The notes under the pieces are model-generated. The model did no database searches. It was not told where the DNA came from and saw only the letters and a list, made by a program, of their open reading frames with translations. Shown here in pieces: positions 1 through 64,000 of a stretch of 64,000 nt of DNA (position 1 is the first letter of the stretch; every line of letters starts with the position of its first letter). This stretch comes from Micromonospora terminaliae (GTDB lineage: Bacteria; Actinomycetota; Actinomycetes; Mycobacteriales; Micromonosporaceae), in assembly GCF_009671205.1 (NCBI RefSeq), contig NZ_CP045309.1, forward strand, positions 3,410,001 to 3,474,000, given 5' to 3'. Position numbers and translations under genes: made by a program.

Positions 1-802
1 TGCTCTCGCTGCCGAACGCGGTCTCGTACATGCGCAGGCCGATCACGTCGGACGAGAAGTTGGGGCCGCCGTTGGTCATCTGCTGCACGAGGATGAAGCC
101 GTCCAGGGCGGCGATGGCCAGGTAGATCCAGGCGACCTGGACGGTGTCCCAGAGCAGCGGCACGGTGATCCGGCGCAGGGTCGTCCACCGGGACGCGCCG
201 TCGAGCATCACGGCCTCGTAGATGTCGCGCGGTACGGCGGACATGGCGGCGCCGAAGAGCACCACGTAGAAGCCCACGTTGCTCCAGACCATCACCGCCA
301 GCACGGCCCAGAACGCCGTACGCGGATCACCCAGCCAGGTCGGCGCCGGCAGGCCCAGGGCGCGCAACGCGCCGTTGAGCAGGCCGTTGTTGGGGTGGTA
401 GACCTCCTTCCAGAGGAGGGCGATGATCACCACCGAGAGCACCTGCGGGAAGAAGTAGACCATCCGGTAGACGGAGGTGCCCCGGACGCCGGTGACGCCG
501 GCCCGTCCCTTGCGGCCGCCCATGTTGAGCATGGTGGCGAAGAACAGTCCGAGCACGATGGTGAGCACCGGCACCACGGCGAGCATGATGGCGTTGTTCT
601 TGATCGCGTTCCACACCTGGCCGTCGTGCAGCAGCGTCCGGAAGTTGGCCATCCCCACCGAGTCGGCGTGCGCGGAGTAGCCGAGCCAGTTGGTGGTGGA
701 GATCTGGAACGCCTGCAGGTACGGCGACAGCACGAAGATGCCGTAGAGCAGCAGCGGCGGCACCAGGAAGGTGATGATCAGCGGGTACTTGCCGTGTCTC
801 AC
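1..802 (-). CDS. ngcF: Sugar ABC transporter permease, NgcF-like (C-terminus off the window)
   Basis: Inner-membrane permease of a binding-protein-dependent sugar importer, MalF/UgpA type. The reading frame shows an N-terminal hydrophobic segment (FLVPPLLLYGIFVLSP), more membrane segments, and the conserved cytoplasmic loop that contacts the ATPase (EAVMLDGASRWTTLRRITVP). It lies 67 nt downstream of the substrate-binding protein NgcE, so the substrate is most likely N-acetylglucosamine or chitobiose (inference from the neighbour). The GTG at 802 is the chosen start because the protein then begins in the usual way just before the first helix; no strong ribosome-binding site is visible. The gene continues past position 1, so its C-terminus and a second permease (NgcG) are not seen. 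Confidence 0.85.
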   Translation of the reverse strand, partial: MRHGKYPLIITFLVPPLLLYGIFVLSPYLQAFQISTTNWLGYSAHADSVGMANFRTLLHDGQVWNAIKNNAIMLAVVPVLTIVLGLFFATMLNMGGRKGRAGVTGVRGTSVYRMVYFFPQVLSVVIIALLWKEVYHPNNGLLNGALRALGLPAPTWLGDPRTAFWAVLAVMVWSNVGFYVVLFGAAMSAVPRDIYEAVMLDGASRWTTLRRITVPLLWDTVQVAWIYLAIAALDGFILVQQMTNGGPNFSSDVIGLRMYETAFGSES

Positions 803-832
803 GAGATGGACCTACTTCCCCAGCGGCGCGAC

Positions 833-860
833 GGTGGGGGCGGACGGGTCCGCCCCCACC
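833..860. promoter_or_regulatory. Intercistronic hairpin between ngcE and ngcF
   Basis: A perfect 13-bp inverted repeat (GGTGGGGGCGGAC and its complement) with a 2-nt centre lies wholly in the 67-nt gap between the ngcE stop and the ngcF start. There is no T-tract. Such hairpins in importer operons usually protect the upstream mRNA or partly terminate transcription, so that more binding protein than permease is made. That role is inferred from position. Confidence 0.6.
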
Positions 861-869
861 GGTCGGATG

Positions 870-2288
870 TTACGCAGCCCGCTTGTACTTCTTGATCGAG
901 CTGTCCTGGGCGATCGTGTCCGCCCCCTTCTGGCACTGGTCGAGGAACTCGGCCGGGGTGCTCCGGCCACTGAAGAACTCGCCGCACGCGGCGTCGACCA
1001 GTTCGCGCTCGAGCTTGCGGTAGTAGTTGTTGTAGACCCAGTTGAAGCCGTTGCTGCCGGACGCCTCCAGCGCCTTGACCACGGTGGTCAGACCGAACGG
1101 CAGCTCGATTCCGTCGGTCGCGCCGGCCACGACGGTCAGGCTGGAGACCTTCTTCGTGAAGTCCTGCGCGCCCTTCTTGGAGAGCATCGTCCGGAAGTAC
1201 TCCAGGCCGCCCGCGACGTTCTTCGCCTTCGCCGGCACCATGAACGGCTCGCCCGCGGTGCCCCGGATCGCCTCGAACGGCAGCTTGTCCCCGCTGCCCA
1301 GGCTCGGCGTCGGCGCGATGGCCATGTTGAAGCCGGCCGGCGTCACCTTCGCCTGCTCGCTCTCCAGCCAGGAACCGCAGGAGATGAAGGCGGCCTTGCC
1401 CTGGCACCAGGCGGTCTGCGACTGGATGTGGTCCAGGCCCGGCGAACCGTCCAGGATGTACTTGTCCTTGACGATCTGGTACCAGGCGTCGGCCGCCGCC
1501 TTCATGGCGTCGGACTTCCAGGCGTTCGGCTCGAGGTTGTCGATCGCGACGGCCACCGACGGCCCGCCGAACTTGATCGCGGTGGCGATCAGCGGCCAGC
1601 TCATGTAGCGGGGGTGCTTGCCCGCGTACGTCCAGGGGGCGATCCCGGCGGCCTTGATCTGCTTGCAGAGCGCGATGTGCTCGTCCCAGGTCTTCGCGTA
1701 CTGCCAGTTGCGCTCGGTGAAGGTCTTGGTGGAGTACCAGATGCCGTAGGCGGTGTACGTGTAGTTGAGGACCAGGAACTTCCCGTCGTACGAGCCGACC
1801 TCGACCGCGCCGGGAAGGAGGGTGTCCTTCACCGACTTGCCGGGGATGTCCAGGCTGGGCGCGGCCAGCAGGTCGCCCAGGTCGGCGATGGCGTTCTGGC
1901 TGACCAGGCCGTTGAAGTCGATCTGGCCGGCGCCGGAGTTGTTGACCACGTCCGGCGGGGTGCCGTCGACGAAGCGCGGCTGGAGGGTCTTGTTGATCTC
2001 CTGGGTGGCCGAGTGGTTGATCTTCGCCTTCGGGTACTTCTCCTTGTACATGGCCTCGTGGGCCTTGGCGTACTCCTCGCCGAAGCCGCCGTTGAAGATC
2101 ACCACCTCGAGCGGGGCGTCCTCCTTGACACCGAGCGGGTTCTGCTCGCTCTTGGTGCCCTTGTAGGCGCCGGAGTCGCCCTTGTCGTCGTCGCCACCAG
2201 AGGTGGCGCAGCCGGCGAGCAGGCCGGCGGCGGGGGTGGCCAGCAGACCGGCGGCCGCGGTCCGCCGGAGGATCTCACGCCTGTTCAT
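870..2288 (-). CDS. ngcE: N-acetylglucosamine/diacetylchitobiose ABC transporter substrate-binding lipoprotein
   Basis: Extracellular lipoprotein of 472 aa that captures GlcNAc or chitobiose for an ABC importer. The N-terminus is a twin-arginine-like signal (RRE then LRRTAAAG) followed by a lipobox LAGC with the lipidated cysteine at residue 27. The rest is a family-1 extracellular solute-binding fold; the order and wording of segments (VVIFNGGFGEEYAKAHE near the mature N-terminus, PRYMSWPL, GSWLESEQAKV) match NgcE of streptomycetes rather than general maltose binders. The ATG at 2288 has a good site GAGGAG 5 nt upstream. It is the first gene of the visible operon, followed by ngcF. In relatives such operons are controlled by DasR; only a poor match to its site is present upstream. 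Confidence 0.88.
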   Translation of the reverse strand: MNRREILRRTAAAGLLATPAAGLLAGCATSGGDDDKGDSGAYKGTKSEQNPLGVKEDAPLEVVIFNGGFGEEYAKAHEAMYKEKYPKAKINHSATQEINKTLQPRFVDGTPPDVVNNSGAGQIDFNGLVSQNAIADLGDLLAAPSLDIPGKSVKDTLLPGAVEVGSYDGKFLVLNYTYTAYGIWYSTKTFTERNWQYAKTWDEHIALCKQIKAAGIAPWTYAGKHPRYMSWPLIATAIKFGGPSVAVAIDNLEPNAWKSDAMKAAADAWYQIVKDKYILDGSPGLDHIQSQTAWCQGKAAFISCGSWLESEQAKVTPAGFNMAIAPTPSLGSGDKLPFEAIRGTAGEPFMVPAKAKNVAGGLEYFRTMLSKKGAQDFTKKVSSLTVVAGATDGIELPFGLTTVVKALEASGSNGFNWVYNNYYRKLERELVDAACGEFFSGRSTPAEFLDQCQKGADTIAQDSSIKKYKRAA

Positions 2289-2448
2289 CGCATCTCCTCG
2301 GTTCGGGTAAACATCGAGGCTCGGGGAGGCCAGCTGTCGCTTGTCTTCACTTAACTTGATGTTGCTGAAGAATTTCTACGGCAGCGCGGCCCGGACCACA
2401 AGACCTCAGGACCGAACCGTTATCCGTACCGGTCGGTCGCGGCTGGCA

Positions 2449-2454
2449 TAGCCT
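2449..2454 (+). promoter_or_regulatory. -10 hexamer TAGCCT of a leaderless gene
   Basis: TAGCCT ends 6 nt before the ATG at 2461, the spacing expected when transcription starts at the start codon itself. No Shine-Dalgarno sequence is present. No convincing -35 box was seen. Confidence 0.5.
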
Positions 2455-2460
2455 GGGCCC

Positions 2461-3888
2461 ATGCGCCGCCTGCGGCAGCTCGCCGAGCGCACGCCGGCCA
2501 CTCGGGAGCGCTACGTCGACCTGCTCCGGGCGCTCGCCATCACCATGGTCGTGCTCGGCCACTGGGGCGTGACCGTCATCGGGTACGACCGGGCCGGCCG
2601 CCCCGCCGGCCACTCCGCCCTCGGTGACCTCCCGTGGGCCTGGCCGCTGACCTGGGTGGCCCAGGTGATCCCGGTGTTCTTCCTGGTCGGCGGCTATGCC
2701 AACGCCGCGTCGCTGACCGCCCGCCGGAGCCGGCTGCGACAACTCCAGCTCGGCGCGTCTGACGCCGCGCCGCGACCTGGAGCCGTCGGTGGCACCCCCA
2801 CCGGGTGGCTGGTCGACCGCAGCGCCCGGCTGGCCCGGCCCACCACCGCGCTGCTGGTGGTGCTGGCCGCCGGCGCCGCCGTGGCCACGCTGCTCGGCGC
2901 CGACCCGGTGGAGGTCCGCACCGTGGTCTGGTTCGCCACCATCCCGCTGTGGTTCCTGGTGGCCTACCTGATCGTGGTGCCGCTGACCCCGCCCATGTAC
3001 GCGCTGCACCGCCGCTTCGGCCTCGCCGTGCCCGTGGTGCTGGTGGGCCTCGTGGCGCTCGGCGACCTGGGCCGGATCTTGGGCCCGGCGGGGCTCGCCA
3101 CGGGCAACTACGTGTTCGGCTGGCTGGCCGTCCACCAGCTCGGTTTCGCCTGGTACGACAGCCGCACCAAGGGCGACGCGCCCGAGCCGCGTGGCCTGCG
3201 ACGGCGCCGGCTGCCGCTGTCCCGTACCGCCGGGACGGCCCTGCTCACCGGCGGGCTGGTCGCGGTGGTGCTGCTGACGGTGGTCGGGCCGTACCCGGTG
3301 GCGATGCTCAACGTGCCGGGCGAGCGCCTGGACAACGCGGCGCCGCCGAGCCTCGCGCTGCTGGCCGTGGCCGCCGCCCAGCTCGGGCTGATCCTGCTGC
3401 TGCGGGAGCCGGCCGGCCGCTGGCTGCGCCGGTCCGGCCCCTGGCAGGCGACGATCGCGGTCAACGCCGTGGTGCTCACCGTCTTCCTCTGGCACCTCAC
3501 GGCCGCGGTGCTGCTGGTCGGGCTTCTCGACGCGCTCGGCGCGCTGCCCACTCCCCCCGTCGGCTCGGCCGCCTGGTGGGGCTGGCGGGTCCCCTGGCTG
3601 CTCGCCCTCGCCGTGGTGCTGGCCGCGCTGGTCGCCGTGTTCGGCCCGATCGAGGCCCGCACCCGGCGCCCGTCCGCGACCGGCCCGGCCGGGGAGGGCG
3701 CCCGCCGGCTGCGCACCGCGCTGGCCGTCCTCGGGTACGCGGGGCTCGTCGCCGGGCTGCTGCTGAACAGCCTCACCCGCAAGGCCGCGCCCGAACCGCT
3801 GGGGCTGCCCGCCCCGGCGCTGGTGGCGTACCTGGCCGGGGCGGGCGTGCTGCGGCTGCTCAGGTCTGGGTGGGGAAGCCGAGGTTGA
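2461..3888 (+). CDS. Acyltransferase 3 family membrane protein
   Basis: Integral membrane protein of 475 aa with about ten hydrophobic segments. It opens with the family signature RYVDLLRALAITMVVLGHW, where the Arg and the His in the first helix are the conserved active residues of membrane O-acyltransferases that modify sugars, lipids or antibiotics. The acceptor cannot be told from the sequence. The ATG is directly preceded by a -10-like TAGCCT and no ribosome-binding site, so the mRNA is probably leaderless. Its last 29 nt overlap the end of mmsA on the other strand, a tail-to-tail arrangement that leaves no room for a terminator. Confidence 0.82.
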   Translation: MRRLRQLAERTPATRERYVDLLRALAITMVVLGHWGVTVIGYDRAGRPAGHSALGDLPWAWPLTWVAQVIPVFFLVGGYANAASLTARRSRLRQLQLGASDAAPRPGAVGGTPTGWLVDRSARLARPTTALLVVLAAGAAVATLLGADPVEVRTVVWFATIPLWFLVAYLIVVPLTPPMYALHRRFGLAVPVVLVGLVALGDLGRILGPAGLATGNYVFGWLAVHQLGFAWYDSRTKGDAPEPRGLRRRRLPLSRTAGTALLTGGLVAVVLLTVVGPYPVAMLNVPGERLDNAAPPSLALLAVAAAQLGLILLLREPAGRWLRRSGPWQATIAVNAVVLTVFLWHLTAAVLLVGLLDALGALPTPPVGSAAWWGWRVPWLLALAVVLAALVAVFGPIEARTRRPSATGPAGEGARRLRTALAVLGYAGLVAGLLLNSLTRKAAPEPLGLPAPALVAYLAGAGVLRLLRSGWGSRG

Positions 3889-5350
3889 CCCCGCCGTGGC
3901 GCGGGTCGAGCCAGCGGCTGGTGACCACCTTGCCCCGGGTGAAGAAGGCGACCCCGTCCGCGCCGTGCGCGTGCAGGTCGCCGAAGAGGGAGGCCTTCCA
4001 GCCGCCGAAGGAGTAGTAGGCCATCGGCACCGGGATCGGCACGTTGACGCCGATCATGCCGACCTCCACCTCGTGCTGGTAGCGCCGCGCGGCGCCGCCG
4101 TCGTTGGTGAAGATCGCCGTGCCGTTGCCGTACGGGTTGGCGTTGACCAGCTCGACCGCCTCGTCGTACGACCCGACCCGGACCACGCTGAGCACCGGGC
4201 CGAAGATCTCGTCCGTGTAGATCGACATCTCCGGCGTGACGTGGTCGAAGAGGGTCGGGCCGAGCCAGAACCCGTCGGCGTCCCCGTCCGGGGTCACCTC
4301 GCGACCGTCCACCACCGGCACGGCGCCGGCCGCGATCCCGGACTCCACGTAGGAGCGGACCCGCTCGGCGTGCGCGGCGGTGACCAGCGGGCCCATGTCG
4401 CAGCCGCGCCGGCCGTCCCCGGTGCGCAGCCGGCCCATCCGGTCGGCGATCCGGGCGACCAGGGCGTCGGCCACCGGCTCGACCGCGACCAGCGCGGAGA
4501 TCGCCATGCACCGCTCCCCCGCCGAGCCGAAGCCGGCGTTGACCGCCGCGTCGGCAGCCAGGTCCAGGTCGGCGTCGGGGAGCACCACCATGTGGTTCTT
4601 CGCCCCGCCGAGCGCCTGCACCCGCTTGCCGGCCAGCGAGCCGCGCTGGTGCACGTACCGGGCCACCGGGGTGGAACCGACGAACGACACCGCCCGGACG
4701 CCGGGGTGGTCGAGCAGCGCGTCGACGGCCTCCTTGTCGCCGTTGACCACGTTGAGCACGCCGTCCGGCAGCCCGGCCTCGGTGAACCACTCGGCGAGCA
4801 GCAGCGCGGCGCTCGGGTCCTTCTCGCTGGGCTTGAGCACCACGGCGTTGCCGCAGGCGATCGCGACCGGGACGAACCAGAGCGGCACCATCACCGGGAA
4901 GTTGAACGGGGAGATCACCGCCACCACACCCAGCGGCTGCCGCAGGCTGTACGAGTCGACCTCGGTGGAGACGTTCTCGCTGAACCCGCCGCGCAGCGCC
5001 GAGGGGATGCCGCAGGCGTACTCGATGACCTCCAGGCCGCGCTGCACCTCGCCGGCGGCGTCCGCGAGCACCTTGCCGTGCTCGGCCGTGATCACCTCGG
5101 CGAGCCGGTCGCGGCGGGCGTTGACCAGCTCGCGGAAGGCGAACATGACGGCGGTCCGCCTGGCCAGCGAAGCATCCCGCCAGGACCGGGCGGCCCGCTC
5201 GGCGGCCTCGACGGCACCCGCCACGTCGGCGGCGGAGGCCAGCGCCACCTGCCCGGTACGCCGCCCGGTCGCCGGGTCGAAGACGTCGCCGCGCCGGTCG
5301 GAGTCCCCGCTGATCCGCTTCCCGTCGACGAAGTGCCCGATGGTGGTCAT
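3860..5350 (-). CDS. mmsA: CoA-acylating methylmalonate-semialdehyde dehydrogenase
   Basis: Cytosolic enzyme of 496 aa that oxidises methylmalonate semialdehyde (or malonate semialdehyde) to propionyl-CoA (or acetyl-CoA) with NAD and CoA, in valine, beta-alanine and pyrimidine breakdown. Visible motifs are the N-terminal FVDGKRISG typical of MmsA, the NAD-site stretch FNFPVMVPLW, SFVGSTPVARY, and GSAGERCMAIS with the catalytic cysteine at residue 281. Length is normal for the family. Its ATG overlaps the stop of the upstream aminotransferase by 4 nt (ATGA), so the two are translationally coupled and probably act in the same pathway, the transaminase making the semialdehyde that this enzyme consumes. 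Confidence 0.92.
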   Translation of the reverse strand: MTTIGHFVDGKRISGDSDRRGDVFDPATGRRTGQVALASAADVAGAVEAAERAARSWRDASLARRTAVMFAFRELVNARRDRLAEVITAEHGKVLADAAGEVQRGLEVIEYACGIPSALRGGFSENVSTEVDSYSLRQPLGVVAVISPFNFPVMVPLWFVPVAIACGNAVVLKPSEKDPSAALLLAEWFTEAGLPDGVLNVVNGDKEAVDALLDHPGVRAVSFVGSTPVARYVHQRGSLAGKRVQALGGAKNHMVVLPDADLDLAADAAVNAGFGSAGERCMAISALVAVEPVADALVARIADRMGRLRTGDGRRGCDMGPLVTAAHAERVRSYVESGIAAGAVPVVDGREVTPDGDADGFWLGPTLFDHVTPEMSIYTDEIFGPVLSVVRVGSYDEAVELVNANPYGNGTAIFTNDGGAARRYQHEVEVGMIGVNVPIPVPMAYYSFGGWKASLFGDLHAHGADGVAFFTRGKVVTSRWLDPRHGGVNLGFPTQT

Positions 5351-6657
5351 GCGATCACCTCCGCGGCGGCGACGGAGGAGCGGATGGCCTCGACCAGGAT
5401 GGCCAGGCCCTCGCGCGCCTCGTCCTCGGTGAGGGTCAGCGGCGGTCCCATCCGCACCACGTTGCCGAGCAGGCCGCCCTTGCCGACCAGGAGGCCACCC
5501 TCCCGGCAGGCCTCGAAGACCCGGGCGGTGAGCGCCGGGTCGGGCTCGGTGGTGCCCGGCCGGACGAACTCGACGCCCAGCATGAGGCCCTTGCCGCGGA
5601 CCTCGGCGACGGAGTCGAGGTCGGCGGTGGCGGCGCGAAGGCCGTCGCCGAGGATCGCGCCGACCCGCGCGGCGTTGGCCTGGAGGTCGTGGTCGAGCAG
5701 GTAGTCGAGGACGGCGTTGCCGGCCGCCGTGGAGACCGGGTTGCCGCCGAAGGTGGAGAAGCTGATGGCCGGCACGGACTCCAGGATCTCGGCCCGGCCG
5801 ACGACGCCGGCCAGGGCGAAGCCGTTGCCGATGCCCTTGGCGAAGGTGAGCAGGTCCGGGGTGACGCCGTGCGCCTCGTAGCCCCAGAAGTGCTCGCCGG
5901 TGCGGCCCCAGCCGGTCTGCACCTCGTCGGAGACCAGCAGGATGCCGTGCTCGTCGAGCACCTTCTTCCAGGCGGCGAAGAGCCCGTCCGGGCCGTGCAC
6001 GAAGCCCCCGACGCCCTGGATCGGCTCGGCGATCAGGCAGGCCACGTCCCCGGCGGTCTGGGTGGCGAGCACCTCGCGCAGGTCCTCCACGGCGGCGTCG
6101 ATCCGGTCGCTCTCGTCGAGCCGGGCCAGCAGGCCGCGCAGCCGCTCACCGGAGTGCAGCCAGGCCACCTGGAGCGGGTTGAGCGCACTGGCCGACCAGC
6201 CCCGGTTGCCGGTGACCCCCATGGCCGCGTACGACCGGCCGTGGTAGCTGTTGCGCACCGCGAGGACCTGGTGCGAGCGGCGGTGGTTGGTGGCGACCAG
6301 CAGGGCCGCCTCGTTGGCCTCGGTGCCGGAGTTGGTGAAGAAGACCCGGGCGTCGGGGATGCCGGAGACCCGGGCGATCTTCTCGGCCAGCTCGACCTGC
6401 TGCCGGATCAGGTAGAGCGTCGAGCTGTGCACGATGCCGGTGCGCACCTGCCGTTCGACCGCCTCCCGGATCTCCGGGATGTCGTAACCGATCATGTTGG
6501 TCAGCACGCCGCCGAAGAAGTCCAGGTAGGTCCGTCCGGCCGCGTCGGTGACCCGGCGGCCGGAGCCGGAGACCAGTTCGAGCGGTTCGGCGTAGTAGAG
6601 CGGCATCCAGGACGGGAGCACGGCCCGGTGCCGGGCCAGCAGGTCGTCGGAGGTCAT
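5347..6657 (-). CDS. Class-III PLP aminotransferase (beta-alanine/beta-aminoisobutyrate type)
   Basis: Pyridoxal-phosphate enzyme of 436 aa that moves an amino group from an omega-amino acid to a keto acid. It shows FFTNSGTEANEAAL (phosphate binding), LLVSDEVQTGWGRTG, and TFAKGIGNG with the Schiff-base lysine at 274. The ATG at 6657 is preferred over an earlier in-frame start at 6726 because AAGGG lies 7 nt upstream and homologues start with this segment. The coupled mmsA gene downstream suggests beta-aminoisobutyrate or beta-alanine as substrate, by analogy with AGXT2-like transaminases; this is inference. A 4-aminobutyrate transaminase remains possible. Confidence 0.85.
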   Translation of the reverse strand: MTSDDLLARHRAVLPSWMPLYYAEPLELVSGSGRRVTDAAGRTYLDFFGGVLTNMIGYDIPEIREAVERQVRTGIVHSSTLYLIRQQVELAEKIARVSGIPDARVFFTNSGTEANEAALLVATNHRRSHQVLAVRNSYHGRSYAAMGVTGNRGWSASALNPLQVAWLHSGERLRGLLARLDESDRIDAAVEDLREVLATQTAGDVACLIAEPIQGVGGFVHGPDGLFAAWKKVLDEHGILLVSDEVQTGWGRTGEHFWGYEAHGVTPDLLTFAKGIGNGFALAGVVGRAEILESVPAISFSTFGGNPVSTAAGNAVLDYLLDHDLQANAARVGAILGDGLRAATADLDSVAEVRGKGLMLGVEFVRPGTTEPDPALTARVFEACREGGLLVGKGGLLGNVVRMGPPLTLTEDEAREGLAILVEAIRSSVAAAEVIA

Positions 6658-6836
6658 CGGCGCACCCTTCAGCGGCGGTTGGTCCCCGCACGCTCTCATC
6701 ACCGGCGAGGCAGGGACAACTGTCACTGTGTAGCGCAGCGGGGCCGTCCGCCTGACACCACGTCAACCGCCCTGTTGCGGTTTCGGAGCGAAATCCCACG
6801 ATCCACAACGGCCGGTCGGCGCCCGCCGGCCGCCGG

Positions 6837-6842
6837 TAGCAT
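6837..6842 (+). promoter_or_regulatory. -10 hexamer TAGCAT before a leaderless GTG
   Basis: TAGCAT is followed after 7 nt by the GTG at 6850. This supports that GTG as the true start, since no ribosome-binding site is present and the frame is open for a long way upstream without any protein-like sequence. Confidence 0.45.
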
Positions 6843-6849
6843 CCGCCGG

Positions 6850-7827
6850 GTGCGGACGACGGAGGTGGCGCTGCCGACCGGCGCGGCGGGAACGACCCGG
6901 GTGGCCCTCGCGGCGGGGATCGACGCCTGGGTGGGCTCGCCCCCGATGCGGGCCCTCGTGGGGCACTTCGGCGGCGACTGGCCGGCCGGTGACCTGAGCA
7001 CGGTGCTGGCCGGCCTGGACGACTTCTCCGCCCGGCACTGGGACTTCCGCGCCGGGCGGGAACGCCCCGACGCCCGGGAGCCCGCGTTCGACCCGGCCAC
7101 GGTCGGGCTGGTGCACGACGCGGCGGCGGCGCTGGGCCTGGTCCGGCCGCTCCCGCCCACCCTCCCCCGGTACGCGCACCTGCTGGTCCTCGGCGGCCTG
7201 GCGCACGCCTGCGTGCGGCGTACCGCGTACGCCGCGCATCTGGCCCGCACGGTCGCCGGGGTGACCGGCGAGGTGGCGGTGCTGGGCAGTTTCCGGCCTC
7301 TCTCTCCCGTCGAGTCGCGGCTGCTCGCCGACGCGGGTGTGCACGGGTGCGCCACCGAGGTCGACGCCCTGGACGCCGGGGTGCGTCTGGCCTTCGGGGT
7401 GGCCGCGCCGAGCGAGGAGATCGGCGAGACCGCGGACCACCCGCACCGGGCCTGGTCGGCGCGCACCTACCGGCCGGCGGGGCTGCCCCCGGTCCGGGTG
7501 CTCGCCGCGCCCTCCGGCGAGCCGGACCGCCGCCGGGCGCACACGGCCGACACCCAGCGGTTCTGGGCCGAGCACGTCCGGCTGCGCGACGGCGACCCGG
7601 TGCTCATGGTGACGGCGCCGATCTACGTGCCGTTCCAGCACTGCGACGCGCTGCGCACGCTCGCCGTGCCGTTCGGCTGCGGCATCGACACGGTCGGCGT
7701 CGACCCGGCACTGGCCGCGCCGGTCCCGGTACCCGAGCCGACCCTCACCCCGGGGCGCTACCTCCAGGAGATCCGCTCGGCGGTCCGGTCGATGCGCGCC
7801 CTGCACGCGACCCTGCTGGCCGGCTGA
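6850..7827 (+). CDS. Uncharacterised protein with DUF218/YdcF-like features
   Basis: Soluble-looking protein of 325 aa with no signal peptide or membrane segment. I do not recognise it with certainty. Two stretches recall the DUF218 (SanA/YdcF/ElyC) fold: HLLVLGGLAHACVRRTAYAA near residue 117 and VLMVTAPIYVPFQHCDALR near residue 252, the second having the layout of the conserved V-T-x-x-Y-H/xR helix entry. The function is unknown. It runs tail-to-tail into murD2 with a 29-nt gap, and the start is set by the upstream TAGCAT hexamer. The link to peptidoglycan genes may be chance. Confidence 0.6.
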   Translation: MRTTEVALPTGAAGTTRVALAAGIDAWVGSPPMRALVGHFGGDWPAGDLSTVLAGLDDFSARHWDFRAGRERPDAREPAFDPATVGLVHDAAAALGLVRPLPPTLPRYAHLLVLGGLAHACVRRTAYAAHLARTVAGVTGEVAVLGSFRPLSPVESRLLADAGVHGCATEVDALDAGVRLAFGVAAPSEEIGETADHPHRAWSARTYRPAGLPPVRVLAAPSGEPDRRRAHTADTQRFWAEHVRLRDGDPVLMVTAPIYVPFQHCDALRTLAVPFGCGIDTVGVDPALAAPVPVPEPTLTPGRYLQEIRSAVRSMRALHATLLAG

Positions 7828-7856
7828 CCGGGCGGCGCCGGGCGACCGGCGCTGAG

Positions 7857-9203
7857 TCAGCGGGCCGTGTCGGCCACCGCCTGCGCGAAGACCTCGGAGC
7901 GGTGCTCGAAGTTGCGGAACCGGCCGTAGCTGGGCGCGGCCGGGGAGAGCAGCACCACCCCGCCGGCCGGGGTCAGCTTGCGGGCCAGCCCCACCGCGGC
8001 GACCAGGTCCTCGGCGCTCTCGGTCCGCACCGCGGGCAGCCCGGCCAGGGCCTCGACGATGCGGGGGCCGCTGTCCGGGATGCCGATCACGGTGATGTCC
8101 CGCTCGGCCAGGTGCTCCCGCAGCGGGGTGTAGTCCAGCCCCCGGTCGGTCCCGCCGACGATGACGGTCAACGGCCGCCCCTCGTACGCGTCGATCGCGT
8201 GCATCGCCGCGTACGGGCTCGTGGCCAGGGTGTCGTCGACGAAGGTGAGCCCGGACGGGTCGGGGATCTCGGTGAGCCGGTGGGCGAGGCCCTGGAACTC
8301 CGCGACCGCGACGGCGAGGCTGTCCTTGCGGGCCACCACGTCGACGCCGAGCGCGTCGAGCACGGCGAGGGCGACGCAGAGGTTGCCCTCGTTGTGCCGG
8401 CCGACCAGGGGCAGCACGGCGCGCGGGAAGAGCGGCGTGTCCCGCAGGTGGAACCAGGGGGTGCCGTCCGGGCCGTTCGCCACGTGGGTGGTGTCCGGCG
8501 AGCCGGCGCGGACCGCGGCCCGGTCGCCCAGTTCGAGCGCCAGGCGCGGGTCGGCGCCGTTGACCACCACGGTGTGCGGGCCGTGTGCCAGCAGGTTGAG
8601 CTTGTCCCGGTAGTACTCCCGCTCGCCGCCGTGCGCGTCGAGGTGCTCGGGGAACAGCGCGGTCACCACGGCCACCCGGGGCGAGTCGGCCAGGTCCGCG
8701 CACTGGTAGCTGGAGAGCTCCAGCACGTACAGCTCCGCCTCGGGCAGGTCGAGCAGCGGCACGCCGATGTTGCCGCCGAAGACGTTCGGCCGGTCCATGG
8801 CGGTGAGCAGGTGGCTGATGAGGCTGGAGGTGGTGCTCTTGCCCTTGCTGCCGGTCACCCCGATGGTCCGGTCCGCGTGGTCCGCCATCCAGAGCGCGCT
8901 GCCCTGGGTCACCGGGACGGCCCGGCGGCGCAGCTCCAGCATCCACGGGTGGGTGTTCGGCACCCCCGGCGAGCGGACCACGACGTCGGCGGCGGCCAGC
9001 CGGGCGAAGCCGTCCTCCCCGGTCACCAGCGGGGCGGCCGCGGCGAGCGGGCCCTCCCAGGGCAGGGTGAGGAAGTTCGCGCTGTCGTCGACGGCCACGA
9101 GGTCGGCCGGGCCGTGCGCGGCGATCGCGGTCACCGCGGCCCGGCCCTCCCGGCCGGCGCCCCAGACGGCAACATGACGTCCGCGCAGATCAGACAGGCG
9201 CAC
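7857..9203 (-). CDS. murD2: UDP-MurNAc-L-Ala--L-Glu ligase (MurD2 type)
   Basis: Cytosolic ATP-dependent Mur ligase of 448 aa. It has an N-terminal UDP-binding Rossmann start (VAVWGAGREGRAA), the ATP loop GVTGSKGKST at 115-124, YVLELSSYQ and GRHNEGN. The usual MurD motif NDSKATN is replaced by DDTLATSP at 323-330, as in the MurD2 subfamily that adds L-glutamate instead of D-glutamate; MurL, coded next door, then epimerises the product (pathway described in Xanthomonas, with homologues in some actinomycetes). The GTG at 9203 has GAGGAG 5 nt upstream. Just 13 nt further upstream is the end of an IS605-family element, so the native promoter has been displaced. Assignment to MurD2 rather than MurD rests on this motif and on murL. 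Confidence 0.85.
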   Translation of the reverse strand: MRLSDLRGRHVAVWGAGREGRAAVTAIAAHGPADLVAVDDSANFLTLPWEGPLAAAAPLVTGEDGFARLAAADVVVRSPGVPNTHPWMLELRRRAVPVTQGSALWMADHADRTIGVTGSKGKSTTSSLISHLLTAMDRPNVFGGNIGVPLLDLPEAELYVLELSSYQCADLADSPRVAVVTALFPEHLDAHGGEREYYRDKLNLLAHGPHTVVVNGADPRLALELGDRAAVRAGSPDTTHVANGPDGTPWFHLRDTPLFPRAVLPLVGRHNEGNLCVALAVLDALGVDVVARKDSLAVAVAEFQGLAHRLTEIPDPSGLTFVDDTLATSPYAAMHAIDAYEGRPLTVIVGGTDRGLDYTPLREHLAERDITVIGIPDSGPRIVEALAGLPAVRTESAEDLVAAVGLARKLTPAGGVVLLSPAAPSYGRFRNFEHRSEVFAQAVADTAR

Positions 9204-9218
9204 AGGCTCTCCTCGTTG

Positions 9219-9400
9219 ACATCCTCCCCCTCATGAAGGATGAGGGCGATTGCAGCCTATACAGGCTGAGATTCACGGGCGTTCGAATGGCCGGCGGCCG
9301 CTGTTGCCAGTCCCGGCACCGGCCGTTCGTCAGGGGCAGGGATTTCCGCCCCATCCTGCCGCGACGCTGACTGTCGTGTCGTAGGTGGCAGGCATGCTGT
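9219..9400 (-). mobile_element. 3' end remnant of another IS200/IS605 (IS1341-type) element
   Basis: Read on the minus strand this stretch ends in the typical right end of tnpB-only IS605-family elements: a hairpin CCCTCAT-5nt-ATGAGGG (9228-9246) followed by GGGGGAGGATGTCAAC. Further upstream are two more hairpins, CAGCCTATACAGGCTG (9253-9268) and a GGCAGG/CCTGCC-type fold near 9330-9360. An 81-codon open frame on this strand (9435 to 9190) runs through it, as tnpB 3' ends do over their guide-RNA scaffold, but no tnpB core is left. Its tip sits 13 nt from the murD2 ribosome-binding site. Confidence 0.6.
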
Positions 9401-9406
9401 GGGGCT

Positions 9407-10864
9407 GTGGGGAGGTTTACCGCGTTCCGGTTCACAGCTGACCCATCACCGTCGCAGGTGGTGGTGTTGGTCCGTCATACGGGGGCGGCTCGGTTCGCGT
9501 TCAACCAGTGCCTGGCTCTGGTGAAGGACGCCCTGGATGCGAAGCACCGGGGCGGGTCGGTGGTGGTGCCGTGGTCGGGTTTCGACCTGATCAACGCGTT
9601 CAACTCGTGGAAGGTCTCGGCACAGGCGGGCCGCCGCTTTGTAGTCGACTCGGCCGGTTCGGCCGAGATCGCGGCGACGGGATTGTCGTGGCGCGCCCAG
9701 GTGTGTCAGCAGGTGTGTGAGGAAGCCGCTGTCGACCTGGGCCGCGCCCTGGCCGCCTGGGCCGACTCGCGACGGGGAAAGCGGCCAGGTCGCGGGGTGG
9801 GGTTCCCGAGATTCAAACGCAAGAGCCGCACCCAGCCGTCGTTCCGGATCCGCTGCAAAACCAAGGCGGGTCGGGTGAGCATCCGGGTGGGGGATCCGAC
9901 GGCGGGCCCTCGGAGTATCTGTCTGCCGAGGATCGGAGTCCTGAGGGTACGGGAGGACACCCGCCGACTACGGCGGATGATTCGCATGGGCCGAGCCCAC
10001 ATCCGGTATGCCACCGTCTCCTGCCGGTCCGGCCGATGGACCGTCACCGTGACAGTGGAGGCGGCCGACCTGCATCCCGCCCGGCAGCACCCGCCACGCC
10101 CCGACTCTGACGGCAGTGGTTGGGTAGGCATCGACCGCGGCCTCACTGCCCTCGTGGTGGCCGCCGACACCACCGGCCGACAGCGGCTGCGCGTCACTGA
10201 TCCACCGCGCCCGCTGCGGGCCGCCCTGCCTCGGCTACGGCGGCTATCCCGCCAGGTCACCCGCAAACAGCGCGGCTCGCGCAATCGGGCCGAGGCTGTC
10301 ACCCGGCTGGCTCGTGCCCACCATCGTGTCGCGCATGTGCGTCGCCACTTTCTGCACAAGGTCGCCAACCAGCTGGTCAAGACACACGACCGGCTGGCTC
10401 TGGAAGACCTGTACACCGCCGGTCTGCTGCGCAACCGGCGTCTGGCCGCCGCCATCTCCGATGCGGGTTGGGCTGAACTGGCCCGCATCATCGGCTACAA
10501 ACAACGTTGGCGGGGCGGGCAGGTCACCCGGGCACCCCGCTGGTACCCGTCCACCAGAATGTGCAGCGCCTGCCGCATCATCGGCCCCGCCCTACCCCTG
10601 TCCGTACGCGTCCTCCGCTGCGACGAGTGCGGGCATACGGCGGACCGGGACGTCAACGCAGCGGTCAACCTCGCCGTCTGGGCCGAGCAACACCACGCCC
10701 AGACCCGGGACCCCGAAGCACGAGGCCCGGTCACCAACGCCTCCCGAAGGACCGGCTCTGGCCAGCGCCCAAGCGCCGGTGCGACCAGCCCTGACGACGG
10801 AGGAACCCCACCGCCACGGACACCCGTGACGGCAGGGACGCCCGAGAAGGGCGGTGTCTCATGA
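9407..10864 (+). CDS. tnpB: TnpB, RNA-guided endonuclease of an IS605-family element
   Basis: Protein of 485 aa, the ancestor-type relative of Cas12 nucleases. The three RuvC residues are intact: D243 in GIDRGL, E333 in LALEDL, and the DRD at 413-415 in TADRDVNAAVN. Between them is the zinc ribbon CSAC...CDEC. The N-terminal OrfB helix-turn-helix (FRFTADPSPSQVVVLVRHT) is complete. The GTG at 9407 is used because both window copies align from about here; no good ribosome-binding site is seen. The last ~60 codons are low-complexity and overlap the likely guide-RNA scaffold. There is no TnpA partner in the window, so movement would need one in trans. It is transcribed toward murL and could drive it by read-through. 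Confidence 0.9.
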   Translation: MGRFTAFRFTADPSPSQVVVLVRHTGAARFAFNQCLALVKDALDAKHRGGSVVVPWSGFDLINAFNSWKVSAQAGRRFVVDSAGSAEIAATGLSWRAQVCQQVCEEAAVDLGRALAAWADSRRGKRPGRGVGFPRFKRKSRTQPSFRIRCKTKAGRVSIRVGDPTAGPRSICLPRIGVLRVREDTRRLRRMIRMGRAHIRYATVSCRSGRWTVTVTVEAADLHPARQHPPRPDSDGSGWVGIDRGLTALVVAADTTGRQRLRVTDPPRPLRAALPRLRRLSRQVTRKQRGSRNRAEAVTRLARAHHRVAHVRRHFLHKVANQLVKTHDRLALEDLYTAGLLRNRRLAAAISDAGWAELARIIGYKQRWRGGQVTRAPRWYPSTRMCSACRIIGPALPLSVRVLRCDECGHTADRDVNAAVNLAVWAEQHHAQTRDPEARGPVTNASRRTGSGQRPSAGATSPDDGGTPPPRTPVTAGTPEKGGVS

Positions 10865-10885
10865 CCCAACGGACTTTTGAGACAC
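10854..10885 (+). repeat. Palindromic right end of TnpB element copy 1
   Basis: Perfect 8-bp arms GTGTCTCA and TGAGACAC separated by 16 nt; the tnpB stop codon lies in the spacer. The same layout, with the same 16-nt spacing, is found at 37556-37587 in the second copy. It may be the terminal hairpin used for transposition, a transcription end, or the 3' boundary of the guide RNA. Confidence 0.8.
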
Positions 10886-10889
10886 GCTG

Positions 10890-10895
10890 TAGTAT
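10890..10895 (+). promoter_or_regulatory. -10 hexamer TAGTAT of murL, at the element junction
   Basis: TAGTAT ends 5 nt before the GTG at 10901. Its first half (GTAGT) is also found at the end of the other TnpB copy, so the hexamer seems to be formed partly by the element. A leaderless murL transcript is likely. No -35 box is obvious; any original one would have been replaced by element DNA. Confidence 0.45.
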
Positions 10896-10900
10896 GGCGT

Positions 10901-12250
10901 GTGCCCAACGAGCAGCTGCGGCGGATGGACGCCTTCACCTTCCCGTCCTACTCGATCGACTTCGCCACCGGCGAGGTGTTGTTCGACTACGCCCTGACCG
11001 GCCCCGACGGCGAGCAGCGGTTCACCGAGGTGGTCACGCTGCCCCTGCCGGCGGAGCCGGTGTCCGACGAGACCGCGGCCACCCTCGCCCGGGTCCTCGA
11101 ACTGCTGCACGTGGTCGCCGGTGTCAGCTACTACAAGACCGCCGCGCCGCGCCGGCTCGTGCTGCCGGCGCCGCTGGGCGCGGCCGCCGCCGACCTCGTC
11201 ACCGCCGTCTACACCAAGGGCCTCGCCGAGTACGCGTACCGCAACCAGCTCCCGCACGTGTTGGAGCTGCGGCCGGAGGTGCCGTCCGGTTCGGTGGAGG
11301 CGGCCACGCCGCTGGACAACTCCGACCGGCGCCCGCTGTCGGCCGTCGGCGGCGGCAAGGACTCGATCGTCACGCTGGAGGCGCTGCGCCGGGCCGGCTT
11401 CGACCCGGTGCCGTTCTCGGTCAACCCGAACCACGTCATCGTCTCGGTCAACGAGGCGTCCGACCTGGTGCCGCTCGCCGCCCGCCGGCGGATCGACCCG
11501 GTGCTGTTCGACCTCAACGCGGCCGGCGCGCTGAACGGGCACATCCCGGTCACCGCGATCAACTCGCTGATCGCGGTCGCCACGGCCGTGCTGCACGGGC
11601 TCGGGCCGGTGGTGATGTCCAACGAGCGCTCGGCGTCCGACCCCAACCTGGTCTGGCAGGGCCACGAGATCAACCACCAGTGGTCCAAGGGCGTCGAGGC
11701 GGAGGGGCTGCTGCGCGCCGCGCTGGCCGAGCACGCCGGGCTCACCGAGCCGTACTTCTCGCTGCTGCGCTCGCTGTCCGAGCTGCACATCGCCCGGCTC
11801 TTCGCCGATACCGACCGGTACGACGCCGTGGTGACCAGTTGCAACGCCGCGTTCAAGCTGCGCGACGCGAGCGAGCGCTGGTGCCGGGACTGCCCGAAGT
11901 GCCGGTTCGTCTTCCTGGCCATGGCCCCGTTCATGTCCCGGGAGCGGATCACCGGGATCTTCGGCGGGGACCTGCTGGCCGACGAGTCGCAGATCCCCGG
12001 CTACCGGGAGCTGCTCGGCGTCGACGGGCACAAGCCGTTCGAGTGCGTCGGCGAGGTGGAGGAGTCGGTGGTCGCGCTGAGCCTGCTCGCCGAGCAGGAG
12101 CAGTGGCGCGACGCCCCGGTGGTCCGCGCCCTGGTCGACGCGGTGCCGCCGACGGCCTGGTCGACCGCCGCCACCTCCGACGTCTTCACCCCCGGCGGCC
12201 CCAACTACGTCCCGGCCCCCTACGCCAAGGCCCTCACGGCCCTGACCTGA
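10901..12250 (+). CDS. murL: UDP-MurNAc-L-Ala-L-Glu epimerase (MurL)
   Basis: Cytosolic enzyme of 449 aa that inverts the terminal L-glutamate of UDP-MurNAc-L-Ala-L-Glu to the D form using ATP, so that cells can build peptidoglycan without supplying free D-Glu. The PP-loop-like ATP motif GGGKDS is at 150-155, and C-terminal cysteines (RWCRDCPKC) match the family. The start is taken as GTG 10901, after TAGTAT; an in-frame TTG at 10877 lies inside the TnpB element end and is unlikely. The partner ligase gene murD2 is on the other side of the element, divergent. The gene ends 13 nt from the convergent PucR gene. Confidence 0.88.
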   Translation: MPNEQLRRMDAFTFPSYSIDFATGEVLFDYALTGPDGEQRFTEVVTLPLPAEPVSDETAATLARVLELLHVVAGVSYYKTAAPRRLVLPAPLGAAAADLVTAVYTKGLAEYAYRNQLPHVLELRPEVPSGSVEAATPLDNSDRRPLSAVGGGKDSIVTLEALRRAGFDPVPFSVNPNHVIVSVNEASDLVPLAARRRIDPVLFDLNAAGALNGHIPVTAINSLIAVATAVLHGLGPVVMSNERSASDPNLVWQGHEINHQWSKGVEAEGLLRAALAEHAGLTEPYFSLLRSLSELHIARLFADTDRYDAVVTSCNAAFKLRDASERWCRDCPKCRFVFLAMAPFMSRERITGIFGGDLLADESQIPGYRELLGVDGHKPFECVGEVEESVVALSLLAEQEQWRDAPVVRALVDAVPPTAWSTAATSDVFTPGGPNYVPAPYAKALTALT

Positions 12251-12263
12251 CCGCCGGGAGCCG

Positions 12264-14168
12264 TCAGGGCGTGCGGACGGCGTCCAGGGCCAGCAGGGCC
12301 ACGTGCAGCGACAGGCACTGCTCCACCGAGTCGAGGTCGACGTCGAGGATGCGGCCGATGCGGGCCAGCCGCTCGTAGAAGGCCGGCCTCGAGAGGTGGG
12401 CGGCGGCGGCCGCCGCGGACTTGTTGCGGCCCTGCTCCAGGTACGCCCGCAGCGTCCCGAGTAGTTGCTCCCTCGGGTGCTGCGCGTCGTACGCCAGCAG
12501 CCCGCCGAGTTCCCGCTCGACGAAGGTCTGCAGGCGCGGCTCGTCCCGCAGCAGATGCAGCAGGCCGGCCAGCCCGACGTGCGGCAGCCGGAAGTAGGGC
12601 AGGTCGCGCCGGTCCCGGCGGGCCGCCTCGGCGATCTGCCGCGCCTCCACGAGCGACCGGCGCGCCTCCCGCAGGCTGCCCACCCCGGAACCGGCCGCCA
12701 CGATCACGGCCGGCCCGGCCGGGCGCGGGCGGGACGCCGGATCCGCGGCGCGCACGGCGCCGACCGCCGCCGTCCGGGCGGCCGGGTCGGCGGGGCGGGC
12801 CGACCGGGGCGCGGGCGGGCGGGCCGGGTCGGCGTCGAGGCGTACCCGGCGCAGCGCCGCGGCGAAGGCGGCGAGCGCCTTCTCCTCGGCGGCCGGGTCG
12901 GGCAGGGCCAGCAGCGCGCCGACCGCCTGGTCGTCGACGGCGCTGGTCAGCGCGGTGAGCTTGGCCTCGCGCAGCGCCTGGCCGACCGCCTCGGCGAGGT
13001 CGCGCAGCCGGGCCGGACCGGCCTCCGGGCCGGCGTCGGGGCCCGGGGCGCCGCCCTCGGCCGGGTCGTCGGCGCGGTGCCGGACCACCACGCCGACCAG
13101 GTGGCGGCGGTCCAGGGTGACCCCGAGCGCCTTGGCGCGCAGCGCCACCTCGTCGACCGGGCGGGAGTGGTCGATCAGGGCGGTGAGCAGGGTGCGGTGG
13201 ATCTGCCGTTCCAGCCCCTCGGCGTCACGCCGGATCAGCCGGCCGAGGGCGAGGGTGGAGGCGGCCCGCTCGATGAGGATGGTGAGCCGGGTGGGCGGCA
13301 TGACCTCGGTCGCCGGACGCCGGCGCGGTGACGGGCCGCCGTCGGCTGGGGCGCTGTCGGTGCCGTCGGGCACCGCGGCGGCCGTCACCGGCTCCGGCTG
13401 CGGCCCGGCCGGCGCCGGGTCGGGGCCGCGGGTGGTCAGCTCGGCGCCGGCCGGCCAGCGCAGCAGTAGCCGGCCCCAGTCCTGGCCCCGGGCGCCGACG
13501 GTGGTCACCAGCCAGCCGCTGTCCGGGTCGTACGCGGTGCGCCCGGCCGGCCGGATCCGCCGGGAGTGCTGCTCCCAGCCGTCCAGCAGCAGCTCGGCGC
13601 TCTCCCCCGCCGGGTCGTACGCGAGCACCTGCCGGGACAGGTTCTCCAGCACCACCGGGCAGCCGGCCAGCTCGGCGGCCTGCCGGACCACCTCGGCCGG
13701 CTCGGCGCCCTCCACGGACAGTTCGGTGAACCGCTGGTGGATCTCCTCGGTGGCGCGCAGCTCGGTGAGCTGGGCGTCGACGATCAGCGCGTGCACCGCC
13801 TCGGTGATCCGCACGAACGGGGTGGCCCGACGCAGCTCCACCAGGGGCAGCCCGCGCCGCTCGGCGGCGGCCGCCATGACCCGGGGCACCTCGCTGACGT
13901 AGCGCCGGCCCAGCTCCACCACGAGCCCGGAGACCCCGACGTCGGCCAGGTCGCCAATGAACGCCCGCAGCCCCGCGTCGTCGGCGGGCAGCCCGATCCC
14001 GGTGGTGAGCACCAGCTCGCCGCCGCCGAGCAGGGTGGCGATGTCGGGCACCTCGGCCACGTGCACCCAGCGGACCGGCCGGTCCAGGCCCGCCTCCCCG
14101 GCGACCAGCCGCGGCGCGCCGTGGCGCACCGGCACCAGGGCGAGCACCTCACGGACGGTAGGGAACAC
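12264..14168 (-). CDS. PucR-family transcriptional regulator
   Basis: Cytosolic regulator of 634 aa. The N-terminus (FPTVREVLALVPV, then WVHVAEVPDIATLLGGGELVLTTG) is the PucR sensor domain, and the C-terminus (LRAYLEQGRNKSAAAAAAHLSRPAFYERLARI) is the PucR helix-turn-helix. The middle has a long Pro/Ala/Asp-rich linker, so the protein is on the long side. GTG 14168 is chosen because TAGCGT lies 7 nt upstream and homologues start with this segment. PucR proteins often control purine, GABA or beta-amino-acid breakdown, so the aminotransferase-mmsA pair 6 kb away is a possible target, but this is speculation. Confidence 0.88.
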   Translation of the reverse strand: MFPTVREVLALVPVRHGAPRLVAGEAGLDRPVRWVHVAEVPDIATLLGGGELVLTTGIGLPADDAGLRAFIGDLADVGVSGLVVELGRRYVSEVPRVMAAAAERRGLPLVELRRATPFVRITEAVHALIVDAQLTELRATEEIHQRFTELSVEGAEPAEVVRQAAELAGCPVVLENLSRQVLAYDPAGESAELLLDGWEQHSRRIRPAGRTAYDPDSGWLVTTVGARGQDWGRLLLRWPAGAELTTRGPDPAPAGPQPEPVTAAAVPDGTDSAPADGGPSPRRRPATEVMPPTRLTILIERAASTLALGRLIRRDAEGLERQIHRTLLTALIDHSRPVDEVALRAKALGVTLDRRHLVGVVVRHRADDPAEGGAPGPDAGPEAGPARLRDLAEAVGQALREAKLTALTSAVDDQAVGALLALPDPAAEEKALAAFAAALRRVRLDADPARPPAPRSARPADPAARTAAVGAVRAADPASRPRPAGPAVIVAAGSGVGSLREARRSLVEARQIAEAARRDRRDLPYFRLPHVGLAGLLHLLRDEPRLQTFVERELGGLLAYDAQHPREQLLGTLRAYLEQGRNKSAAAAAAHLSRPAFYERLARIGRILDVDLDSVEQCLSLHVALLALDAVRTP

Positions 14169-14175
14169 GGGCGAC

Positions 14176-14181
14176 ACGCTA
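14176..14181 (-). promoter_or_regulatory. -10 hexamer TAGCGT of the pucR-type gene
   Basis: On the minus strand TAGCGT ends 7 nt before GTG 14168, fitting a leaderless transcript and supporting that start over the ATG 24 nt upstream, which would lie before the promoter. Confidence 0.45.
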
Positions 14182-14232
14182 CCCTGCGTCACCGCCGATT
14201 CCGAGCCCGCCGCCGCGGGCGGCCCCCCGCGT

Positions 14233-15042
14233 TCACAGCGGGTCGTCGCGGCCCAGCTCCCAGCAGGCCACCGCGGTGGCGGCGGCGACGTTGAGCGAAT
14301 CCACCCCGCGCCGCATCGGGATCACCACCCGGACGTCGCTGGCCGCCATGGCGGCCCCGGTCAGGCCGGCGCCCTCGGCCCCCATGAGCACGGCCGCGCG
14401 GGCCCGCTGCCCGGCGTCCAGCCGCTGGATGGGCACGGCGTCCGGCGCGGGGGTCATGGCCAGCACCGTGAAGCCCGCCGCCCGGACCTGGCCGAGCGCA
14501 TCCGGCCAGGGCTCCAGCTTCGCGTACGGGATGGCGAAGACCTCGCCCATGCTGACCCGGACGCTGCGCCGGTAGAGCGGGTCGGCGCAGGTCGGCGAGA
14601 GCAGCACGGCGTCAACCCCGAGCGCCGCCACGGCCCGGAAGATCGCGCCCAGGTTGGTGTGGTTGTTGACGTCCTCCAGGATCACCACCCGCCGGGCGGT
14701 GGCCAGCACCTCGGCGGCGGACGGCAGCGGCTTGCGGCGGAACGAGGCGAGCACGCCGCGGTGCACGTGGAAGCCGGTGGCCCGCTGGAGCACGTCCGGG
14801 GTGGCCGCGTAGACCGGGGTCTCCCCCGTGTCGAGGTCGGCGAGCTGGTCCACCCGCTTGGCGTCGACCAGGTACGACCGGGCCGGGTAGCCGGCCCGCA
14901 GCGCCCGCCGCAGCACCAGTTCCCCCTCGGCGATGAACAGCCCGTGCGGGGGTTCCCAGCGGGTCCGCAGCTCCACGTCGGTCAGCGCGCGGTAGTCGGC
15001 GATCCGGTCGTCGTCGGGGTCGGTGATCTCGTGGACGGGCAC
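14233..15042 (-). CDS. SpoU/TrmH-family RNA 2'-O-methyltransferase
   Basis: Enzyme of 269 aa that methylates a ribose 2'-OH in tRNA or rRNA with S-adenosylmethionine. The SPOUT motifs are clear: NNHTNLGAIFRAVAALG (motif 1), LMGAEGAGL (motif 2) and IPMRRGVDSLNVAAATAV (motif 3), forming the knotted cofactor site. The N-terminal ~100 residues (LFIAEGELVLRRALRAGYP) are the substrate-binding domain of the TsnR/RlmB-like group. The exact RNA target is unknown. GTG 15042 has no ribosome-binding site but a CAGAAT hexamer 6 nt upstream. It lies upstream of the PucR gene in the same direction with a 64-nt gap that contains its own promoter. Confidence 0.88.
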   Translation of the reverse strand: MPVHEITDPDDDRIADYRALTDVELRTRWEPPHGLFIAEGELVLRRALRAGYPARSYLVDAKRVDQLADLDTGETPVYAATPDVLQRATGFHVHRGVLASFRRKPLPSAAEVLATARRVVILEDVNNHTNLGAIFRAVAALGVDAVLLSPTCADPLYRRSVRVSMGEVFAIPYAKLEPWPDALGQVRAAGFTVLAMTPAPDAVPIQRLDAGQRARAAVLMGAEGAGLTGAAMAASDVRVVIPMRRGVDSLNVAAATAVACWELGRDDPL

Positions 15043-15152
15043 CGGACGATTCTGCCTGGTCGGTCCGGCCGCCCCGGCGCGGCCCGGGTTTCCGCCGCCC
15101 CGGGCGGGGAACGGAGCCCGGGAAAGCGGACAGCGACGAAGGGATCACCACG

Positions 15153-16991
15153 ATGAGCGCGGACCCCACCGGCGACGGACGGCTGCCCCGGGACGCCACG
15201 GTGGCCGACTACATCGTGGCCCGGCTGGCCGAGTGGGGTGTGCACCGCTACTACGGCTACCCCGGCGACGGCATCAACGGCATGACGTCCGCGCTCCAGC
15301 GCACCGCCGGCCGCGCCCAGTTCATCCAGGTCCGGCACGAGGAGACGGCCGGCTTCGCGGCCAGCGCCCACGTCAAGTACGGCGGCGGCCCGCTCGGCTG
15401 CGTCGTGGTGACCAGCGGACCGGGCGCCATCCACGTGCTCAACGGCCTGTACGACGCGAAGCTCGACCACCAGCCGGTGGTGGCCCTGCTCGGGCACACG
15501 GCGCTGCCTGCCGAGGGCGGCGGCTACTACCAGGAGGTGGACCTGCTCGCCCTCTACAAGGACGTGGCGTCGGCCTTCCTGGCCCAGCTCGACGACCCCT
15601 CGCAGGCGCGGCACCTGGTCGACCGGGCCTGCCGCACCGCCCTGGCCCGGCGTACGGTCACCGCCCTGGTCCTCCCCTCCGACGTGCAGGACGAGCCGGC
15701 GGTGCCGGAGCCGCCGCACGCGCACGGCTACTACCACACCAGCGCGGTACCGAGCAGCATGCCGACCGTGCCGCCGGAGGAGGAGGTGCGCCGGGCGGCC
15801 GAGGTGCTGCGCGGCGGCGAGAAGGTCGCCATGCTGGTCGGGCAGGGCGCGCTGGGCGCGGAGGACGAGGTCCGCCGGGTGGCCGACCGGCTCGGGGCCG
15901 GGGTGGCCACCGCCCTGCTCGGCTTCGCCGCCGTCGACCACCGCGAGCCGTGGGTGACCGGCGCCATCGGCCTGCTGGGCAGCCGCCCGAGCTGGCAGCT
16001 CATGCAGGAGTGCGACCGGCTGCTGATCGTGGGCAGCAACATGCCGTACTCGGAGTTCTACCCGCCGCAGGGCCGGGCGAGGGCCGTGCAGATCGACCTG
16101 GACGGCAGCCGGATGGGGCTGCGCTACCCGACCGAGGTGAACCTGACCGGTGACGCCGCGCCGACCCTGCGGGCGCTGCTGCGCGAGCTGGGCACCGGGC
16201 CGGTGCCGACCGCCTGGCGAGCCACCCTGGCCGACGCCACCGGGAAGTGGCGGCAGTCCCAGCGCGAGGTGGCCGAGCAGGCGGCCGACCCGGTGAACCC
16301 CCAACTCCTCTTCGCCACCCTCGACGACGCCCTGCCGGACGACGCCATGCTGGCGGTGGACTGCGGCACGGCCACCGCCTGGTACGCCCGGCACATCCGG
16401 GTCCGTCCCGGCATGCTGGCCAGCCTCTCCGGCACCCTGCTCTCGATGGGCGGGGCCATGCCGTACGCCCTCGCCGCGAAGTTCGCCCACCCGGACCGCC
16501 CGCTGGTCGCCCTGATCGGCGACGGCGCCATGCAGATGAACGGGGTCAACGAGCTGATCACCGTTGCGAAGTACTGGCGGGAGTGGGCGGACCCGCGGTT
16601 CGTGGTGCTGGTGCTCAACAACCGCGACCTGTCCTTCGTGAGCTGGGAGCAGCGTTCCGGCGAGGGGACGCCGATGTTCCCGGCGAGCCAGGACCTGCCG
16701 GACGTGGCGTACGACAGGTGGGCCGAGGTGCTGGGCCTCGACGGCGTGCGGGTCGACTCCCCCGACCAGGTGCCCGACCTGTGGCGGCGGGTGCTCACGG
16801 CGGACCGGCCGGTGGTGGTGAACGCGGTCGTCGACCCGGCGGAGCTCATGCTGCCGCCGCACTTCACCGCCGAGCAGGCCCGCAAGACGGCCGCCGCCGT
16901 GCTGCGCGGCGACAGCGACCGCACGGAGATCCTCCGGCGCGGGCTGCCCTCGGTCCTCGCCACGTACCGGCCCCGCCGCCGCGGCCGGTGA
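15153..16991 (+). CDS. Thiamine-diphosphate-dependent enzyme, pyruvate oxidase/PoxB-like
   Basis: Soluble 612-aa protein with the three-domain layout of pyruvate oxidases and acetolactate synthases. The N-terminal domain has YGYPGDGING and RHEETAGFAA with the ThDP-activating glutamate near residue 63; the C-terminal domain has the ThDP-Mg motif beginning with GDG near 457 and ending in LNN. The best guess is a PoxB-type pyruvate dehydrogenase (quinone) that makes acetate and CO2 at the membrane, but related 2-hydroxyacyl lyases look alike. ATG 15153 has GAAGGG 9 nt upstream. It faces the DHFR-like gene tail-to-tail with only 4 nt between. Confidence 0.82.
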   Translation: MSADPTGDGRLPRDATVADYIVARLAEWGVHRYYGYPGDGINGMTSALQRTAGRAQFIQVRHEETAGFAASAHVKYGGGPLGCVVVTSGPGAIHVLNGLYDAKLDHQPVVALLGHTALPAEGGGYYQEVDLLALYKDVASAFLAQLDDPSQARHLVDRACRTALARRTVTALVLPSDVQDEPAVPEPPHAHGYYHTSAVPSSMPTVPPEEEVRRAAEVLRGGEKVAMLVGQGALGAEDEVRRVADRLGAGVATALLGFAAVDHREPWVTGAIGLLGSRPSWQLMQECDRLLIVGSNMPYSEFYPPQGRARAVQIDLDGSRMGLRYPTEVNLTGDAAPTLRALLRELGTGPVPTAWRATLADATGKWRQSQREVAEQAADPVNPQLLFATLDDALPDDAMLAVDCGTATAWYARHIRVRPGMLASLSGTLLSMGGAMPYALAAKFAHPDRPLVALIGDGAMQMNGVNELITVAKYWREWADPRFVVLVLNNRDLSFVSWEQRSGEGTPMFPASQDLPDVAYDRWAEVLGLDGVRVDSPDQVPDLWRRVLTADRPVVVNAVVDPAELMLPPHFTAEQARKTAAAVLRGDSDRTEILRRGLPSVLATYRPRRRGR

Positions 16992-16995
16992 GGCG

Positions 16996-17553
16996 TCACG
17001 CCCGCTCGTAGCTCAGCAGCACCGACCGGCCGTCGAAGCCCCGGGTCCCGGTCAGCCGCAGGTCGAGGCGGTCCTTGCCGGGAAAGACCGGCGTGCCGCC
17101 GCCCAGCACCACGGGGTGCACCACCACCTGGTACTCGTCGATCAGCCCCAGCTCGGTCAGCGCCGCCGCTGCGCCGGAGCCGCCCGTGAGCAGCAGGTCC
17201 CTGCCCGGCTGCGCCTTCAGCTCGGCGACCTCGGCGGCCAGGTCTCGGCCGATCACCCGGGCGCCGTACTCGGCGCTCTCCAGCGTGCGGGAGATGACGA
17301 TCTTCGGGGTGCGGGCCCAGATCGGAGCGAACTCCAGGTCGTGCTGGTCCTGGGACATCTGCTCCGCGCGCGGCCAGTACCAGGACATCAACCCCCACAC
17401 CTTGCGGCCGTAGAGGAAGGCGTCGGCCCGGTCGGTCAGCTCGATGGAGTACGCGGACAGCTCCGGCCCCATTTCCGCCCAGTCGAACTCCCCGTTCGGC
17501 CCCTCGATGAAGCCGTCGACCGACTGGTGCACCCAGTAGACGAGCTTGCGCAT
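16996..17553 (-). CDS. Dihydrofolate-reductase-family (RibD C-terminal-like) protein
   Basis: Small soluble protein of 185 aa. It begins KLVYWVHQSVDGFIEGPNG, has FLYGRKVW and VISRTL, and contains the nucleotide-binding stretch LLLTGGSGAAAALTELGLIDEY typical of the RibD_C group. These proteins bind NADPH; most, including this one, are neither the true folate enzyme nor the riboflavin enzyme and have no known substrate. ATG 17553 follows GGAGGACACC, a good ribosome-binding site. Confidence 0.82.
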   Translation of the reverse strand: MRKLVYWVHQSVDGFIEGPNGEFDWAEMGPELSAYSIELTDRADAFLYGRKVWGLMSWYWPRAEQMSQDQHDLEFAPIWARTPKIVISRTLESAEYGARVIGRDLAAEVAELKAQPGRDLLLTGGSGAAAALTELGLIDEYQVVVHPVVLGGGTPVFPGKDRLDLRLTGTRGFDGRSVLLSYERA

Positions 17554-17671
17554 GGTGTCCTCCGCTTCCGGCGGCGCCCCCGGCGGGCGCGCTCACCGGT
17601 GGGTCGGAGCCGGCCGACCGGATCCGACAGCCGGCGCGGACTTTTTCTCCGGGAGATTTGCCCGGGGCGGC

Positions 17672-17677
17672 TACCGT
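17672..17677 (+). promoter_or_regulatory. -10 hexamer TACCGT before GTG 17686
   Basis: TACCGT lies 8 nt before the start of the thymidylate-kinase-like gene, which has no ribosome-binding site. Confidence 0.4.
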
Positions 17678-17685
17678 CCGGTCTC

Positions 17686-18288
17686 GTGGCCCGCCCCGTG
17701 ATGATCGCCGTGATCGGTGTCGACGGCTCCGGCAAGAGCACCCAGGCCCGGGCGCTCGCCCGCCGGCTGACGGCCCGGGGCGTCCCGGCGACGTACTTCG
17801 AGAACGCCGGTGGCCGGCCGCTGTGGAACCGGCTGGCCCGGGCACTCGGCCGGCCGGACGGGGTGGCGCTGTTCGGCCGTACCCTCTATCCGGCGCTGGA
17901 GGCGACCGTGCGCGCGCTGGCGATGGCCCGCACCGTGCTGGTGGCGCGGCTGACCGGGCGCACGGCGGTGCTGGACCGGTGGACCTGGTGCCAGGACGTG
18001 ATCATGGCCGCCCGCGGCGACCGGGGGCGGCGGGCGGTCCGGGCCGCGTACGCGGTCTTCCCGCGTCCCGCCGTGGTCTGCTTCCTGGCCACCGCGCCGG
18101 AGGTGGCGCAGCGGCGGGTGGCGGCCCGGGGCATCGACACCGAGGAGCTGGCCCACCTCCGGGCGCTGGACACGGCCTACCGCGCGCTGCCCGAGTTCCC
18201 CACGTTCGTGGTGCTCGACGGCAACGCCGACCCCGACGAGGTGGCCGCCGCCCTGGACCGCGCGGTGTCACCCCTCATCGCGGGGTGA
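17686..18288 (+). CDS. Thymidylate-kinase-like P-loop protein
   Basis: Protein of 200 aa starting with the nucleoside-kinase P-loop VIGVDGSGKSTQARALA and carrying a DRW stretch (VLDRWTWCQDVI) where dTMP kinases have the DR(Y/W) substrate motif, then AVVCFLATAPEVAQRR-type lid residues. It belongs to the dTMP-kinase/deoxynucleoside-kinase superfamily, but the divergence in the substrate region (YFENAGG, ARTVLVARLTG) means that dTMP may not be the substrate. The start is GTG 17686 just after a -10 hexamer. The stop codon lies inside the first of two tandem hairpins, which probably end transcription. Confidence 0.75.
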   Translation: MARPVMIAVIGVDGSGKSTQARALARRLTARGVPATYFENAGGRPLWNRLARALGRPDGVALFGRTLYPALEATVRALAMARTVLVARLTGRTAVLDRWTWCQDVIMAARGDRGRRAVRAAYAVFPRPAVVCFLATAPEVAQRRVAARGIDTEELAHLRALDTAYRALPEFPTFVVLDGNADPDEVAAALDRAVSPLIAG

Positions 18289-18294
18289 CACCGC
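18262..18294 (+). terminator. Hairpin overlapping the stop of the kinase-like gene
   Basis: Perfect 13-bp stem GCGGTGTCACCCC with a 7-nt loop; the arms flank and include the stop region. No T-tract. It probably ends the upstream transcript, with the next hairpin acting for the convergent PBP gene. Confidence 0.6.
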
Positions 18295-18308
18295 CCGGCC
18301 GGGGTCAG

Positions 18309-18355
18309 CCGCGGTGTCACCCTGTCACCCCCGGGTTGGCGGGGTGACACCGCGG
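18309..18355. terminator. Second hairpin between convergent genes
   Basis: 14-bp perfect stem CCGCGGTGTCACCC with a 19-nt loop, sharing its core GCGGTGTCACCC with the hairpin just upstream. Each is tied to a 15-bp direct repeat CGGGGTCAGCCGCGG at 18300 and 18358, so the unit appears to have been duplicated. It is placed to act as terminator for both converging genes. Confidence 0.6.
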
Positions 18356-18362
18356 ATCGGGG

Positions 18363-20573
18363 TCAGCCGCGGCCGCGGCCCTGGAGCCAGCGGAGCAGGT
18401 CCGAGGGGAGGTTGTCCCGGTTCTGCTGGCGCCGGTCCGGCTGCGGGGTGGGGGTGGGGCGCGGCTGCGGGCGCTGCGGGTCGCCGGCCAGTTCGCGGCT
18501 GGGCGCCGTGAAGTCCTTCACCGGCTTGCCGTCCACCGCCGTCCTGATCACCTTGGCGACCGCGTCGATCACCCGGGCCTGCACGGCCGAGCCGACCAGG
18601 TCGGTCGCGTCGTCGGGGTTGGCGGCGATGCCGGCCACGGCCACCTGCGGGGTGAACCCCACGAAGGTCTCGGTGGCGTTCTGCTCGGAGCTACCGGTCT
18701 TGCCGGCCACCGGGCGGTCGACGATCCGGTTGACGGAGGTGGCGGTGCCGCCGTTGCACTGCCCGTACGCCGACTGCTGGCCGACCGGGCAGCGGGCCGC
18801 GTCGGTGGCCGCCCGGGCCACGTCGGCGTCGAGCACCCGCTTGCAGGAGGGCTGGCCGACGTCGACCTTCCCGCCGTTGGCCGCGGTCACCGAGACCACC
18901 GGCAGCGGCGTGCAGTACGTCCCCTCGGCGGCCACGGTCGCGTAGGCGTTGGCCAGGTCGAGCGGGGTGGTGGCGGCGACGCCCAGGGTGAACGCCCCCC
19001 AGTTCTCCGCGTCGTCCTTCGCGAAGGCGGCGTCGGAGTCGGCCCGGAAGGTGATGCCGAGCCGCTGCGCCATCTCCACCACCTTGTCCTCGCCGACCTG
19101 CTCGGCCAGCCAGACGAAGTAGGTGTTCACGGAGCGGCCGAAGCCGTCCCACATCATCCGGTAGCCGTCCATCCACTCCGGGTTGGCGTTGGCCGGGCAC
19201 CACTTGCCGTCGCAGTTGCCCTCGGCATCGGAGCCGTAGCGGGTGGGCAGCTTGGCCGGGGCGTCGAAGCCGGTGGCGAGCGGCTTGCCGGCCTCGAGCG
19301 CGGCGAGCATGGTGAACATCTTGAACGTCGAGCCGGCCTGGTACCCGTCGACGCTGGCGCCGCCGGAGATCAGCGGGTTCACGGTGTTCGGGTGGTTGGC
19401 CTGCCCGGCCGGGTTGTCGGCGAGGCTGTAGTGCCGGTTGACCGCCATGGCGAGCACGCGGCCGGTGCCCGGCTCGACGGCGGCGATCGGCAGGGCCCGC
19501 TTGTTGCCGTAGCCGTAGACGGCCGTGGCCTGCTTCTGGGCGGTCTGCTGGATCTTCGGGTCGAGCGTGGTGACCACGCGGTAGCCGCCGCGGCGCAGCG
19601 CCTGCTCGCGCTCCTTGACGGTGTTGCCGAAGGCCGGCTGGGCGAGCCACCACTGGCGCAGGTAGTCGCAGAAGAAGCCCCAGTCGTCGTGGCCCTGGGC
19701 GACCGCGGTGCAGCCGTTGGGCTGGGCGGTCGGGTGCAGGGTGAGCGGCTCGGCCTTGGCGGCGGCGGCCTGCTGGGCGGTGATCGCGCCGGTCTCGGCC
19801 ATCGAGTCGAGCACGTACCCCCGGCGGGCGAGCGCCTGCTCCTTGTCGCCGTCGATCGGGCTGTACTCGTCGGGCGACTGGACCAGCCCGGCGAGCAGCG
19901 CCGCCTCGCCCAGGGTCAGGTCGGCCGGCGCCTTGCCGAAGTAACGCTGGCCGGCCGCGGCGACGCCGTACGCGCCGGAGCCGAAGTACGCGATGTTGAG
20001 GTAGCGGTTGAGGATCTCGTCCTTGCTGAGCGTCTGCTCCAGCGCGTTCGCGTACCGGATCTCCTGGAGCTTGCGCCCGACGGTCTGCTCGGTGGCGGCC
20101 TGCCGCTCCTCGGCGGTGCGGGTCGGGTCGGTCTTGAGCACGTTGCGGACGTACTGCATGGTCAGCGTCGAGCCGCCCTGCTCGGTGCCGCCGCCCTTGA
20201 CGTTGGCGACCAGGGCGCGGGCGATGCCGCGCAGGTCGGCGCCGCCGTGCGAGTAGAAGCGGCGGTCCTCGGCCGCGATGATCGCCTGCCGCATGACCGG
20301 GGCGATCTCGGCGAGGGGGACGTCGGTGCGGTTGACGTCGTAGAACGTGGTGATCAGGGTCTTGCCGTCGTTCGCGTAGAGGTAGGAGCGCTGCGGCTGC
20401 GCGGGGGTGCGCAGCGCGTCGGGCAGCTCCTCGTACGCGCTCAGGCCCGCCTTGGCCGCGAGCCCGCCGAGCAGGCCGCTGGGCAGCGCGGCGAGCGCGA
20501 GGACGAGCCCGGCGAGCACGCCGGCGAGGAGCACGATGAAGAGCCGCGACAGCGGCGACCGGGGAGACGGCAT
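18363..20573 (-). CDS. Class A penicillin-binding protein (transglycosylase/transpeptidase)
   Basis: Membrane-anchored peptidoglycan synthase of 736 aa. One N-terminal helix (LFIVLLAGVLAGLVLALAAL) anchors it; the GT51 glycosyltransferase follows with AAEDRRFYSHGG (catalytic E102), GGSTLTMQYVRN and LNIAYFGSGAYGV; the transpeptidase has GSTFK with the acylated serine at 415, SVN, and KTGSS at 625-629. The C-terminus is a Pro/Gln/Arg-rich tail (RPQPRPTPTPQPDRR) common in actinobacterial PonA-like proteins. The order and length are normal. It would use the lipid II made in part by the MurD2-MurL route. The start ATG 20573 is preceded by a weak site (GGGGTGC). Confidence 0.93.
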   Translation of the reverse strand: MPSPRSPLSRLFIVLLAGVLAGLVLALAALPSGLLGGLAAKAGLSAYEELPDALRTPAQPQRSYLYANDGKTLITTFYDVNRTDVPLAEIAPVMRQAIIAAEDRRFYSHGGADLRGIARALVANVKGGGTEQGGSTLTMQYVRNVLKTDPTRTAEERQAATEQTVGRKLQEIRYANALEQTLSKDEILNRYLNIAYFGSGAYGVAAAGQRYFGKAPADLTLGEAALLAGLVQSPDEYSPIDGDKEQALARRGYVLDSMAETGAITAQQAAAAKAEPLTLHPTAQPNGCTAVAQGHDDWGFFCDYLRQWWLAQPAFGNTVKEREQALRRGGYRVVTTLDPKIQQTAQKQATAVYGYGNKRALPIAAVEPGTGRVLAMAVNRHYSLADNPAGQANHPNTVNPLISGGASVDGYQAGSTFKMFTMLAALEAGKPLATGFDAPAKLPTRYGSDAEGNCDGKWCPANANPEWMDGYRMMWDGFGRSVNTYFVWLAEQVGEDKVVEMAQRLGITFRADSDAAFAKDDAENWGAFTLGVAATTPLDLANAYATVAAEGTYCTPLPVVSVTAANGGKVDVGQPSCKRVLDADVARAATDAARCPVGQQSAYGQCNGGTATSVNRIVDRPVAGKTGSSEQNATETFVGFTPQVAVAGIAANPDDATDLVGSAVQARVIDAVAKVIRTAVDGKPVKDFTAPSRELAGDPQRPQPRPTPTPQPDRRQQNRDNLPSDLLRWLQGRGRG

Positions 20574-20677
20574 GCACCCCAGGATTACCGCGAATACGGC
20601 GATTCGGCCACCCCGCCAGGCAACTGTCAGTTACCTCACGGCAACCTCTCAGTTCCGGCGGAGCTCCCCCGGCACCC

Positions 20678-20738
20678 GTCGATCATGAGGTTGACGGCGA
20701 TGTGGATCTCCTGGCATGCCGCCAACCTCATGATCGAC
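20678..20738. repeat. Large imperfect palindrome (REP/MITE-like)
   Basis: 21-nt arms (20678-20698 and 20718-20738), beginning GTCGATCATGAGGTTG, pair with a single mismatch around a 19-nt centre. It is intergenic, between the PBP start and the end of the next gene. The shape is that of dispersed palindromic repeats in actinomycete genomes; it might also terminate transcription of the membrane-protein gene. Confidence 0.75.
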
Positions 20739-20750
20739 CCCGGCGGGGTC

Positions 20751-21545
20751 TCACGTGGGGCGGGGGCCGGTGGCGGGTGGGGCTGGGGTGGCCGTCACGC
20801 TGGCGGCCAGCGCGTCCTGCGCGATCACCGCGGGGACCAGGCGGCCGGAGCGGTAGCCGATGCCGATGCCGGCGACCAGCACGAAGATCGCACCGAAGGT
20901 CTGCAGGGAGCCGATGAGCGCGCCGCCCAGGCCGAGCAGCGGGGCCGCGATCATCAGCATGATCCCGTCGCCGTAGGAGAACATCCCGGACCGGGCGACC
21001 GACCACCCGGTGAGGAACCAGCCCAGGCTGTAGAAGGTGGCGCCGACCAGGACGATGCTGCGCGCCGTGGTGCCGAAGACCGGCGCCTGCTCGGCCAGCC
21101 CGGCGAAGGGCAGCATGAGCACCATGCCGCCGATGCTGGCCAGCAGCCCGACGAGCGCGATCCGCCGGCACCGCGTGGCGGCGAGCAGGCCGGCGAGGGC
21201 CAGCAGGGCGAGCAGCCCGAGCCAGACCGCGGCCACCCAGCCGACGAGGTAGACCGGCTGGCCGTCGGCCGGGTAGGGGTCGTTGCCCACGCCGCCGTCG
21301 CTGGCCATCGCCACCAGGCCGTAGAGGACCGCGTACGCGGGCAGCAGCCACACCGCCGCCCGGGAGAACCGGCGGACCGACCAGGCCCAGCTCGCGTCGG
21401 TGGCCGGGGCGGCCGGCCCGGGCTCGGAGACGAACGGCAGCACCCCGAACCCGCCCCCGGTACGCCGGGTGCCGAGCGGCCCGGCCGGGTCGTGCGCGCC
21501 CGGGACCGGGGTCCTGGAGAACAGCCGGTTCGCCGGATCCTTCAT
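20751..21545 (-). CDS. Uncharacterised membrane protein, 264 aa
   Basis: Not recognised. After a soluble Pro/Gly-rich N-terminus of ~55 residues there are about six hydrophobic segments (for example AAVWLLPAYAVLYGLVAMA, WLGLLALLALAGLLAA, GIMLMIAAPLLGLGGALIG, FGAIFVLVAGIGIGY), then a Pro/Thr/Ala tail. A loop GNDPYPADGQPVYLVGW faces out between the first two. No catalytic or transport motif is visible. ATG 21545 follows GAGGTGACGC, a good ribosome-binding site. Function unknown. Confidence 0.6.
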   Translation of the reverse strand: MKDPANRLFSRTPVPGAHDPAGPLGTRRTGGGFGVLPFVSEPGPAAPATDASWAWSVRRFSRAAVWLLPAYAVLYGLVAMASDGGVGNDPYPADGQPVYLVGWVAAVWLGLLALLALAGLLAATRCRRIALVGLLASIGGMVLMLPFAGLAEQAPVFGTTARSIVLVGATFYSLGWFLTGWSVARSGMFSYGDGIMLMIAAPLLGLGGALIGSLQTFGAIFVLVAGIGIGYRSGRLVPAVIAQDALAASVTATPAPPATGPRPT

Positions 21546-21586
21546 GCGTCACCTCGCTCCGCCAGCGGGCGGCGGGGGAACGCGCG

Positions 21587-21650
21587 ACGGCGCCCCGGCC
21601 CTGGTCACCACCCGTCCTCAGACCGATGGTGGCAGGCGCCGGGGCGCCGT
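21587..21650. repeat. Inverted repeat upstream of the membrane-protein gene
   Basis: 13-bp perfect arms ACGGCGCCCCGGC (21587-21599) and complement (21638-21650), with a second short pairing CACCACC/GGTGG inside. It lies between the SPFH gene end and the start of the membrane-protein gene and could terminate or regulate the latter. Confidence 0.5.
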
Positions 21651-21685
21651 ATGAGTGATTCTCGGATTTGTCGGCGAGGGGCCGA

Positions 21686-22792
21686 TCAGCCCCGTTCGCG
21701 CTGGTCCGACGGGTCGTTCAGCAGGCTCTGCGGGGAGACCGGCTCGGGCGCCGGCAGCCCCTGCGGGGTGTTGCCGCCGGTGGCCTGCGCCTCGGCGACG
21801 CGTACCTCGTCGTGGATCTCCTGGGCCGCGGTGGCGGCGGCGTGCGCGGCCTCGGCGGCCTCCCGCTCGACCTCGCCGGCGCTCTGGCTGGCCTCCGGCG
21901 ACGGCACGTCGCCGACCATGTTGGCCAGCCCGCCCAGGGCGCCGCCCATGCCCTCCAGGGCCTTGGTCAGCTCGGTCGGCACGATCCAGACCTTGTTGGC
22001 GGTGCCGTTGGCGATCTGCGGCAGGGCCTGGAGGTACTGGTAGGCGAGCACCTTCTGGCTCGGGTTGGCCTGGTGGATCGCGTCGAAGACGGTGCGGATC
22101 GCCTTGGCCTGGCCCTCCGCCTGGAGGATGCGGGCCTGCCGGTCACCGTCGGCCCGCAGCACGGCGGCCTGCTTCTCGCCCTCGGCCGTGAGGATCTGCG
22201 ACTGCTTGTGCCCCTCGGCGTTGAGGATGGCCGCGCGGCGGTCCCGCTCGGCGCGCATCTGCTTCTCCATCGAGTCGCGGATGCTCGGCGGCGGCTCGAT
22301 CGCCTTGATCTCGACCCGGGTCACCTTGATGCCCCACCGGCCGGTGGTCTCGTCCAGCACCCCGGAGAGGTGCCGGTTGATCTCCTCGCGGCTGGTCAGC
22401 GCCCGCTCCAGGTCCAGCGAGCCGATCACGTTGCGCAGGGTGGTGACGGTGAGCTGCTCGATGGCCTGGAGGAAGTTGGAGATCTCGTAGGTGGCCCGGA
22501 CCGAGTCGACCACCTTGAAGTAGAGCACCGTGTCGATCGAGACGACGAGGTTGTCCGAGGTGATCACCGGCTGCGGCGGGAAGCTGACCACCTGCTCCCG
22601 CATGTCGACCTTGGTCCGCACGGCGTCGATGTACGGCACCAGCAGGTTGAGGCCCGGGTTCAACGTCCGCTTGTACTTGCCCAGCCGCTCCACCACGTCC
22701 TGGCGCTGCTGCGGCACGATCCGCACCGCCTTCACCAGCGTCACCACGACGATCACGGCGACGGCGATCAACAGGATCGCTGCAAACTCCAT
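21686..22792 (-). CDS. SPFH/Band 7 membrane protein (QmcA/stomatin-like)
   Basis: Membrane scaffold protein of 368 aa. One N-terminal helix (EFAAILLIAVAVIVVVTLV) is followed by the SPFH core (VPQQRQDVVERLGKYKRTLNPG, VDMREQVVSFPPQPVITSDN, LDETTGRWGIKVTRVEIK) and an Ala/Glu-rich coiled coil with AEGEKQAAVLRADGDRQAR repeats. The C-terminal tail is disordered and acidic. Proteins of this kind form oligomeric rings and organise membrane microdomains, often with an NfeD partner; nfeD is directly upstream with a 4-nt gap. ATG 22792 has AAAGGTGA upstream. Confidence 0.92.
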   Translation of the reverse strand: MEFAAILLIAVAVIVVVTLVKAVRIVPQQRQDVVERLGKYKRTLNPGLNLLVPYIDAVRTKVDMREQVVSFPPQPVITSDNLVVSIDTVLYFKVVDSVRATYEISNFLQAIEQLTVTTLRNVIGSLDLERALTSREEINRHLSGVLDETTGRWGIKVTRVEIKAIEPPPSIRDSMEKQMRAERDRRAAILNAEGHKQSQILTAEGEKQAAVLRADGDRQARILQAEGQAKAIRTVFDAIHQANPSQKVLAYQYLQALPQIANGTANKVWIVPTELTKALEGMGGALGGLANMVGDVPSPEASQSAGEVEREAAEAAHAAATAAQEIHDEVRVAEAQATGGNTPQGLPAPEPVSPQSLLNDPSDQRERG

Positions 22793-22796
22793 ATCT

Positions 22797-23270
22797 TCAC
22801 CTTTCCCCTTCGGGCAGCCCGCCCGGGGTGGAGATCTCGTCCTGCCAGACCAGGGCGGTCGCGCCCCGGACCTTTATCACCTGCACCCGCTCGCCCGCCG
22901 CGTAGCTGCGCGTCGCGTCGTACGACCGGGCCGTCCACAGTTCACCGTCGATCTTGACGAGCCCCCGCTCGGCGTCGACCGGCTCCAGCACCACCGCCGT
23001 CGACCCCTCGATGGCCTCGACGCCGAACGGCTGGTCGCCGCTGGCCAGCGCCGGCATCGCGTGCCGCTTGATCACCGGCCGGACCAGGGCCACCGACAGC
23101 GCGGAGACCACCGCGAAGACCAGCGCCTGGAGCGCGACCGGCGCGCCGAGCGCGGCGGCACCGGCGGCCGCGAACGCGCCGGCCGCGAACATGATCAGGA
23201 AGAGCGTCGTCGTGAAGATCTCGGCGACCGCCAGCAGCACACCCAGCACGATCCAGAACACGGCGTCCAC
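22797..23270 (-). CDS. NfeD-family membrane protein
   Basis: Protein of 157 aa with three closely spaced N-terminal membrane segments (FWIVLGVLLAVAEIFTTTLF and the two following) and a C-terminal OB-fold (GSTAVVLEPVDAERGLVKIDG, GERVQVIKVRG). This is the short NfeD1b form that works with SPFH proteins; the SPFH gene follows 4 nt downstream. GTG 23270 starts the protein right before the first helix. A longer start (ATG 23303, with TAGGTG 3 nt upstream) is possible and would add 11 residues. Confidence 0.85.
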   Translation of the reverse strand: MDAVFWIVLGVLLAVAEIFTTTLFLIMFAAGAFAAAGAAALGAPVALQALVFAVVSALSVALVRPVIKRHAMPALASGDQPFGVEAIEGSTAVVLEPVDAERGLVKIDGELWTARSYDATRSYAAGERVQVIKVRGATALVWQDEISTPGGLPEGER

Positions 23271-23360
23271 CCTTAGATCGTGACACGCCGACGCACCCCA
23301 CAACGACCCACATGATCACCTAAGCTCGGCACCGCGCCGACCACCGCCGAGGAGGACGCC

Positions 23361-24674
23361 ATGGCCCTGCTGCCCGAGACCGCCCGACAGGTCGACCTGC
23401 TGGTCGCCCGGGCCCAGGCCGAGGGGCGCGGCCCCTCCCTCGCCCTCGGCGTGGTCCGGGACGGTGCCCTGGCGCACGTCGCCCTGGCCGGCGAGCAGCC
23501 GCGCCCCGACGCGGACCTCCAGTACCGGATCGGCTCGATCAGCAAGACCATGACCGCCGTGCTGGTGCTGCAGCAGCGCGACGCCGGCCGGCTGGCCCTG
23601 GACGACCCGCTGGACAAGCACCTGCCCGGCACCCCGGTCGGCGCGCTCACCCTGCGCCAGCTGCTCGGGCACGCCGGCGGCCTCCAGCGGGAGCCGGACG
23701 GGCAGTGGTGGGAACGGGCCGCGGGCGCGGACCTGGAGACCCTGCTCGCCGGGCTCACCCCGGCGAAGATCGCCCACCCGCCGCACCACGTCTACCACTA
23801 CTCCAACCTGGCGTACGGGCTGCTCGGCGGGGTGCTGGAGCGGATCACCGGCACCTCCTGGGCCGACCTGCTCCGCGAGCGGCTGCTCGAACCGCTGGCC
23901 ATGCGCCGCACCACCTACCACCCGACCGAGCCCTACGCCCGCGGCTACGTGGTGCACCCCTGGCACGAGACGCTGCGGGAGGAGCCGCGCACCGACACCG
24001 GGGCGATGGCGCCGGCGGGCCAGCTCTGGTCGACGGTCGAGGACCTGGCCCGCTGGGCCGCCTTCCTGGCCGACCCGGCCCCCGACGTGCTCGCCCCGGC
24101 GACGCTCACCGAGATGTGCGCGCCCGTGGTGATCAGCGACCTGGACGCCTGGACCGGCGGCCACGGCCTGGGCGTGGAGCTCTACCGGGTGGGCGACCGC
24201 GTGTACGTGGGCCACGGCGGCTCGATGCCCGGGTACGTCGCGGGCCTGGCCGTCCACCGCCCGACCCGCACCGCCGTCGTCGACTTCGCCAACTCCTACG
24301 GGCTGCGCGCCGGGCACCACGTCGTGGGCCTGGCCCGCGACATCCTCACCCTGGTGCTGGACGCCGAGCCCGCCGCGCCCACCCCGTGGCGCCCGGCCGA
24401 GGCGCCGCCCGCCGACCTGGCCGGGCTGACCGGCCGCTGGTGGTGGATGGGCAACGAGTACGAGTTCCGCATCGACCCGGCCGGCGACCTGGTGGGGGGC
24501 CCGGTCGGTCGCCCGCTGCTCCGCTTCACCCCGGAGGCTCCCGACCGCTGGCGCGGCCGGTCCGGCTCCCAGGACGGCGAGCTCCTCACCGTCATCCGCG
24601 ACGAGAGCGGCGACCCGGTGGCCCTGGACATCGCCACCTTCGTCTTCACGAGAACCCCCGACCAGGAACCCTGA
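23361..24674 (+). CDS. Class-C beta-lactamase-like serine hydrolase
   Basis: Protein of 437 aa with the catalytic set of the serine beta-lactamase/DD-peptidase fold: S59-I-S-K62, Y147-S-N149 and VGHGGSMPGY. No signal peptide is seen at the N-terminus, so it is probably cytosolic and an esterase or aminopeptidase-like hydrolase, not an antibiotic-resistance enzyme. The C-terminal ~110 residues (LTGRWWWMGNEYEFRIDPAG) form the lipocalin-like domain often found after this fold. ATG 23361 follows GAGGAGGACGCC, a strong ribosome-binding site. Confidence 0.88.
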   Translation: MALLPETARQVDLLVARAQAEGRGPSLALGVVRDGALAHVALAGEQPRPDADLQYRIGSISKTMTAVLVLQQRDAGRLALDDPLDKHLPGTPVGALTLRQLLGHAGGLQREPDGQWWERAAGADLETLLAGLTPAKIAHPPHHVYHYSNLAYGLLGGVLERITGTSWADLLRERLLEPLAMRRTTYHPTEPYARGYVVHPWHETLREEPRTDTGAMAPAGQLWSTVEDLARWAAFLADPAPDVLAPATLTEMCAPVVISDLDAWTGGHGLGVELYRVGDRVYVGHGGSMPGYVAGLAVHRPTRTAVVDFANSYGLRAGHHVVGLARDILTLVLDAEPAAPTPWRPAEAPPADLAGLTGRWWWMGNEYEFRIDPAGDLVGGPVGRPLLRFTPEAPDRWRGRSGSQDGELLTVIRDESGDPVALDIATFVFTRTPDQEP

Positions 24675-24783
24675 AACCCGGCGCCGCGACAAACGTGACG
24701 ACGCAAGGTCCCACCCACCGACGGCAGGAACCGACCCACGCACCCGGCACACGACGGGCCGGGGCCTGAACCGCGACCACGAG

Positions 24784-25593
24784 TCAAGGCAAGGTCACGA
24801 AATCGATCAACCGCTCCACCGCGTTGATCAACGGCGTCTCCACGTCAGCGAAACTGTCCACCCGGGACAGAATGTGCCGCCACATCTCCGCCGGCTCACC
24901 CACCCCGAGCGCCGCGCAGACGCCCTCCTTCCAGGGCCGCCCCGGCGGCACCACGGGCCACGCCGGGATGCCCAGCGCCCGCGGCTTCACAGCCTGCCAC
25001 ACGTCGACGTACGGGTGCCCGGTGACCAGCACGTCCGGCGAGGTGACCTGCGCGACGATCCGGCTCTCCTTCGAGCCGGGCACCAGGTGGTCGACGAGCA
25101 CACCGAGCCGCCGCCCCGGGCCGGGGTCGAAGGCGCGCACCTCGGCGGCGAGGTCGTCGATGCCGTCGAGGGGTTCCACCACCACGCCCTCGATCCGCAG
25201 GTCGTCGCCCCAGATCCGCTCGACCAGCGCCGCGTCGTGGATGCCCTCGACCCAGATCCGGCTGGCCTTGGCGACCTGCGCCCGGACGTTGTCGACGGCG
25301 ATCGAGCCGGAGGCGGTGCGCCGGCGGGCGGCGGGCACCGGGGCGCGGGCCGGGCGGCGCAGGGTGACCGGCCGGCCGTCGAGGAGGAACGCGGCGGGCA
25401 GCAGCGGGAAGTTGCGCCGCCGGCCGTGCCGGTCCTCGAGGACCACGGCGCCGGAGTCGAAACCGACGACCGCGCCGCAGAACCCGGAGTCGGCGTCCTC
25501 GACCACCAGGTCGGTCTCGGCGTCGACCTCCGGGATCACCTTCCGCCGCCGCCAGTCACCCGCCAGCACGTCGCCGTCGTATCGCCCCGCCAT
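24784..25593 (-). CDS. DUF3097 protein
   Basis: Actinobacterial protein of 269 aa matching the DUF3097 family: GRYDGDVLAGDWRRRKVIPE at the start, a Toprim-like stretch IWVEGIHDAALVERIWGDD in the middle, and GVLVDHLVPGSKESRI and HPYVDVWQAVKP near the end. The role is unknown; the Toprim-like part suggests action on nucleic acid (inference). The gene is leaderless by sequence: TAGCGT lies 6 nt before ATG 25593. The 109 nt between its end and the serine-hydrolase end show no hairpin. Confidence 0.85.
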   Translation of the reverse strand: MAGRYDGDVLAGDWRRRKVIPEVDAETDLVVEDADSGFCGAVVGFDSGAVVLEDRHGRRRNFPLLPAAFLLDGRPVTLRRPARAPVPAARRRTASGSIAVDNVRAQVAKASRIWVEGIHDAALVERIWGDDLRIEGVVVEPLDGIDDLAAEVRAFDPGPGRRLGVLVDHLVPGSKESRIVAQVTSPDVLVTGHPYVDVWQAVKPRALGIPAWPVVPPGRPWKEGVCAALGVGEPAEMWRHILSRVDSFADVETPLINAVERLIDFVTLP

Positions 25594-25741
25594 GTGATCA
25601 CGCTAGCCACCGGCCCGGCGCGTCGCCCGGCGACGCGCCGACCAGGTGCCCCACCGGCGGCACAGAAAGGGGCGAAGGGGGTAGTTGGGGGCAGGTCACG
25701 CCGCCGGAGCGGCAGCCGAGACAGCGACGGCGGCGAGCACG

Positions 25742-25747
25742 TACCCT
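25742..25747 (+). promoter_or_regulatory. -10 hexamer TACCCT before ATG 25754
   Basis: TACCCT is 6 nt before the ATG and there is no Shine-Dalgarno sequence, which fits a leaderless mRNA and argues against starts further upstream. Confidence 0.45.
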
Positions 25748-25753
25748 TTCGGC

Positions 25754-26548
25754 ATGTCCTCCCCCGCAACGGGCGCGGCCACGCTGGCTCCGCGCCGGTC
25801 GAGCCGCTTCGTCGCCTGGGTACGCGCCTGGCGCGCCGGCCTGGTGCCGTTCGACGAGGTCGCCGACGAGATCGCCGGCGACGAGGAGCACCTGGTCGCC
25901 GACGCCCCCGGCACCTGGACCGACGTGTCCCTCCGGGACGCGCTGCCCAGCCTGGCCAAGCTCTCCCCGGACGAGATCCGCCTGGTGCTGCCCGCACCGG
26001 GCGACCCGCGCGGGCTGCCCGGTCCGGGTGACTTCGCGGGGGCGGCGCTGCTGGCCGGCGAGGCCGTGGTGGCCAGCGGGCTCGGGTTCGTCCCGGAGGT
26101 CCGCACGCACACCTCCGGCTCGGGGATGACCTGGGAGACGGTGCTCTGGCGGGTCTACCCGCTGCCGACCGACGCGCCGAAGGCGTCGCTGACCGCGCCC
26201 GGCGCGGCCGAGGCGGAGGCCGAACTGGCCGCCGCGCTGGCCGAGACGACCGCCGCGCTGACCCGGCTGGACGTGGCCCAGTGGCGCCCCGAGCTGGCCG
26301 GCGCGCTCGCCGCGCTGCGCCGCCCGGACGGCGGGACGGACCTGCCGCCCGGCTTCGACCCGCGGTCGCGGCGGCTGTTCGCCCGCGCGGCCGTGCTGGA
26401 CCGGGTGCTCGCCCTGGCCGGGGAGAGCGCCCCGGGCGGGGCGGTGAACACCTTCGAGGCGCAGCAGCGGGACGCGGCGCTGCGGCCGTTGACCACCGCC
26501 TGCCGGCAGGCCCTCGTGGCCGCCTGCAACGCCCCGCTGCGCCCCTGA
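25754..26548 (+). CDS. Conserved actinobacterial protein of unknown function
   Basis: Protein of 264 aa, soluble, Ala-rich. I do not recognise a catalytic family. Visible are an N-terminal basic segment (RFVAWVRAWRAGLVPFDEVADEI), a repeated-helix region rich in Glu/Ala (AEAEAELAAALAETTAALTRL) that may form a coiled coil, and a C-terminal helix bundle (RLFARAAVLDRVLALAGE). It ends 10 nt before the convergent HAD phosphatase. It is divergent from the DUF3097 gene, with both -10 hexamers in the ~150 nt between them. Confidence 0.6.
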   Translation: MSSPATGAATLAPRRSSRFVAWVRAWRAGLVPFDEVADEIAGDEEHLVADAPGTWTDVSLRDALPSLAKLSPDEIRLVLPAPGDPRGLPGPGDFAGAALLAGEAVVASGLGFVPEVRTHTSGSGMTWETVLWRVYPLPTDAPKASLTAPGAAEAEAELAAALAETTAALTRLDVAQWRPELAGALAALRRPDGGTDLPPGFDPRSRRLFARAAVLDRVLALAGESAPGGAVNTFEAQQRDAALRPLTTACRQALVAACNAPLRP

Positions 26549-26558
26549 GCCCGAGGGC

Positions 26559-27338
26559 TCAGACCTCGTCGATCAGGTCGGCCACGGAGTTGACGATCCG
26601 GGACGGCCGGAAGGGGTAGCGCTCGGCCTCGGCCCGGCTGCTGATCCCGGTGAGCACCAGGATCGTCTCCAGCCCGGCCTCCAGCCCACAGAGGATGTCG
26701 GTGTCCATCCGGTCGCCGATCATGGCGGTGGACTCCGAGTGCGCGTCGATGGTGTTCAACGCCGAGCGCATCATCATGGGGTTCGGCTTGCCGACGAAGT
26801 ACGGCTCCACGCCGGTCGCCTTGGAGATCATCGCGGCCACCGAGCCGGCGGCCGGCAGCGCGCCCTCCACGGACGGGCCGGTGGCATCCGGGTTGGTGCA
26901 GATGAACCGGGCGCCGTCGTTGATCAGCCGGATCGCCTTGGTGATCGCCTCGAAGCTGTAGGTGCGGGTCTCCCCCAGCACCACGTAGTCGGGGGCGAAG
27001 TCGCTGAGCACGTAGCCCACCGCGTGCAGTGCCGTGGTGAGCCCGGCCTCGCCGATGACGTACGCGGTGCCGCCCGGCCGCTGGTCGGCCAGGAACTGGG
27101 CGGTGGCCAGCGCGGAGGACCAGATCGCCTCCTCCGGCACGTCGAGCCCCATCCGGGCCAGCCGGGCCTGGAGGTCGCGCGGCGTGTAGATCGAGTTGTT
27201 CGTGAGCACCAGGAACGGCTTGCCGGAGGCGCGCAGCCTCTTCACGAACTCGGGCGCGCCCGGCACCGGCTGGCCCTCGTGCACCAGCACACCGTCCATG
27301 TCGGTGAGCCAGCTCTGCACCGGCTTGCGGTCATGCAT
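26559..27338 (-). CDS. HAD-IIA family phosphatase
   Basis: Cytosolic phosphatase of 259 aa of the NagD/pyridoxal-phosphatase group. The nucleophile motif is SWLTDMDGVLVHEG, motif II is VLTNNSIYTPRDLQARL, and the C-terminal part has VGKPNPMMMRSAL and IGDRMDTDILCGLEAGLET with the metal-binding aspartates. The cap is the type IIA insert. The natural substrate (nucleotide, sugar phosphate or pyridoxal phosphate) cannot be deduced. The ATG at 27338 has GGGGACGAC upstream. It lies 35 nt downstream of the ferrochelatase gene and is probably cotranscribed with it. Confidence 0.88.
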   Translation of the reverse strand: MHDRKPVQSWLTDMDGVLVHEGQPVPGAPEFVKRLRASGKPFLVLTNNSIYTPRDLQARLARMGLDVPEEAIWSSALATAQFLADQRPGGTAYVIGEAGLTTALHAVGYVLSDFAPDYVVLGETRTYSFEAITKAIRLINDGARFICTNPDATGPSVEGALPAAGSVAAMISKATGVEPYFVGKPNPMMMRSALNTIDAHSESTAMIGDRMDTDILCGLEAGLETILVLTGISSRAEAERYPFRPSRIVNSVADLIDEV

Positions 27339-27373
27339 GTGTCGTCCCCACGGGTTGTCGAAGGTGGTCCGGC

Positions 27374-28405
27374 TCAGGGCCGGCGGGCCGGGGGCACGCA
27401 GCACAGCGCCGGGCAGGTGTCCCAGGTGGGCAGGTCGCCGAGGCGGCGGAACCACCGCTCGCCGTCCGGGGCGTGCCGTTCCAGCACGAGTTCGCGGACC
27501 ATCGCCACGAACCGGGGGTCGGTGCCCGGCGTGCCGGCGCGGACGAAGTCGAGGCCGAGCTGCTTGGCCGTGTCGAGGGCCTCGGTGTCCAGGTCCCAGA
27601 CCACCTCCAGGTGGTCGGAGACGAACCCGATGGGGCTGACCACCACGCCGGTCACGCCCTGGCCGGCCAGCGTGGCCAGGTGGTCGTTGACGTCCGGCTC
27701 CAGCCACGGCACCTGCGGCGGCCCGGAGCGGCTCTGCCAGACCAGGTCGTAGGGCAGGTCCGGCGCGGCGGCGGCGTGCACGAGCCGGGCGGTCTCGGCG
27801 AGCTGGGCGGTGTAGCGGCCGCCGTGCGGGCCGGCGGTGGCCGCCGCCGACACCGGGACCGAGTGCGCGGTGAACACCAGCCGGGTGCTCTCCCGCTTGG
27901 CCGGGTCGAGCTGCGCCAGCGCGGCCCGGACCGCGTCGGCGTGCGGCTCGACGAAGCCCGGGTGGTCCCAGAACTGGCGCAGCTTCTCGATCAGCGGGGC
28001 GTCCGGGCCGACCGCGGCCCGGGCCGCGGCGATGTCCTCCTGGTACTGCCGGCAGGACGAGTAGCCGCCGTAGGCGCTGGTGACGAAGGCCAGGGCCCGC
28101 CGGACGCCGTCGTCGCGCATCTGCGCCACCGTGTCGGCGAGCATCGGGTCCCAGTTGCGGTTGCCCCAGTAGACCGGCAGGTCGAGTCCGTGCGCGGCGA
28201 AGTCCGCCCGGATGGCCGTCAGCAGGTCCCGGCACTGCTGGTTGATCGGGGACACCCCGCCGAAGTGCAGGTAGTGCTCGGCGACCTCGGCGAGCCGCTC
28301 GGGCGGCACGCTCCGCCCCCGGGTCACGTTCTGCAGGAAGGGCAGCACGTCCTCGGGCCGCTCCGGGCCGCCGAAGGAGACCAGCACCAACGCGTCGTAC
28401 GCCAT
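27374..28405 (-). CDS. hemH: Ferrochelatase (coproporphyrin-type in actinobacteria)
   Basis: Enzyme of 343 aa that inserts Fe2+ into a porphyrin. In actinobacteria the substrate is coproporphyrin III (CpfC). Visible are [17 protein letters not shown] at the start, [24 protein letters not shown] with the catalytic histidine, [19 protein letters not shown] with the second conserved histidine and glutamate-rich helix, and a C-terminal CPALCCVP whose cysteines ligate the 2Fe-2S cluster of this class. It follows fabI by 64 nt in the same direction, as in mycobacteria (inhA-hemH), so fabG-fabI-hemH may be one operon. Confidence 0.93.
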
Positions 28406-28469
28406 GGTGGCATTCTCCCCCGACGGCCGGGACGGTCCGGCGGCTACCCCGGGACGTGCGGTCCGGGTC

Positions 28470-29237
28470 TCAGGCGCCGATGGCGTGGTAGCCGCCGTCG
28501 ACGTGGACGATCTCGCCGGTGGTCGCCGGGAACCAGTCGGAGAGCAGCGCCAGGCAGGCCCGGGCGGCCGGCTCCTGGTCGGTCAGGTTCCAGCCCAGCG
28601 GGGCGCGCTCGGTCCAGGCGTCCTCGAACTGGTCGAAGCCGGGGATGGACTTGGCGGCGATGGTGCGCAGCGGCCCGGCGGCCACCAGGTTGCTGCGGAT
28701 GCCCTGCTTGCCCAGGTGCAGCGCCAGGTAGCGGGAGGCGGACTCCAGCCCGGCCTTGGCCACGCCCATCCAGTCGTAGACCGGCCACGCCTTGGTGGCG
28801 TCGAAGGTGAGGCCCACCACGGCGCCGCCCGCCGACATCAGTGGCAGCGCCGCCATGGCCAGGGACTTGTACGAGTAGGTGGAGACCTGGAGGGCGGTCG
28901 CGACGTCCTCCCAGGGCGCGTCGAGGAAGCCGCCGCCGAGGCAGCTCTGCGGGGCGAAGCCGATGGAGTGCACCACCCCGTCGAGGCCGTCGACGTGCTC
29001 GCGCACCCGGTCGGCCAGGCCGGCCAGGTGCTCGGTGCTGGTGACGTCCAGCTCGATCACCGGCGCGGGCTCGGGCAGCCGCTTGGCGATCCGCTCGACC
29101 AGGGAGAGCCGGCCGTAGCCGGTGAGTACGACCTGGGCGCCGTTCTCCTGGGCGAGCTTCGCCACCGAGAAGGCGATCGAGGCGTCGGTGATGACGCCGG
29201 TGACCAGCAGCCGCTTACCGGCCAGGAGTCCGGACAT
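28470..29237 (-). CDS. fabI: Enoyl-[ACP] reductase, InhA/FabI type
   Basis: NADH-dependent enzyme of 255 aa for the last step of each fatty-acid elongation cycle. It has the FabI-type glycine loop ([16 protein letters not shown]), VHSIGFAPQ, and the catalytic Y-x6-K ([12 protein letters not shown]), followed by [16 protein letters not shown] and [10 protein letters not shown]. The ATG 29237 follows GGAGGGAACTGCGA, a good site. It is 22 nt downstream of fabG, the mabA-inhA arrangement of actinobacteria. Confidence 0.94.
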
Positions 29238-29259
29238 TCGCAGTTCCCTCCGTACTTTC

Positions 29260-30036
<777 letters not shown>

Positions 30037-30122
30037 CGTGCCAGGTCGGGCCCGGTTCCGCGGCCCGGTCGGCCGGGGCCGGTGGACCGGTCGGCCGAGT
30101 GCGTGCCGCGGGTGCGCCGGGT

Positions 30123-30128
30123 GTACGA
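30123..30128 (+). promoter_or_regulatory. Extended -10 TGTACGAT
   Basis: TACGAT preceded by TG forms an extended -10 element at 30123-30128. It is followed at 30180 by a strong Shine-Dalgarno sequence and a hairpin, and would transcribe a short RNA leading to the two small ORFs at 30195 and 30442. Confidence 0.4.
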
Positions 30129-30181
30129 TGATCGACGTCTGCGGGCAGTGGATCGCCCGCCGCCGAGCCCCGTCGACCGCA

Positions 30182-30214
30182 GGAGGTGATCGCTGTGCGA
30201 GATAGCGATCCTCC
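30182..30214 (+). ncRNA. Hairpin that occludes a perfect Shine-Dalgarno and start codon
   Basis: AGGAGGTGATC (from 30181) is an 11-nt perfect complement to the 3' end of 16S rRNA. GGAG (30182-30185) can pair with CTCC (30211-30214), and GATCGCT (30188-30194) with AGCGATC (30204-30210), leaving a 2-nt bulge and the GTG in a 9-nt loop. As drawn, the ribosome-binding site is sequestered, so translation would need opening by a factor, temperature or an upstream sequence. The function is inferred from structure only. Confidence 0.5.
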
Positions 30215-30248
30215 CAGTCGTGGCCGGGCCGACCGTCAGCCCCGCTGA
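30195..30248 (+). CDS. Candidate 17-aa leader peptide
   Basis: GTG 30195 to TGA 30246-30248 would code for a basic 17-residue peptide (MRDSDPPSRGRADRQPR if the GTG is read as Met). It has no signal or membrane segment. The case for it is the strong Shine-Dalgarno AGGAGGTGA 7 nt upstream and the upstream promoter; the case against is its size and that the start is in a hairpin loop. It could be a regulatory uORF, or a decoy ribosome-binding site in a regulatory RNA. Confidence 0.45.
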   Translation: MRDSDPPSRGRADRQPR

Positions 30249-30441
30249 GCCACGACTCAGCCGACAGCGCTGACCCCGCTTCCCCGCCCTCCGCACCGCC
30301 CCGCTCTCCTCGGCCACCCGCCGAGGTGATCGTGCCGCGCGCGGCCGGCGGAGCACCCCGGTCACGACTTCGTGTGCGTACGCCCCGATCCACCCCCGCG
30401 GTCCGCCCCGCCCCGGGCCGCCGTCGCCACGGAGCAGTCCC

Positions 30442-30528
30442 ATGAGCCGTTACGTCGCCCCGCTGGGCTTCACCCTCGCCGCCGTCTGGGTGGCCGTCCT
30501 CTTCGTCCTGGCCGGCGGCGGTCACTGA
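30442..30528 (+). CDS. Small single-helix membrane protein, 28 aa
   Basis: ATG 30442 to TGA 30526-30528 gives 28 residues: a short polar start (MSRYVAP), one hydrophobic helix (LGFTLAAVWVAVLFVLA) and a GGGH tail. GGAG lies 7 nt before the ATG. It is 193 nt after the candidate leader peptide on the same strand, and 31 nt before the convergent VWA gene ends. It is too short for most gene finders. The amino-acid pattern looks protein-like and not random, but no homologue can be named. Confidence 0.5.
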   Translation: MSRYVAPLGFTLAAVWVAVLFVLAGGGH

Positions 30529-30559
30529 CCACCACCGGCCGGGCCCCGGCCGCCCCGCC

Positions 30560-31510
30560 TCAGATCAGGCGGGACGACCAGAGCAGGCTCGTCGCCCCCG
30601 CGCAGAGCGCGAGGAGCAGCGCGATCCCCGCGTACCACTGGGTGATCTCCCGCGGCTCGGTCCGGAAGCCGATCGAGCTGCCCATGTCCTGGTAGACCTG
30701 CTTCAGTTCGCTGACCGAGGCGGCCTCGTAGAAGTAGCCCTGGGTGGTCTCCGCGAGCTGCGACAGCGCCATCCGGTCCACCGGCACCCGCTGGAGCTGG
30801 CCGCCGATGTCCACCTGACCCGAGTCGGTGCCGAACGCGATGGTGGAGACCGGGACGTTGGCCGCCTGCGCCGCCGCGGCCGCCTCCTCCACCGAGCGGC
30901 CCGAGGTGCGGTAGCCGTCGGAGAGCAGCACGATCCGGGCCGGGGGGATGCCGGCGGCGCCGTCCGCGGGCACCGAGCGGATCGCCTCCAGGCAGGTGAA
31001 GACCGCCTCACCGGTCGCGGTCGCCTCGGCCAGCACCAGCCCGTCGATGGCGGTGGTCACGGCGCCCCGGTCCTTGGTGGGCGGCACCAGCACGTTGGCC
31101 GACTTGGCGAACGACACCAGCCCGAGGTTGTAGCTCTCCGGCAGCTCGCCGACGAACTGCTTGGCCGCCTCCTGCGCCGCCTCCAGCCGGTTGGGCGCCA
31201 CGTCGTCGGCCTGCATGGACAGCGACACGTCGATGGCGAGCATCACGGTCGCCCGTTCGAGGGGCTCCTTGGTGTCGATCGCCGGACGGGCCAGCCCGGT
31301 GGCGAGCACCAGCAGGCAGAGCAGGAAGGCGGTGGCTGCCACGTGCCGCCGCCAGCCCAGCCCCTTCGGCGCCAGGGTGCGCAGCAGGTCCACGTTGGTG
31401 AACCGCATCGCGTAGTGCCGGCGGTGCAGCTGCCGCCAGACGTACGCGGCGGCCAGGGCGAGCACCGGCAGCACGGCCAGCAGCCACCACGGTTGCAGAA
31501 AACGGATCAT
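30560..31510 (-). CDS. VWA-domain membrane protein
   Basis: Protein of 316 aa with two N-terminal helices (WWLLAVLPVLALAAAYVW and TAFLLCLLVLATGLA), a von Willebrand A domain with the metal-ion site LAIDVSLSM at 91-99 and later LLSDGYRTSGRS, and a C-terminal helix (WYAGIALLLALCAGATSLLW). It matches the BatA/BatB-type proteins that go with a MoxR ATPase and a DUF58 protein. Its ATG overlaps the stop of the DUF58 gene by 4 nt (ATGA). These operons are thought to act in stress tolerance or metal/cofactor insertion chaperoning; the client is unknown. Confidence 0.9.
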   Translation of the reverse strand: MIRFLQPWWLLAVLPVLALAAAYVWRQLHRRHYAMRFTNVDLLRTLAPKGLGWRRHVAATAFLLCLLVLATGLARPAIDTKEPLERATVMLAIDVSLSMQADDVAPNRLEAAQEAAKQFVGELPESYNLGLVSFAKSANVLVPPTKDRGAVTTAIDGLVLAEATATGEAVFTCLEAIRSVPADGAAGIPPARIVLLSDGYRTSGRSVEEAAAAAQAANVPVSTIAFGTDSGQVDIGGQLQRVPVDRMALSQLAETTQGYFYEAASVSELKQVYQDMGSSIGFRTEPREITQWYAGIALLLALCAGATSLLWSSRLI

Positions 31511-32477
31511 CGAGTCGTCCCTCGGGTGCGGGCGTGCCGTTGCGCGGCCACGAAACGCACCATGTCCAGCAGCCAGTCTCGGTCGGTACGCAGTCGCAGG
31601 TGGGCCGCGCCGGCGCTGCGCAGCTCGGCGGCGATCGCCGCGCGCTGGGCGGCCGCCGACTCGGCGTACCGGCGGCGCAGGCGCGGGTCGGCGGTCTGCA
31701 CCTCGTGCAGCTCCCCGGTCTCCGGGTCGACCACCGGCAGCACCCCCACGTCGGGCAGTTCCAGCTCGCGTGGGTCGACCACCTCGACGGCCAGCACGTC
31801 GTGCCGGACCCGCAGCTTACGGATCGGCCGGCCCCACTGCTGCGGCGGCGCGAGGAAGTCGGAGATCACCACGGCCACGCCCCGCCGGCGCGGCGGGCGG
31901 TTGAGCATGTCGACGAGGACACCCAGGTCACTGCGGCCGGGCCGGATCTCCGTGCCGGCGATGGCCCGCAGCAACCCCTGCGCCTCCTTGCGACCGGCCC
32001 GGGCGGGCAGCCGGTGCAGGGCCCCCGGGCCGGCGGGCGCCGCGCCGCCCCGCCACCGCCCCGCCGGCACGGGCGCGCCGGTGCCGACCACCGCGCCGAT
32101 CCGGTTGCCGCCCCGGACGGTCAGGTGGGCCAGGGCGGCCGCCGCGGCGACCACCACGTCCCGCTTGAGCCACCGGCCGGTGCCGAAGTCCAGGCTCGCC
32201 GAGAGGTCGACCGCCAGCCACGTCTCCAGCTCCCGGTCGGCCACCGTACGGCGGACGTGCGGCATCGTGGTGCGGGCGGTGACCGGCCAGTCCATCCGGC
32301 GCACGTCGTCGCCGGGCCGGTACTCGCGCGACTCCCCCGCCTCGCTGCCCGGGCCGGGCAGCAGCCCGGCGTAGTCGCCCTGGAGCAGCCCGTCGAGCTT
32401 CCGGGTGACCATGAGCTGCAACCGGGCGAGGACGGCGCCGGAACGCTCGCCACTGGCCGGCAGCCGGGCTGGTGGGG

Positions 32478-32481
<4 letters not shown>
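31507..32481 (-). CDS. DUF58 protein
   Basis: Protein of 324 aa carrying the DUF58 signature (GESREYRPGDDVRRMDWPVTA) and a degenerate VWA-like domain (LAVDLSASLDFG, VLVDMLNRPPRRRGVAVVISD). No membrane segment is visible, unlike many DUF58 proteins. It is the middle gene of moxR-DUF58-VWA: its GTG 32481 overlaps the moxR stop by 4 nt (GTGA) and its own stop overlaps the VWA start by 4 nt. The tight couplings suggest fixed stoichiometry. Confidence 0.9.
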
Positions 32482-33584
<1,103 letters not shown>

Positions 33585-33741
33585 CGGTCCTCCACAGCAT
33601 GGTCGTCGTCGCGGCGTGGTGCGTATCAAGACTGTCATGCCTTGCTGAGAGCCGAGGGCGGGAGACGGACGATTTTCGCCGCGCCGTCCCCCGGCACGGA
33701 AAACCCTGAACACGGGTGGACAACAAGGGGTCCGGCGTGTG

Positions 33742-33788
33742 TACGATTCACCCCGTCGCCGGGCGGCTCCCCCCGTGGCCGCCCGGCG
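33742..33788 (+). ncRNA. Promoter plus hairpin, possible short RNA
   Basis: An extended -10 TGTACGAT (TACGAT at 33742-33747) is followed 9 nt later by an 11-bp perfect hairpin CGCCGGGCGGC (33757-33788). It lies between the moxR start and the leaderless gene at 33825 and reads toward the latter. It could be an attenuator or a very short RNA. Evidence is only the two elements and their spacing. Confidence 0.3.
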
Positions 33789-33811
33789 CTAAAGCTCCCG
33801 GCGTGCGGCTC

Positions 33812-33817
33812 TAGACT
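33812..33817 (+). promoter_or_regulatory. -10 hexamer TAGACT before GTG 33825
   Basis: TAGACT followed after 7 nt by the GTG of the small Cys protein; there is no ribosome-binding site. Confidence 0.5.
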
Positions 33818-33824
33818 CGCCCCG

Positions 33825-34055
33825 GTGACCACTCCCACTCCCCCCGACGACGCGCTGATCTGCTCGGCGCGGGGGTGTCGCGCGCCCGCCGTGTGGGAGC
33901 TGCGCTGGAACAATCCCCGCCTGCACCCGCCCGAGCGGCGCAAGACGTGGCTGGCCTGTCCCGCGCACCGCGCGTCGCTGGGCGACTTCCTCGACGCGCG
34001 CGGCTTCCTCCGCGAGGTCGAACCGGTGCCGGGATCGCCTACGCTCGAATCGTGA
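33825..34055 (+). CDS. Small Cys/His protein conserved in actinobacteria
   Basis: Protein of 76 aa with four probable metal ligands: C-x4-C (CSARGC) near the N-terminus and C-x2-H (CPAH) near residue 47, with an aromatic stretch WELRWNNPRLHPPERRKTW between. It looks like a one-zinc or structural ribbon domain. Relatives are sometimes misnamed acetone carboxylase; nothing here supports that. The GTG start is set by TAGACT 7 nt upstream. It is followed 21 nt later by the PH-domain pair and may share their transcript. Confidence 0.7.
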   Translation: MTTPTPPDDALICSARGCRAPAVWELRWNNPRLHPPERRKTWLACPAHRASLGDFLDARGFLREVEPVPGSPTLES

Positions 34056-34076
34056 GCGAGCGCAGCGGACCACCCG

Positions 34077-34604
34077 GTGAACGGTGACGACCTCGCCGGC
34101 CGGCCGCCGGCACCGACCGGCCCCCTGGAGCCCTGGCCGGACACCGTCCGGTGGCAGCCGATCTCCCGCGACCTGATCTGGGTGGAGCTGATCCGCCTCG
34201 GCATCGGTCTCGCCGTGGCACTGGTGGCGCTCGGCGTGGCCTGGGCGGTCTCCGGCCACTGGCTGTTCGGCGCCGCTCTGGGCGTGGCGCTGCTGCTGGC
34301 CGCCTGGCGGACGGTCACCATCGTCCGCGCGGTGCGCGCCTGGGGCTACGCCGAGCGCGCCGACGACCTGCTGGTCCGGCACGGCCTGCTGGTGCGGCGG
34401 CTGTCCATCGTGCCGTACTCGCGGATGCAGTTCGTCGACGTGAGCGCCGGGCCGCTGGAACGCGCCTTCGACCTGGCCACCGTGCAGCTGCACACCGCCG
34501 CGGCGGCGAGCGACGCCCGCGTGCCGGGCCTGCGCCCGGCCGAGGCGTCCCGGCTGCGGGACCGGCTCACCGCGCTCGGCGAGGACCGGGCGGAGGGGCT
34601 GTGA
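34077..34604 (+). CDS. PH-domain (DUF304/YdbS-like) membrane protein
   Basis: Membrane protein of 175 aa with two N-terminal helices (LIRLGIGLAVALVALGVAWA, WLFGAALGVALLLAAW) and one bacterial PH (DUF304) domain: ADDLLVRHGLLVRRLSIVPYSRMQFVDVSAGPLERAFDLATVQLHTA. Homologues sit beside a larger YdbT-like protein, as here; its GTG overlaps this stop by 4 nt (GTGA). In Bacillus the YdbST pair affects resistance to some peptide antibiotics; whether this holds here is unknown. GTG 34077 is the start used; no clear ribosome-binding site is visible. Confidence 0.85.
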   Translation: MNGDDLAGRPPAPTGPLEPWPDTVRWQPISRDLIWVELIRLGIGLAVALVALGVAWAVSGHWLFGAALGVALLLAAWRTVTIVRAVRAWGYAERADDLLVRHGLLVRRLSIVPYSRMQFVDVSAGPLERAFDLATVQLHTAAAASDARVPGLRPAEASRLRDRLTALGEDRAEGL

Positions 34605-36313
34605 GCGAGGGCCCGGCCGAGCCGGAGCCCGGCGGCCCGCCGCCGCACCAGCCCGCCGCCGCACCGCCGCCCGCCGCCGCCGAGCCGCCCCGCAACGGCC
34701 AGCCGTGGCCACCGCAATCGGGGTACGCCCACCCACCCGCGCCACCGCCCGGGTACGGCCCACCCGCACCACCGCCCGGGTACGGCCCACCCGCGCCGCC
34801 GCCCGGATACGGACCGCCCCCGCCGCCGTCCGGCTACGGGCACCCCGCCGCGCCTGGTTACGGCCATCCGCCGCCGCCCGGGTACGGCCCGCCCGCGCCG
34901 CCCTGGGCCGGGCCGGGTCATCCCGCTCCCGCCGGACCTGGCCCCTGGTGGCCGGCCGGGGCGGGCGGTCCGGGAGGGCCCCCGCCGAGCGGGGAGGAGC
35001 CGCGGCAGCGGCTGCATCCGCTGAGCCCGGCGCTGCACGGCGCGAAGTCGCTGGTGGTGGTGATCGCCGGGCTCTCCTGGTCGACGCTGTCGCGGGTCGG
35101 CTTCGGCTGGTTCGCCGTGCTCGTCGCGATCTTCGTCCTGGGCGCCACCGTGCTGTCGGTGATCAGCTGGTGGAACACCGGCTACCACGTGGTGGGGCGC
35201 GAGCTGCGGGTGCACGAGGGGCTGCTTTGGCGGCGTACCCGGGCCATCCCGCTGGAGCGCCTGCAGGCCGTGGAGGTGGTCCGGCCGCTGCTCGCGCAGC
35301 TCACCGGGCTGGCCGAGCTGCGGCTGGAGGTCGTCGGCGGGGGCAAGACCGAGGCGCCGCTGGCGTACCTGAGCGTGGCCGAGGCGACCGCGCTGCGGCA
35401 GCGGCTGCTCGCCGTGGCCGGCCGGGCCCCGGAGGCCGCACCGCCCGTCGCCGCCCCCGGGATGCCGGCCCCGCCCGCCCCGGCGCCGGGCCGCCTGCTG
35501 CACGGCGTTCGCAACCGGGACCTGCTGGTCAGCCAGCTGCTCACCCCGCAGGCGTTCCTGCTCCCGTTCGGCCTGGCCTTCGTGGTGGCGCAGTTCGTCT
35601 CCGAGGGGTCCTGGTCGTTCATCGCGGTGGCCAGCACGCTGACGGCCATGGCCGGCGTGGTGCTGCAACCGGTCCGCCGGGTGCTCGACGACTGGAGCTT
35701 CCGGCTCGACCGCGACGGCGACACGCTGCGGGTACGCAACGGGCTGCTGGAGACCCGGGTGCAGACCGTGCCGCTGCACCGGGTGCAGACGGTCGGCGTG
35801 ACCTGGCCGCTGCTCTGGCGGATGAGGGGCTGGCTGCGGCTGCGGCTGGAGGTGGCCGGCTACTCGGGCGCCGAGCCGGACGACCGGAACCGCCCGGACC
35901 GGCTACTGCCCGTCGGGGACGCGCACACCGGCGAGCTGGTCGTGGCGGAGGTGCTTCCCGGCGTCCGGCTGGCGGCGCTGCCCGCCACGCTGCCGCCGCG
36001 ACGGGCCCGCTGGCTGCGCCCGCTGAGCCGGGCGAGGGTCGGCGCCGGCCTCGACGAGCAGGTCTTCGTGGCCCGCTCCGGGCTGCTGACCCGCCGGTTG
36101 ACGCTGGTCCCGTACGCCCGGATCCAGAGCGTGCGGGTGACCCAGGGCCCGGCGCAGCGACGGCTGCGGCTCGCCACCGTGCACGCGGACACCGCCGGTG
36201 GCTCGGGCGCGGCGGCCCTGCACCGGGATCTCGCCGAGGCGTGGGAGCTGGCGGCGGAGCTGACCGCACGGGCGCACGGCGCCCGCCGGACCGACCGGGG
36301 ACGCGCGGGCTGA
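34601..36313 (+). CDS. Large PH-domain (YdbT-like) membrane protein with Pro-Gly-Tyr repeats
   Basis: Protein of 570 aa. The first ~130 residues are a disordered Pro/Gly/Tyr-rich tail with several PPGYGPPAP units, unusual for the family and probably cytosolic. Then come two membrane segments and the first PH domain (ELRVHEGLLWRRTRAIPLERLQAVEVV), two more segments and a second (GLLETRVQTVPLHRVQTVGVTWPLL), and a third (SGLLTRRLTLVPYARIQSVRVTQGP). It starts with a GTG that overlaps the upstream small PH protein by 4 nt, so the two are coupled. Confidence 0.86.
   Translation: MSEGPAEPEPGGPPPHQPAAAPPPAAAEPPRNGQPWPPQSGYAHPPAPPPGYGPPAPPPGYGPPAPPPGYGPPPPPSGYGHPAAPGYGHPPPPGYGPPAPPWAGPGHPAPAGPGPWWPAGAGGPGGPPPSGEEPRQRLHPLSPALHGAKSLVVVIAGLSWSTLSRVGFGWFAVLVAIFVLGATVLSVISWWNTGYHVVGRELRVHEGLLWRRTRAIPLERLQAVEVVRPLLAQLTGLAELRLEVVGGGKTEAPLAYLSVAEATALRQRLLAVAGRAPEAAPPVAAPGMPAPPAPAPGRLLHGVRNRDLLVSQLLTPQAFLLPFGLAFVVAQFVSEGSWSFIAVASTLTAMAGVVLQPVRRVLDDWSFRLDRDGDTLRVRNGLLETRVQTVPLHRVQTVGVTWPLLWRMRGWLRLRLEVAGYSGAEPDDRNRPDRLLPVGDAHTGELVVAEVLPGVRLAALPATLPPRRARWLRPLSRARVGAGLDEQVFVARSGLLTRRLTLVPYARIQSVRVTQGPAQRRLRLATVHADTAGGSGAAALHRDLAEAWELAAELTARAHGARRTDRGRAG
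34721..34905 (+). repeat. In-frame tandem repeats coding for PPGYG units
   Basis: About 30-nt units around CCGCCCGGGTACGGCC are repeated near 34745, 34774 and 34801 and, more degenerate, to 34890. They code for the PPGYG repeats of the YdbT-like protein. Such tracts can change length by slippage. Confidence 0.75.
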
Positions 36314-36326
36314 GCCGCCCGACCGG

Positions 36327-37424
36327 TCAGCGCTCCGCCGGGACGGTGGCCGGGTCGGTGGCAGGCGTGGGGGCGGCCGTGGGCGTGGCCGCGTCGGCGA
36401 CAGCGGCGTCGGCCGCCCGGGCCGGCTCGGCGGCGGGGGTCGCCTCCGCGGCCGGGGTGACCGCGGCGCGGCGGGCCCGGTGGGCCGCCCACCAGCGCTC
36501 GGCCAGCCCCACCACGAGGAACGTCAGCCCCACGTACGCCCAGCCGACCAGCACGTCGATCAGGTAGTGCTCGCCGCTGTAGATCAGCGTGAAGGTCATG
36601 GCCAGCGGGTACGCCAGCAGCAGCGGCCACCAGCGCTTCCGCGTCGCGCGCAGGAAGAACAGGACCACGAACAGGGCGAACGCGGTGTGCAGCGAGGGCA
36701 TGGCGGCCACCGGGTTGGAGGCGATCTGCCCGGCGTTGAGCAGGTTGCCCGCGCCGTGCATGCCGATCTCCTTCCACCCGCGGGTGGAGATCCGGGCGAC
36801 GTCGCCGATCAGCCCGTTCTGGGCGGCCCACCACGGCGGGGCGGCCGGGTAGAGGAAGTAGGTGGCCAGCCCGGCCGCGCAGAGGAAGCCCCACCGCCGC
36901 ATGTACGCGCCCCAGCGCGCGCGGTCGCGCAGCCAGAGCACCGCGGCGGCGGCGAGCGTCGCCACGAAGTGCGAGAAGTAGATCCAGCTCACCAGCACGT
37001 CCCACCAGTGCACCTGGTCGGGCCGGTAGAGGTGCTGCTGGAGCCAGATGGTGGGCACCTCGCCGCCGGTGGCCCAGCCGGTCAGGAAGCGGTCCGCGAC
37101 GACCAGCTCCATGGCGTGCGGCGTCGCGCCGTTGTCGGCGAACCCCCGGGACAGGTTGTACGCGGCCAGCAGCAGCACCACGGGGATCCAGTCCCGGGCG
37201 AAGCGCAGGTGGCTGCGCCACGGGCGGGACGAGTGCCAGGCGATGGTGCCCGCCCAGATCCAGAGGAACGCGTACGCCGGGTCGGTCGGCAGGCCGATGG
37301 CGAGCCAGGCGGCCACGAAGCCGATGCCCCAGATGGTCATCGCCACCACGCGACGGCGCCCGCCGTCGGGGGACGCGGTCGGTCCGGCGGGGGCGGGGGG
37401 CGGGGGATCAGTCAGCACGGCCAT
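36327..37424 (-). CDS. PAP2-family membrane protein (inositol-phosphotransferase/Aur1-like)
   Basis: Membrane protein of 365 aa with about six helices and the later two PAP2 motifs, AMPSLHTAFALF and YSGEHYLIDVLVGW. The first KXXXXXXRP motif of ordinary phosphatases is not evident, as in the Ipt1/Aur1-type group that transfers phospho-inositol. The actual reaction is not known; a lipid phosphatase is also possible. The C-terminus is a long Ala/Thr/Pro-rich tail. ATG 37424 is preceded at 8 nt by TAACCT, so it is probably leaderless. Directly upstream (37548) is the right end of the second TnpB element. Confidence 0.8.
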   Translation of the reverse strand: MAVLTDPPPPAPAGPTASPDGGRRRVVAMTIWGIGFVAAWLAIGLPTDPAYAFLWIWAGTIAWHSSRPWRSHLRFARDWIPVVLLLAAYNLSRGFADNGATPHAMELVVADRFLTGWATGGEVPTIWLQQHLYRPDQVHWWDVLVSWIYFSHFVATLAAAAVLWLRDRARWGAYMRRWGFLCAAGLATYFLYPAAPPWWAAQNGLIGDVARISTRGWKEIGMHGAGNLLNAGQIASNPVAAMPSLHTAFALFVVLFFLRATRKRWWPLLLAYPLAMTFTLIYSGEHYLIDVLVGWAYVGLTFLVVGLAERWWAAHRARRAAVTPAAEATPAAEPARAADAAVADAATPTAAPTPATDPATVPAER

Positions 37425-37432
37425 CGCGGACA

Positions 37433-37438
37433 AGGTTA
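37433..37438 (-). promoter_or_regulatory. -10 hexamer TAACCT of the PAP2 gene
   Basis: On the minus strand TAACCT ends 8 nt before ATG 37424. The 110 nt between it and the TnpB element hold tandem GC-rich CCGCCGACG repeats but no other feature. Confidence 0.4.
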
Positions 37439-37555
37439 ACGGCGCGCGACGGGACCGCCGACGCCGACCGCCGACGCCGGGCCGATCGCCCCCTCCGAGG
37501 GCCGCCGGCGGGGCGGTCCGGACGCCGCCCGGGCCCGGGGCCGCTGCACTACGGC

Positions 37556-37587
37556 CTGTTTCATAACTCGGTGGAGTTGTGAGACAG
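37556..37587 (-). repeat. Palindromic right end of TnpB element copy 2
   Basis: Arms CTGTTTCA and TGAGACAG with a 16-nt spacer, one C/A mismatch on one strand and a G-U on the other. Here the spacer also pairs (TAACTC with GAGTTG), giving a 14-bp stem and GGTG loop on the plus-strand RNA. The tnpB stop codon lies in the first arm. Confidence 0.8.
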
Positions 37588-39036
37588 CGCCCTTCTCGGG
37601 CGTCCGCGCCTCGCCCGGGGTGGGGTGGGTGCGGTTCCTGCGTCATCGGGGCCGGTTTCGCCCGCGCGTGTGCGCGGGCCAGGGCCTTCCCCTCGGCCGG
37701 CGTTGGTGACCGGGCCCCCTGCGGGGAGGTCCCGGACCTGGGCGTGGTGCTGCTCGGCCCAGATGGCGAGGTTGACTGCGGCGTTGTGGTCCCGATCGGC
37801 CTGATATCCGCATATCTGGCAGGTGAACGTGCGTTGGTGCAGAGGCATCGCGGGGGCCACGGTTCGGCATGCCGAACAGGTCTTGGTCGACGGGTACCAG
37901 CGGTCGACCAGGGCCAGTTGGCCGCCGCGCCATTGCTGCTTGTAGGCCAGTTGGCGGGCCAGTTCGCCCCATGCCGCGTCGGCGACCGCCGAGGCCAGGC
38001 GCCGGTTGCTGAGCATGCCGGTGATGGTGAGGGTCTCGATGGCGAGCCGGTCGTGGGTATTGACCAGCTGGTTGCAGACCTGGTGCAGGAAACGGCGCCG
38101 GATCGCGGCCACCCGGGCGTGGTGGCGGCCCAGCCGGGCCGCGGCCTTGGCGCGGTTGTGGGAGCCGCGCTGTTTGCGTGTGACCTTCCGGGACAGGCGG
38201 CGCTGGCGCGCCATCGCGGCCCGGGCGGGCCGTGGCCAGCCGTCGACCCGCAGGACCTGCGTGCCGTCGGCGCGCGCTGCGGCGACGAACGTCGACAGGC
38301 CCCGGTCGACACCCACCCACCCTGCGCTGCTGGTGTTCGGCGGGTGGCGGCGGGCGTCGTGCAGGTCGGCGGCTTCGCAGGTCAGTGACACTGCCCACCG
38401 GCCGGCCCGGTGGCTGACCGTCGCGGACACGACCTTCGCTCGCCCCTTGGCCAGCATGCGCCGCAGCCGGCGGGTGTCCTGCCGTACCGCTAGGGCGCCG
38501 ATGCCGGGCAGGGTCACGGTACGCGGCGCGTGCTCACCGACCCGGATACCCGCCCGGCCCGCGGCGGAGGTCCTGCTGCGGATGCGAAACGACAACGGTG
38601 CGCGTTTCTTGGACTTGAACCTCGGAAAACCGACCCGCCGACCCCGCCGGTGGCCGGTGCGCGATGCCGTGTACGCGGACAGGCCCCGGCCGAGATCAAC
38701 CGCGGCTTCTTCAAAAACCTGCTGACATACCTCACCCCGCCACGCCAGACCGGTCACCTGCACCGTGACGGTCCCGTCACCCGCAGCGACCATCACACGG
38801 CCCGCGTCACCCGAGCGTTTCCACCCGTTGAACGCGTTGATCAGGTCGAAGCCCGACCACGGCACCTTGCCGACCGTCCCACCACGCTTGCGGTCCAAAG
38901 CGTCCTTGACCAGCCGCAGGCACTGGTTGTAGCCGAACCGGGCCGCACCCGCATGCCGACGCAACACAACCTCCTGCTCGGCGGTCGGGCTCAGACAGAA
39001 CCTGAACGTGTGAAACGGGCCACGGCCGCACACCAT
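37561..39036 (-). CDS. tnpB: TnpB, RNA-guided endonuclease, copy 2
   Basis: Protein of 491 aa with all RuvC residues in place: GVDRGLSTF, LAIETLTITGM and YQADRDHNAAVN, plus the zinc ribbon CSAC...CQIC. The N-terminal domain (FHTFRFCLSPTAEQEVVLRR) and the insert KVPWSGFDLINAFN are shared with copy 1. ATG 39036 is used because it matches the start of copy 1; a longer frame to 39108 is open but has no similarity. The C-terminal ~60 residues are low-complexity over the probable guide-RNA scaffold. No tnpA is present. Confidence 0.9.
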   Translation of the reverse strand: MVCGRGPFHTFRFCLSPTAEQEVVLRRHAGAARFGYNQCLRLVKDALDRKRGGTVGKVPWSGFDLINAFNGWKRSGDAGRVMVAAGDGTVTVQVTGLAWRGEVCQQVFEEAAVDLGRGLSAYTASRTGHRRGRRVGFPRFKSKKRAPLSFRIRSRTSAAGRAGIRVGEHAPRTVTLPGIGALAVRQDTRRLRRMLAKGRAKVVSATVSHRAGRWAVSLTCEAADLHDARRHPPNTSSAGWVGVDRGLSTFVAAARADGTQVLRVDGWPRPARAAMARQRRLSRKVTRKQRGSHNRAKAAARLGRHHARVAAIRRRFLHQVCNQLVNTHDRLAIETLTITGMLSNRRLASAVADAAWGELARQLAYKQQWRGGQLALVDRWYPSTKTCSACRTVAPAMPLHQRTFTCQICGYQADRDHNAAVNLAIWAEQHHAQVRDLPAGGPVTNAGRGEGPGPRTRAGETGPDDAGTAPTPPRARRGRPRRALSHNSTEL

Positions 39037-39153
39037 GCCACCAACCCCCGACAAACAGCCCACCACCTGCACAAAACCAGAAACCCCACCGGCCGACCCA
39101 CAACCCATGACTCACAACGCCCAGTACCAGCCGCTCACTTATGGACCACGCCG

Positions 39154-39159
39154 TAGGCT
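39154..39159 (+). promoter_or_regulatory. -10 hexamer TAGGCT before ATG 39166
   Basis: TAGGCT is followed after 6 nt by the thioesterase ATG; no ribosome-binding site is present. The TnpB element's left end is only ~95 nt upstream. Confidence 0.5.
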
Positions 39160-39165
39160 CGGCGC

Positions 39166-39570
39166 ATGCAGGAGCAGCCGGAGTCCCCCTTCGCCCCGGG
39201 CCTGACCGCCCGGGTCGAGCTGACCGTCACCGACACGGACACCGCGCAGGCGGTGGGCTCGGGCGACGTGCCGGTGCTCGGCACGCCCCGGGTGCTCGCG
39301 CTGGCCGAGGCGGCCACCGTGGCGGCGACCGCGACCCGGCTGCCGTCCGGGTCGACGACGGTCGGGACCCGCATCGAGCTGGAGCACCGGGCGGCCACGC
39401 CGGTCGGCCGGACGGTCGCCGCGCGGGCGGAGCTGGTCAAGGTCGACGGCCGGCGGCTGACCTTCGAGGTGGTCGTGACCGACGGGAACGAGGTCGTGGC
39501 GACCGGCCGGGTCGAGCGGGCGCTGGTCGACCGGCAGCGCTTCGTCGAGCGTGCCGTGCGGGCGTCATGA
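39166..39570 (+). CDS. Hotdog-fold thioesterase (FlK-like)
   Basis: Protein of 134 aa with the hotdog thioesterase layout of the fluoroacetyl-CoA thioesterase-like group: VTDTDTAQAVGSGDVPVLGTPRVLALAEAA with the long central helix, then SGSTTVGTRIELEHRAATPVG. The Thr, Glu and His that act in FlK have plausible equivalents (T in GTPRV, E in ALAEAA, H in EHRAA). Its acyl-CoA substrate is unknown. The gene is leaderless and its TGA overlaps the next ATG by 4 nt (ATGA). Confidence 0.8.
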   Translation: MQEQPESPFAPGLTARVELTVTDTDTAQAVGSGDVPVLGTPRVLALAEAATVAATATRLPSGSTTVGTRIELEHRAATPVGRTVAARAELVKVDGRRLTFEVVVTDGNEVVATGRVERALVDRQRFVERAVRAS

Positions 39571-40397
39571 CCGCCCGGTTCGTCGAGATCGCCGACCGCG
39601 TGCACGTGCTGCGCGACCCGCTGCTGCACGTCAACGTCACGCTGGTGGTGGGCGACGGCGCGGCGCTGCTGGTGGACACCCTCTCCACCGCGGGGCAGGC
39701 CCGGGAGCTGGCCGAGGCGGCCCGGGCGGTCACCCCGCACCCGTGGACGATCGTGAACACCCACCACCACTTCGACCACTGCTTCGGCAACGCCACGCTG
39801 GCCGCCGACCCGCCCCGCCCGGTCTACGCGCACGCCCAGGCCGCGGCGGTGCTCCGCGACCACCCCGACGAGCTGCGGCGGGCCGCGGCCGACGAGATGC
39901 GCGCGGAGCAGCCGGAGCTGGCGGCCGAGCTGGCCCGCACGGAGCTGCTGGCCCCGACCCACCCGGTGCAGGGCGAGGCGGTGCTGGACATCGGCGGCCG
40001 GCGGGTGGTGCTGCACCACCCCGGGCACGGGCACACCGACGCCGACCTGGTGGTGCACGTGCCGGACGCGGACGTGCTGGTCGCCGGCGACCTGGTGGAG
40101 CAGAGCGGGCCGCCGGCCTTCGAGGAGTCGTACCCGGTGCAGTGGCCGGACGCGGTGGCCGCGCTGCTCCGGCTGACCACGCCGGCCACGGTGGTGGTGC
40201 CGGGGCACGGCGACCCGGTCGACGTGGCGTTCGTCCAGGCCCAGCACGCCGAGCTCGCCCGGCAGGCCTGGCTGATCCGGGCCGGTCACACCGGCAGCGC
40301 CCCGCCCGAGCGGGTGGCCGCCGAGTCGCCGTTCGGCGCCCGCCCGGGTCTCATCGCGGCCCGACGCGGTTACGCCGAGCTCGACGGCGCCGCCTGA
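39567..40397 (+). CDS. Metallo-beta-lactamase-fold hydrolase
   Basis: Protein of 276 aa with the dinuclear metal motif NTHHHFDHCFGN, then HPGHGHTDADLVVH, VAGDLVE and VPGHGDPVD. The start VHVLRDPLLHVNVTLVVGDGAALLVDTL matches the quinoprotein-relay/MBL (SoxH-like) group. The substrate is unknown. It is coupled to the thioesterase (ATGA overlap), suggesting that both act on related thioester or acyl compounds. It ends before the convergent MarR gene with a 15-nt gap. Confidence 0.88.
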   Translation: MTARFVEIADRVHVLRDPLLHVNVTLVVGDGAALLVDTLSTAGQARELAEAARAVTPHPWTIVNTHHHFDHCFGNATLAADPPRPVYAHAQAAAVLRDHPDELRRAAADEMRAEQPELAAELARTELLAPTHPVQGEAVLDIGGRRVVLHHPGHGHTDADLVVHVPDADVLVAGDLVEQSGPPAFEESYPVQWPDAVAALLRLTTPATVVVPGHGDPVDVAFVQAQHAELARQAWLIRAGHTGSAPPERVAAESPFGARPGLIAARRGYAELDGAA

Positions 40398-40412
40398 CCG
40401 CCCGCGACGCGG

Positions 40413-40859
40413 TCAGGGGCGGGCGCGCAGGGCGGCGAGCAGGGCGTCGAGGTGCGGGGCGGCGGCGAGGATCGCCTCGCGGGCCGGTGGGTCGAGGGTG
40501 GCCAGGGCCTCCGTGAGCAGCGCGCTGCGGTGGGCCGCGTAGTCGTCCATCCGGGTGCGGGCGGCGTCGGTGAGGGTGAGCCGCGCCACCCGGCGATCGT
40601 CCGGGTCGCGGTCGCGCGCGAGCAGCCCGACGTCGGTGAGCTCGCGGACCAGGGTGCTGACCGTGTTCGGCGCCGTGCCCAGCCGGCGTGCGACCTCCTT
40701 GCCGCTGATCCCCGGCTCGGCGCGGACCAGGTGCAGCAGTTCGACCTGAGCCTCGGGCAGGGAGTCCCGGTTGGCCCGGACGACGACCTTGCGGCGCAGC
40801 AGTCGGTGCAGTTCCCCCACGACGGCGCCGAACCGCGCAACGGGCTCCTCACTCGTCAC
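40413..40859 (-). CDS. MarR-family transcriptional regulator
   Basis: DNA-binding protein of 148 aa. The winged helix is clear (PGISGKEVARRLGTAPNTVSTLVRELTDVGLL, then RDPDDRRVARLTLTDAARTRM), with flanking dimerisation helices. It is divergent from the Bcr/CflA exporter; an imperfect palindrome in the shared 81-nt region is the obvious operator. MarR proteins of this layout usually repress themselves and the efflux gene until a small molecule binds. GTG 40859 has AGGTGA 8 nt upstream. Confidence 0.9.
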   Translation of the reverse strand: MTSEEPVARFGAVVGELHRLLRRKVVVRANRDSLPEAQVELLHLVRAEPGISGKEVARRLGTAPNTVSTLVRELTDVGLLARDRDPDDRRVARLTLTDAARTRMDDYAAHRSALLTEALATLDPPAREAILAAAPHLDALLAALRARP

Positions 40860-40884
40860 GGAGTCACCTGCTTCACATCGCAAT

Positions 40885-40902
40885 AGTTCTGAGTACAGAG
40901 CT
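40885..40902. promoter_or_regulatory. Candidate MarR operator
   Basis: AGTTCTGAGTACAGAGCT is a palindrome with 7-bp arms, one mismatch and an AGTA centre. It lies directly upstream of TAAGGT (40902-40907), a possible -10 box of the exporter, in the intergenic region shared with marR. Confidence 0.5.
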
Positions 40903-40940
40903 AAGGTTACCCGGAGATCACCGACCTCAGGGGGAACCTC

Positions 40941-42161
40941 GTGAACCAGACCGTGCGGACCGCCGCGCGCCCGACCGCCCACCCGGCCGCGGCCGGCGGT
41001 GGCGCGACGCTGCTGGTGCTGCTCGGCACGCTCACCGCGATCGGCCCGCTCTCGCTGGACATGTACCTCCCGGCGTTCCCCGCGATGACCCGCGACCTCG
41101 GCGCCGACCAGGCCGGCATCCAACTCTCGCTGACCACCTGCCTCATCGGCCTGGCCGTCGGCCAGTTCGTCACCGGCCCGCTCAGCGACCGGTGGGGGCG
41201 GCGGCGTCCGGTGCTGATCGGCGTGGTCGCGTACACCCTGCTCGCGCTCGCCTGCGCGGCGGCGCCGAGCGCGCCGATGCTGGCCGCCGCGCGGTTCGCC
41301 CAGGGCCTGGCCGGGGGCATGGGGGTGGTGGTCGCCCGGGCCGTGGTCCGCGACCTCTACTCCGGCCGGGCGGCCGCGAAGTACTTCTCCCGGCTCACCC
41401 TGGTCTTCGGCGTCGCGCCGGTGGCCGCGCCGAGCGTGGGCAGCCTGGTGCTGCGGTTCGGCGACTGGCGCGCGGTCTTCCTCACCCTGGCCGGCATCGG
41501 GCTGCTGCAGTCCGTGGCGGTCGCCCTGCGCCTGCCCGAGACGCTGCCGGCGGAGCGCCGCAGCACGGGCGGCCTGGTCGCCACCGCCCGGACCATGCGG
41601 TCGCTGGTCGCCGACCGGGTCTACCTCGGGTACGCGCTGACCCAGGGCTTCGCCTTCGCCGGGCTGTTCGCGTACATCTCCGGGTCGTCGTTCGTGTTCC
41701 AGGACGTCTTCGGCGTCTCCGCGGCGGCGTTCAGCCTGATCTTCGGGCTCAACGCGCTCGCCCTGGTGGCGACCGGGCAGGCCAACGCGCGTCTGCTCGA
41801 CCGGTTCCACCCGCGCCGGCTGCTGGCCACCGCGCTCGTGGTCGGCATGGTGGCGGCGGCCGGCGTGCTCACCGGGGCGCTGGCCGGCAGCCTCGCCGTG
41901 GTTGCGGTGGCGCTGTTCGCCTTCGTCGGCTCGCTGGGCATGGTGACGCCGAACAGCACGGCGCTGGCGCTCGACGCGCACGCCCGGCACGCCGGCACCG
42001 CCGCCGCGCTGATGGGCGCCGTCCAGTCGGTGGTCGGCGCGGTGGCCGCGCCGCTGGTCGGCCTCGGCGGCGAGGGCAGCGCCGTACCGATGGCCGCCGT
42101 GCTGGCGGCCGCCGCCGCCCTGTCGCTGACGGCCGTGCTCACCCTGGCCCGGCCGCGCTGA
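40941..42161 (+). CDS. MFS drug exporter, Bcr/CflA type
   Basis: Twelve-helix membrane protein of 406 aa. Features of the Bcr/CflA group are GPLSLDMYLPAFPAMTRDLG in the first helix and loop, the MFS signature GPLSDRWGRRRP, and ARAVVRDLYSGRAAA. It would export drugs such as bicyclomycin or sulphonamides, or amino acids such as cysteine, with protons. GTG 40941 has CAGGGGG 6 nt upstream. It is divergent from marR, whose product probably controls it. Confidence 0.9.
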   Translation: MNQTVRTAARPTAHPAAAGGGATLLVLLGTLTAIGPLSLDMYLPAFPAMTRDLGADQAGIQLSLTTCLIGLAVGQFVTGPLSDRWGRRRPVLIGVVAYTLLALACAAAPSAPMLAAARFAQGLAGGMGVVVARAVVRDLYSGRAAAKYFSRLTLVFGVAPVAAPSVGSLVLRFGDWRAVFLTLAGIGLLQSVAVALRLPETLPAERRSTGGLVATARTMRSLVADRVYLGYALTQGFAFAGLFAYISGSSFVFQDVFGVSAAAFSLIFGLNALALVATGQANARLLDRFHPRRLLATALVVGMVAAAGVLTGALAGSLAVVAVALFAFVGSLGMVTPNSTALALDAHARHAGTAAALMGAVQSVVGAVAAPLVGLGGEGSAVPMAAVLAAAAALSLTAVLTLARPR

Positions 42162-42165
42162 CCGG

Positions 42166-43095
42166 TCAGCGGAATCGCTCGGCCACCGCCTCCCGCGTGG
42201 GCATGGCGGTGGCCCCGCCGGGCGACTCGCAGACCAGGCCGGCCACCCGCAGGGCGAAGGCCACCCGGTCGCGCCAGCCCGCCGGGTCCACCGGCTCGCC
42301 GGTGTGCAGCAGGTCGGCGATCAGGGCGCCCATCACCGAGTCGCCCGCGCCGGTGGCGTCGACGGCGTCGACCTTCGGCGCGGGGACGCGTACCACGTCC
42401 TCGGCGGCGGCGACCAGCGCGCCGTCCGCGCCGAGGGTGACCACCACGGTCGCGGCGCCCAGTTCCCGCAGGTACGCGGCGACGCCCTCGACCGGCTCGC
42501 GCGGGTAGAGGTGGCGCGCGTCGGCGGCGCTCAGCTTGACGAGGTGGGCGCTCGCGGCGAACTCGGCGACCAGCGCGCGCAGGCCGTCCAGCGCGCCGGG
42601 GCCGGTGAGCAGGCTCGGCCGCACGTTCGGGTCGAACACCCGCAGCGCGCCGGCCATCGCCCAGGCCCGGCGGGCGGCGGCCAGCACCGGCGGGTCGAGC
42701 AGCACGATCGAGCCGCAGTAGAGCACCTGCGCGCCCTCGACCAGGGCCACGTCCAGGTCGTCGGCGGTCAGCAGGGCGTACGACCGGGGCTCGCCGTAGA
42801 AGCGGAAGTCCGGTTCCGCGCCGGAGAAGGTGGCGACCGCCAGCGCCGTCGGCGCCGGCACGGTGACCGCCCCGTCCAGCCCCACGCCCGCAGCTCCCAG
42901 GAAGCCGCGGATGCGCGTGGCCAGCGCGTCGTCGCCGAGCGACCCGACGAACTGGACGTCACCGCCGAGCCGGGCCACCGCCACGGCGACGTTCAGCGGC
43001 CCGCCGCCGATCGCCTGCCGGTAGACGGGTTCCCCGTCGTGCACGGCGTCGAGCAGGTCGACCAGTGCCTCGCCGAGCACCACCGCGTACCCCAT
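42166..43095 (-). CDS. PfkB-family carbohydrate kinase
   Basis: Cytosolic sugar kinase of 309 aa, fructokinase-like. It starts VVLGEALVDLLDAVHDG, has the sugar motif IGGGPLNVAVAVARLGG, and the C-terminal PfkB signature DAVDATGAGDSVMGALIADLL with the catalytic aspartate in GAGDS. Fructose is the most likely sugar, ribose or 2-keto-3-deoxygluconate possible. ATG 43095 follows GGAGGGAGCCAGG. It ends 4 nt from the exporter stop on the other strand. No transporter is adjacent. Confidence 0.85.
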   Translation of the reverse strand: MGYAVVLGEALVDLLDAVHDGEPVYRQAIGGGPLNVAVAVARLGGDVQFVGSLGDDALATRIRGFLGAAGVGLDGAVTVPAPTALAVATFSGAEPDFRFYGEPRSYALLTADDLDVALVEGAQVLYCGSIVLLDPPVLAAARRAWAMAGALRVFDPNVRPSLLTGPGALDGLRALVAEFAASAHLVKLSAADARHLYPREPVEGVAAYLRELGAATVVVTLGADGALVAAAEDVVRVPAPKVDAVDATGAGDSVMGALIADLLHTGEPVDPAGWRDRVAFALRVAGLVCESPGGATAMPTREAVAERFR

Positions 43096-43423
43096 CCTGG
43101 CTCCCTCCGTCCGTCGTACCCCTGATCCTGGCGCATGGCGGGTCCCGGCGCGACGAGACCGCCCGCATCGACGAGCGGCTATTGCGCGGGATACCTGGAC
43201 GTGATGGGATTGCGCGTGCCGGGAGGGCGCGGGGGCTGCCGCGCCGCCGGGTCGAGCCGACGCGAGGGCACTCAACCGGTCCGTGGCACGGACCGCAGGC
43301 GGTGCGCGTCCCCCGACGGCCCCGGCCGCACTCCGGCCGCCGGGCGTGGCACCGCGATCGTCGCATCCGCTCGTCGCAGCGGGGCGGGCCGCCGCGGTCG
43401 CGCCCCGCGAGTCAGGAGATCCC

Positions 43424-44539
43424 GTGCACCGATCCCGTACGGCCGCGCTGCTCGTCGCGGCCGCCACCCTGGCCCTGGGCGCGCTCGCCCTGGTCACCGG
43501 CCCCGACCCGGCCGCCGCACACGGCGCGGCGATGACGCCGGGCGCCCGGACCTACCTGTGCTGGAAGGACGGTCTCACCGCGACCGGGGAGATCCGGCCG
43601 AACAACCCCGCCTGCTCGGCGGCGGTCGCCCAGAGCGGCACCAACTCGCTCTACAACTGGTTCAGCGTGCTGCGCTCCGACGCGGGCGGCCGGACCGTCG
43701 GGTTCATTCCCGACGGCAAGCTGTGCAGCGGCGGCAACCCGAACTTCAGCGGCTACGACCTGGCCCGCACCGACTGGCCGGTCACCCACCTGACGGCCGG
43801 GCGGTCGATGGAGTTCCGCTACAGCAACTGGGCCCACCACCCGGGCACCTTCTACTTCTACGTGACCAAGGACAGCTGGAGCCCGACCCGGCCGCTGGCC
43901 TGGAGCGACCTGGAGGAGCAGCCGTTCCTCCAGGTGACCAACCCGCCGCAGCGCGGCTCGGTGGGCACCAACGACGGGCACTACTACTTCACCGGCTCGC
44001 TGCCGTCGAACAAGAGCGGCCGGCACATCATCTACTCCCGCTGGGTCCGCTCGGACAGCCAGGAGAACTTCTTCGGCTGCTCGGACGTGACCTTCGACGG
44101 CGGCAACGGCGAGGTGACCGGGATCGGCTCGGGCGGGACGCCCTCGCCGAACCCCACCACGCCGACGCCGGGCCCGACCAGCCCGACCCCCACCCCGACC
44201 CCGACCTCGCCGAGCCCGACGCCGACCATGCCGTCGGGCACGTGCATGGCGGTCTACAAGGTGGTCAGCGCCTGGCAGGGCGGCTTCCAGGGCGAGGTCA
44301 TGATCATGAACCACAGCACCCGGACGTACGCCGGCTGGACGGCGAACTGGACCTGGCCGAGCGGCCAGAGCATCACCCAGCTGTGGAACGGCACGGTGAG
44401 CACCAGCGGGGCGGCGGTGACCGTCACCAACGCCGCCTACAACGGGAGCGTCCCACCGGAGGGCACCACGACGTTCGGCTTCACGGCGAACGCCTCCGGC
44501 ACCAACACCCTGCCCACGGTCACCTGCACCGGCCGGTGA
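43424..44539 (+). CDS. Secreted AA10 lytic polysaccharide monooxygenase with CBM2
   Basis: Extracellular copper enzyme of 371 aa that cuts chitin or cellulose oxidatively. A Sec signal peptide ends at AAA-H so that H33 becomes the N-terminal histidine of the copper brace; the second brace histidine is in NWAHHPGTFYFYVT. The AA10 domain ends with RSDSQENFFGCSDVTF. A Pro/Thr/Ser linker follows (about 35 residues), then a C-terminal CBM2 (TCMAVYKVVSAWQGGFQGEV ... NTLPTVTC). The sequence around the active site looks like cellulose-active members, but chitin cannot be excluded; ngcE is in the same window. GTG 43424 has AGGAG 5 nt upstream. The 328 nt before it hold no gene or clear signal. Confidence 0.92.
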   Translation: MHRSRTAALLVAAATLALGALALVTGPDPAAAHGAAMTPGARTYLCWKDGLTATGEIRPNNPACSAAVAQSGTNSLYNWFSVLRSDAGGRTVGFIPDGKLCSGGNPNFSGYDLARTDWPVTHLTAGRSMEFRYSNWAHHPGTFYFYVTKDSWSPTRPLAWSDLEEQPFLQVTNPPQRGSVGTNDGHYYFTGSLPSNKSGRHIIYSRWVRSDSQENFFGCSDVTFDGGNGEVTGIGSGGTPSPNPTTPTPGPTSPTPTPTPTSPSPTPTMPSGTCMAVYKVVSAWQGGFQGEVMIMNHSTRTYAGWTANWTWPSGQSITQLWNGTVSTSGAAVTVTNAAYNGSVPPEGTTTFGFTANASGTNTLPTVTCTGR

Positions 44540-44551
44540 CGTCGAACTGAG

Positions 44552-44583
44552 AAGGGCCCCCGGGACGTGTCCCGGGGGCCCTT
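44552..44583. terminator. Bidirectional terminator between LPMO and asnB
   Basis: A 15-bp perfect inverted repeat AAGGGCCCCCGGGAC with a 2-nt centre lies between two convergent stops (44539 and 44601). Short A and T tracts at the stem ends fit a hairpin used in both directions. Confidence 0.8.
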
Positions 44584-44600
44584 GTCGCGTCCGTTCGCGT

Positions 44601-46562
44601 TCAGCGGACCATGCTGCCGACCACCGGCTTGGTGAGCAGGGCGGACTGGTTGCGCTGGATGCCCGGGTCGAGGGTCTTCGCCACGAAGATGGCGTGCCAG
44701 ATGCAGAAGATCAGCACGGTCCACACCTTGCGGGAGTGGTCCGCCTCCTCCCGCTTGTGCTCCTCCAGCAGCCGCATCGCGTACGACAGGTCGATGAGGT
44801 CGCCCGCGCCGGAGGTGGCCAGCACGTGCCGGGCCCACTCGTACATCTCGCCGCGCAGCCAGACCCGGGTCGGGGTCGGGAAGCCCAGCTTCTTGCGGTT
44901 GACGATGGCCGGCGGCACCACGCCCTGCAACGCCTGGCGCATCGCGTACTTGGTGGCCTCCGAGCGCGGCGGCAGCTTCAGATCGACCGGGATGCCCGCC
45001 GCGACGTTGAACACCTCGCGGTCGAGGAACGGCACCCGGACCTCCAGCGAGTGCGCCATCGAGATCCGGTCGGCCTTGACCAGGATGTCGCCGCGCAGCC
45101 ACGTGTAGAGGTCGACGTACTGCATCTTGGTGACGTCGTCCAGCTCGGTCGCCTCGGCGTAGATGGGCGCCGTGACGTCGGTGTAGCGCACCGAGGGGTC
45201 GTAGCGGCGCAGCAGGTGCTGCTTCTCCTCCTCGGTGAACATCCGCGCGTTGCCGTAGTAGCGCTCCTCGATGGGGGTGGTGCCCCGCTCCAGGAAGCTC
45301 TTGCCCTTCACGCCCTGCGGGATGGCCTTGGAGACCGCCCGCAGGCCCTTCTGCACGCCGCCGGGCAGGCTGTTGACCGCGTTGAGCGACAGCGGCTCCC
45401 GGTAGATCGTGTAGCCGCCGAAGAACTCGTCGGCGCCCTCGCCGGAGAGCACCACGGTGACGTGCTCGGCGGCCTTCTTCGCCACGAAGTAGAGCGGCAC
45501 GAGGGCCGGGTCGGCCACCGGGTCGTCCAGGTGCCAGACGATCTTCGGCAGCGCCTCGATCATGTCCTGCGGCCCGATCTTGGTCGGGATGGTGGTCACG
45601 TCGAGGTGCCGGGCCGAGTCCTGGGCCACGTCGATCTCGGAGTAGCCGGGCACGTCGTAACCGACGGTGAAGGTCAGGATGTTCGGGTTGAACTCCCGGG
45701 CCAGGGCCACCACGGCGGTGGAGTCGATGCCGCTGGAGAGGAACGAGCCGACCGGCACGTCCGAGCGCATGTGCATCCGGACGCTCTCCCGCAGCGTCTC
45801 CCGGATCTCGTGGTAGAGCTTCTGCTCGTCGGAGACCGGGGCGGGCCGGAACACCGGCCGGTACCAGCGGCGCACCTCGATCCGGCCGCCCGGCGTCCAG
45901 GTCAGGTACTCCCCCGACCCGATCCGGTTGATGCCGCGGTGCAGCGTGCCCGGCTCCGGCACGTACTGGAGGGTCAGGTAGTGGCTCAGGTTGGCCGGGT
46001 CGATGCCCGCGTCGCCCTGGTAGGCCGAGTGCGCGAACGGCAGCAGGGCCTTCTTCTCGGAGGCCAGGTAGAGCCCGTCCTGGGTCTCCAGGTAGTGCAG
46101 CGGCTTGATGCCGAAGTAGTCCCGGGCGCCGAAGGCCCGCCGCTCCTGCCGGTCCCAGATCACGAAGGCGAACATGCCACGCAGCTTGGTGAGCACCTGC
46201 TCACCCCAGTAGTGGTAGCCGGCGACGATCACCTCGCCGTCGCCGTTGGTGGCGAACTGGGCGCCGTAGTCGCGGATCAGCTCGTCGCGCAGCTCGATGT
46301 AGTTGTAGATCTCGCCGTTGAAGGTGAGCAGGTAGCGGCCGCCCGCGTAGGGCAGCGGCTCGTGGCTGAGCGCCACGTCGATGATCGCCAGCCGCTTGTG
46401 CGCGAACACCCCGTCCGCGTACCGGCCGGAGGCGTCGCCGACCACCTCGACCCCGGTCTCGTCGGGGCCGCGGTGGTGCAGGCACTCCAGTGCTCCGGCG
46501 ATGTGGTCGCGGTGAGCGGCGGCGTCACCGCGCGCGCTGAAGAAGGCCAGGAGTCCGCACAT
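44601..46562 (-). CDS. asnB: Asparagine synthase (glutamine-hydrolysing)
   Basis: Enzyme of 653 aa. The class-II glutamine amidotransferase starts at MCGLLAFFS with catalytic Cys2 and has LHHRGPDETG and TFNGEIYNYIELR. The synthase domain has SFLSSGIDSTAVVAL (PP-loop for ATP), LSGEGADEFFGGYTIY, and FLDREVFNVAAGIP. It makes asparagine from aspartate with glutamine as nitrogen donor; amidation of peptidoglycan precursors is a possible alternative for actinobacterial homologues. ATG 46562 follows GGGAAG. It is divergent from the aminopeptidase P gene with a 111-nt gap. Confidence 0.93.
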   Translation of the reverse strand: MCGLLAFFSARGDAAAHRDHIAGALECLHHRGPDETGVEVVGDASGRYADGVFAHKRLAIIDVALSHEPLPYAGGRYLLTFNGEIYNYIELRDELIRDYGAQFATNGDGEVIVAGYHYWGEQVLTKLRGMFAFVIWDRQERRAFGARDYFGIKPLHYLETQDGLYLASEKKALLPFAHSAYQGDAGIDPANLSHYLTLQYVPEPGTLHRGINRIGSGEYLTWTPGGRIEVRRWYRPVFRPAPVSDEQKLYHEIRETLRESVRMHMRSDVPVGSFLSSGIDSTAVVALAREFNPNILTFTVGYDVPGYSEIDVAQDSARHLDVTTIPTKIGPQDMIEALPKIVWHLDDPVADPALVPLYFVAKKAAEHVTVVLSGEGADEFFGGYTIYREPLSLNAVNSLPGGVQKGLRAVSKAIPQGVKGKSFLERGTTPIEERYYGNARMFTEEEKQHLLRRYDPSVRYTDVTAPIYAEATELDDVTKMQYVDLYTWLRGDILVKADRISMAHSLEVRVPFLDREVFNVAAGIPVDLKLPPRSEATKYAMRQALQGVVPPAIVNRKKLGFPTPTRVWLRGEMYEWARHVLATSGAGDLIDLSYAMRLLEEHKREEADHSRKVWTVLIFCIWHAIFVAKTLDPGIQRNQSALLTKPVVGSMVR

Positions 46563-46673
46563 GGTCATCATCTTCCCACGCGCCGGAAGCCGCCGTCGCG
46601 GCACCGCAGGCACTCCCCGTTCTCCCGCGCGCGGTACCGTCTGCGTCAGCGACGAGGCGCAAGGAGGCGGATC

Positions 46674-48152
46674 ATGGCCGAGGAGCGGGCACAGCAGCAG
46701 GGCAAGCCGGCGGACGGCACCGAATCGCACGACCCGGACTTCCCGGAGGCGTTCCTGGCCTTCATGCGGCAGGGCTGGCGCGACACGGAGCTGCCGGTCG
46801 GCCCCCGGCCGGAGGTGCCCAACCACGCCAAGCGGCGGGCCGCGCTGGCCGAGGCGTTCCCGGGCGAGACGCTGGTCATCCCCACCGGCACCGAGAAGGT
46901 CCGCGCCAACGACACCGACCACCGGTTCCGGCCGGGCAGCGACTTCGCGTACCTGACCGGCGACCTGGAACCGGACAGCGTGCTCGTGCTCCGGCCGGGC
47001 GGCGAGGCCACCCTGTTCATGCGGCCCCGGTCGTCCCGGGCGACCGACGAGTTCTTCCGCAGCCGCCACGGCGAGCTGTGGGTGGGCCGGCGGCCGACGC
47101 TGAAGGAGAAGTCGACCGAGCTGGGCCTGCCCACCGCCGACCTGACCGAGCTGGACGCGGCGCTGGCCGAGCTGGCGCCGGGCCGCACGCGGGTGCTGCG
47201 CGGCTTCGACGCCCGGGTGGACGCCGCGATCCGGCCGTACGACGGCGCCCGCGCCGAGGGGCAGCCGGGCCGTGACCGCGAGCTGGCCATCGCGATCTCC
47301 GAGCTGAAGCTGGTCAAGGACGAGTGGGAGATCGCCCAGCTCCAGGAGGCGTGCGACGCCACCGTCCGGGGCTTCGAGGACGTGGCCCGCGCGCTCCCGG
47401 CCGACCGGGGGGTCTCCGAGCGGCTGCTGGAGGGCGTCTTCGCGCTGCGCGCCCGGCACGACGGCAACGACGTCGGCTACGGCTCGATCGTCGGCGCCGG
47501 CGAGCACGCCACGATCCTGCACTGGGTGCACAACCACGGCGCCACCCGCCCGGGCGAGCTGCTGCTCATGGACATGGGCGTGGAGAACCGCAACCTCTAC
47601 ACCGCCGACGTCACCCGGGTGCTCCCGGTCGACGGCCGGTTCACCCCGCTCCAGCGCCAGGTCTACGACGCCGTCTACGCCGCCCAGCAGGCCGGCATCG
47701 ACGTCATCAAGCCGGGCGTGGCGTTCCGCGAGGTCCACCTGACCGCCATGCGGGTGCTCGCCGAGGCGCTGAAGGACCTCGGCCTGCTGCCGGTGAGCGT
47801 CGACGAGGCGATGGACCCGGCGTCGACGGTCTACCGCCGCTGGACGCTGCACGGGACCAGCCACATGCTCGGCATCGACGTGCACGACTGCGCCAACGCC
47901 CGCAAGGAGACCTACCGGGACGGGCCGCTCGGCGAGGGCTACGTGCTCACCGTCGAGCCGGGGCTCTACTTCCAGCCGGAGGACGAGCTCGTCCCCGAGG
48001 AGCTGCGCGGCATCGGCGTGCGGATCGAGGACGACATCCTGGTCACCGCCGACGGCCCGGTGAACCTGTCGGCCGGCCTGCCGCGCCGCTCCGACGAGGT
48101 GGAGACCTGGCTGGCCGAGCAGCGCGAGGCAGGCCCCCGCCTGCCCGGCTGA
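46674..48152 (+). CDS. pepP: Aminopeptidase P family (Xaa-Pro aminopeptidase)
   Basis: Cytosolic metallopeptidase of 492 aa that removes N-terminal residues before proline. The pita-bread domain has all five metal ligands in order: aspartates in LLMDMG and ADVTR, the histidine in GTSHMLGIDVHD, and glutamates in TVEPGLYF and VRIEDDI. The N-terminal domain (DTDHRFRPGSDFAYLTGDLE) is the usual creatinase fold. ATG 46674 has AAGGAGG 7 nt upstream. After its stop are ~300 nt without a gene; the last third of it is the promoter and leader of the next gene. Confidence 0.92.
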   Translation: MAEERAQQQGKPADGTESHDPDFPEAFLAFMRQGWRDTELPVGPRPEVPNHAKRRAALAEAFPGETLVIPTGTEKVRANDTDHRFRPGSDFAYLTGDLEPDSVLVLRPGGEATLFMRPRSSRATDEFFRSRHGELWVGRRPTLKEKSTELGLPTADLTELDAALAELAPGRTRVLRGFDARVDAAIRPYDGARAEGQPGRDRELAIAISELKLVKDEWEIAQLQEACDATVRGFEDVARALPADRGVSERLLEGVFALRARHDGNDVGYGSIVGAGEHATILHWVHNHGATRPGELLLMDMGVENRNLYTADVTRVLPVDGRFTPLQRQVYDAVYAAQQAGIDVIKPGVAFREVHLTAMRVLAEALKDLGLLPVSVDEAMDPASTVYRRWTLHGTSHMLGIDVHDCANARKETYRDGPLGEGYVLTVEPGLYFQPEDELVPEELRGIGVRIEDDILVTADGPVNLSAGLPRRSDEVETWLAEQREAGPRLPG

Positions 48153-48340
48153 CCGACAGACACGACCACCGGCGGGCCCGCCGCCGGCGTCTGCGAGGTT
48201 CCTCGCGGTAACGACGCCGGTGCCGGGCCCGTCGTCGTCTGCGCTGCTCGCGCCCGCTTGGTGGCACCCGGCCCCCGCTGGGCCGTCGGGCAGGATGTGA
48301 GTCAAATGCGCGATTTCTTCAGATCCGTCCGCGTCGCGAG

Positions 48341-48448
48341 GATCCTTCTCATACGGTGGCGATCAGAGGCTGCAACCGATTTGTAGCTGGTCGCTCGACC
48401 TGGGGCGGTGCGACCCCTTTAGGTAGACCGAAAGGGCGGAAGGCTCTG
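48341..48448 (+). ncRNA. Structured 5' leader RNA of repeat protein A
   Basis: After a conserved promoter-like stretch CCTTCTCATACG, three stems can form: I, GCTGCAA-CCGAT-TTGTAGC (48369-48387); II, GGTCGC...GCGACC (48389-48415); III, CCCTTT...AAAGGG (48415-48436) with an inner GGT/ACC. Leader B at 50551-50658 has the same order, with two compensatory pair changes in stem III and a G-U to A-U change in stem I. ATCAGAG (48362-48368) may also pair with CTCTGAT (48444-48450), which covers the start codon. No known riboswitch motif was recognised. Confidence 0.65.
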
Positions 48449-50293
48449 ATGTCCAACGACGTAACGAAAAGCGACGGCGGGGCTCCGATGTCCCCGTCGG
48501 GAGGCAGGCGGCGGGCCCTCCTTGTCGCCACCGGCGTGGCCGGCCTGACCGGCGTCGTCGGGCTGGCGGCGCTCGGCGGCCTCGCGGCCCGGGACAACGA
48601 CAAGTCCGGCGCGCCGGAACGGGTGGCCGAGAACCGCGTGGCCGCGCCGCAGAAAGCCTCCGACGGCGACAAGGGCGCCCGCGAGGACGACAAGAACAAG
48701 GACAAGGACAAGGACGCCCGGGACCGTGGCGAGTGGGACGCGGACGGGGCGGACCACGGGAAGGTCCGGGAGGTGCCGTGTGACGACGACGACCTGGTCG
48801 AGGCGCTCGATCTGGCGAACCGGGATCACGGCGGCACGCTGAAGCTGGCCGAGAACTGCACGTACGAGCTGGACCGCAAGGACCGCAAGTTCGGCGCGGC
48901 GCTGCCGGAGATCAAGCAGGACATCACGATCAAGGGCAACGGCTCGACGATCAAGCGGGACTCCGAGGACACCTTCCGGATCTTCCGGGTGGTCGACGGT
49001 GGTGAGCTGACCCTGAAGGACCTCACGGTCAAGGGCGGCAACGCCACCGCCTTCAAGTACGGCGGCGGACCGCAGGTCCCCGGCGGGCCGGTCGCCATGG
49101 GGGCGCCGGGTGCGCCGGTCGGCCAGGACTCGGGCTCGCAGGGTTCGGGGTCGTGGGACAACGGCAAGGACAAGGACAAGGACAAGCAGGGCGAGGGTGA
49201 CGGTGGCGCCCTGCTGGTCGAGCGGGGCGGCAGCGCCAACCTGTTCAAGGTGAAGCTGACCGACAACAACGCCGAGGAGAACGGCGGCGCCATCGCCAAC
49301 TTCGGCCGCGTCCGCCTCGAGGACAGCAAGGTCACCGACAACCACGCCCGCGAGGACGGCGGCGGCATCTTCAACGAGGGCGTGCTCAAGGTCAAGGACT
49401 CCCACGTCGACGACAACACCGCCGGCGGCAACGGCGGCGGCATCGCCAACGGCAAGGGCAAGAAGGACGACCACGACAAGAACGGCTACGGCAACAGCAG
49501 CTACGGCAACAGCAGCTACGGCAAGGACGGCCACGACAAGGACCGCAAGGACCGCGACGAGGCCGGCACCGTCGAGATCACCGGCTCCGACCACGGCAAG
49601 GACAGCACCAAGAGCACCATCGAGAACAACAAGGCCGGCAAGAACGGCGGTGGTCTGTTCAGCTCCGGCGGCACCGTCACGATCACCCTCACCGTGATCA
49701 AGAGCAACACCGCCTGCGACAGTGGCGGCGGCATCTACGCGGTCGACACCGACCTCAAGCTCGACAGGGTCATCGTCGCCAAGAACCACGCCGACAAGGA
49801 CGGCGGCGGCATCGTCAACACCGGCGGCAAGGACAAGAAGAAGGACTGGTCCTCCAACGGCGGCGACAACAAGGAGCGCGACAACAAGGAGTCGGACGCC
49901 ACCGCCACCATCTCCGACAGCACCATCGTCGAGAACACCGCCAACCGCTTCGGCGGCGGCATCTTCAACGGCGACACCGACGTCAAGGTCGAGGACGGCT
50001 TCAAGGACGACCACGAGCACGGCGAGGACGACAACGCCACCCTCACCCTGCGCGACACCGAAATCAAGAAGAACACCGCCCTCAACGGCGGCGGCATCTT
50101 CAACAACAAGGGCAAGGTCACCCTGACCAACACCCACGTCACCAAGAACACCGCCACCGACACCGCCAAGCTCCACCGCGTCGCCGGCGGCGTCCTCAAC
50201 AACGAGGGCAAGGTCAAGCTCGACGACAAGTCCACCATCACCAACAACGACCCCACCAACTGCGCCAACACCGTCGAGGACTGCTTCGACTGA
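48449..50293 (+). CDS. Secreted beta-helix-like repeat protein A
   Basis: Protein of 614 aa. The N-terminus has a basic RRR followed by a hydrophobic stretch (ALLVATGVAGLTGVVGLAAL), either a Sec/Tat signal or an anchor. Then comes a very acidic/basic Lys-Asp linker (KNKDKDKDARDRGEWD), a conserved folded start (EVPCDDDDLVEALDLANRDH), and a series of about 10 repeats with the pattern NN-x-A-x2-N/D-GGGI-x-N, typical of right-handed parallel beta-helix proteins and chlamydial Pmp-like proteins. The end has a Cys pair (NCANTVEDCFD). Function unknown; cell-surface or matrix adhesion is a guess. ATG 48449 is behind the structured leader and GGAAGG. It has a close tandem paralogue downstream. Confidence 0.8.
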   Translation: MSNDVTKSDGGAPMSPSGGRRRALLVATGVAGLTGVVGLAALGGLAARDNDKSGAPERVAENRVAAPQKASDGDKGAREDDKNKDKDKDARDRGEWDADGADHGKVREVPCDDDDLVEALDLANRDHGGTLKLAENCTYELDRKDRKFGAALPEIKQDITIKGNGSTIKRDSEDTFRIFRVVDGGELTLKDLTVKGGNATAFKYGGGPQVPGGPVAMGAPGAPVGQDSGSQGSGSWDNGKDKDKDKQGEGDGGALLVERGGSANLFKVKLTDNNAEENGGAIANFGRVRLEDSKVTDNHAREDGGGIFNEGVLKVKDSHVDDNTAGGNGGGIANGKGKKDDHDKNGYGNSSYGNSSYGKDGHDKDRKDRDEAGTVEITGSDHGKDSTKSTIENNKAGKNGGGLFSSGGTVTITLTVIKSNTACDSGGGIYAVDTDLKLDRVIVAKNHADKDGGGIVNTGGKDKKKDWSSNGGDNKERDNKESDATATISDSTIVENTANRFGGGIFNGDTDVKVEDGFKDDHEHGEDDNATLTLRDTEIKKNTALNGGGIFNNKGKVTLTNTHVTKNTATDTAKLHRVAGGVLNNEGKVKLDDKSTITNNDPTNCANTVEDCFD

Positions 50294-50311
50294 AGAACCA
50301 CCACATAACCC

Positions 50312-50354
50312 GGGGAGTCCCTTTCCGCCGCGCCACGGCGGGGAGGGACTCCCC
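50312..50354 (+). terminator. Terminator hairpin after repeat protein A
   Basis: GGGGAGTCCCT (50312-50322) pairs with its complement at 50344-50354, with an inner CCGCCG/CGGCGG stem. It starts 18 nt after the stop codon. No T-tract follows. Confidence 0.7.
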
Positions 50355-50509
50355 TGCCCCCCGCGTCACCACCGGGTGGTTCGTCGTGCTCCCGTCCGGT
50401 ACGGGCCCTCCGTAGCGTCCGGTGGCCTTACGCCTTCGCCGAACCCCCTTCGCCGACCGGATGCCGTCCCGCGCCTGCGGTCCCCTCTGGGACCCGCCGC
50501 CCGGCCCAC

Positions 50510-50528
50510 CCCGTTTGCGGGTTTTTTT
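50510..50528 (+). terminator. Short hairpin with seven T residues
   Basis: CCCG-TTTG-CGGG followed by seven T residues (50522-50528), the form of a classical intrinsic terminator, unusual in such GC-rich DNA. It is the last element before the promoter of gene B and may insulate it. The rest of the 365-nt gap holds short GC-rich inverted repeats and no gene. Confidence 0.6.
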
Positions 50529-50550
50529 CGTATATGGGCGCGAGGTGAAG

Positions 50551-50658
50551 AACCTTCTCATACGTTGGTCTTCAGCAGCTACAACCGATTTGTAGCGGAG
50601 GCCGCCTCGCTGTGGCGAAGCGACCTTGTCGGGTACAAGGAGAGGGCAGAGAGCTCCG
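50551..50658 (+). ncRNA. Structured 5' leader RNA of repeat protein B
   Basis: Same architecture as leader A: CCTTCTCATACG, then stem I GCTACAA-CCGAT-TTGTAGC (50578-50596), stem II TCGCT...AGCGA (within 50606-50623), stem III CCTTGT-CGGGT-ACAAGG (50624-50640), then GAGAGGG and ATG 50659. Loop CCGAT of stem I is identical in both leaders, while stem III differs in sequence but pairs equally well. The conserved loop and changing stems suggest selection on RNA structure. Confidence 0.65.
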
Positions 50659-52626
50659 ATGTCCAACTACCTTCGCAATAACGATGACGCCTCCCGTGAG
50701 ACGACCTCCCCGCTCCGGCGCCGCCGGCTGTGGCTCGCCACCGGCGTCGTGGGCCTGACCGGAGCGGTCAGCCTCGCGGGCGTGGCCTACGCGACCACCG
50801 GGGTCACGGGCCCCCACCGGCTCGCCGACGTGAAGTGGTCGACCGCCCAGCTCACCAGCGACGACGAGGGTTCGGAGGCCCGGGACGACGAGCACGGCCG
50901 GGACGGCAAGGACAAGGACAAGGACAAGGACGCCCGGGACCGTGGCGAGTGGGACGCGGACGGGGCGGACCACGGGAAGGTCCGGGAGGTGCCGTGTGAC
51001 GACGACGACCTGGTCGAGGCGCTCGATCTGGCGAACCGGGATCACGGCGGCACGCTGAAGCTGGCCGAGAACTGCACGTACGAGCTGGACCGCAAGGACC
51101 GCAAGTTCGGCGCGGCGCTGCCGGAGATCAAGCAGGACATCACGATCAAGGGCAACGGCTCGACGATCAAGCGGGACTCCGAGGACACCTTCCGGATCTT
51201 CCGGGTGGTCGACGGTGGTGAGCTGACCCTGAAGGACCTCACGGTCAAGGGCGGCAACGCCACCGCCTTCAAGTACGGCGGCGGCGGACCCCAGGTCCCC
51301 GGCGGGCCGCAGGGCCCCTCCGCGCCGAGCAACGGCGCTCCGGGTGGCGCTCCGGGCAACGGCGCGCCGATGGCGCCCGCCGCCCAGACCGCGCCGGCCG
51401 CTGCGGCCGCCCCGGCCGTCATGGGCGCCCCGGCCGGCACCGCGGTGCAGGCCGCGCCGGTCGCGCAGGGCGCCCCGGTGGCCCAGGGTGCGCCCGTGGC
51501 CCAGGGTGGGCCGGTGGCGGTGGATTCCGGTCCGCAGGGTTCGGGGTCGTGGGACGGCGACAAGGACAAGGACAAGGACAAGCGGGGCGAGGGTGACGGT
51601 GGCGCCCTGCTGGTCGAGCGGGGCGGCAGCGCCAACCTGATCAAGGTGAAGCTGACCGACAACAACGCCGAGGAGAACGGCGGCGCCATCGCCAACTTCG
51701 GCCGCGTCCGCCTCGAGGACAGCAAGGTCACCGACAACCACGCCCGCGAAGACGGCGGCGGCATCTTCAACCGCGGCGTCCTCAAGGTCGAGGAATCCCA
51801 CATCGACAACAACACCGCCGGCGGCAATGGCGGCGGCATCGCCAACGGCAAGGGCGACAACACCAAGCACGACCAGTACGGCCCGAACAGCATCGAGAAC
51901 CCCTACGACAAGAACAAGGACGAGCACGACGAGGGCACCGTCGAAATCGTCGGCTCCGACCACGGCAAGGACGCCGTCAAGAGCACCCTGTCGGACAACC
52001 GCGCCGGCAAGAACGGCGGCGGCCTGTTCAGCTCCGGCGGCTTCGTCACCATCAGCTTCACCGCCATCACCGGCAACACCGCCTGCGAGAACGGCGGCGG
52101 CATCTACGCCGAGAACACCGTCCTCAAGCTCGACCACGTCCTCGTCGCCAAGAACCACGCCGACGGCAACGGCGGCGGCATCGTCAACACCGGCGGCAAG
52201 CACTGGGGCTACTCCAACGACAAGGAAGACGCCACCGCCACCATCTCCGACAGCACCATCGTCGACAACACCGCCAACCGCTTCGGCGGCGGCATCTTCA
52301 ACGGCGAGTGGCTCGTCAAGGTCGAAGACGGCTTCACCGAGCACAACGGCAGGGACAAGGACGACAACGCGACCCTGACCCTGCGCGACACCGAAATCAA
52401 GAAGAACACCGCCCTCAACGGCGGCGGCATCTTCAACAACAAGGGCAAGGTCACCCTGACCAACACCCACGTCACCAAGAACACCGCCACCGACACCGCC
52501 AAGCTCCACCGCGTCGCCGGCGGCGTCCTCAACAACGAGGGCAAGGTCAAGCTCGACGACAAGTCCACCATCACCAACAACGACCCCACCAACTGCGCCA
52601 ACACCGTCGAAGACTGCTTCAACTGA
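50659..52626 (+). CDS. Secreted beta-helix-like repeat protein B
   Basis: Protein of 655 aa, tandem paralogue of protein A. The N-terminus has RRRRLWLATGVVGLTGAVSL, a twin-arginine-like signal, followed by a Lys-Asp linker and the same conserved start (EVPCDDDDLVEALDLANRDH). It differs from A by a ~75-residue Ala/Pro/Gly/Gln-rich insert (repeats of APVAQG near residue 270) before the GGGI-x-N repeats. The last 80 residues are nearly identical to A. The DNA is identical to gene A over 372 nt and over 233 nt, with much lower similarity between, which points to gene conversion. Function unknown. It ends before a strong terminator. Confidence 0.8.
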   Translation: MSNYLRNNDDASRETTSPLRRRRLWLATGVVGLTGAVSLAGVAYATTGVTGPHRLADVKWSTAQLTSDDEGSEARDDEHGRDGKDKDKDKDARDRGEWDADGADHGKVREVPCDDDDLVEALDLANRDHGGTLKLAENCTYELDRKDRKFGAALPEIKQDITIKGNGSTIKRDSEDTFRIFRVVDGGELTLKDLTVKGGNATAFKYGGGGPQVPGGPQGPSAPSNGAPGGAPGNGAPMAPAAQTAPAAAAAPAVMGAPAGTAVQAAPVAQGAPVAQGAPVAQGGPVAVDSGPQGSGSWDGDKDKDKDKRGEGDGGALLVERGGSANLIKVKLTDNNAEENGGAIANFGRVRLEDSKVTDNHAREDGGGIFNRGVLKVEESHIDNNTAGGNGGGIANGKGDNTKHDQYGPNSIENPYDKNKDEHDEGTVEIVGSDHGKDAVKSTLSDNRAGKNGGGLFSSGGFVTISFTAITGNTACENGGGIYAENTVLKLDHVLVAKNHADGNGGGIVNTGGKHWGYSNDKEDATATISDSTIVDNTANRFGGGIFNGEWLVKVEDGFTEHNGRDKDDNATLTLRDTEIKKNTALNGGGIFNNKGKVTLTNTHVTKNTATDTAKLHRVAGGVLNNEGKVKLDDKSTITNNDPTNCANTVEDCFN

Positions 52627-52655
52627 GCAACGGTCGACGTACGGCTCGACGCAAA

Positions 52656-52694
52656 GGTCCGGCCCCCTGCCACTTCGTGGCAGGGGGCCGGACC
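52656..52694. terminator. Strong bidirectional terminator
   Basis: An 18-bp perfect stem, beginning GGTCCGGCCCCCTGCCAC, with a TTC loop, lies between the stops of repeat protein B (52626) and the convergent pullulanase gene (52705). Flanking A residues on the left and a TTC on the right fit use from both sides. Confidence 0.85.
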
Positions 52695-52704
52695 GCGTTC
52701 GGTG

Positions 52705-55700
52705 TCAGCTCTGGACGAAGACCGCCACGCTGCGGGCCGGCACGGTGAACGTGCCGCCGGCCCGGTCGAAGGACGCCGTCCGGAGCACCGGGTCAGCGGA
52801 GTTCCTCAGCACCGGGTGCAGCGCCACGTTCGCCCCGCGCAGGCCGGGAACGGTCTGCTTCGCGGTCTCCGGGGTGCCGTTGAAGACCACGGTGACGGAC
52901 TTCCACTTCCCGTCGAGCCCGCGGGCGTCGAGGGTCATGGTGATCACGCCCGGGGTCTCCCGGTCGCCGGAGAGCGGGAAGGCGACCCGCTTCTGCACCT
53001 GGTCGGCGGTGGTCAGACCGAAGACCGGAGAGGAACGCCGGATGGTGAGCAGCTCCGCGTACCGGGCGTCGGCCAGGTCGATGGCGGCGCAGTCCGGCAC
53101 CAGCTTCGGGTCGGCCAGCAGCGGCTTCGCGTACGGCCACTTGTCCTTGTTGTCCTGCTCGGGTGGCAGGCCGGCGCCGAAGCCGTTGCCCTGGGCGCAG
53201 TCCCAGCGAATCTGGTTGAACCAGTCACCGGAGTTGAACGAGTTGCGGTCCAGCGACTTGGAGCGCAGCCGCTCCGAGCCGGCCGTCACGAACCCGGTCC
53301 CCTGACCCATCACCACGGTGCTCAGGGCGAGCACCTGCATCCGCGCCCGGTCCTGCGCCGAGGTCCCCTGCGGCAGCTTGTACGCCAGCGCGTCGTACAG
53401 GATCTCGTTGTCGTGCGCGTCGACGTAGGTGACCGCCTCGCCCGGGGCCGCCGTGTAACCGGCCGGCGAGCCGTTGTAGTCCACCTGCGCGCCGGTGACT
53501 GGCCGGCCGGACGAGTCGGTGAACCGGTAGCCGCGCAGGTTGCCGGTCAGCCCCACCTTGATGAGGTCCTGCTGGTGCAGCAGCCGCGCCTTCTGCTCGG
53601 TGGCCGACCCGTTGACGTCGTCCCCGTTCGGGTCGGTGAGGAGCCCGGACGCGAAGCCCTGGATCCGCGGGTTGCCGTCGAACGGGCCGCCACCGCGCAC
53701 CGCGTCGCGGAGCCGGTCGTTGAAGGTGCCGATGCCGGTGCCGGCCATGTTGGCCTGGGTGGCCTGCACGAACCGGGCGTCGTTGGCCACCTCGCCGAAG
53801 TTCCAGCCCTCGCCGTAGAGCAGGATCTTCTTCCCGTCCACGCCGTCGCGGGCCGGGGTCAGCTGGTCCAGGGCGGCGCGGACGGCCAGGATGTTCGCCT
53901 TCGGGTGGTGGCCCATGAGGTCGAACCGGAACCCGTCCACCTTGTACGCCTTGGCCCAGGTGACCAGGGAGTCCACGACGAGCTTGCCCATCATGGCGTG
54001 TTCCGGGGCGGTGTTGGCGCAGCAGGTCGAGTTGGCGACGGTGCCGTCCTCCAGCAGCCGCTGGTAGTAGCCGGGCACGACCTGGTCGAGCACCGACTTC
54101 GGGTCGGTGCCGGCGGCCGAGGTGTGGTTGTAGACGACGTCCATCACCACACGCAGGCCGGCCTGGTTGATCCCGGCGACCATCTGCCGGAACTCGGTGG
54201 TCCGCTTCGCCCCGGCCGGGTCGACCGCGTAACCGCCCTCCGGCACGGTGTAGTGCAGCGGGTCGTACCCCCAGTTGTAGCCGTCCTTGTCGGCGACCGC
54301 CGCGACGCACTTCTGCTGCTCGTCGGAGTCGGGTGGCAGGGCGGCCAGGTCGCAGGCGGGCTGGGCCTGGTCGGCCCGCTTTTCGGGAATGGTCGCGAAG
54401 TCGAACGCCGGCAGCAGGTGCAGGTAGTTGACCCCGGCGTCGCCGAGCGCCTTCAGGTGCGTCATCCCGGCCGTGCCCGGGTCGGTGAAGGCGAGGTAGG
54501 TGCCCCGCCGCTCGGCCGGCACGGTGGTGTCGGCGATGGAGAAGTCGCGGACCGACAGCTCCTGGATCTGCGCCTTCGCCGAGGGCACGGCCGCCGGCTT
54601 GCGCAGGTTCGCCCAGCCGGCCGGGGCCAGCGCCGGGTCGGCCAGGTCGACGATCTGGCTGTGCGTCGAGTCCGGCGCGAGGGCCACCGAGTACGGGTCG
54701 GTCACCGCGGCGGTGACCACCTTCTGCGCCGCCGGCTGCCAGGCCTCGACCTGGTACCGGTAGTACTTACCGGTCCAGCCCTTCGTGCCGCGCACCGACC
54801 AGACGCCGGTGCGGTCGTCGCGGCTCATCGACACCGTCCTCGGCTCGGCCGCCGGCGCGTCGAAGAGCTGGAGCGACACCTTCCGGGCGGTCGGCGCCCA
54901 GACGGCCAGGGTGGGCACCTTGCCGGCGAACGTGGGGCCGAGCTTCGCGCCGGTCGCGGCCCGGTAGACGTCGTCGAGCACGCCGGGGATCTGCACCCCG
55001 GTGGCCCCGAGCAGGTGGCCCTCGGCGTCCCGCTCGGTCACCACGAGCTGGCCGCGCAGCGCCGCGGGCACCTTGGCCAGGTCGGCGCGGTCCAGCGTGA
55101 AGGCGCGATAGGCCCAGAGCTGGGGGTACGCCTGCCGCTGGGCCTCGGTCAGCCCGTTGCGCGCCGCCCGCAGCGGCAGTGTGGTGTACGTCCCGGTCAG
55201 CTCGCCGTCGGCGATGCCGATCCCGCCGGCCGGGGCGGCCACCAGGGCGTACCGCTTGCCGTCGGTCGGCCCGGTCTGCCAGGCCACGGTGGACCGGTCG
55301 ATCCACTGCGCCTTCTGCTTGGTGATGTCGAGGTCCTTGGCGACGCCGGACGAGGTGGGCGGCAGCAGCCGGCCCTTGACCCCGGCCAGCAGCCAGATCT
55401 CGTGCCCGGCGGTGGCGAAGTCGAGCCGCTGGTCGTCGGGCTGGTCCTTCTGGTCGCCGTTGTGCACGATGTAGTTCAGCCCCGTGGCCCCGGCCGCGAG
55501 CGGCACCCGGAAGACCGCGCCGTACGCGTCGATCTTCTCGGGCTTCAGCGGGTTGCCCCAGTCGGTCGGGTTGGCGGCGCCGTCCCACAGGTGCAGGCCC
55601 CAGCCGTCGTAGTTCCCGTCGGCCTTGCGCCAGTGGATGACCGCGGTGTTCTGGTCGACCGGCTGGTCGGGCTCGCCGGTGGCAGCCTGCCGGGTCGGGT

Positions 55701-58203
55701 AGAGGGCCGGGTCGCCCTGCTTGACCCACACCTCGCCGGTCTGCGTCACGTCGATGCTGCGGTCGTTCGCGACGTCCTTGTTGCCGTCCTTGTCGACCAC
55801 GAGGAACCCGACGGACTTCGCGCCGGGCTTCAGCTTGACCCAGGCGAACCGGCCGAAGGAGTCCTCACCCGCGAACGGCTGCCCCTTGGGCCACTCGGTC
55901 TGGTACGCCGGGTCGATGTCGCCCCAGGTGTAGAGGCCCCAGTCGGCGTACCCCCCGGCGGGGCGCTGGTAGTGCACGACCGCCCAGTCCCGGGACACGC
56001 TCTGGGCCGGGGTGCCGACCACACCGGTGGTCCGCGCGGCGGCCACCCGGCCCCTGCCGTCACGGACCACGGCCTTGTACTCGACCTTCGTCCCGCCGGC
56101 CAGGCCGGTCAGGTCGTGGTGGACGGTGTACGGGGCCTTGTGCGCGCTGCCCAGGAGGGTCCACTTGCCGCCGGGGACCCGGGCCGCGAAGGTGACGGTC
56201 GCGAGGGGGTCGCCGGTGACCTGCGCGGTGACCGTGGCCTTCGTCGCGACCGGCGCGTCACCGGGCTCGGTGAGGGTGATCGCCGGGGCCGCCCCGGCCT
56301 GCGGGATGGCCCGGTCGGCCTTGAGCACCACGGCCGACATGGCCGGCACGGTCACGCCGAGCTTGCCGTCGGCGCCGGCGGTCGCGGTGGCGGCGCCGCC
56401 GTAGACGCCCGCGAAGGTGGCGCCGGCCGACCAGGTGTCCACGGTGACAGTCTGCGCCGTGGCGGCGTTGTTCACCGCGACGACGTACTCGGTGCGCTCC
56501 GTCGGCAGGACGCGGGAGAAGGCGAAGACGCCCGGCCCGTCGGCCGCGTACCGGGTGACCTGGATGCCGTCCCGCAGCGCGGGGTGGGCCTGTCGCAGTT
56601 TGCCCAGTTCCGCGATGGTCCGGTAGAGCGGGTGGGTGGTGTCGTACTGGTCGCTGGCGTGGGTGCGGGTGGTGCCGATGAGGTCGTCGTCGAGGTAGTC
56701 CGCCGTCTTGCTGGCGAACATGTCCTGCCGGGCGTCCTTGTCCCCGCCGGGACCGGTGAAGCCCTGCTCGTCGCCGGAGTAGACCACCGGCTGGCCGCGG
56801 GTGAGGAACATGAGCTGGTGGGCGAGCTGGTCGCGCCGGAGCTGGCTGGCGTCGTCGCCCCCGGCGGCCGCGATGAACGAGCCGATCCGGCCCATGTCGT
56901 GGTTGCCGAGGAAGGTGGTCAGCCGGTTGGCGTCGGTGTCGCGCGCGGCGTAGAGGTCGTCCTTGGCGTACAGGTCCGCCAGCGCCCGGGCCGAGCCGTC
57001 CGCGGCGGCGTAGCCCCGGGCGGCCTCCTGGAAGGAGAAGTCGAGGGTGGCGGGCAGGCCGCCCTGCCGCACGTAGGTCGACTCGATCTCCTGGTCGGCG
57101 CTGTAGACCTCGCCGAACATGAAGAAGTCCGGCTTGCCGGCCTTGGCCGCGGCCGCCTCGATGCCGCGGGTGAACTGCGGCCAGAAGTCGAGGTTGGTGT
57201 GTTTGACCGTGTCGAGGCGGAAGCCGTCGACGCCGGCCTTGCCGATCCACTGTGCGTAGATGTCGGTCATGCCGCGGACCACCTCGGGACGCTCGGTCCA
57301 GAGGTCGTCGAGGCCGAAGAAGTCGCCGTACTCGCTGTTCTCACCGGCGAAGGTGGAGTCGCCCCGGTTGTGGTACATGGTCGGGTCGTTCAGCCAGGCC
57401 GGCACCTTCACCTTCGCGTCGGCCGGGGTGGCGAAGGCCGGGGTGTACGGGAACGACGTGCCGTCCACCCGCGGGAACGCCCGGGTGCCGTCGGCGTAGT
57501 TGCGATCCTCGAAGGCGCGCCCCTGGTCGTCGGTGTAGGGGGACGTCTTCTTGTCGACGTAGCCGTACTTGTCCTCGGCGTACCGGATGACGTCCGCGGT
57601 GTGGTTGACGATGATGTCCAGGTAGACCTTGATGCCCCGCTGGTGGGCCAGGCCGACGAGCTTCGTCAGCTCCGCGTTGGTGCCGAAGTGCGGGTCGACC
57701 TGCGTGAAGTCGGTGATCCAGTAGCCGTGGTAGCCGGCGGAGACGTCCGCGCCGGTGCCCTGCACGGGCCGGTTCTTGAAGATCGGGGCGAGCCAGATGG
57801 CCGTGGTGCCGAGGCCCTGGATGTAGTCCATCCGGTCGATGACGCCTTTGAGGTCACCGCCGTGGTAGAAGCCCTTGTCCGCGGGGTCCAGGCCGGTACT
57901 GAGCCGGTCGCCGGTCAGCCCGCCGGTGTCGTTGCGCTTGTCGCCGTTGGCGAAGCGGTCCGGCAGGACGAAGTAGAACTGCTCGGCCTTCGCGCTGGTG
58001 GTGCCGGCCTTGAGCAGCGTCTCGGCGGACGGCTCCCGGCCCCACTGCGCGGCGCCCGCGGCGGCCAGCACGTCGGGGGTGGCGGACCGGTCACTGCCGT
58101 CGGCCCCCAGCTGGTGGAGGGCCACCGGCACGCCGACGAGGGTGAGCACGAGGGAGGTGGCCAAGGCGGCGAGGGCCTTGAGGGATATCGGCGGGGGTTT
58201 CAT
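52705..58203 (-). CDS. Secreted amylase-pullulanase fusion (two GH13 domains)
   Basis: Very large extracellular enzyme of 1832 aa. A signal peptide ([20 protein letters not shown]) is followed by a complete alpha-amylase GH13 domain: DIIVNH at 196-201, GFRLDTVKH with nucleophile D331, FGEVYS with E365, GNHD at 433-436. Next are an Ig-like domain, two CBM41-type (PUD) starch-binding modules ([40 protein letters not shown]), a CBM48-like module, and a second, pullulanase GH13 domain: DVVYNH at ~1355, [10 protein letters not shown] with D~1428, GEGW with E~1465 and VDAHDN. Together they would cut alpha-1,4 and alpha-1,6 bonds in starch, glycogen or pullulan. All catalytic residues are present in both. 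Upstream is a CTTGCAAACCAAG site that may bind a LacI-type maltose regulator. Confidence 0.93.
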
Positions 58204-58268
58204 CGACGGCCTTTCTCTGGTCGCTGATTCGCCCGCACGCTAGCCCCCGCCGAAACATTCTGCAATAC

Positions 58269-58281
58269 CTTGCAAACCAAG
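58269..58281. promoter_or_regulatory. Possible regulator site upstream of the pullulanase
   Basis: CTTG-5nt-CAAG, set among several TTGCAA/TTGCGA half-sites between 58255 and 58310. LacI-type maltose regulators in actinomycetes bind sites of the CTTGCA...TGCAAG kind. The match is partial. Confidence 0.35.
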
Positions 58282-58331
58282 TCGCAACAAAGCAGCAGTC
58301 TTGCGAAACCCGGCAGAGCCGAGTGATGGGA

Positions 58332-59012
58332 TCAGAGGCCGGAGCAGGCGGCGCCGTCGACCGTGCAGCTCGCCGGCCGGGTCGTGCCCGTGTGCTCGAA
58401 GTGGAACTGGAGCGCCACCGAGGCGCCGGGCGCCAGGTCGACTCCACTGCGGTAGGTGAGGACTCCGTCGGTGAAGCCGCCCCTGCCCTGCTCGGCGCCG
58501 CTCACCCAGACGGCCACGAGACGCCCCTGCGGGAAGGCCAGCCGCACCGTCCAGCCCCGCGCCGCGCCGGTGGCGTTGACCAGGCGTACCTCGCCGATGA
58601 AGCCGCCGTCGAAGCTGCTCACCACGCCGTAGCGGCCGGCGACCGACGGCGGCGCGGGCGGGGTGGCCGCCGGCCGGCTGCTGCCACCGCCCGCGCTGGG
58701 CGACGGGTGCGGCGACGGCCGGGCGGGGAGCACGGTGGACCGCGGGGACAACCCGGGGACCACCGGGCCGGCGGCCGACGCGGGCGGACGCGTGGTCGCG
58801 TCCGGAGCGCTGGGCGTGGTGGCCGGCACCGGGGGCAGCGACATCGTCGGGGCCGGCGGTGGGGCCTCGGCGAAAGTCCGGCGCCCGCGTACCGAGCCCA
58901 GCGCCACGACCATCAGCACCACCATGACGAGCACGCCGATCGAGACGACGATCCAGGGCGAGGAGATGATGGCGGCGCCGGGTGACGGGCGTGCGCGTCG
59001 CGTGCCGGGCAT
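58332..59012 (-). CDS. Membrane-anchored protein with C-terminal CBM2-like module
   Basis: Protein of 226 aa: a short basic cytosolic start, one membrane helix (WIVVSIGVLVMVVLMVVALG), a ~90-residue Pro/Ser/Thr-rich external linker, and a C-terminal CBM2-like domain (YGVVSSFDGGFIGEVRLVNATG ... ASCTVDGAACSGL) with two cysteines. It would hold the cell onto cellulose or chitin, or present a binding module at the surface; whether the binding-face tryptophans are kept is doubtful (only two Trp in the module). ATG 59012 has GGGAGG 4 nt upstream. A paralogue follows upstream at 59051. Confidence 0.75.
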   Translation of the reverse strand: MPGTRRARPSPGAAIISSPWIVVSIGVLVMVVLMVVALGSVRGRRTFAEAPPPAPTMSLPPVPATTPSAPDATTRPPASAAGPVVPGLSPRSTVLPARPSPHPSPSAGGGSSRPAATPPAPPSVAGRYGVVSSFDGGFIGEVRLVNATGAARGWTVRLAFPQGRLVAVWVSGAEQGRGGFTDGVLTYRSGVDLAPGASVALQFHFEHTGTTRPASCTVDGAACSGL

Positions 59013-59050
59013 GAACCTCCCTGTCGGTCCCGTGGGGCGAGCGTAGCGCC

Positions 59051-59722
59051 TCAGCCGATGACGCAGTCCGCGCCGTTGACCGTGCACCGGCCCGGCCGGT
59101 CGCCGGTGCCCGTACGGCCGAACTGCAGTCGCACCGTGGCGCTCTGCCCGGCCGGCAGCGGCCCGGTGCCGCGCAGCACGAACACGCCGCTGCCCTGGGT
59201 GCTGACCGACAGCCCCGAGCTGGACGAGGCCTGGATGCTCTTCACGTTGCCGGTGAAGAACAGCTCGACCTCCCAGCCCTGGCCGCCGCCGGAGCCGTTG
59301 ACGACGGTCAGCCGGGCCTCGAAGCCGTCCCGGTCGCTGGCGGTGGCCTCGTAGCGGGCGGTGACCGCACCGGCCGCGGCCGCCCGGACCGAGGCGCTGG
59401 GCCGCGGCGTGGCCGGCCGGGACACGCCGGCCGTGGGCGAGGCGGTCGGACTCGGCGAGCGCGTCTCCGGGACGGTGGGTGCCGCGGTCGCCCCGCCGGT
59501 CGGTGACGCGGTGGCGGTCGGCTCCACCCCGAGCGTCGGCAGGTACATGGGCGGCGCGGGCGCCGGCACCGGGGCCTGCTCCTCCCCGCGCAGAGAGAGC
59601 AGGACGACGACCAGCAGGCCGACGATCAGGCCGACGCCGAGCACCAGCACGATCCACGGCACCGAGGTGAGCACCCGCGGCGCCGCCGGTGCGCCGGACG
59701 GCCGGACGGGCCCGCCGCTCAT
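59051..59722 (-). CDS. Membrane-anchored CBM2-like protein, paralogue
   Basis: Protein of 223 aa with the same plan as its neighbour: helix (VPWIVLVLGVGLIVGLLVVVLL), Thr/Pro/Ser linker, CBM2-like end (YEATASDRDGFEARLTVVNGSG ... GRCTVNGADCVIG). The module is weakly similar and has few exposed aromatics (one Trp), so sugar binding is uncertain. It is upstream of the other gene with a 38-nt gap, so they are probably cotranscribed. ATG 59722 follows GAGAGGGG. The ~360 nt upstream, shared with the divergent permease, hold no gene; TACGCT hexamers point both ways. Confidence 0.75.
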   Translation of the reverse strand: MSGGPVRPSGAPAAPRVLTSVPWIVLVLGVGLIVGLLVVVLLSLRGEEQAPVPAPAPPMYLPTLGVEPTATASPTGGATAAPTVPETRSPSPTASPTAGVSRPATPRPSASVRAAAAGAVTARYEATASDRDGFEARLTVVNGSGGGQGWEVELFFTGNVKSIQASSSSGLSVSTQGSGVFVLRGTGPLPAGQSATVRLQFGRTGTGDRPGRCTVNGADCVIG

Positions 59723-60085
59723 CAGATGCCCCTCTCGTGGTCGCCCTCGTGATCGGCTTCGTGGTCGCCGAAGCGCCAGCGTAGCCAGGGTGCGCCGGGA
59801 CGCGCAGCGCGCGCGGGGCGTTCCGACCGTCCGGGCACCCGCGAGGCGCGGAACGGGTGATCATGGGTGGCGGATCGGGCTCCACCGGATGGCCCGTCGC
59901 CACGGCCCGCACGCGACACGTCGCAGCGCGTCGTCGGCTACGCTGTCCGGGCTCGGCGACGGGAACTCCGCAGCGGCGCAGGATCGGGCACGGTCGCGCA
60001 ATCCGCCCGGACTGTCCATCATGGAGCGCTGATCGCCGGGCATCCGCCCCGGTAACCCCCGACCTCCCCCACTCGGAGCGACTCC

Positions 60086-61546
60086 ATGCAGATTGCCAGC
60101 GCGCCAACCGGGCTCATCCGCAAGTCCCTCGGCACCGGCGCCCTGTTGGTGTTCAGCGCGACCGCCTCCTCCCCGATGGCCGTGCTCGCCGGCGCGATCG
60201 TCGCCACGTACGCCTCGACCGGCGTCACCGGCACGCCGCTCGGCTTCCTCGTGATCGCCGCCGCCCTGCTCTTCTTCTCCGTCGGCTACCTGGCCATGGC
60301 CCGCTACGTCTCCAGCGCCGGCGTCTTCTACGCGGCCGTGGCCGCCGGCTTCGGCCGGTTCTGGGGCGTGGTCGCCGCGCCCGTCGTGCTCCTGGGTTAC
60401 AACGCCATCCAGATCTGCCTCTACGGGTTGCTCGGCGCGGTGGTCAGCGACAGCATCGGCGGGGCCTGGTGGGCCTGGGCCCTGCTCGCGTGGGCCGGGG
60501 TCGCCCTGGTCGGCATGCTCAAGGCACGGATCAGCGTGGGCCTGCTCGGCGCGGTGCTGGCCGTCGAGGTCGCGGTGATCCTGCTCTTCGTGCTCACCTC
60601 GTTCACCCACCCCGCCGGCGGGTCGGTGAGCTTCGCGCCGCTCGATCCCGGCAACCTGCTGGTCCCCGGCATCGGTGGCGTGGTCGCCTTCTGCGCGGCC
60701 TCGTTCGTGGGCTACGAGTCGGCGGCCGTCTACTCGGAGGAGGCCCGGTCGCCGCGGGCGGTGTCCCGGGCGGCCTACTCGGCACTGTTCCTGCTGGCCG
60801 TGCTCTACGCGCTCGCCGCGTGGGCCGTGGCCGTGGCCGTCGGTCCGGACCAGGTCGTCGACCGGTCCCGCGACCCGGGCGCCGGGCTGCCGTTCTCGAT
60901 CCTGGAGGCGCACGTCAGCCCGATGCTTGGCAGCGTCGCGACCATCCTGGTGGTGACCAGCGTGTTCGCCGCGATGGTGAGCTTCCACCACTCGATCGCC
61001 CGGTACGCCTTCAGCCTCGGCCGCGAACGGGTGCTGCCGGCGGTGTTCGAGCGGATCGGCCGGGGCGGCGCGCCGGTCGCCGGGTCGGTGCTCCAGTCGG
61101 CGATCGCCCTGCCGGCTGTCCTGATCTTCGCGCTGACCGGCGCCGACCCGGTCGCCATCATGTTCAGCTGGCTCTCCGGCGTCGCGGCCATCGCGCTGCT
61201 GTTCATGATGGCGGTCACCTCGGTCGCCACCATCGCATTCTTCCACCGAGGCGGCGGCGGCCGCGAGACCGCGTGGCAGCGCACGGTCGCGCCGTCCATC
61301 GGTGCGGTGCTGGTCGGCGCGGCCCTGCTCACCACGCTGGTGAACCTCTCCGCCGTCCTCGGGGCGCCCGCCGGCTCCGCCACGAAGTGGCTGGTCCCCG
61401 GCGCGGTGGCGGCCGCCGCAGCGGTGGGGCTGGTCTGGGCGGCGGTCCTCCGGGCCAGCCGCCCGGAGGTGCTGGAGAACGTCGGGCAGGGCCAGCCGCG
61501 CCCGCTCGCGGTGATCGAGCAGGACCTGGTCGGCCGTTCCCTATAG
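60086..61546 (+). CDS. APC-family amino-acid permease
   Basis: Membrane protein of 486 aa with about twelve helices and the APC hallmark at the start (IRKSLGTGALLVFSATASSPMAVLAG) and FVGYESAAVYSEEARSPRAVSRAAYSAL in the middle. The substrate is an amino acid, amine or related compound; it cannot be told which. A histidine-decarboxylase-like gene lies 1.4 kb downstream on the same strand, but another gene on the other strand lies between, so a link is only a suggestion. ATG 60086 has CGGAG 7 nt upstream. Confidence 0.86.
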   Translation: MQIASAPTGLIRKSLGTGALLVFSATASSPMAVLAGAIVATYASTGVTGTPLGFLVIAAALLFFSVGYLAMARYVSSAGVFYAAVAAGFGRFWGVVAAPVVLLGYNAIQICLYGLLGAVVSDSIGGAWWAWALLAWAGVALVGMLKARISVGLLGAVLAVEVAVILLFVLTSFTHPAGGSVSFAPLDPGNLLVPGIGGVVAFCAASFVGYESAAVYSEEARSPRAVSRAAYSALFLLAVLYALAAWAVAVAVGPDQVVDRSRDPGAGLPFSILEAHVSPMLGSVATILVVTSVFAAMVSFHHSIARYAFSLGRERVLPAVFERIGRGGAPVAGSVLQSAIALPAVLIFALTGADPVAIMFSWLSGVAAIALLFMMAVTSVATIAFFHRGGGGRETAWQRTVAPSIGAVLVGAALLTTLVNLSAVLGAPAGSATKWLVPGAVAAAAAVGLVWAAVLRASRPEVLENVGQGQPRPLAVIEQDLVGRSL

Positions 61547-61563
61547 GACGCCCGGACACGCGG

Positions 61564-61589
61564 CGGCCCGCCACCCGGGGGGCGGGCCG
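61564..61589. terminator. Terminator hairpin between permease and convergent gene
   Basis: A 9-bp stem CGGCCCGCC with an 8-nt loop, 18 nt after the permease stop and 10 nt before the stop of the convergent gene at 61599. Confidence 0.65.
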
Positions 61590-61598
61590 TACGCGTCG

Positions 61599-62702
61599 TC
61601 AGCGGCGGCGCCGGCCGACCATCGAGCCGAGAACCGCGGCCTTGCGCTCCTGACCGGCCAGCACCAGCCGGTTGAGGTGCTGCAACCACCGCCAGGCCGG
61701 GTGCAGCTGCTGATCCGGGGTGAGCGGGAGCCAACTGCGCACCTCCACACCGCCGCCGCTGAAGTGCGGGCAGGTGGAGTTGACGACGACCTGCTCGTGC
61801 GCCCGCGCCGGGCGCTCGACCACCAGCAGGTTGTCGTCGGACATGACCACCAGGTTGCGGCCGGGGATGCCCATCCCGCCGACGCCGTTCGGTTCGGCGC
61901 CGGCCTCGTCAGCGCCGCCCAGCAGGCTGGACACCGAGACACCGACGTAGCGCGCGGCCGTGGGCATCGGCTCGCCGGCCTGGGTCATCTGGGCCACCGG
62001 GTCGAAGACGCCGCCGCCGGTCAGGTAGCCCTCGGCGATCTCGCCCAGCTCGGCGAGCAGCGCCGGCAGGTCCCGCACCTCGCTGCCGTCCCGGAACAGC
62101 CGCGAGGCCGCCTTGATCTCGTAGTAGGGCCGGCGCGGGTCGGCGAACCCGTGGTCCCGGCTGGCGTAGAGGAAGACGAGCGCGTGCGGCCCGACCGGGC
62201 TGGTCCGGCGCAGGTCCCAGTAGTGCGAGGCGTGCAGGGCATTCGCGTACTGCACCCGGTGCACCACCGCCTGCCGGATCTGGTGCTGGACCGCCGGGTT
62301 CGAGAAGCCGTCGGCGCCCGCCTCGCGCGCGTGGCCCGGTGACCAGACCGCCGGGGCGGGTCCGGCGACGCCGTACCCCGGAGGGTCCGCCGGGCGGTAG
62401 CGCGTGCCGGGCGGAGCGTATCCGCCGATCGTCGCCTTCGGCGGGTGACCGGTTCCGGGGGCGAAGCGGCCGGTGTCCGGGGGACCGGAGCCGTACGGTG
62501 GCGGGGCGGGCGGACCGTAGGCCGGCATACCCTGGCCGGGCGGGGCCGAGCTCGGCGCGTCACCGGAGACCCGGCGGCTGCCCCACCGCGCGGGCGGCCG
62601 GACCGGCGGTGGCGGCGGGTACGCCGGCCGGTCGGCCACGCCGCCACTCCAGGTGTCCTCATGTGACGGACGGGGCAGCGGTGACCGGTGATCCTGCGAC
62701 AC
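61599..62702 (-). CDS. Uncharacterised protein with Pro-rich N-terminus
   Basis: Protein of 367 aa, not recognised. The first ~120 residues are disordered and Pro/Gly-rich (YPPPPPVRPPARW, APPPYGSGPPD). The folded part begins at FSNPAVQHQIRQAVVHRVQYANALHASHYWDLR and contains PHALVFLYASRDHGFADPRRPYYEIKAA and a C-terminal helix (WRWLQHLNRLVLAGQERKAAVLGSMVG). No signal or membrane segment is seen. GTG 62702 is chosen because AGGAG lies 6 nt upstream. It is divergent from the decarboxylase gene. Confidence 0.65.
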   Translation of the reverse strand: MSQDHRSPLPRPSHEDTWSGGVADRPAYPPPPPVRPPARWGSRRVSGDAPSSAPPGQGMPAYGPPAPPPYGSGPPDTGRFAPGTGHPPKATIGGYAPPGTRYRPADPPGYGVAGPAPAVWSPGHAREAGADGFSNPAVQHQIRQAVVHRVQYANALHASHYWDLRRTSPVGPHALVFLYASRDHGFADPRRPYYEIKAASRLFRDGSEVRDLPALLAELGEIAEGYLTGGGVFDPVAQMTQAGEPMPTAARYVGVSVSSLLGGADEAGAEPNGVGGMGIPGRNLVVMSDDNLLVVERPARAHEQVVVNSTCPHFSGGGVEVRSWLPLTPDQQLHPAWRWLQHLNRLVLAGQERKAAVLGSMVGRRRR

Positions 62703-62944
62703 TGGCAGCTCCTGGCTAGCGGGAATTCGCCCGGCCGATGATTTCACTCAGTGCACGGGTTATCAACTGTCCGCAAGCGTTCCCGGCCACCGCACCCTGA
62801 CCTGTCACTCAGTCGGCGAATGCCTCCACAGTGGTGCCAGCGGTCGATTTTGGACAATCGGTGGCCAGGTTGGTAACGCTTGCCTGCTCTCCGTGACTCA
62901 TGGTCCACTCTGTGCGCTGTCCACCGGGACGACGAGGGAGCGCC

Positions 62945-64000
62945 GTGTTGTCAGCCGACCCAGGCCGTGCCGGCGCCGTCGCGCGTCCCGAGGAGCTCCT
63001 CGCCGAACTCGCCGCCGTCCCCTCGGCCGCGTCCGCCGGCCGGCGGACGCACGTCGGCTTCCCGGTCGCCACCGACATCGACTACAGCCCGCTGGCCCCC
63101 CCTGTTCGGCTCGCTGCTCAACAACATCGGCGACCCCTGGACCGACCCGGCCGGCGCCAACCACACCAAGCGGTACGAGCGGGAGGTGCTGGACTGGTTC
63201 GCCGACCTGTTCCAGGCCCCGGCCGACGACCGCTGGGGCTACCTCACCTCCGGTGGCACCGAGGGCAACCTCTACGGCCTCTACCTGGCCCGCGCCCGCC
63301 TGCCCCGGGCGCTGGTCTACCACTCCGCCGAGGCGCACTACTCGCTGCCCAAGTGCGTCGACATCCTCGGCCTGGACTCGGTGGTGGTCCGCGCCGACGA
63401 GCGCGGCGAGATGGACTACGACGACCTGACCCGCATGGTCGACCGGCACCGGGACCGGCCGGCCGTCGTCGTGGCCACCTGCGGCACCACGATGACCGAG
63501 GCCGCCGACGACGTGCCGCGGATCCGGCAGTTGCTCGCCCGCACGCCCGTCCGTCACCACCTGCACGTCGACGGGGCGCTGGCCGGGGTCCCCCTCGCTC
63601 TGGCCGACGGGCGGGCCACGCTGCGGCTGGACGCCACCGTCGACAGCATCTCCATCTCCGGCTACAAGTTCCTCGGCACGCCGGTGCCGTGCGGGGCGGT
63701 GCTGACCCGCCGCACCCTCCAGCAGCAGCTCGCCCGTTCCGGCAACTACACCGGCACGGTGGACACCACCATCAGCGGCTCGCGCAGCGGCCACCCGGCG
63801 CTGCTGCTCTGGTACGCGATCCGCAGCCTGGGCCACGACGGCCTGCGGGAGCGCGCCGAGCGGGCCCGTGAGCTGGCCGCATACGCGGTGCAGCGGCTCA
63901 ACGAGGTGGGCTGGCCGGCCTGGCGGCACGAGCACGCCTTCACCGTGGTCTTCCCGACCCCACCCCCGGCCGTGACGGCGAAGTGGGTGCTGGCCAGCAG
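62945..64000 (+). CDS. hdc: Histidine decarboxylase-like PLP enzyme, frameshifted, 3' end off the window
   Basis: PLP-dependent (group II) decarboxylase, closest to bacterial histidine decarboxylase, which makes histamine. Protein features are DIDYSPLAP, TSGGTEGNLYGLYLARARLP, VYHSAEAHYSLPKCVDILG, LHVDGALAG, and SISGYKFLGTPVPCG with the PLP lysine. The reading frame changes at a run of seven C residues (63096-63102): before it the frame starting at GTG 62945 (GAGGGAG upstream) fits, and after it only the frame one base later fits. Removing one C restores LAPLFGSLLNN. This is either a real frameshift or a sequencing error. The gene continues past 64000. Confidence 0.72.

Follow-up and report, generated by a model that had tools for sequence, protein, structure and literature searches.

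The genes for two probably secreted beta-helix proteins in the window, a stretch of 64,000 nucleotides from Micromonospora terminaliae, are each preceded by a leader RNA with a well-supported structure of two hairpins. The computational analysis established the fold and the strand of this RNA, its fixed place after a -10 box and its association with a single protein family. The leader is very probably an undescribed RNA element with an effect on its messages. The two leaders, A and B, were found where a sequence-only reading of the window had placed them, each downstream of a putative promoter and directly before the ATG start codon (Table 1).

Table 1. Positions in the window of leaders A and B, their stems and the genes that they precede.
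Feature	Leader	Position	Strand	Description
Upstream DNA element	A	48305..48326	+	consensus approximately AATGYGGGNTTTTTTCGGATA; 47 nt upstream of the -10 box
Upstream DNA element	B	50514..50537	+	motif as in leader A
Leader	A	48341..48448	+	followed by ATG at 48449
Leader	B	50551..50658	+	followed by ATG at 50659
Putative -10 box	A	48352..48357	+	TACGGT
Putative -10 box	B	50561..50566	+	TACGTT
Stem I	A	48369..48387	+	GCTGCAA CCGAT TTGTAGC
Stem I	B	50578..50596	+	GCTACAA CCGAT TTGTAGC
Stem II	A	48389..48415	+	GGTCGC...GCGACC
Stem II	B	50598..50627	+	3' strand overlaps stem III as proposed
Stem III (rejected)	A	48415..48436
Stem III (rejected)	B	50624..50640
Stem IV (weaker)	A	48433..48447	+	AGGGC-GGAAG-GCTCT, SD-like GGAAG in loop
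Stem IV (weaker)	B	50644..50656	+	GGGC-AGAGA-GCTC
Protein A CDS	A	48449..50293	+	614 aa; probably secreted beta-helix protein
Protein B CDS	B	50659..52626	+	655 aa; probably secreted beta-helix protein

Covariation and the leader fold

Stem I with the loop CCGAT is common to A and B, and the reported difference between them, G-U in A and A-U in B, is genuine. The stem I word, with at most one mismatch, was recovered from 117 of 121 genomes of the same genus, as compared to 5 matches in total for a reversed control word. Stem I segments are predicted to fold with a mean z of -2.95 (53 distinct segments), and the whole leaders are only mildly stable (mean z -0.95, 75 leaders).

The fitting of alignments A3-A5 and A7 was guided by the structure, and the model also includes the -10 stretch. 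In alignment A5, with 75 distinct leaders, changes on both sides were observed in all 19 pairs of stems I and II, that is, in 7 of 7 pairs of stem I (95.2% of cells paired) and in 12 of 12 pairs of stem II (75.6%). The whole structure in A5 contains 170 double-change cells, as compared to 59.7 in shuffled alignments and 29-65 in slid structures. The covariation score of alignment A7, which consists of 31 matches from regions chosen by protein, none used for model building and one of them false, was 0.390 versus 0.168 after shuffling. An all-pairs null built along the lines of R-scape, one that may be too strict, left 0 pairs at E<0.05, and in a weaker two-set test only 2 of 24 structure pairs passed in each of A5 and A7. 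Relative to the shuffled and slid controls, further covariation is present in stems I and II, and neither this result nor the comparison to Rfam refuted the core claim of the earlier reading.

Stem II is the second covarying hairpin; it is retained in both leaders and in most relatives, and its 3' end overlaps the stem III that had been proposed earlier. Among the A-type leaders alone, 8 of its 12 pairs have changed on both sides, and of the 47 B-type leaders 27 have G-C and 20 have A-U at pair 52-79. Two members, L112 and L148, nearly lack stem II, and stem I is poor in several of the weak members. The letters of stem I are swapped between groups with the pairing retained, and the apex is conserved inside several groups. 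The apex sequence, CAACCNATTTG, is near-invariant in the two leaders of the window, in Plantactinospora and in the MSNYLHPN group, with the letters of stem II drifting. In the MSTY group, the stem I apex is wholly replaced and the pairing alone is kept, with arm letters that are unrelated even within the group.

The sequence-only reading had described three stem-loops common to A and B and taken compensatory changes in stem III as a mark of selection for structure. Stem I is indeed shared, and a structured leader under selection is supported, but the evidence from stem III does not hold. The distance from the end of its 3' arm to the ATG is 12 nt in A and 18 nt in B, so that the arms that were compared are non-homologous by position and their changes cannot be compensatory. 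For counts by type, 86 of 90 distinct leader cores were aligned, omitting the A-type leaders L035, L038 and L043 (gap near the SD) and L046 (a near-copy of leader A). In the A-type, the fourth pair of stem III is open in 28 of 38 and the sixth in 27 of 39 leaders, and 27 of 46 B-type leaders have an open third pair, which is among the two that had been read as compensatory; the remaining pairs are mostly retained. The helix was no better than shuffles in the 39 A-type or the 47 B-type leaders, and stem III was rejected on the position of its arms and on the counts of open pairs in these leaders.

Two other pairings near the start codon were considered. Stem IV is paired in 99.5% of the A-type cells and in 97.3% of those in the 47 B-type leaders, with double changes in neither; in A7, a single pair of this stem passes the two-set test. 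Stem IV was rejected as a hairpin of general use around the SD, being kept in A, B and partly elsewhere, and not in several groups. The long-range pair ATCAGAG/CTCTGAT, suggested to cover the AUG in leader A, is kept in 94.9% of the A-type cells, but covariation is absent and all departures other than G-U disrupt the pairing. By eye, it is absent from leader B and from Plantactinospora, and a pair confined to the A-type and without covariation was not retained as a general mechanism.

Promoter, downstream genes and phyletic distribution

A TANNNT box was identified in all 78 matches of A5, a count that is partly preselected since the search model itself spans the -10 stretch, and the first modelled pair of stem I is located 10-11 nt downstream of the hexamer in 77 of the 78, the transcription start site being putative. 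The TAnnnT sequence is described as the -10 motif in 98% of mapped Actinoplanes promoters (PMC7682106). The upstream DNA element was located with a lax motif of 23 nt and up to 13 mismatches, and 72 of 75 leaders have their best match at 47-49 nt upstream of the hexamer. A scan for a known sigma factor gave no sigma-70 type site. The promoter is not known to fit another sigma consensus sequence, and the TANNNT box is the sole promoter feature that we regard as secure.

A coding function of the leader was rejected: the best frame is open in at most 61 of 108 leaders, and the leader length modulo 3 is variable. An ATG is present between the -10 box and the start codon in 36 of 108 leaders, and a short upstream ORF is possible in some members. 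The fold of protein A is taken from the model of a relative. The bodies of genes A and B look homogenised by gene conversion, with the leaders staying distinct.

In Micromonospora, Plantactinospora and a small number of further genera of the Micromonosporaceae, the leader family was found upstream of genes for parallel beta-helix proteins. All genes read behind leaders belong to one protein family, and there are no metabolic genes among them. Matches at E<=0.01 were obtained in 172 of 354 genomes and 6 of 44 genera of the Micromonosporaceae, at least one of these genomes being a false match, with up to 5 matches per genome (partly inspected). The false match, L231 in genome G185, has no gene of the protein family downstream in spite of an E-value of 3e-5, and the E-values are therefore rough. 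Starting instead from the proteins, the leader was located directly before the start codon in 30 of 40 gene regions, while 10 of the 40 were without it. Among 296 genomes drawn from the class, no match was found beyond the own genus. A draw from the order yielded four weak matches outside the Micromonosporaceae (E 0.0086-0.089), of which the three inspected (L152-L154) have no gene of the protein family downstream. Also rejected were L113, L114, L116, L117 and L118 (E 3e-4 to 0.036), which are without such a gene, L268 (E=0.018), a false match, and L151, a stem without its gene.

We also compared the leader to known RNA families. At the gathering score, the Rfam 15 models gave 0 matches in the whole window, and in nine divergent loci they gave two tRNAs only and no leader. 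At E<=5, five matches were obtained in positions 47800-51000, four of them to microRNA models and the fifth to an sRNA model; none is on a leader and none is to ydaO, GEMM or cobalamin, in agreement with the earlier statement that the leader does not fit these three. Nor was a description of the leader found in titles and abstract openings of the open-licence PMC literature, where absence is no proof. Comparative surveys list Actino-pnp (RF01688), mraW (RF01746) and msiK (RF01747) among actinobacterial cis-regulatory motifs (PMC2864571). Like these, the leader is a structured RNA that precedes genes of actinobacteria and has been put forward on the basis of genome comparisons; unlike them, it matches no Rfam 15 model, in the window or in the nine divergent loci.

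Candidate functions of the leader

We tentatively propose, at slightly less than even confidence, that the leader is a double hairpin at the 5' end that protects the mRNA and is perhaps also bound by a factor, for which we infer the start site, the stabilisation and the factor. If transcription starts 7 nt past the TANNNT box, the conserved promoter would drive a leader RNA of about 67-86 nt with hairpin I at most a few nucleotides from its 5' end, followed by hairpin II in nearly all members, a purine-rich SD region and the AUG. Such a structured 5' end would slow decay that depends on the 5' end, and a ribosome site outside the conserved fold would give a steady output of the probably secreted proteins. 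Where the apex CAACCNATTTG is kept, the leader may additionally bind a factor, since a near-invariant apex is superfluous for a generic stabiliser and points to a binding partner.

Stem-loops at the 5' end are described as protecting some bacterial mRNAs (PMC7509114), and the stabilisers reported to be 5'-terminal stem-loops include those of ompA and papA, the aprE leader of B. subtilis and gyr of M. smegmatis (works cited in PMC3997798 and PMC3765725). As in these examples, the leader would have a hairpin at or near the 5' end of the mRNA, then a usable ribosome site, and no need of sensing. Whereas the examples are single genes, a single leader family, its two hairpins set at a constant distance from the -10 box, here belongs to several paralogues across several genera.

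A doubtful alternative that nevertheless deserves attention is a site for a trans-acting factor, either an RNA-binding protein or an sRNA, by which all paralogues with the leader would be switched jointly in their translation or decay. Its putative contact points would be the apex of stem I and, next to it, the linker GTGTCT/GTCTGGTA; the apex is invariant in the 47 B-type leaders and kept in the other groups in which stem II drifts, and the multiple matches per genome would constitute a regulon, but the MSTY group has swapped the whole apex. An unlikely reading is a riboswitch or an RNA thermometer that opens and closes the ribosome site on ligand or temperature. The size, the place and the conserved fold in a 5' leader would suit it, as would the position of the SD within the stem IV loop of both leaders and, in the A-type, a pair able to cover the AUG, but neither of these pairings is general. 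Core letters common to all groups are absent by eye, the MSTY leaders being without the apex and the linkers of the others, and the single protein family and the missing Rfam match argue in the same direction. The earlier proposal of a cis-regulatory RNA for translation of surface proteins holds in that the leader is placed to act in cis, but the predicted accessibility of the ribosome site is no lower than in shuffled leaders (unpaired SD 0.43 versus 0.40, AUG 0.445 versus 0.396; 73 leaders, start site assumed). The leader resembles the ydaO (c-di-AMP), GEMM (c-di-GMP) and cobalamin riboswitches in position, and ydaO-type leaders are often located upstream of cell wall genes in actinobacteria, but it consists of two simple hairpins with no multi-helix core. 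A transcription attenuator is disfavoured, as no terminator-like site was found on the plus strand in positions 48200-50800.

A palindromic DNA operator, bound by a repressor, is a very unlikely reading of stem I, even though a 7-5-7 dyad at a fixed distance just past the -10 box is in a classical place for one. A duplex site should give equal numbers of G-U and A-C changes from Watson-Crick pairs, whereas those in stem I are 25 and 6 in A5 (p=4e-4) and 10 and 4 in A7 (p=0.09), and stem II has the same lean (28 and 16, p=0.048); the excess of wobble changes over A-C mismatches fits RNA and not a DNA operator. Moreover, a G-U pair is present in 31 of 39 A-type leaders, in which the dyad is broken, and the arm letters of the MSTY leaders show no relation to one another. 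The least probable explanation, already disfavoured, is duplication and sequence conservation alone, with stems that match by chance. It draws on the invariance of 6 of the 7 stem I pairs within the B-type (100% of cells paired in 47 leaders), on the lack of both-side changes in any stem I pair within the A-type, and on a strict phylogenetic null that was not beaten. Against it are the covariation above the shuffled and slid controls in the wide set, the folding z-scores of both stems, and stem I sequences that are wholly different between groups and still pair.

Implications for the Micromonosporaceae

The analysis adds a covarying, lineage-specific leader RNA that is missing from Rfam 15 and is closely tied to one beta-helix protein family. 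Its natural variants, including replacements of whole arms, make structure versus sequence directly testable. If the stabiliser reading is true, the leader would provide high-GC hosts with a 5' stabiliser of natural origin. If it is bound by a factor, it would mark a post-transcriptional regulon for surface proteins. It is conceivable, if rather improbable, that such a factor recognises the CAACCNATTTG hairpin and jointly controls those paralogues of a variable surface-protein family that carry the leader, as a family-specific post-transcriptional regulon in the Micromonosporaceae, in which case the MSTY paralogue group may have rewired its leader to a new hairpin.

The leader shared by genes A and B

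Both genes are headed by a shared leader, as the sequence-only reading had claimed, which runs from a putative -10 box (TANNNT) through stem I (GCTRCAA CCGAT TTGTAGC), stem II and a purine-rich stretch to the ATG. With up to two mismatches, the stem I word occurs at two sites in the 6.74 Mb genome of Micromonospora terminaliae, both of which are the leaders of genes A and B. With up to one mismatch, it was found in 117 of the 121 genomes of the genus, as compared to 5 matches over all 121 together for a reversed control word. When 86 of the 90 distinct leader cores were aligned, 39 of A type and 47 of B type (four were left out), the two types came out as separate paralogues throughout the genus. 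The compensatory pairing previously proposed for a third helix, stem III, was not upheld: its arms are not homologous, with the 3' arm ending 12 nt before the ATG in leader A and 18 nt in leader B. Among the A-type relatives, 28 of 38 have the fourth pair open and 27 of 39 the sixth; among the B-type relatives, 27 of 46 have the third pair open. The other pairs are mostly retained. The stem III helix was no better than shuffles in either A or B.

The proteins encoded by both genes contain Chlam_PMP-type repeats (Pfam PF02415; POMP_repeat) and a basic-hydrophobic N-terminus resembling a signal peptide. The predicted model of a 512-aa relative is a high-confidence right-handed parallel beta-helix (326 residues with pLDDT of at least 90; residues 1-102 low). 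Its best matches in the PDB were alginate epimerases and other beta-helix proteins, although the scores were modest, the best reaching E 4.8e-5 and TM 0.33; a sequence search with protein B against PDB sequences gave no match. In 60-nt windows, the gene bodies are about 98-100% identical over one stretch (see table), the leaders 62-72% and the stretches coding for the N-termini 45-65%. The gene bodies thus look homogenised by gene conversion, with the leaders kept apart.

Coordinates of features (window positions, or positions within the named locus)
Feature	Position	Strand	Remark
Upstream DNA element, leader A	48305-48326		lax motif
Upstream DNA element, leader B	50514-50537		lax motif
Gene A	48449-50293		614 aa protein
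Near-identical stretch in gene A	48694-49050		matching part in gene B
Gene B	50659-52626		655 aa protein; neighbour of gene A
Fused alpha-amylase and pullulanase gene	52705-58203	minus	1832 aa; downstream of gene B
Third tandem leader and gene within one genome	L067:9510-9624		stem I diverged
Leader-like stem I	L151:4084-4198		gene absent
Diverged leader	L115:4599-4713		ahead of truncated family gene; longer copy adjoins

Covariation and strand of stems I and II

Within the A-type leaders alone, stem II has changes on both sides at 8 of 12 pairs. The search was widened through three successive covariance models (R1-R3), which recruited leaders with stems that have little sequence in common with A or B: stem II is CCGCGCC/GGTGCGG in Plantactinospora and TCTGCAC/GTGCAGA in the MSNYLHPN group, in which one stem I base is changed, and in the MSTY group the arms of stem I are replaced, for example by GACCGAC/GTCGGTC. 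In alignment A5 (78 matches, 75 distinct), which like A3, A4 and A7 was fitted to the structure and is biased towards it, pairing is kept in 95.2% of the cells of stem I and 75.6% of those of stem II, both-side changes occur at 19 of 19 pairs of the two stems, and the whole structure holds 170 double-change cells against 59.7 in shuffled and 29-65 in slid versions. The A5 result was repeated in A7, with a covariation score of 0.390 against 0.168 shuffled; these 31 matches come from 40 regions chosen off the protein-hit list, and include one false match (L268) and one already present in A5 (L274, identical to L235). A strict home-made phylogenetic null gave zero significant pairs with all column pairs tested; limited to the 24 structure pairs, two pass in A5 and two in A7.

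Single-sequence folding gave a mean z of -2.95 for stem I (53 distinct segments, 79% at p<=0.05) and -2.03 for stem II (68 segments, 54%), as compared to a weaker -0.95 for whole leaders (n=75). Stem I is poor in L018, L115, L230, L235 and L236, and there is no real stem II in L112 and L148.

A palindromic DNA operator would be expected to break equally by A-C and G-T mismatches, and we counted these events on a tree. Changes from Watson-Crick to G-U exceeded those to A-C in A5 for stem I (25 vs 6, p=4e-4) and stem II (28 vs 16, p=0.048), as also in A4, which overlaps A5 (21 vs 3 and 33 vs 19), and in A7 (10 vs 4, p=0.09; 11 vs 4, p=0.06). Because of this excess, the data favour stems I and II being RNA read from the plus strand rather than a palindromic operator. 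Stem IV, a weaker hairpin around the purines, showed no excess in A5 (7 vs 9) and 4 vs 0 in A7.

Association with one protein family and distribution

Most leader matches with the downstream gene read precede genes of one family: 12 of 17 in a first batch, one of them truncated (exceptions L113, L114, L116-L118), 16 of 20 in a second batch (exceptions L151, a stem without a gene and probably a relic, and L152-L154, from outside the Micromonosporaceae) and 6 of 7 in a third (exception L231). In the reverse direction, 30 of 40 regions picked from the listed protein hits have the leader immediately ahead of the start codon; since roughly half of these regions belong to a single orthologue group, they are no random sample. 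The other ten (L244, L266-L272, L275, L276) have no recognisable leader; seven are from genus members with genomes of 5.1-5.6 Mb, and no family ORF was seen in L275 on checking. A gene for the protein need not carry the leader. Across 44 genera, the leader was found in six, and the protein (E<=1e-15) in the same six and two marginal ones.

Model R3 matched 172 of 354 genomes of the Micromonosporaceae: 159 of 160 in Micromonospora, 7 of 7 in Plantactinospora and 6 in four other genera (g10, g36, g21, g20). One of these six, G185, is a false match; inspection confirmed the only match of G139 and the matches of G140 and G155 as real. A draw across the class gave 3 of 296 genomes, all Micromonospora, and a draw across the order (R2, E<=0.1) 48 of 298, of which 44 were from Micromonospora and 4 were weak matches beyond the Micromonosporaceae.

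Promoter, ribosome site and possible role

As modelled, stem I starts 10 nt after the TANNNT hexamer in 20 matches, 11 nt after it in 57 and 12 nt after it in one, in a set partly selected for having TANNNT since the covariance model contains the -10 stretch; in the MSTY group, the true stem reaches a few bases further outward than modelled. Actinoplanes belongs to the same family as Micromonospora. In a previous study (PMC7682106), 98% of its mapped promoters had TAnnnT as their -10 motif. If transcription is assumed to start 7 nt past the box, no more than about 5 nt would separate stem I from the 5' end of the mRNA. A lax motif also places an AT-rich element, which may be an activator site or an alternative promoter element, 47-49 nt upstream of the -10 box in 72 of 75 leaders.

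By eye, the ATG is preceded at about 5-8 nt by SD-like purines. Their predicted accessibility is not lower than in shuffled leaders (n=73; SD 0.43 vs 0.40, AUG 0.445 vs 0.396), and a plus-strand scan of 48200-50800 found no terminator-like site. A structural leader at the 5' end that would protect the message, with the ribosome site left usable, fits these patterns because the leader has a fixed place behind the promoter, free letters with kept pairing, no terminator and no SD occlusion. The CAACCNATTTG apex of stem I is near-invariant in several groups, which exceeds the needs of a stabiliser, and a factor may bind the leader. We consider a ligand switch less probable, as no core common to all groups was seen by eye. 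Searches of the window and of nine divergent loci gave no match between a leader and an Rfam 15 family, in agreement with the earlier reading that the leader does not fit the ydaO, GEMM or cobalamin consensus, and no published description was found in the open-licence literature. We take the leader to be a new leader-RNA family that plausibly works in a known way.
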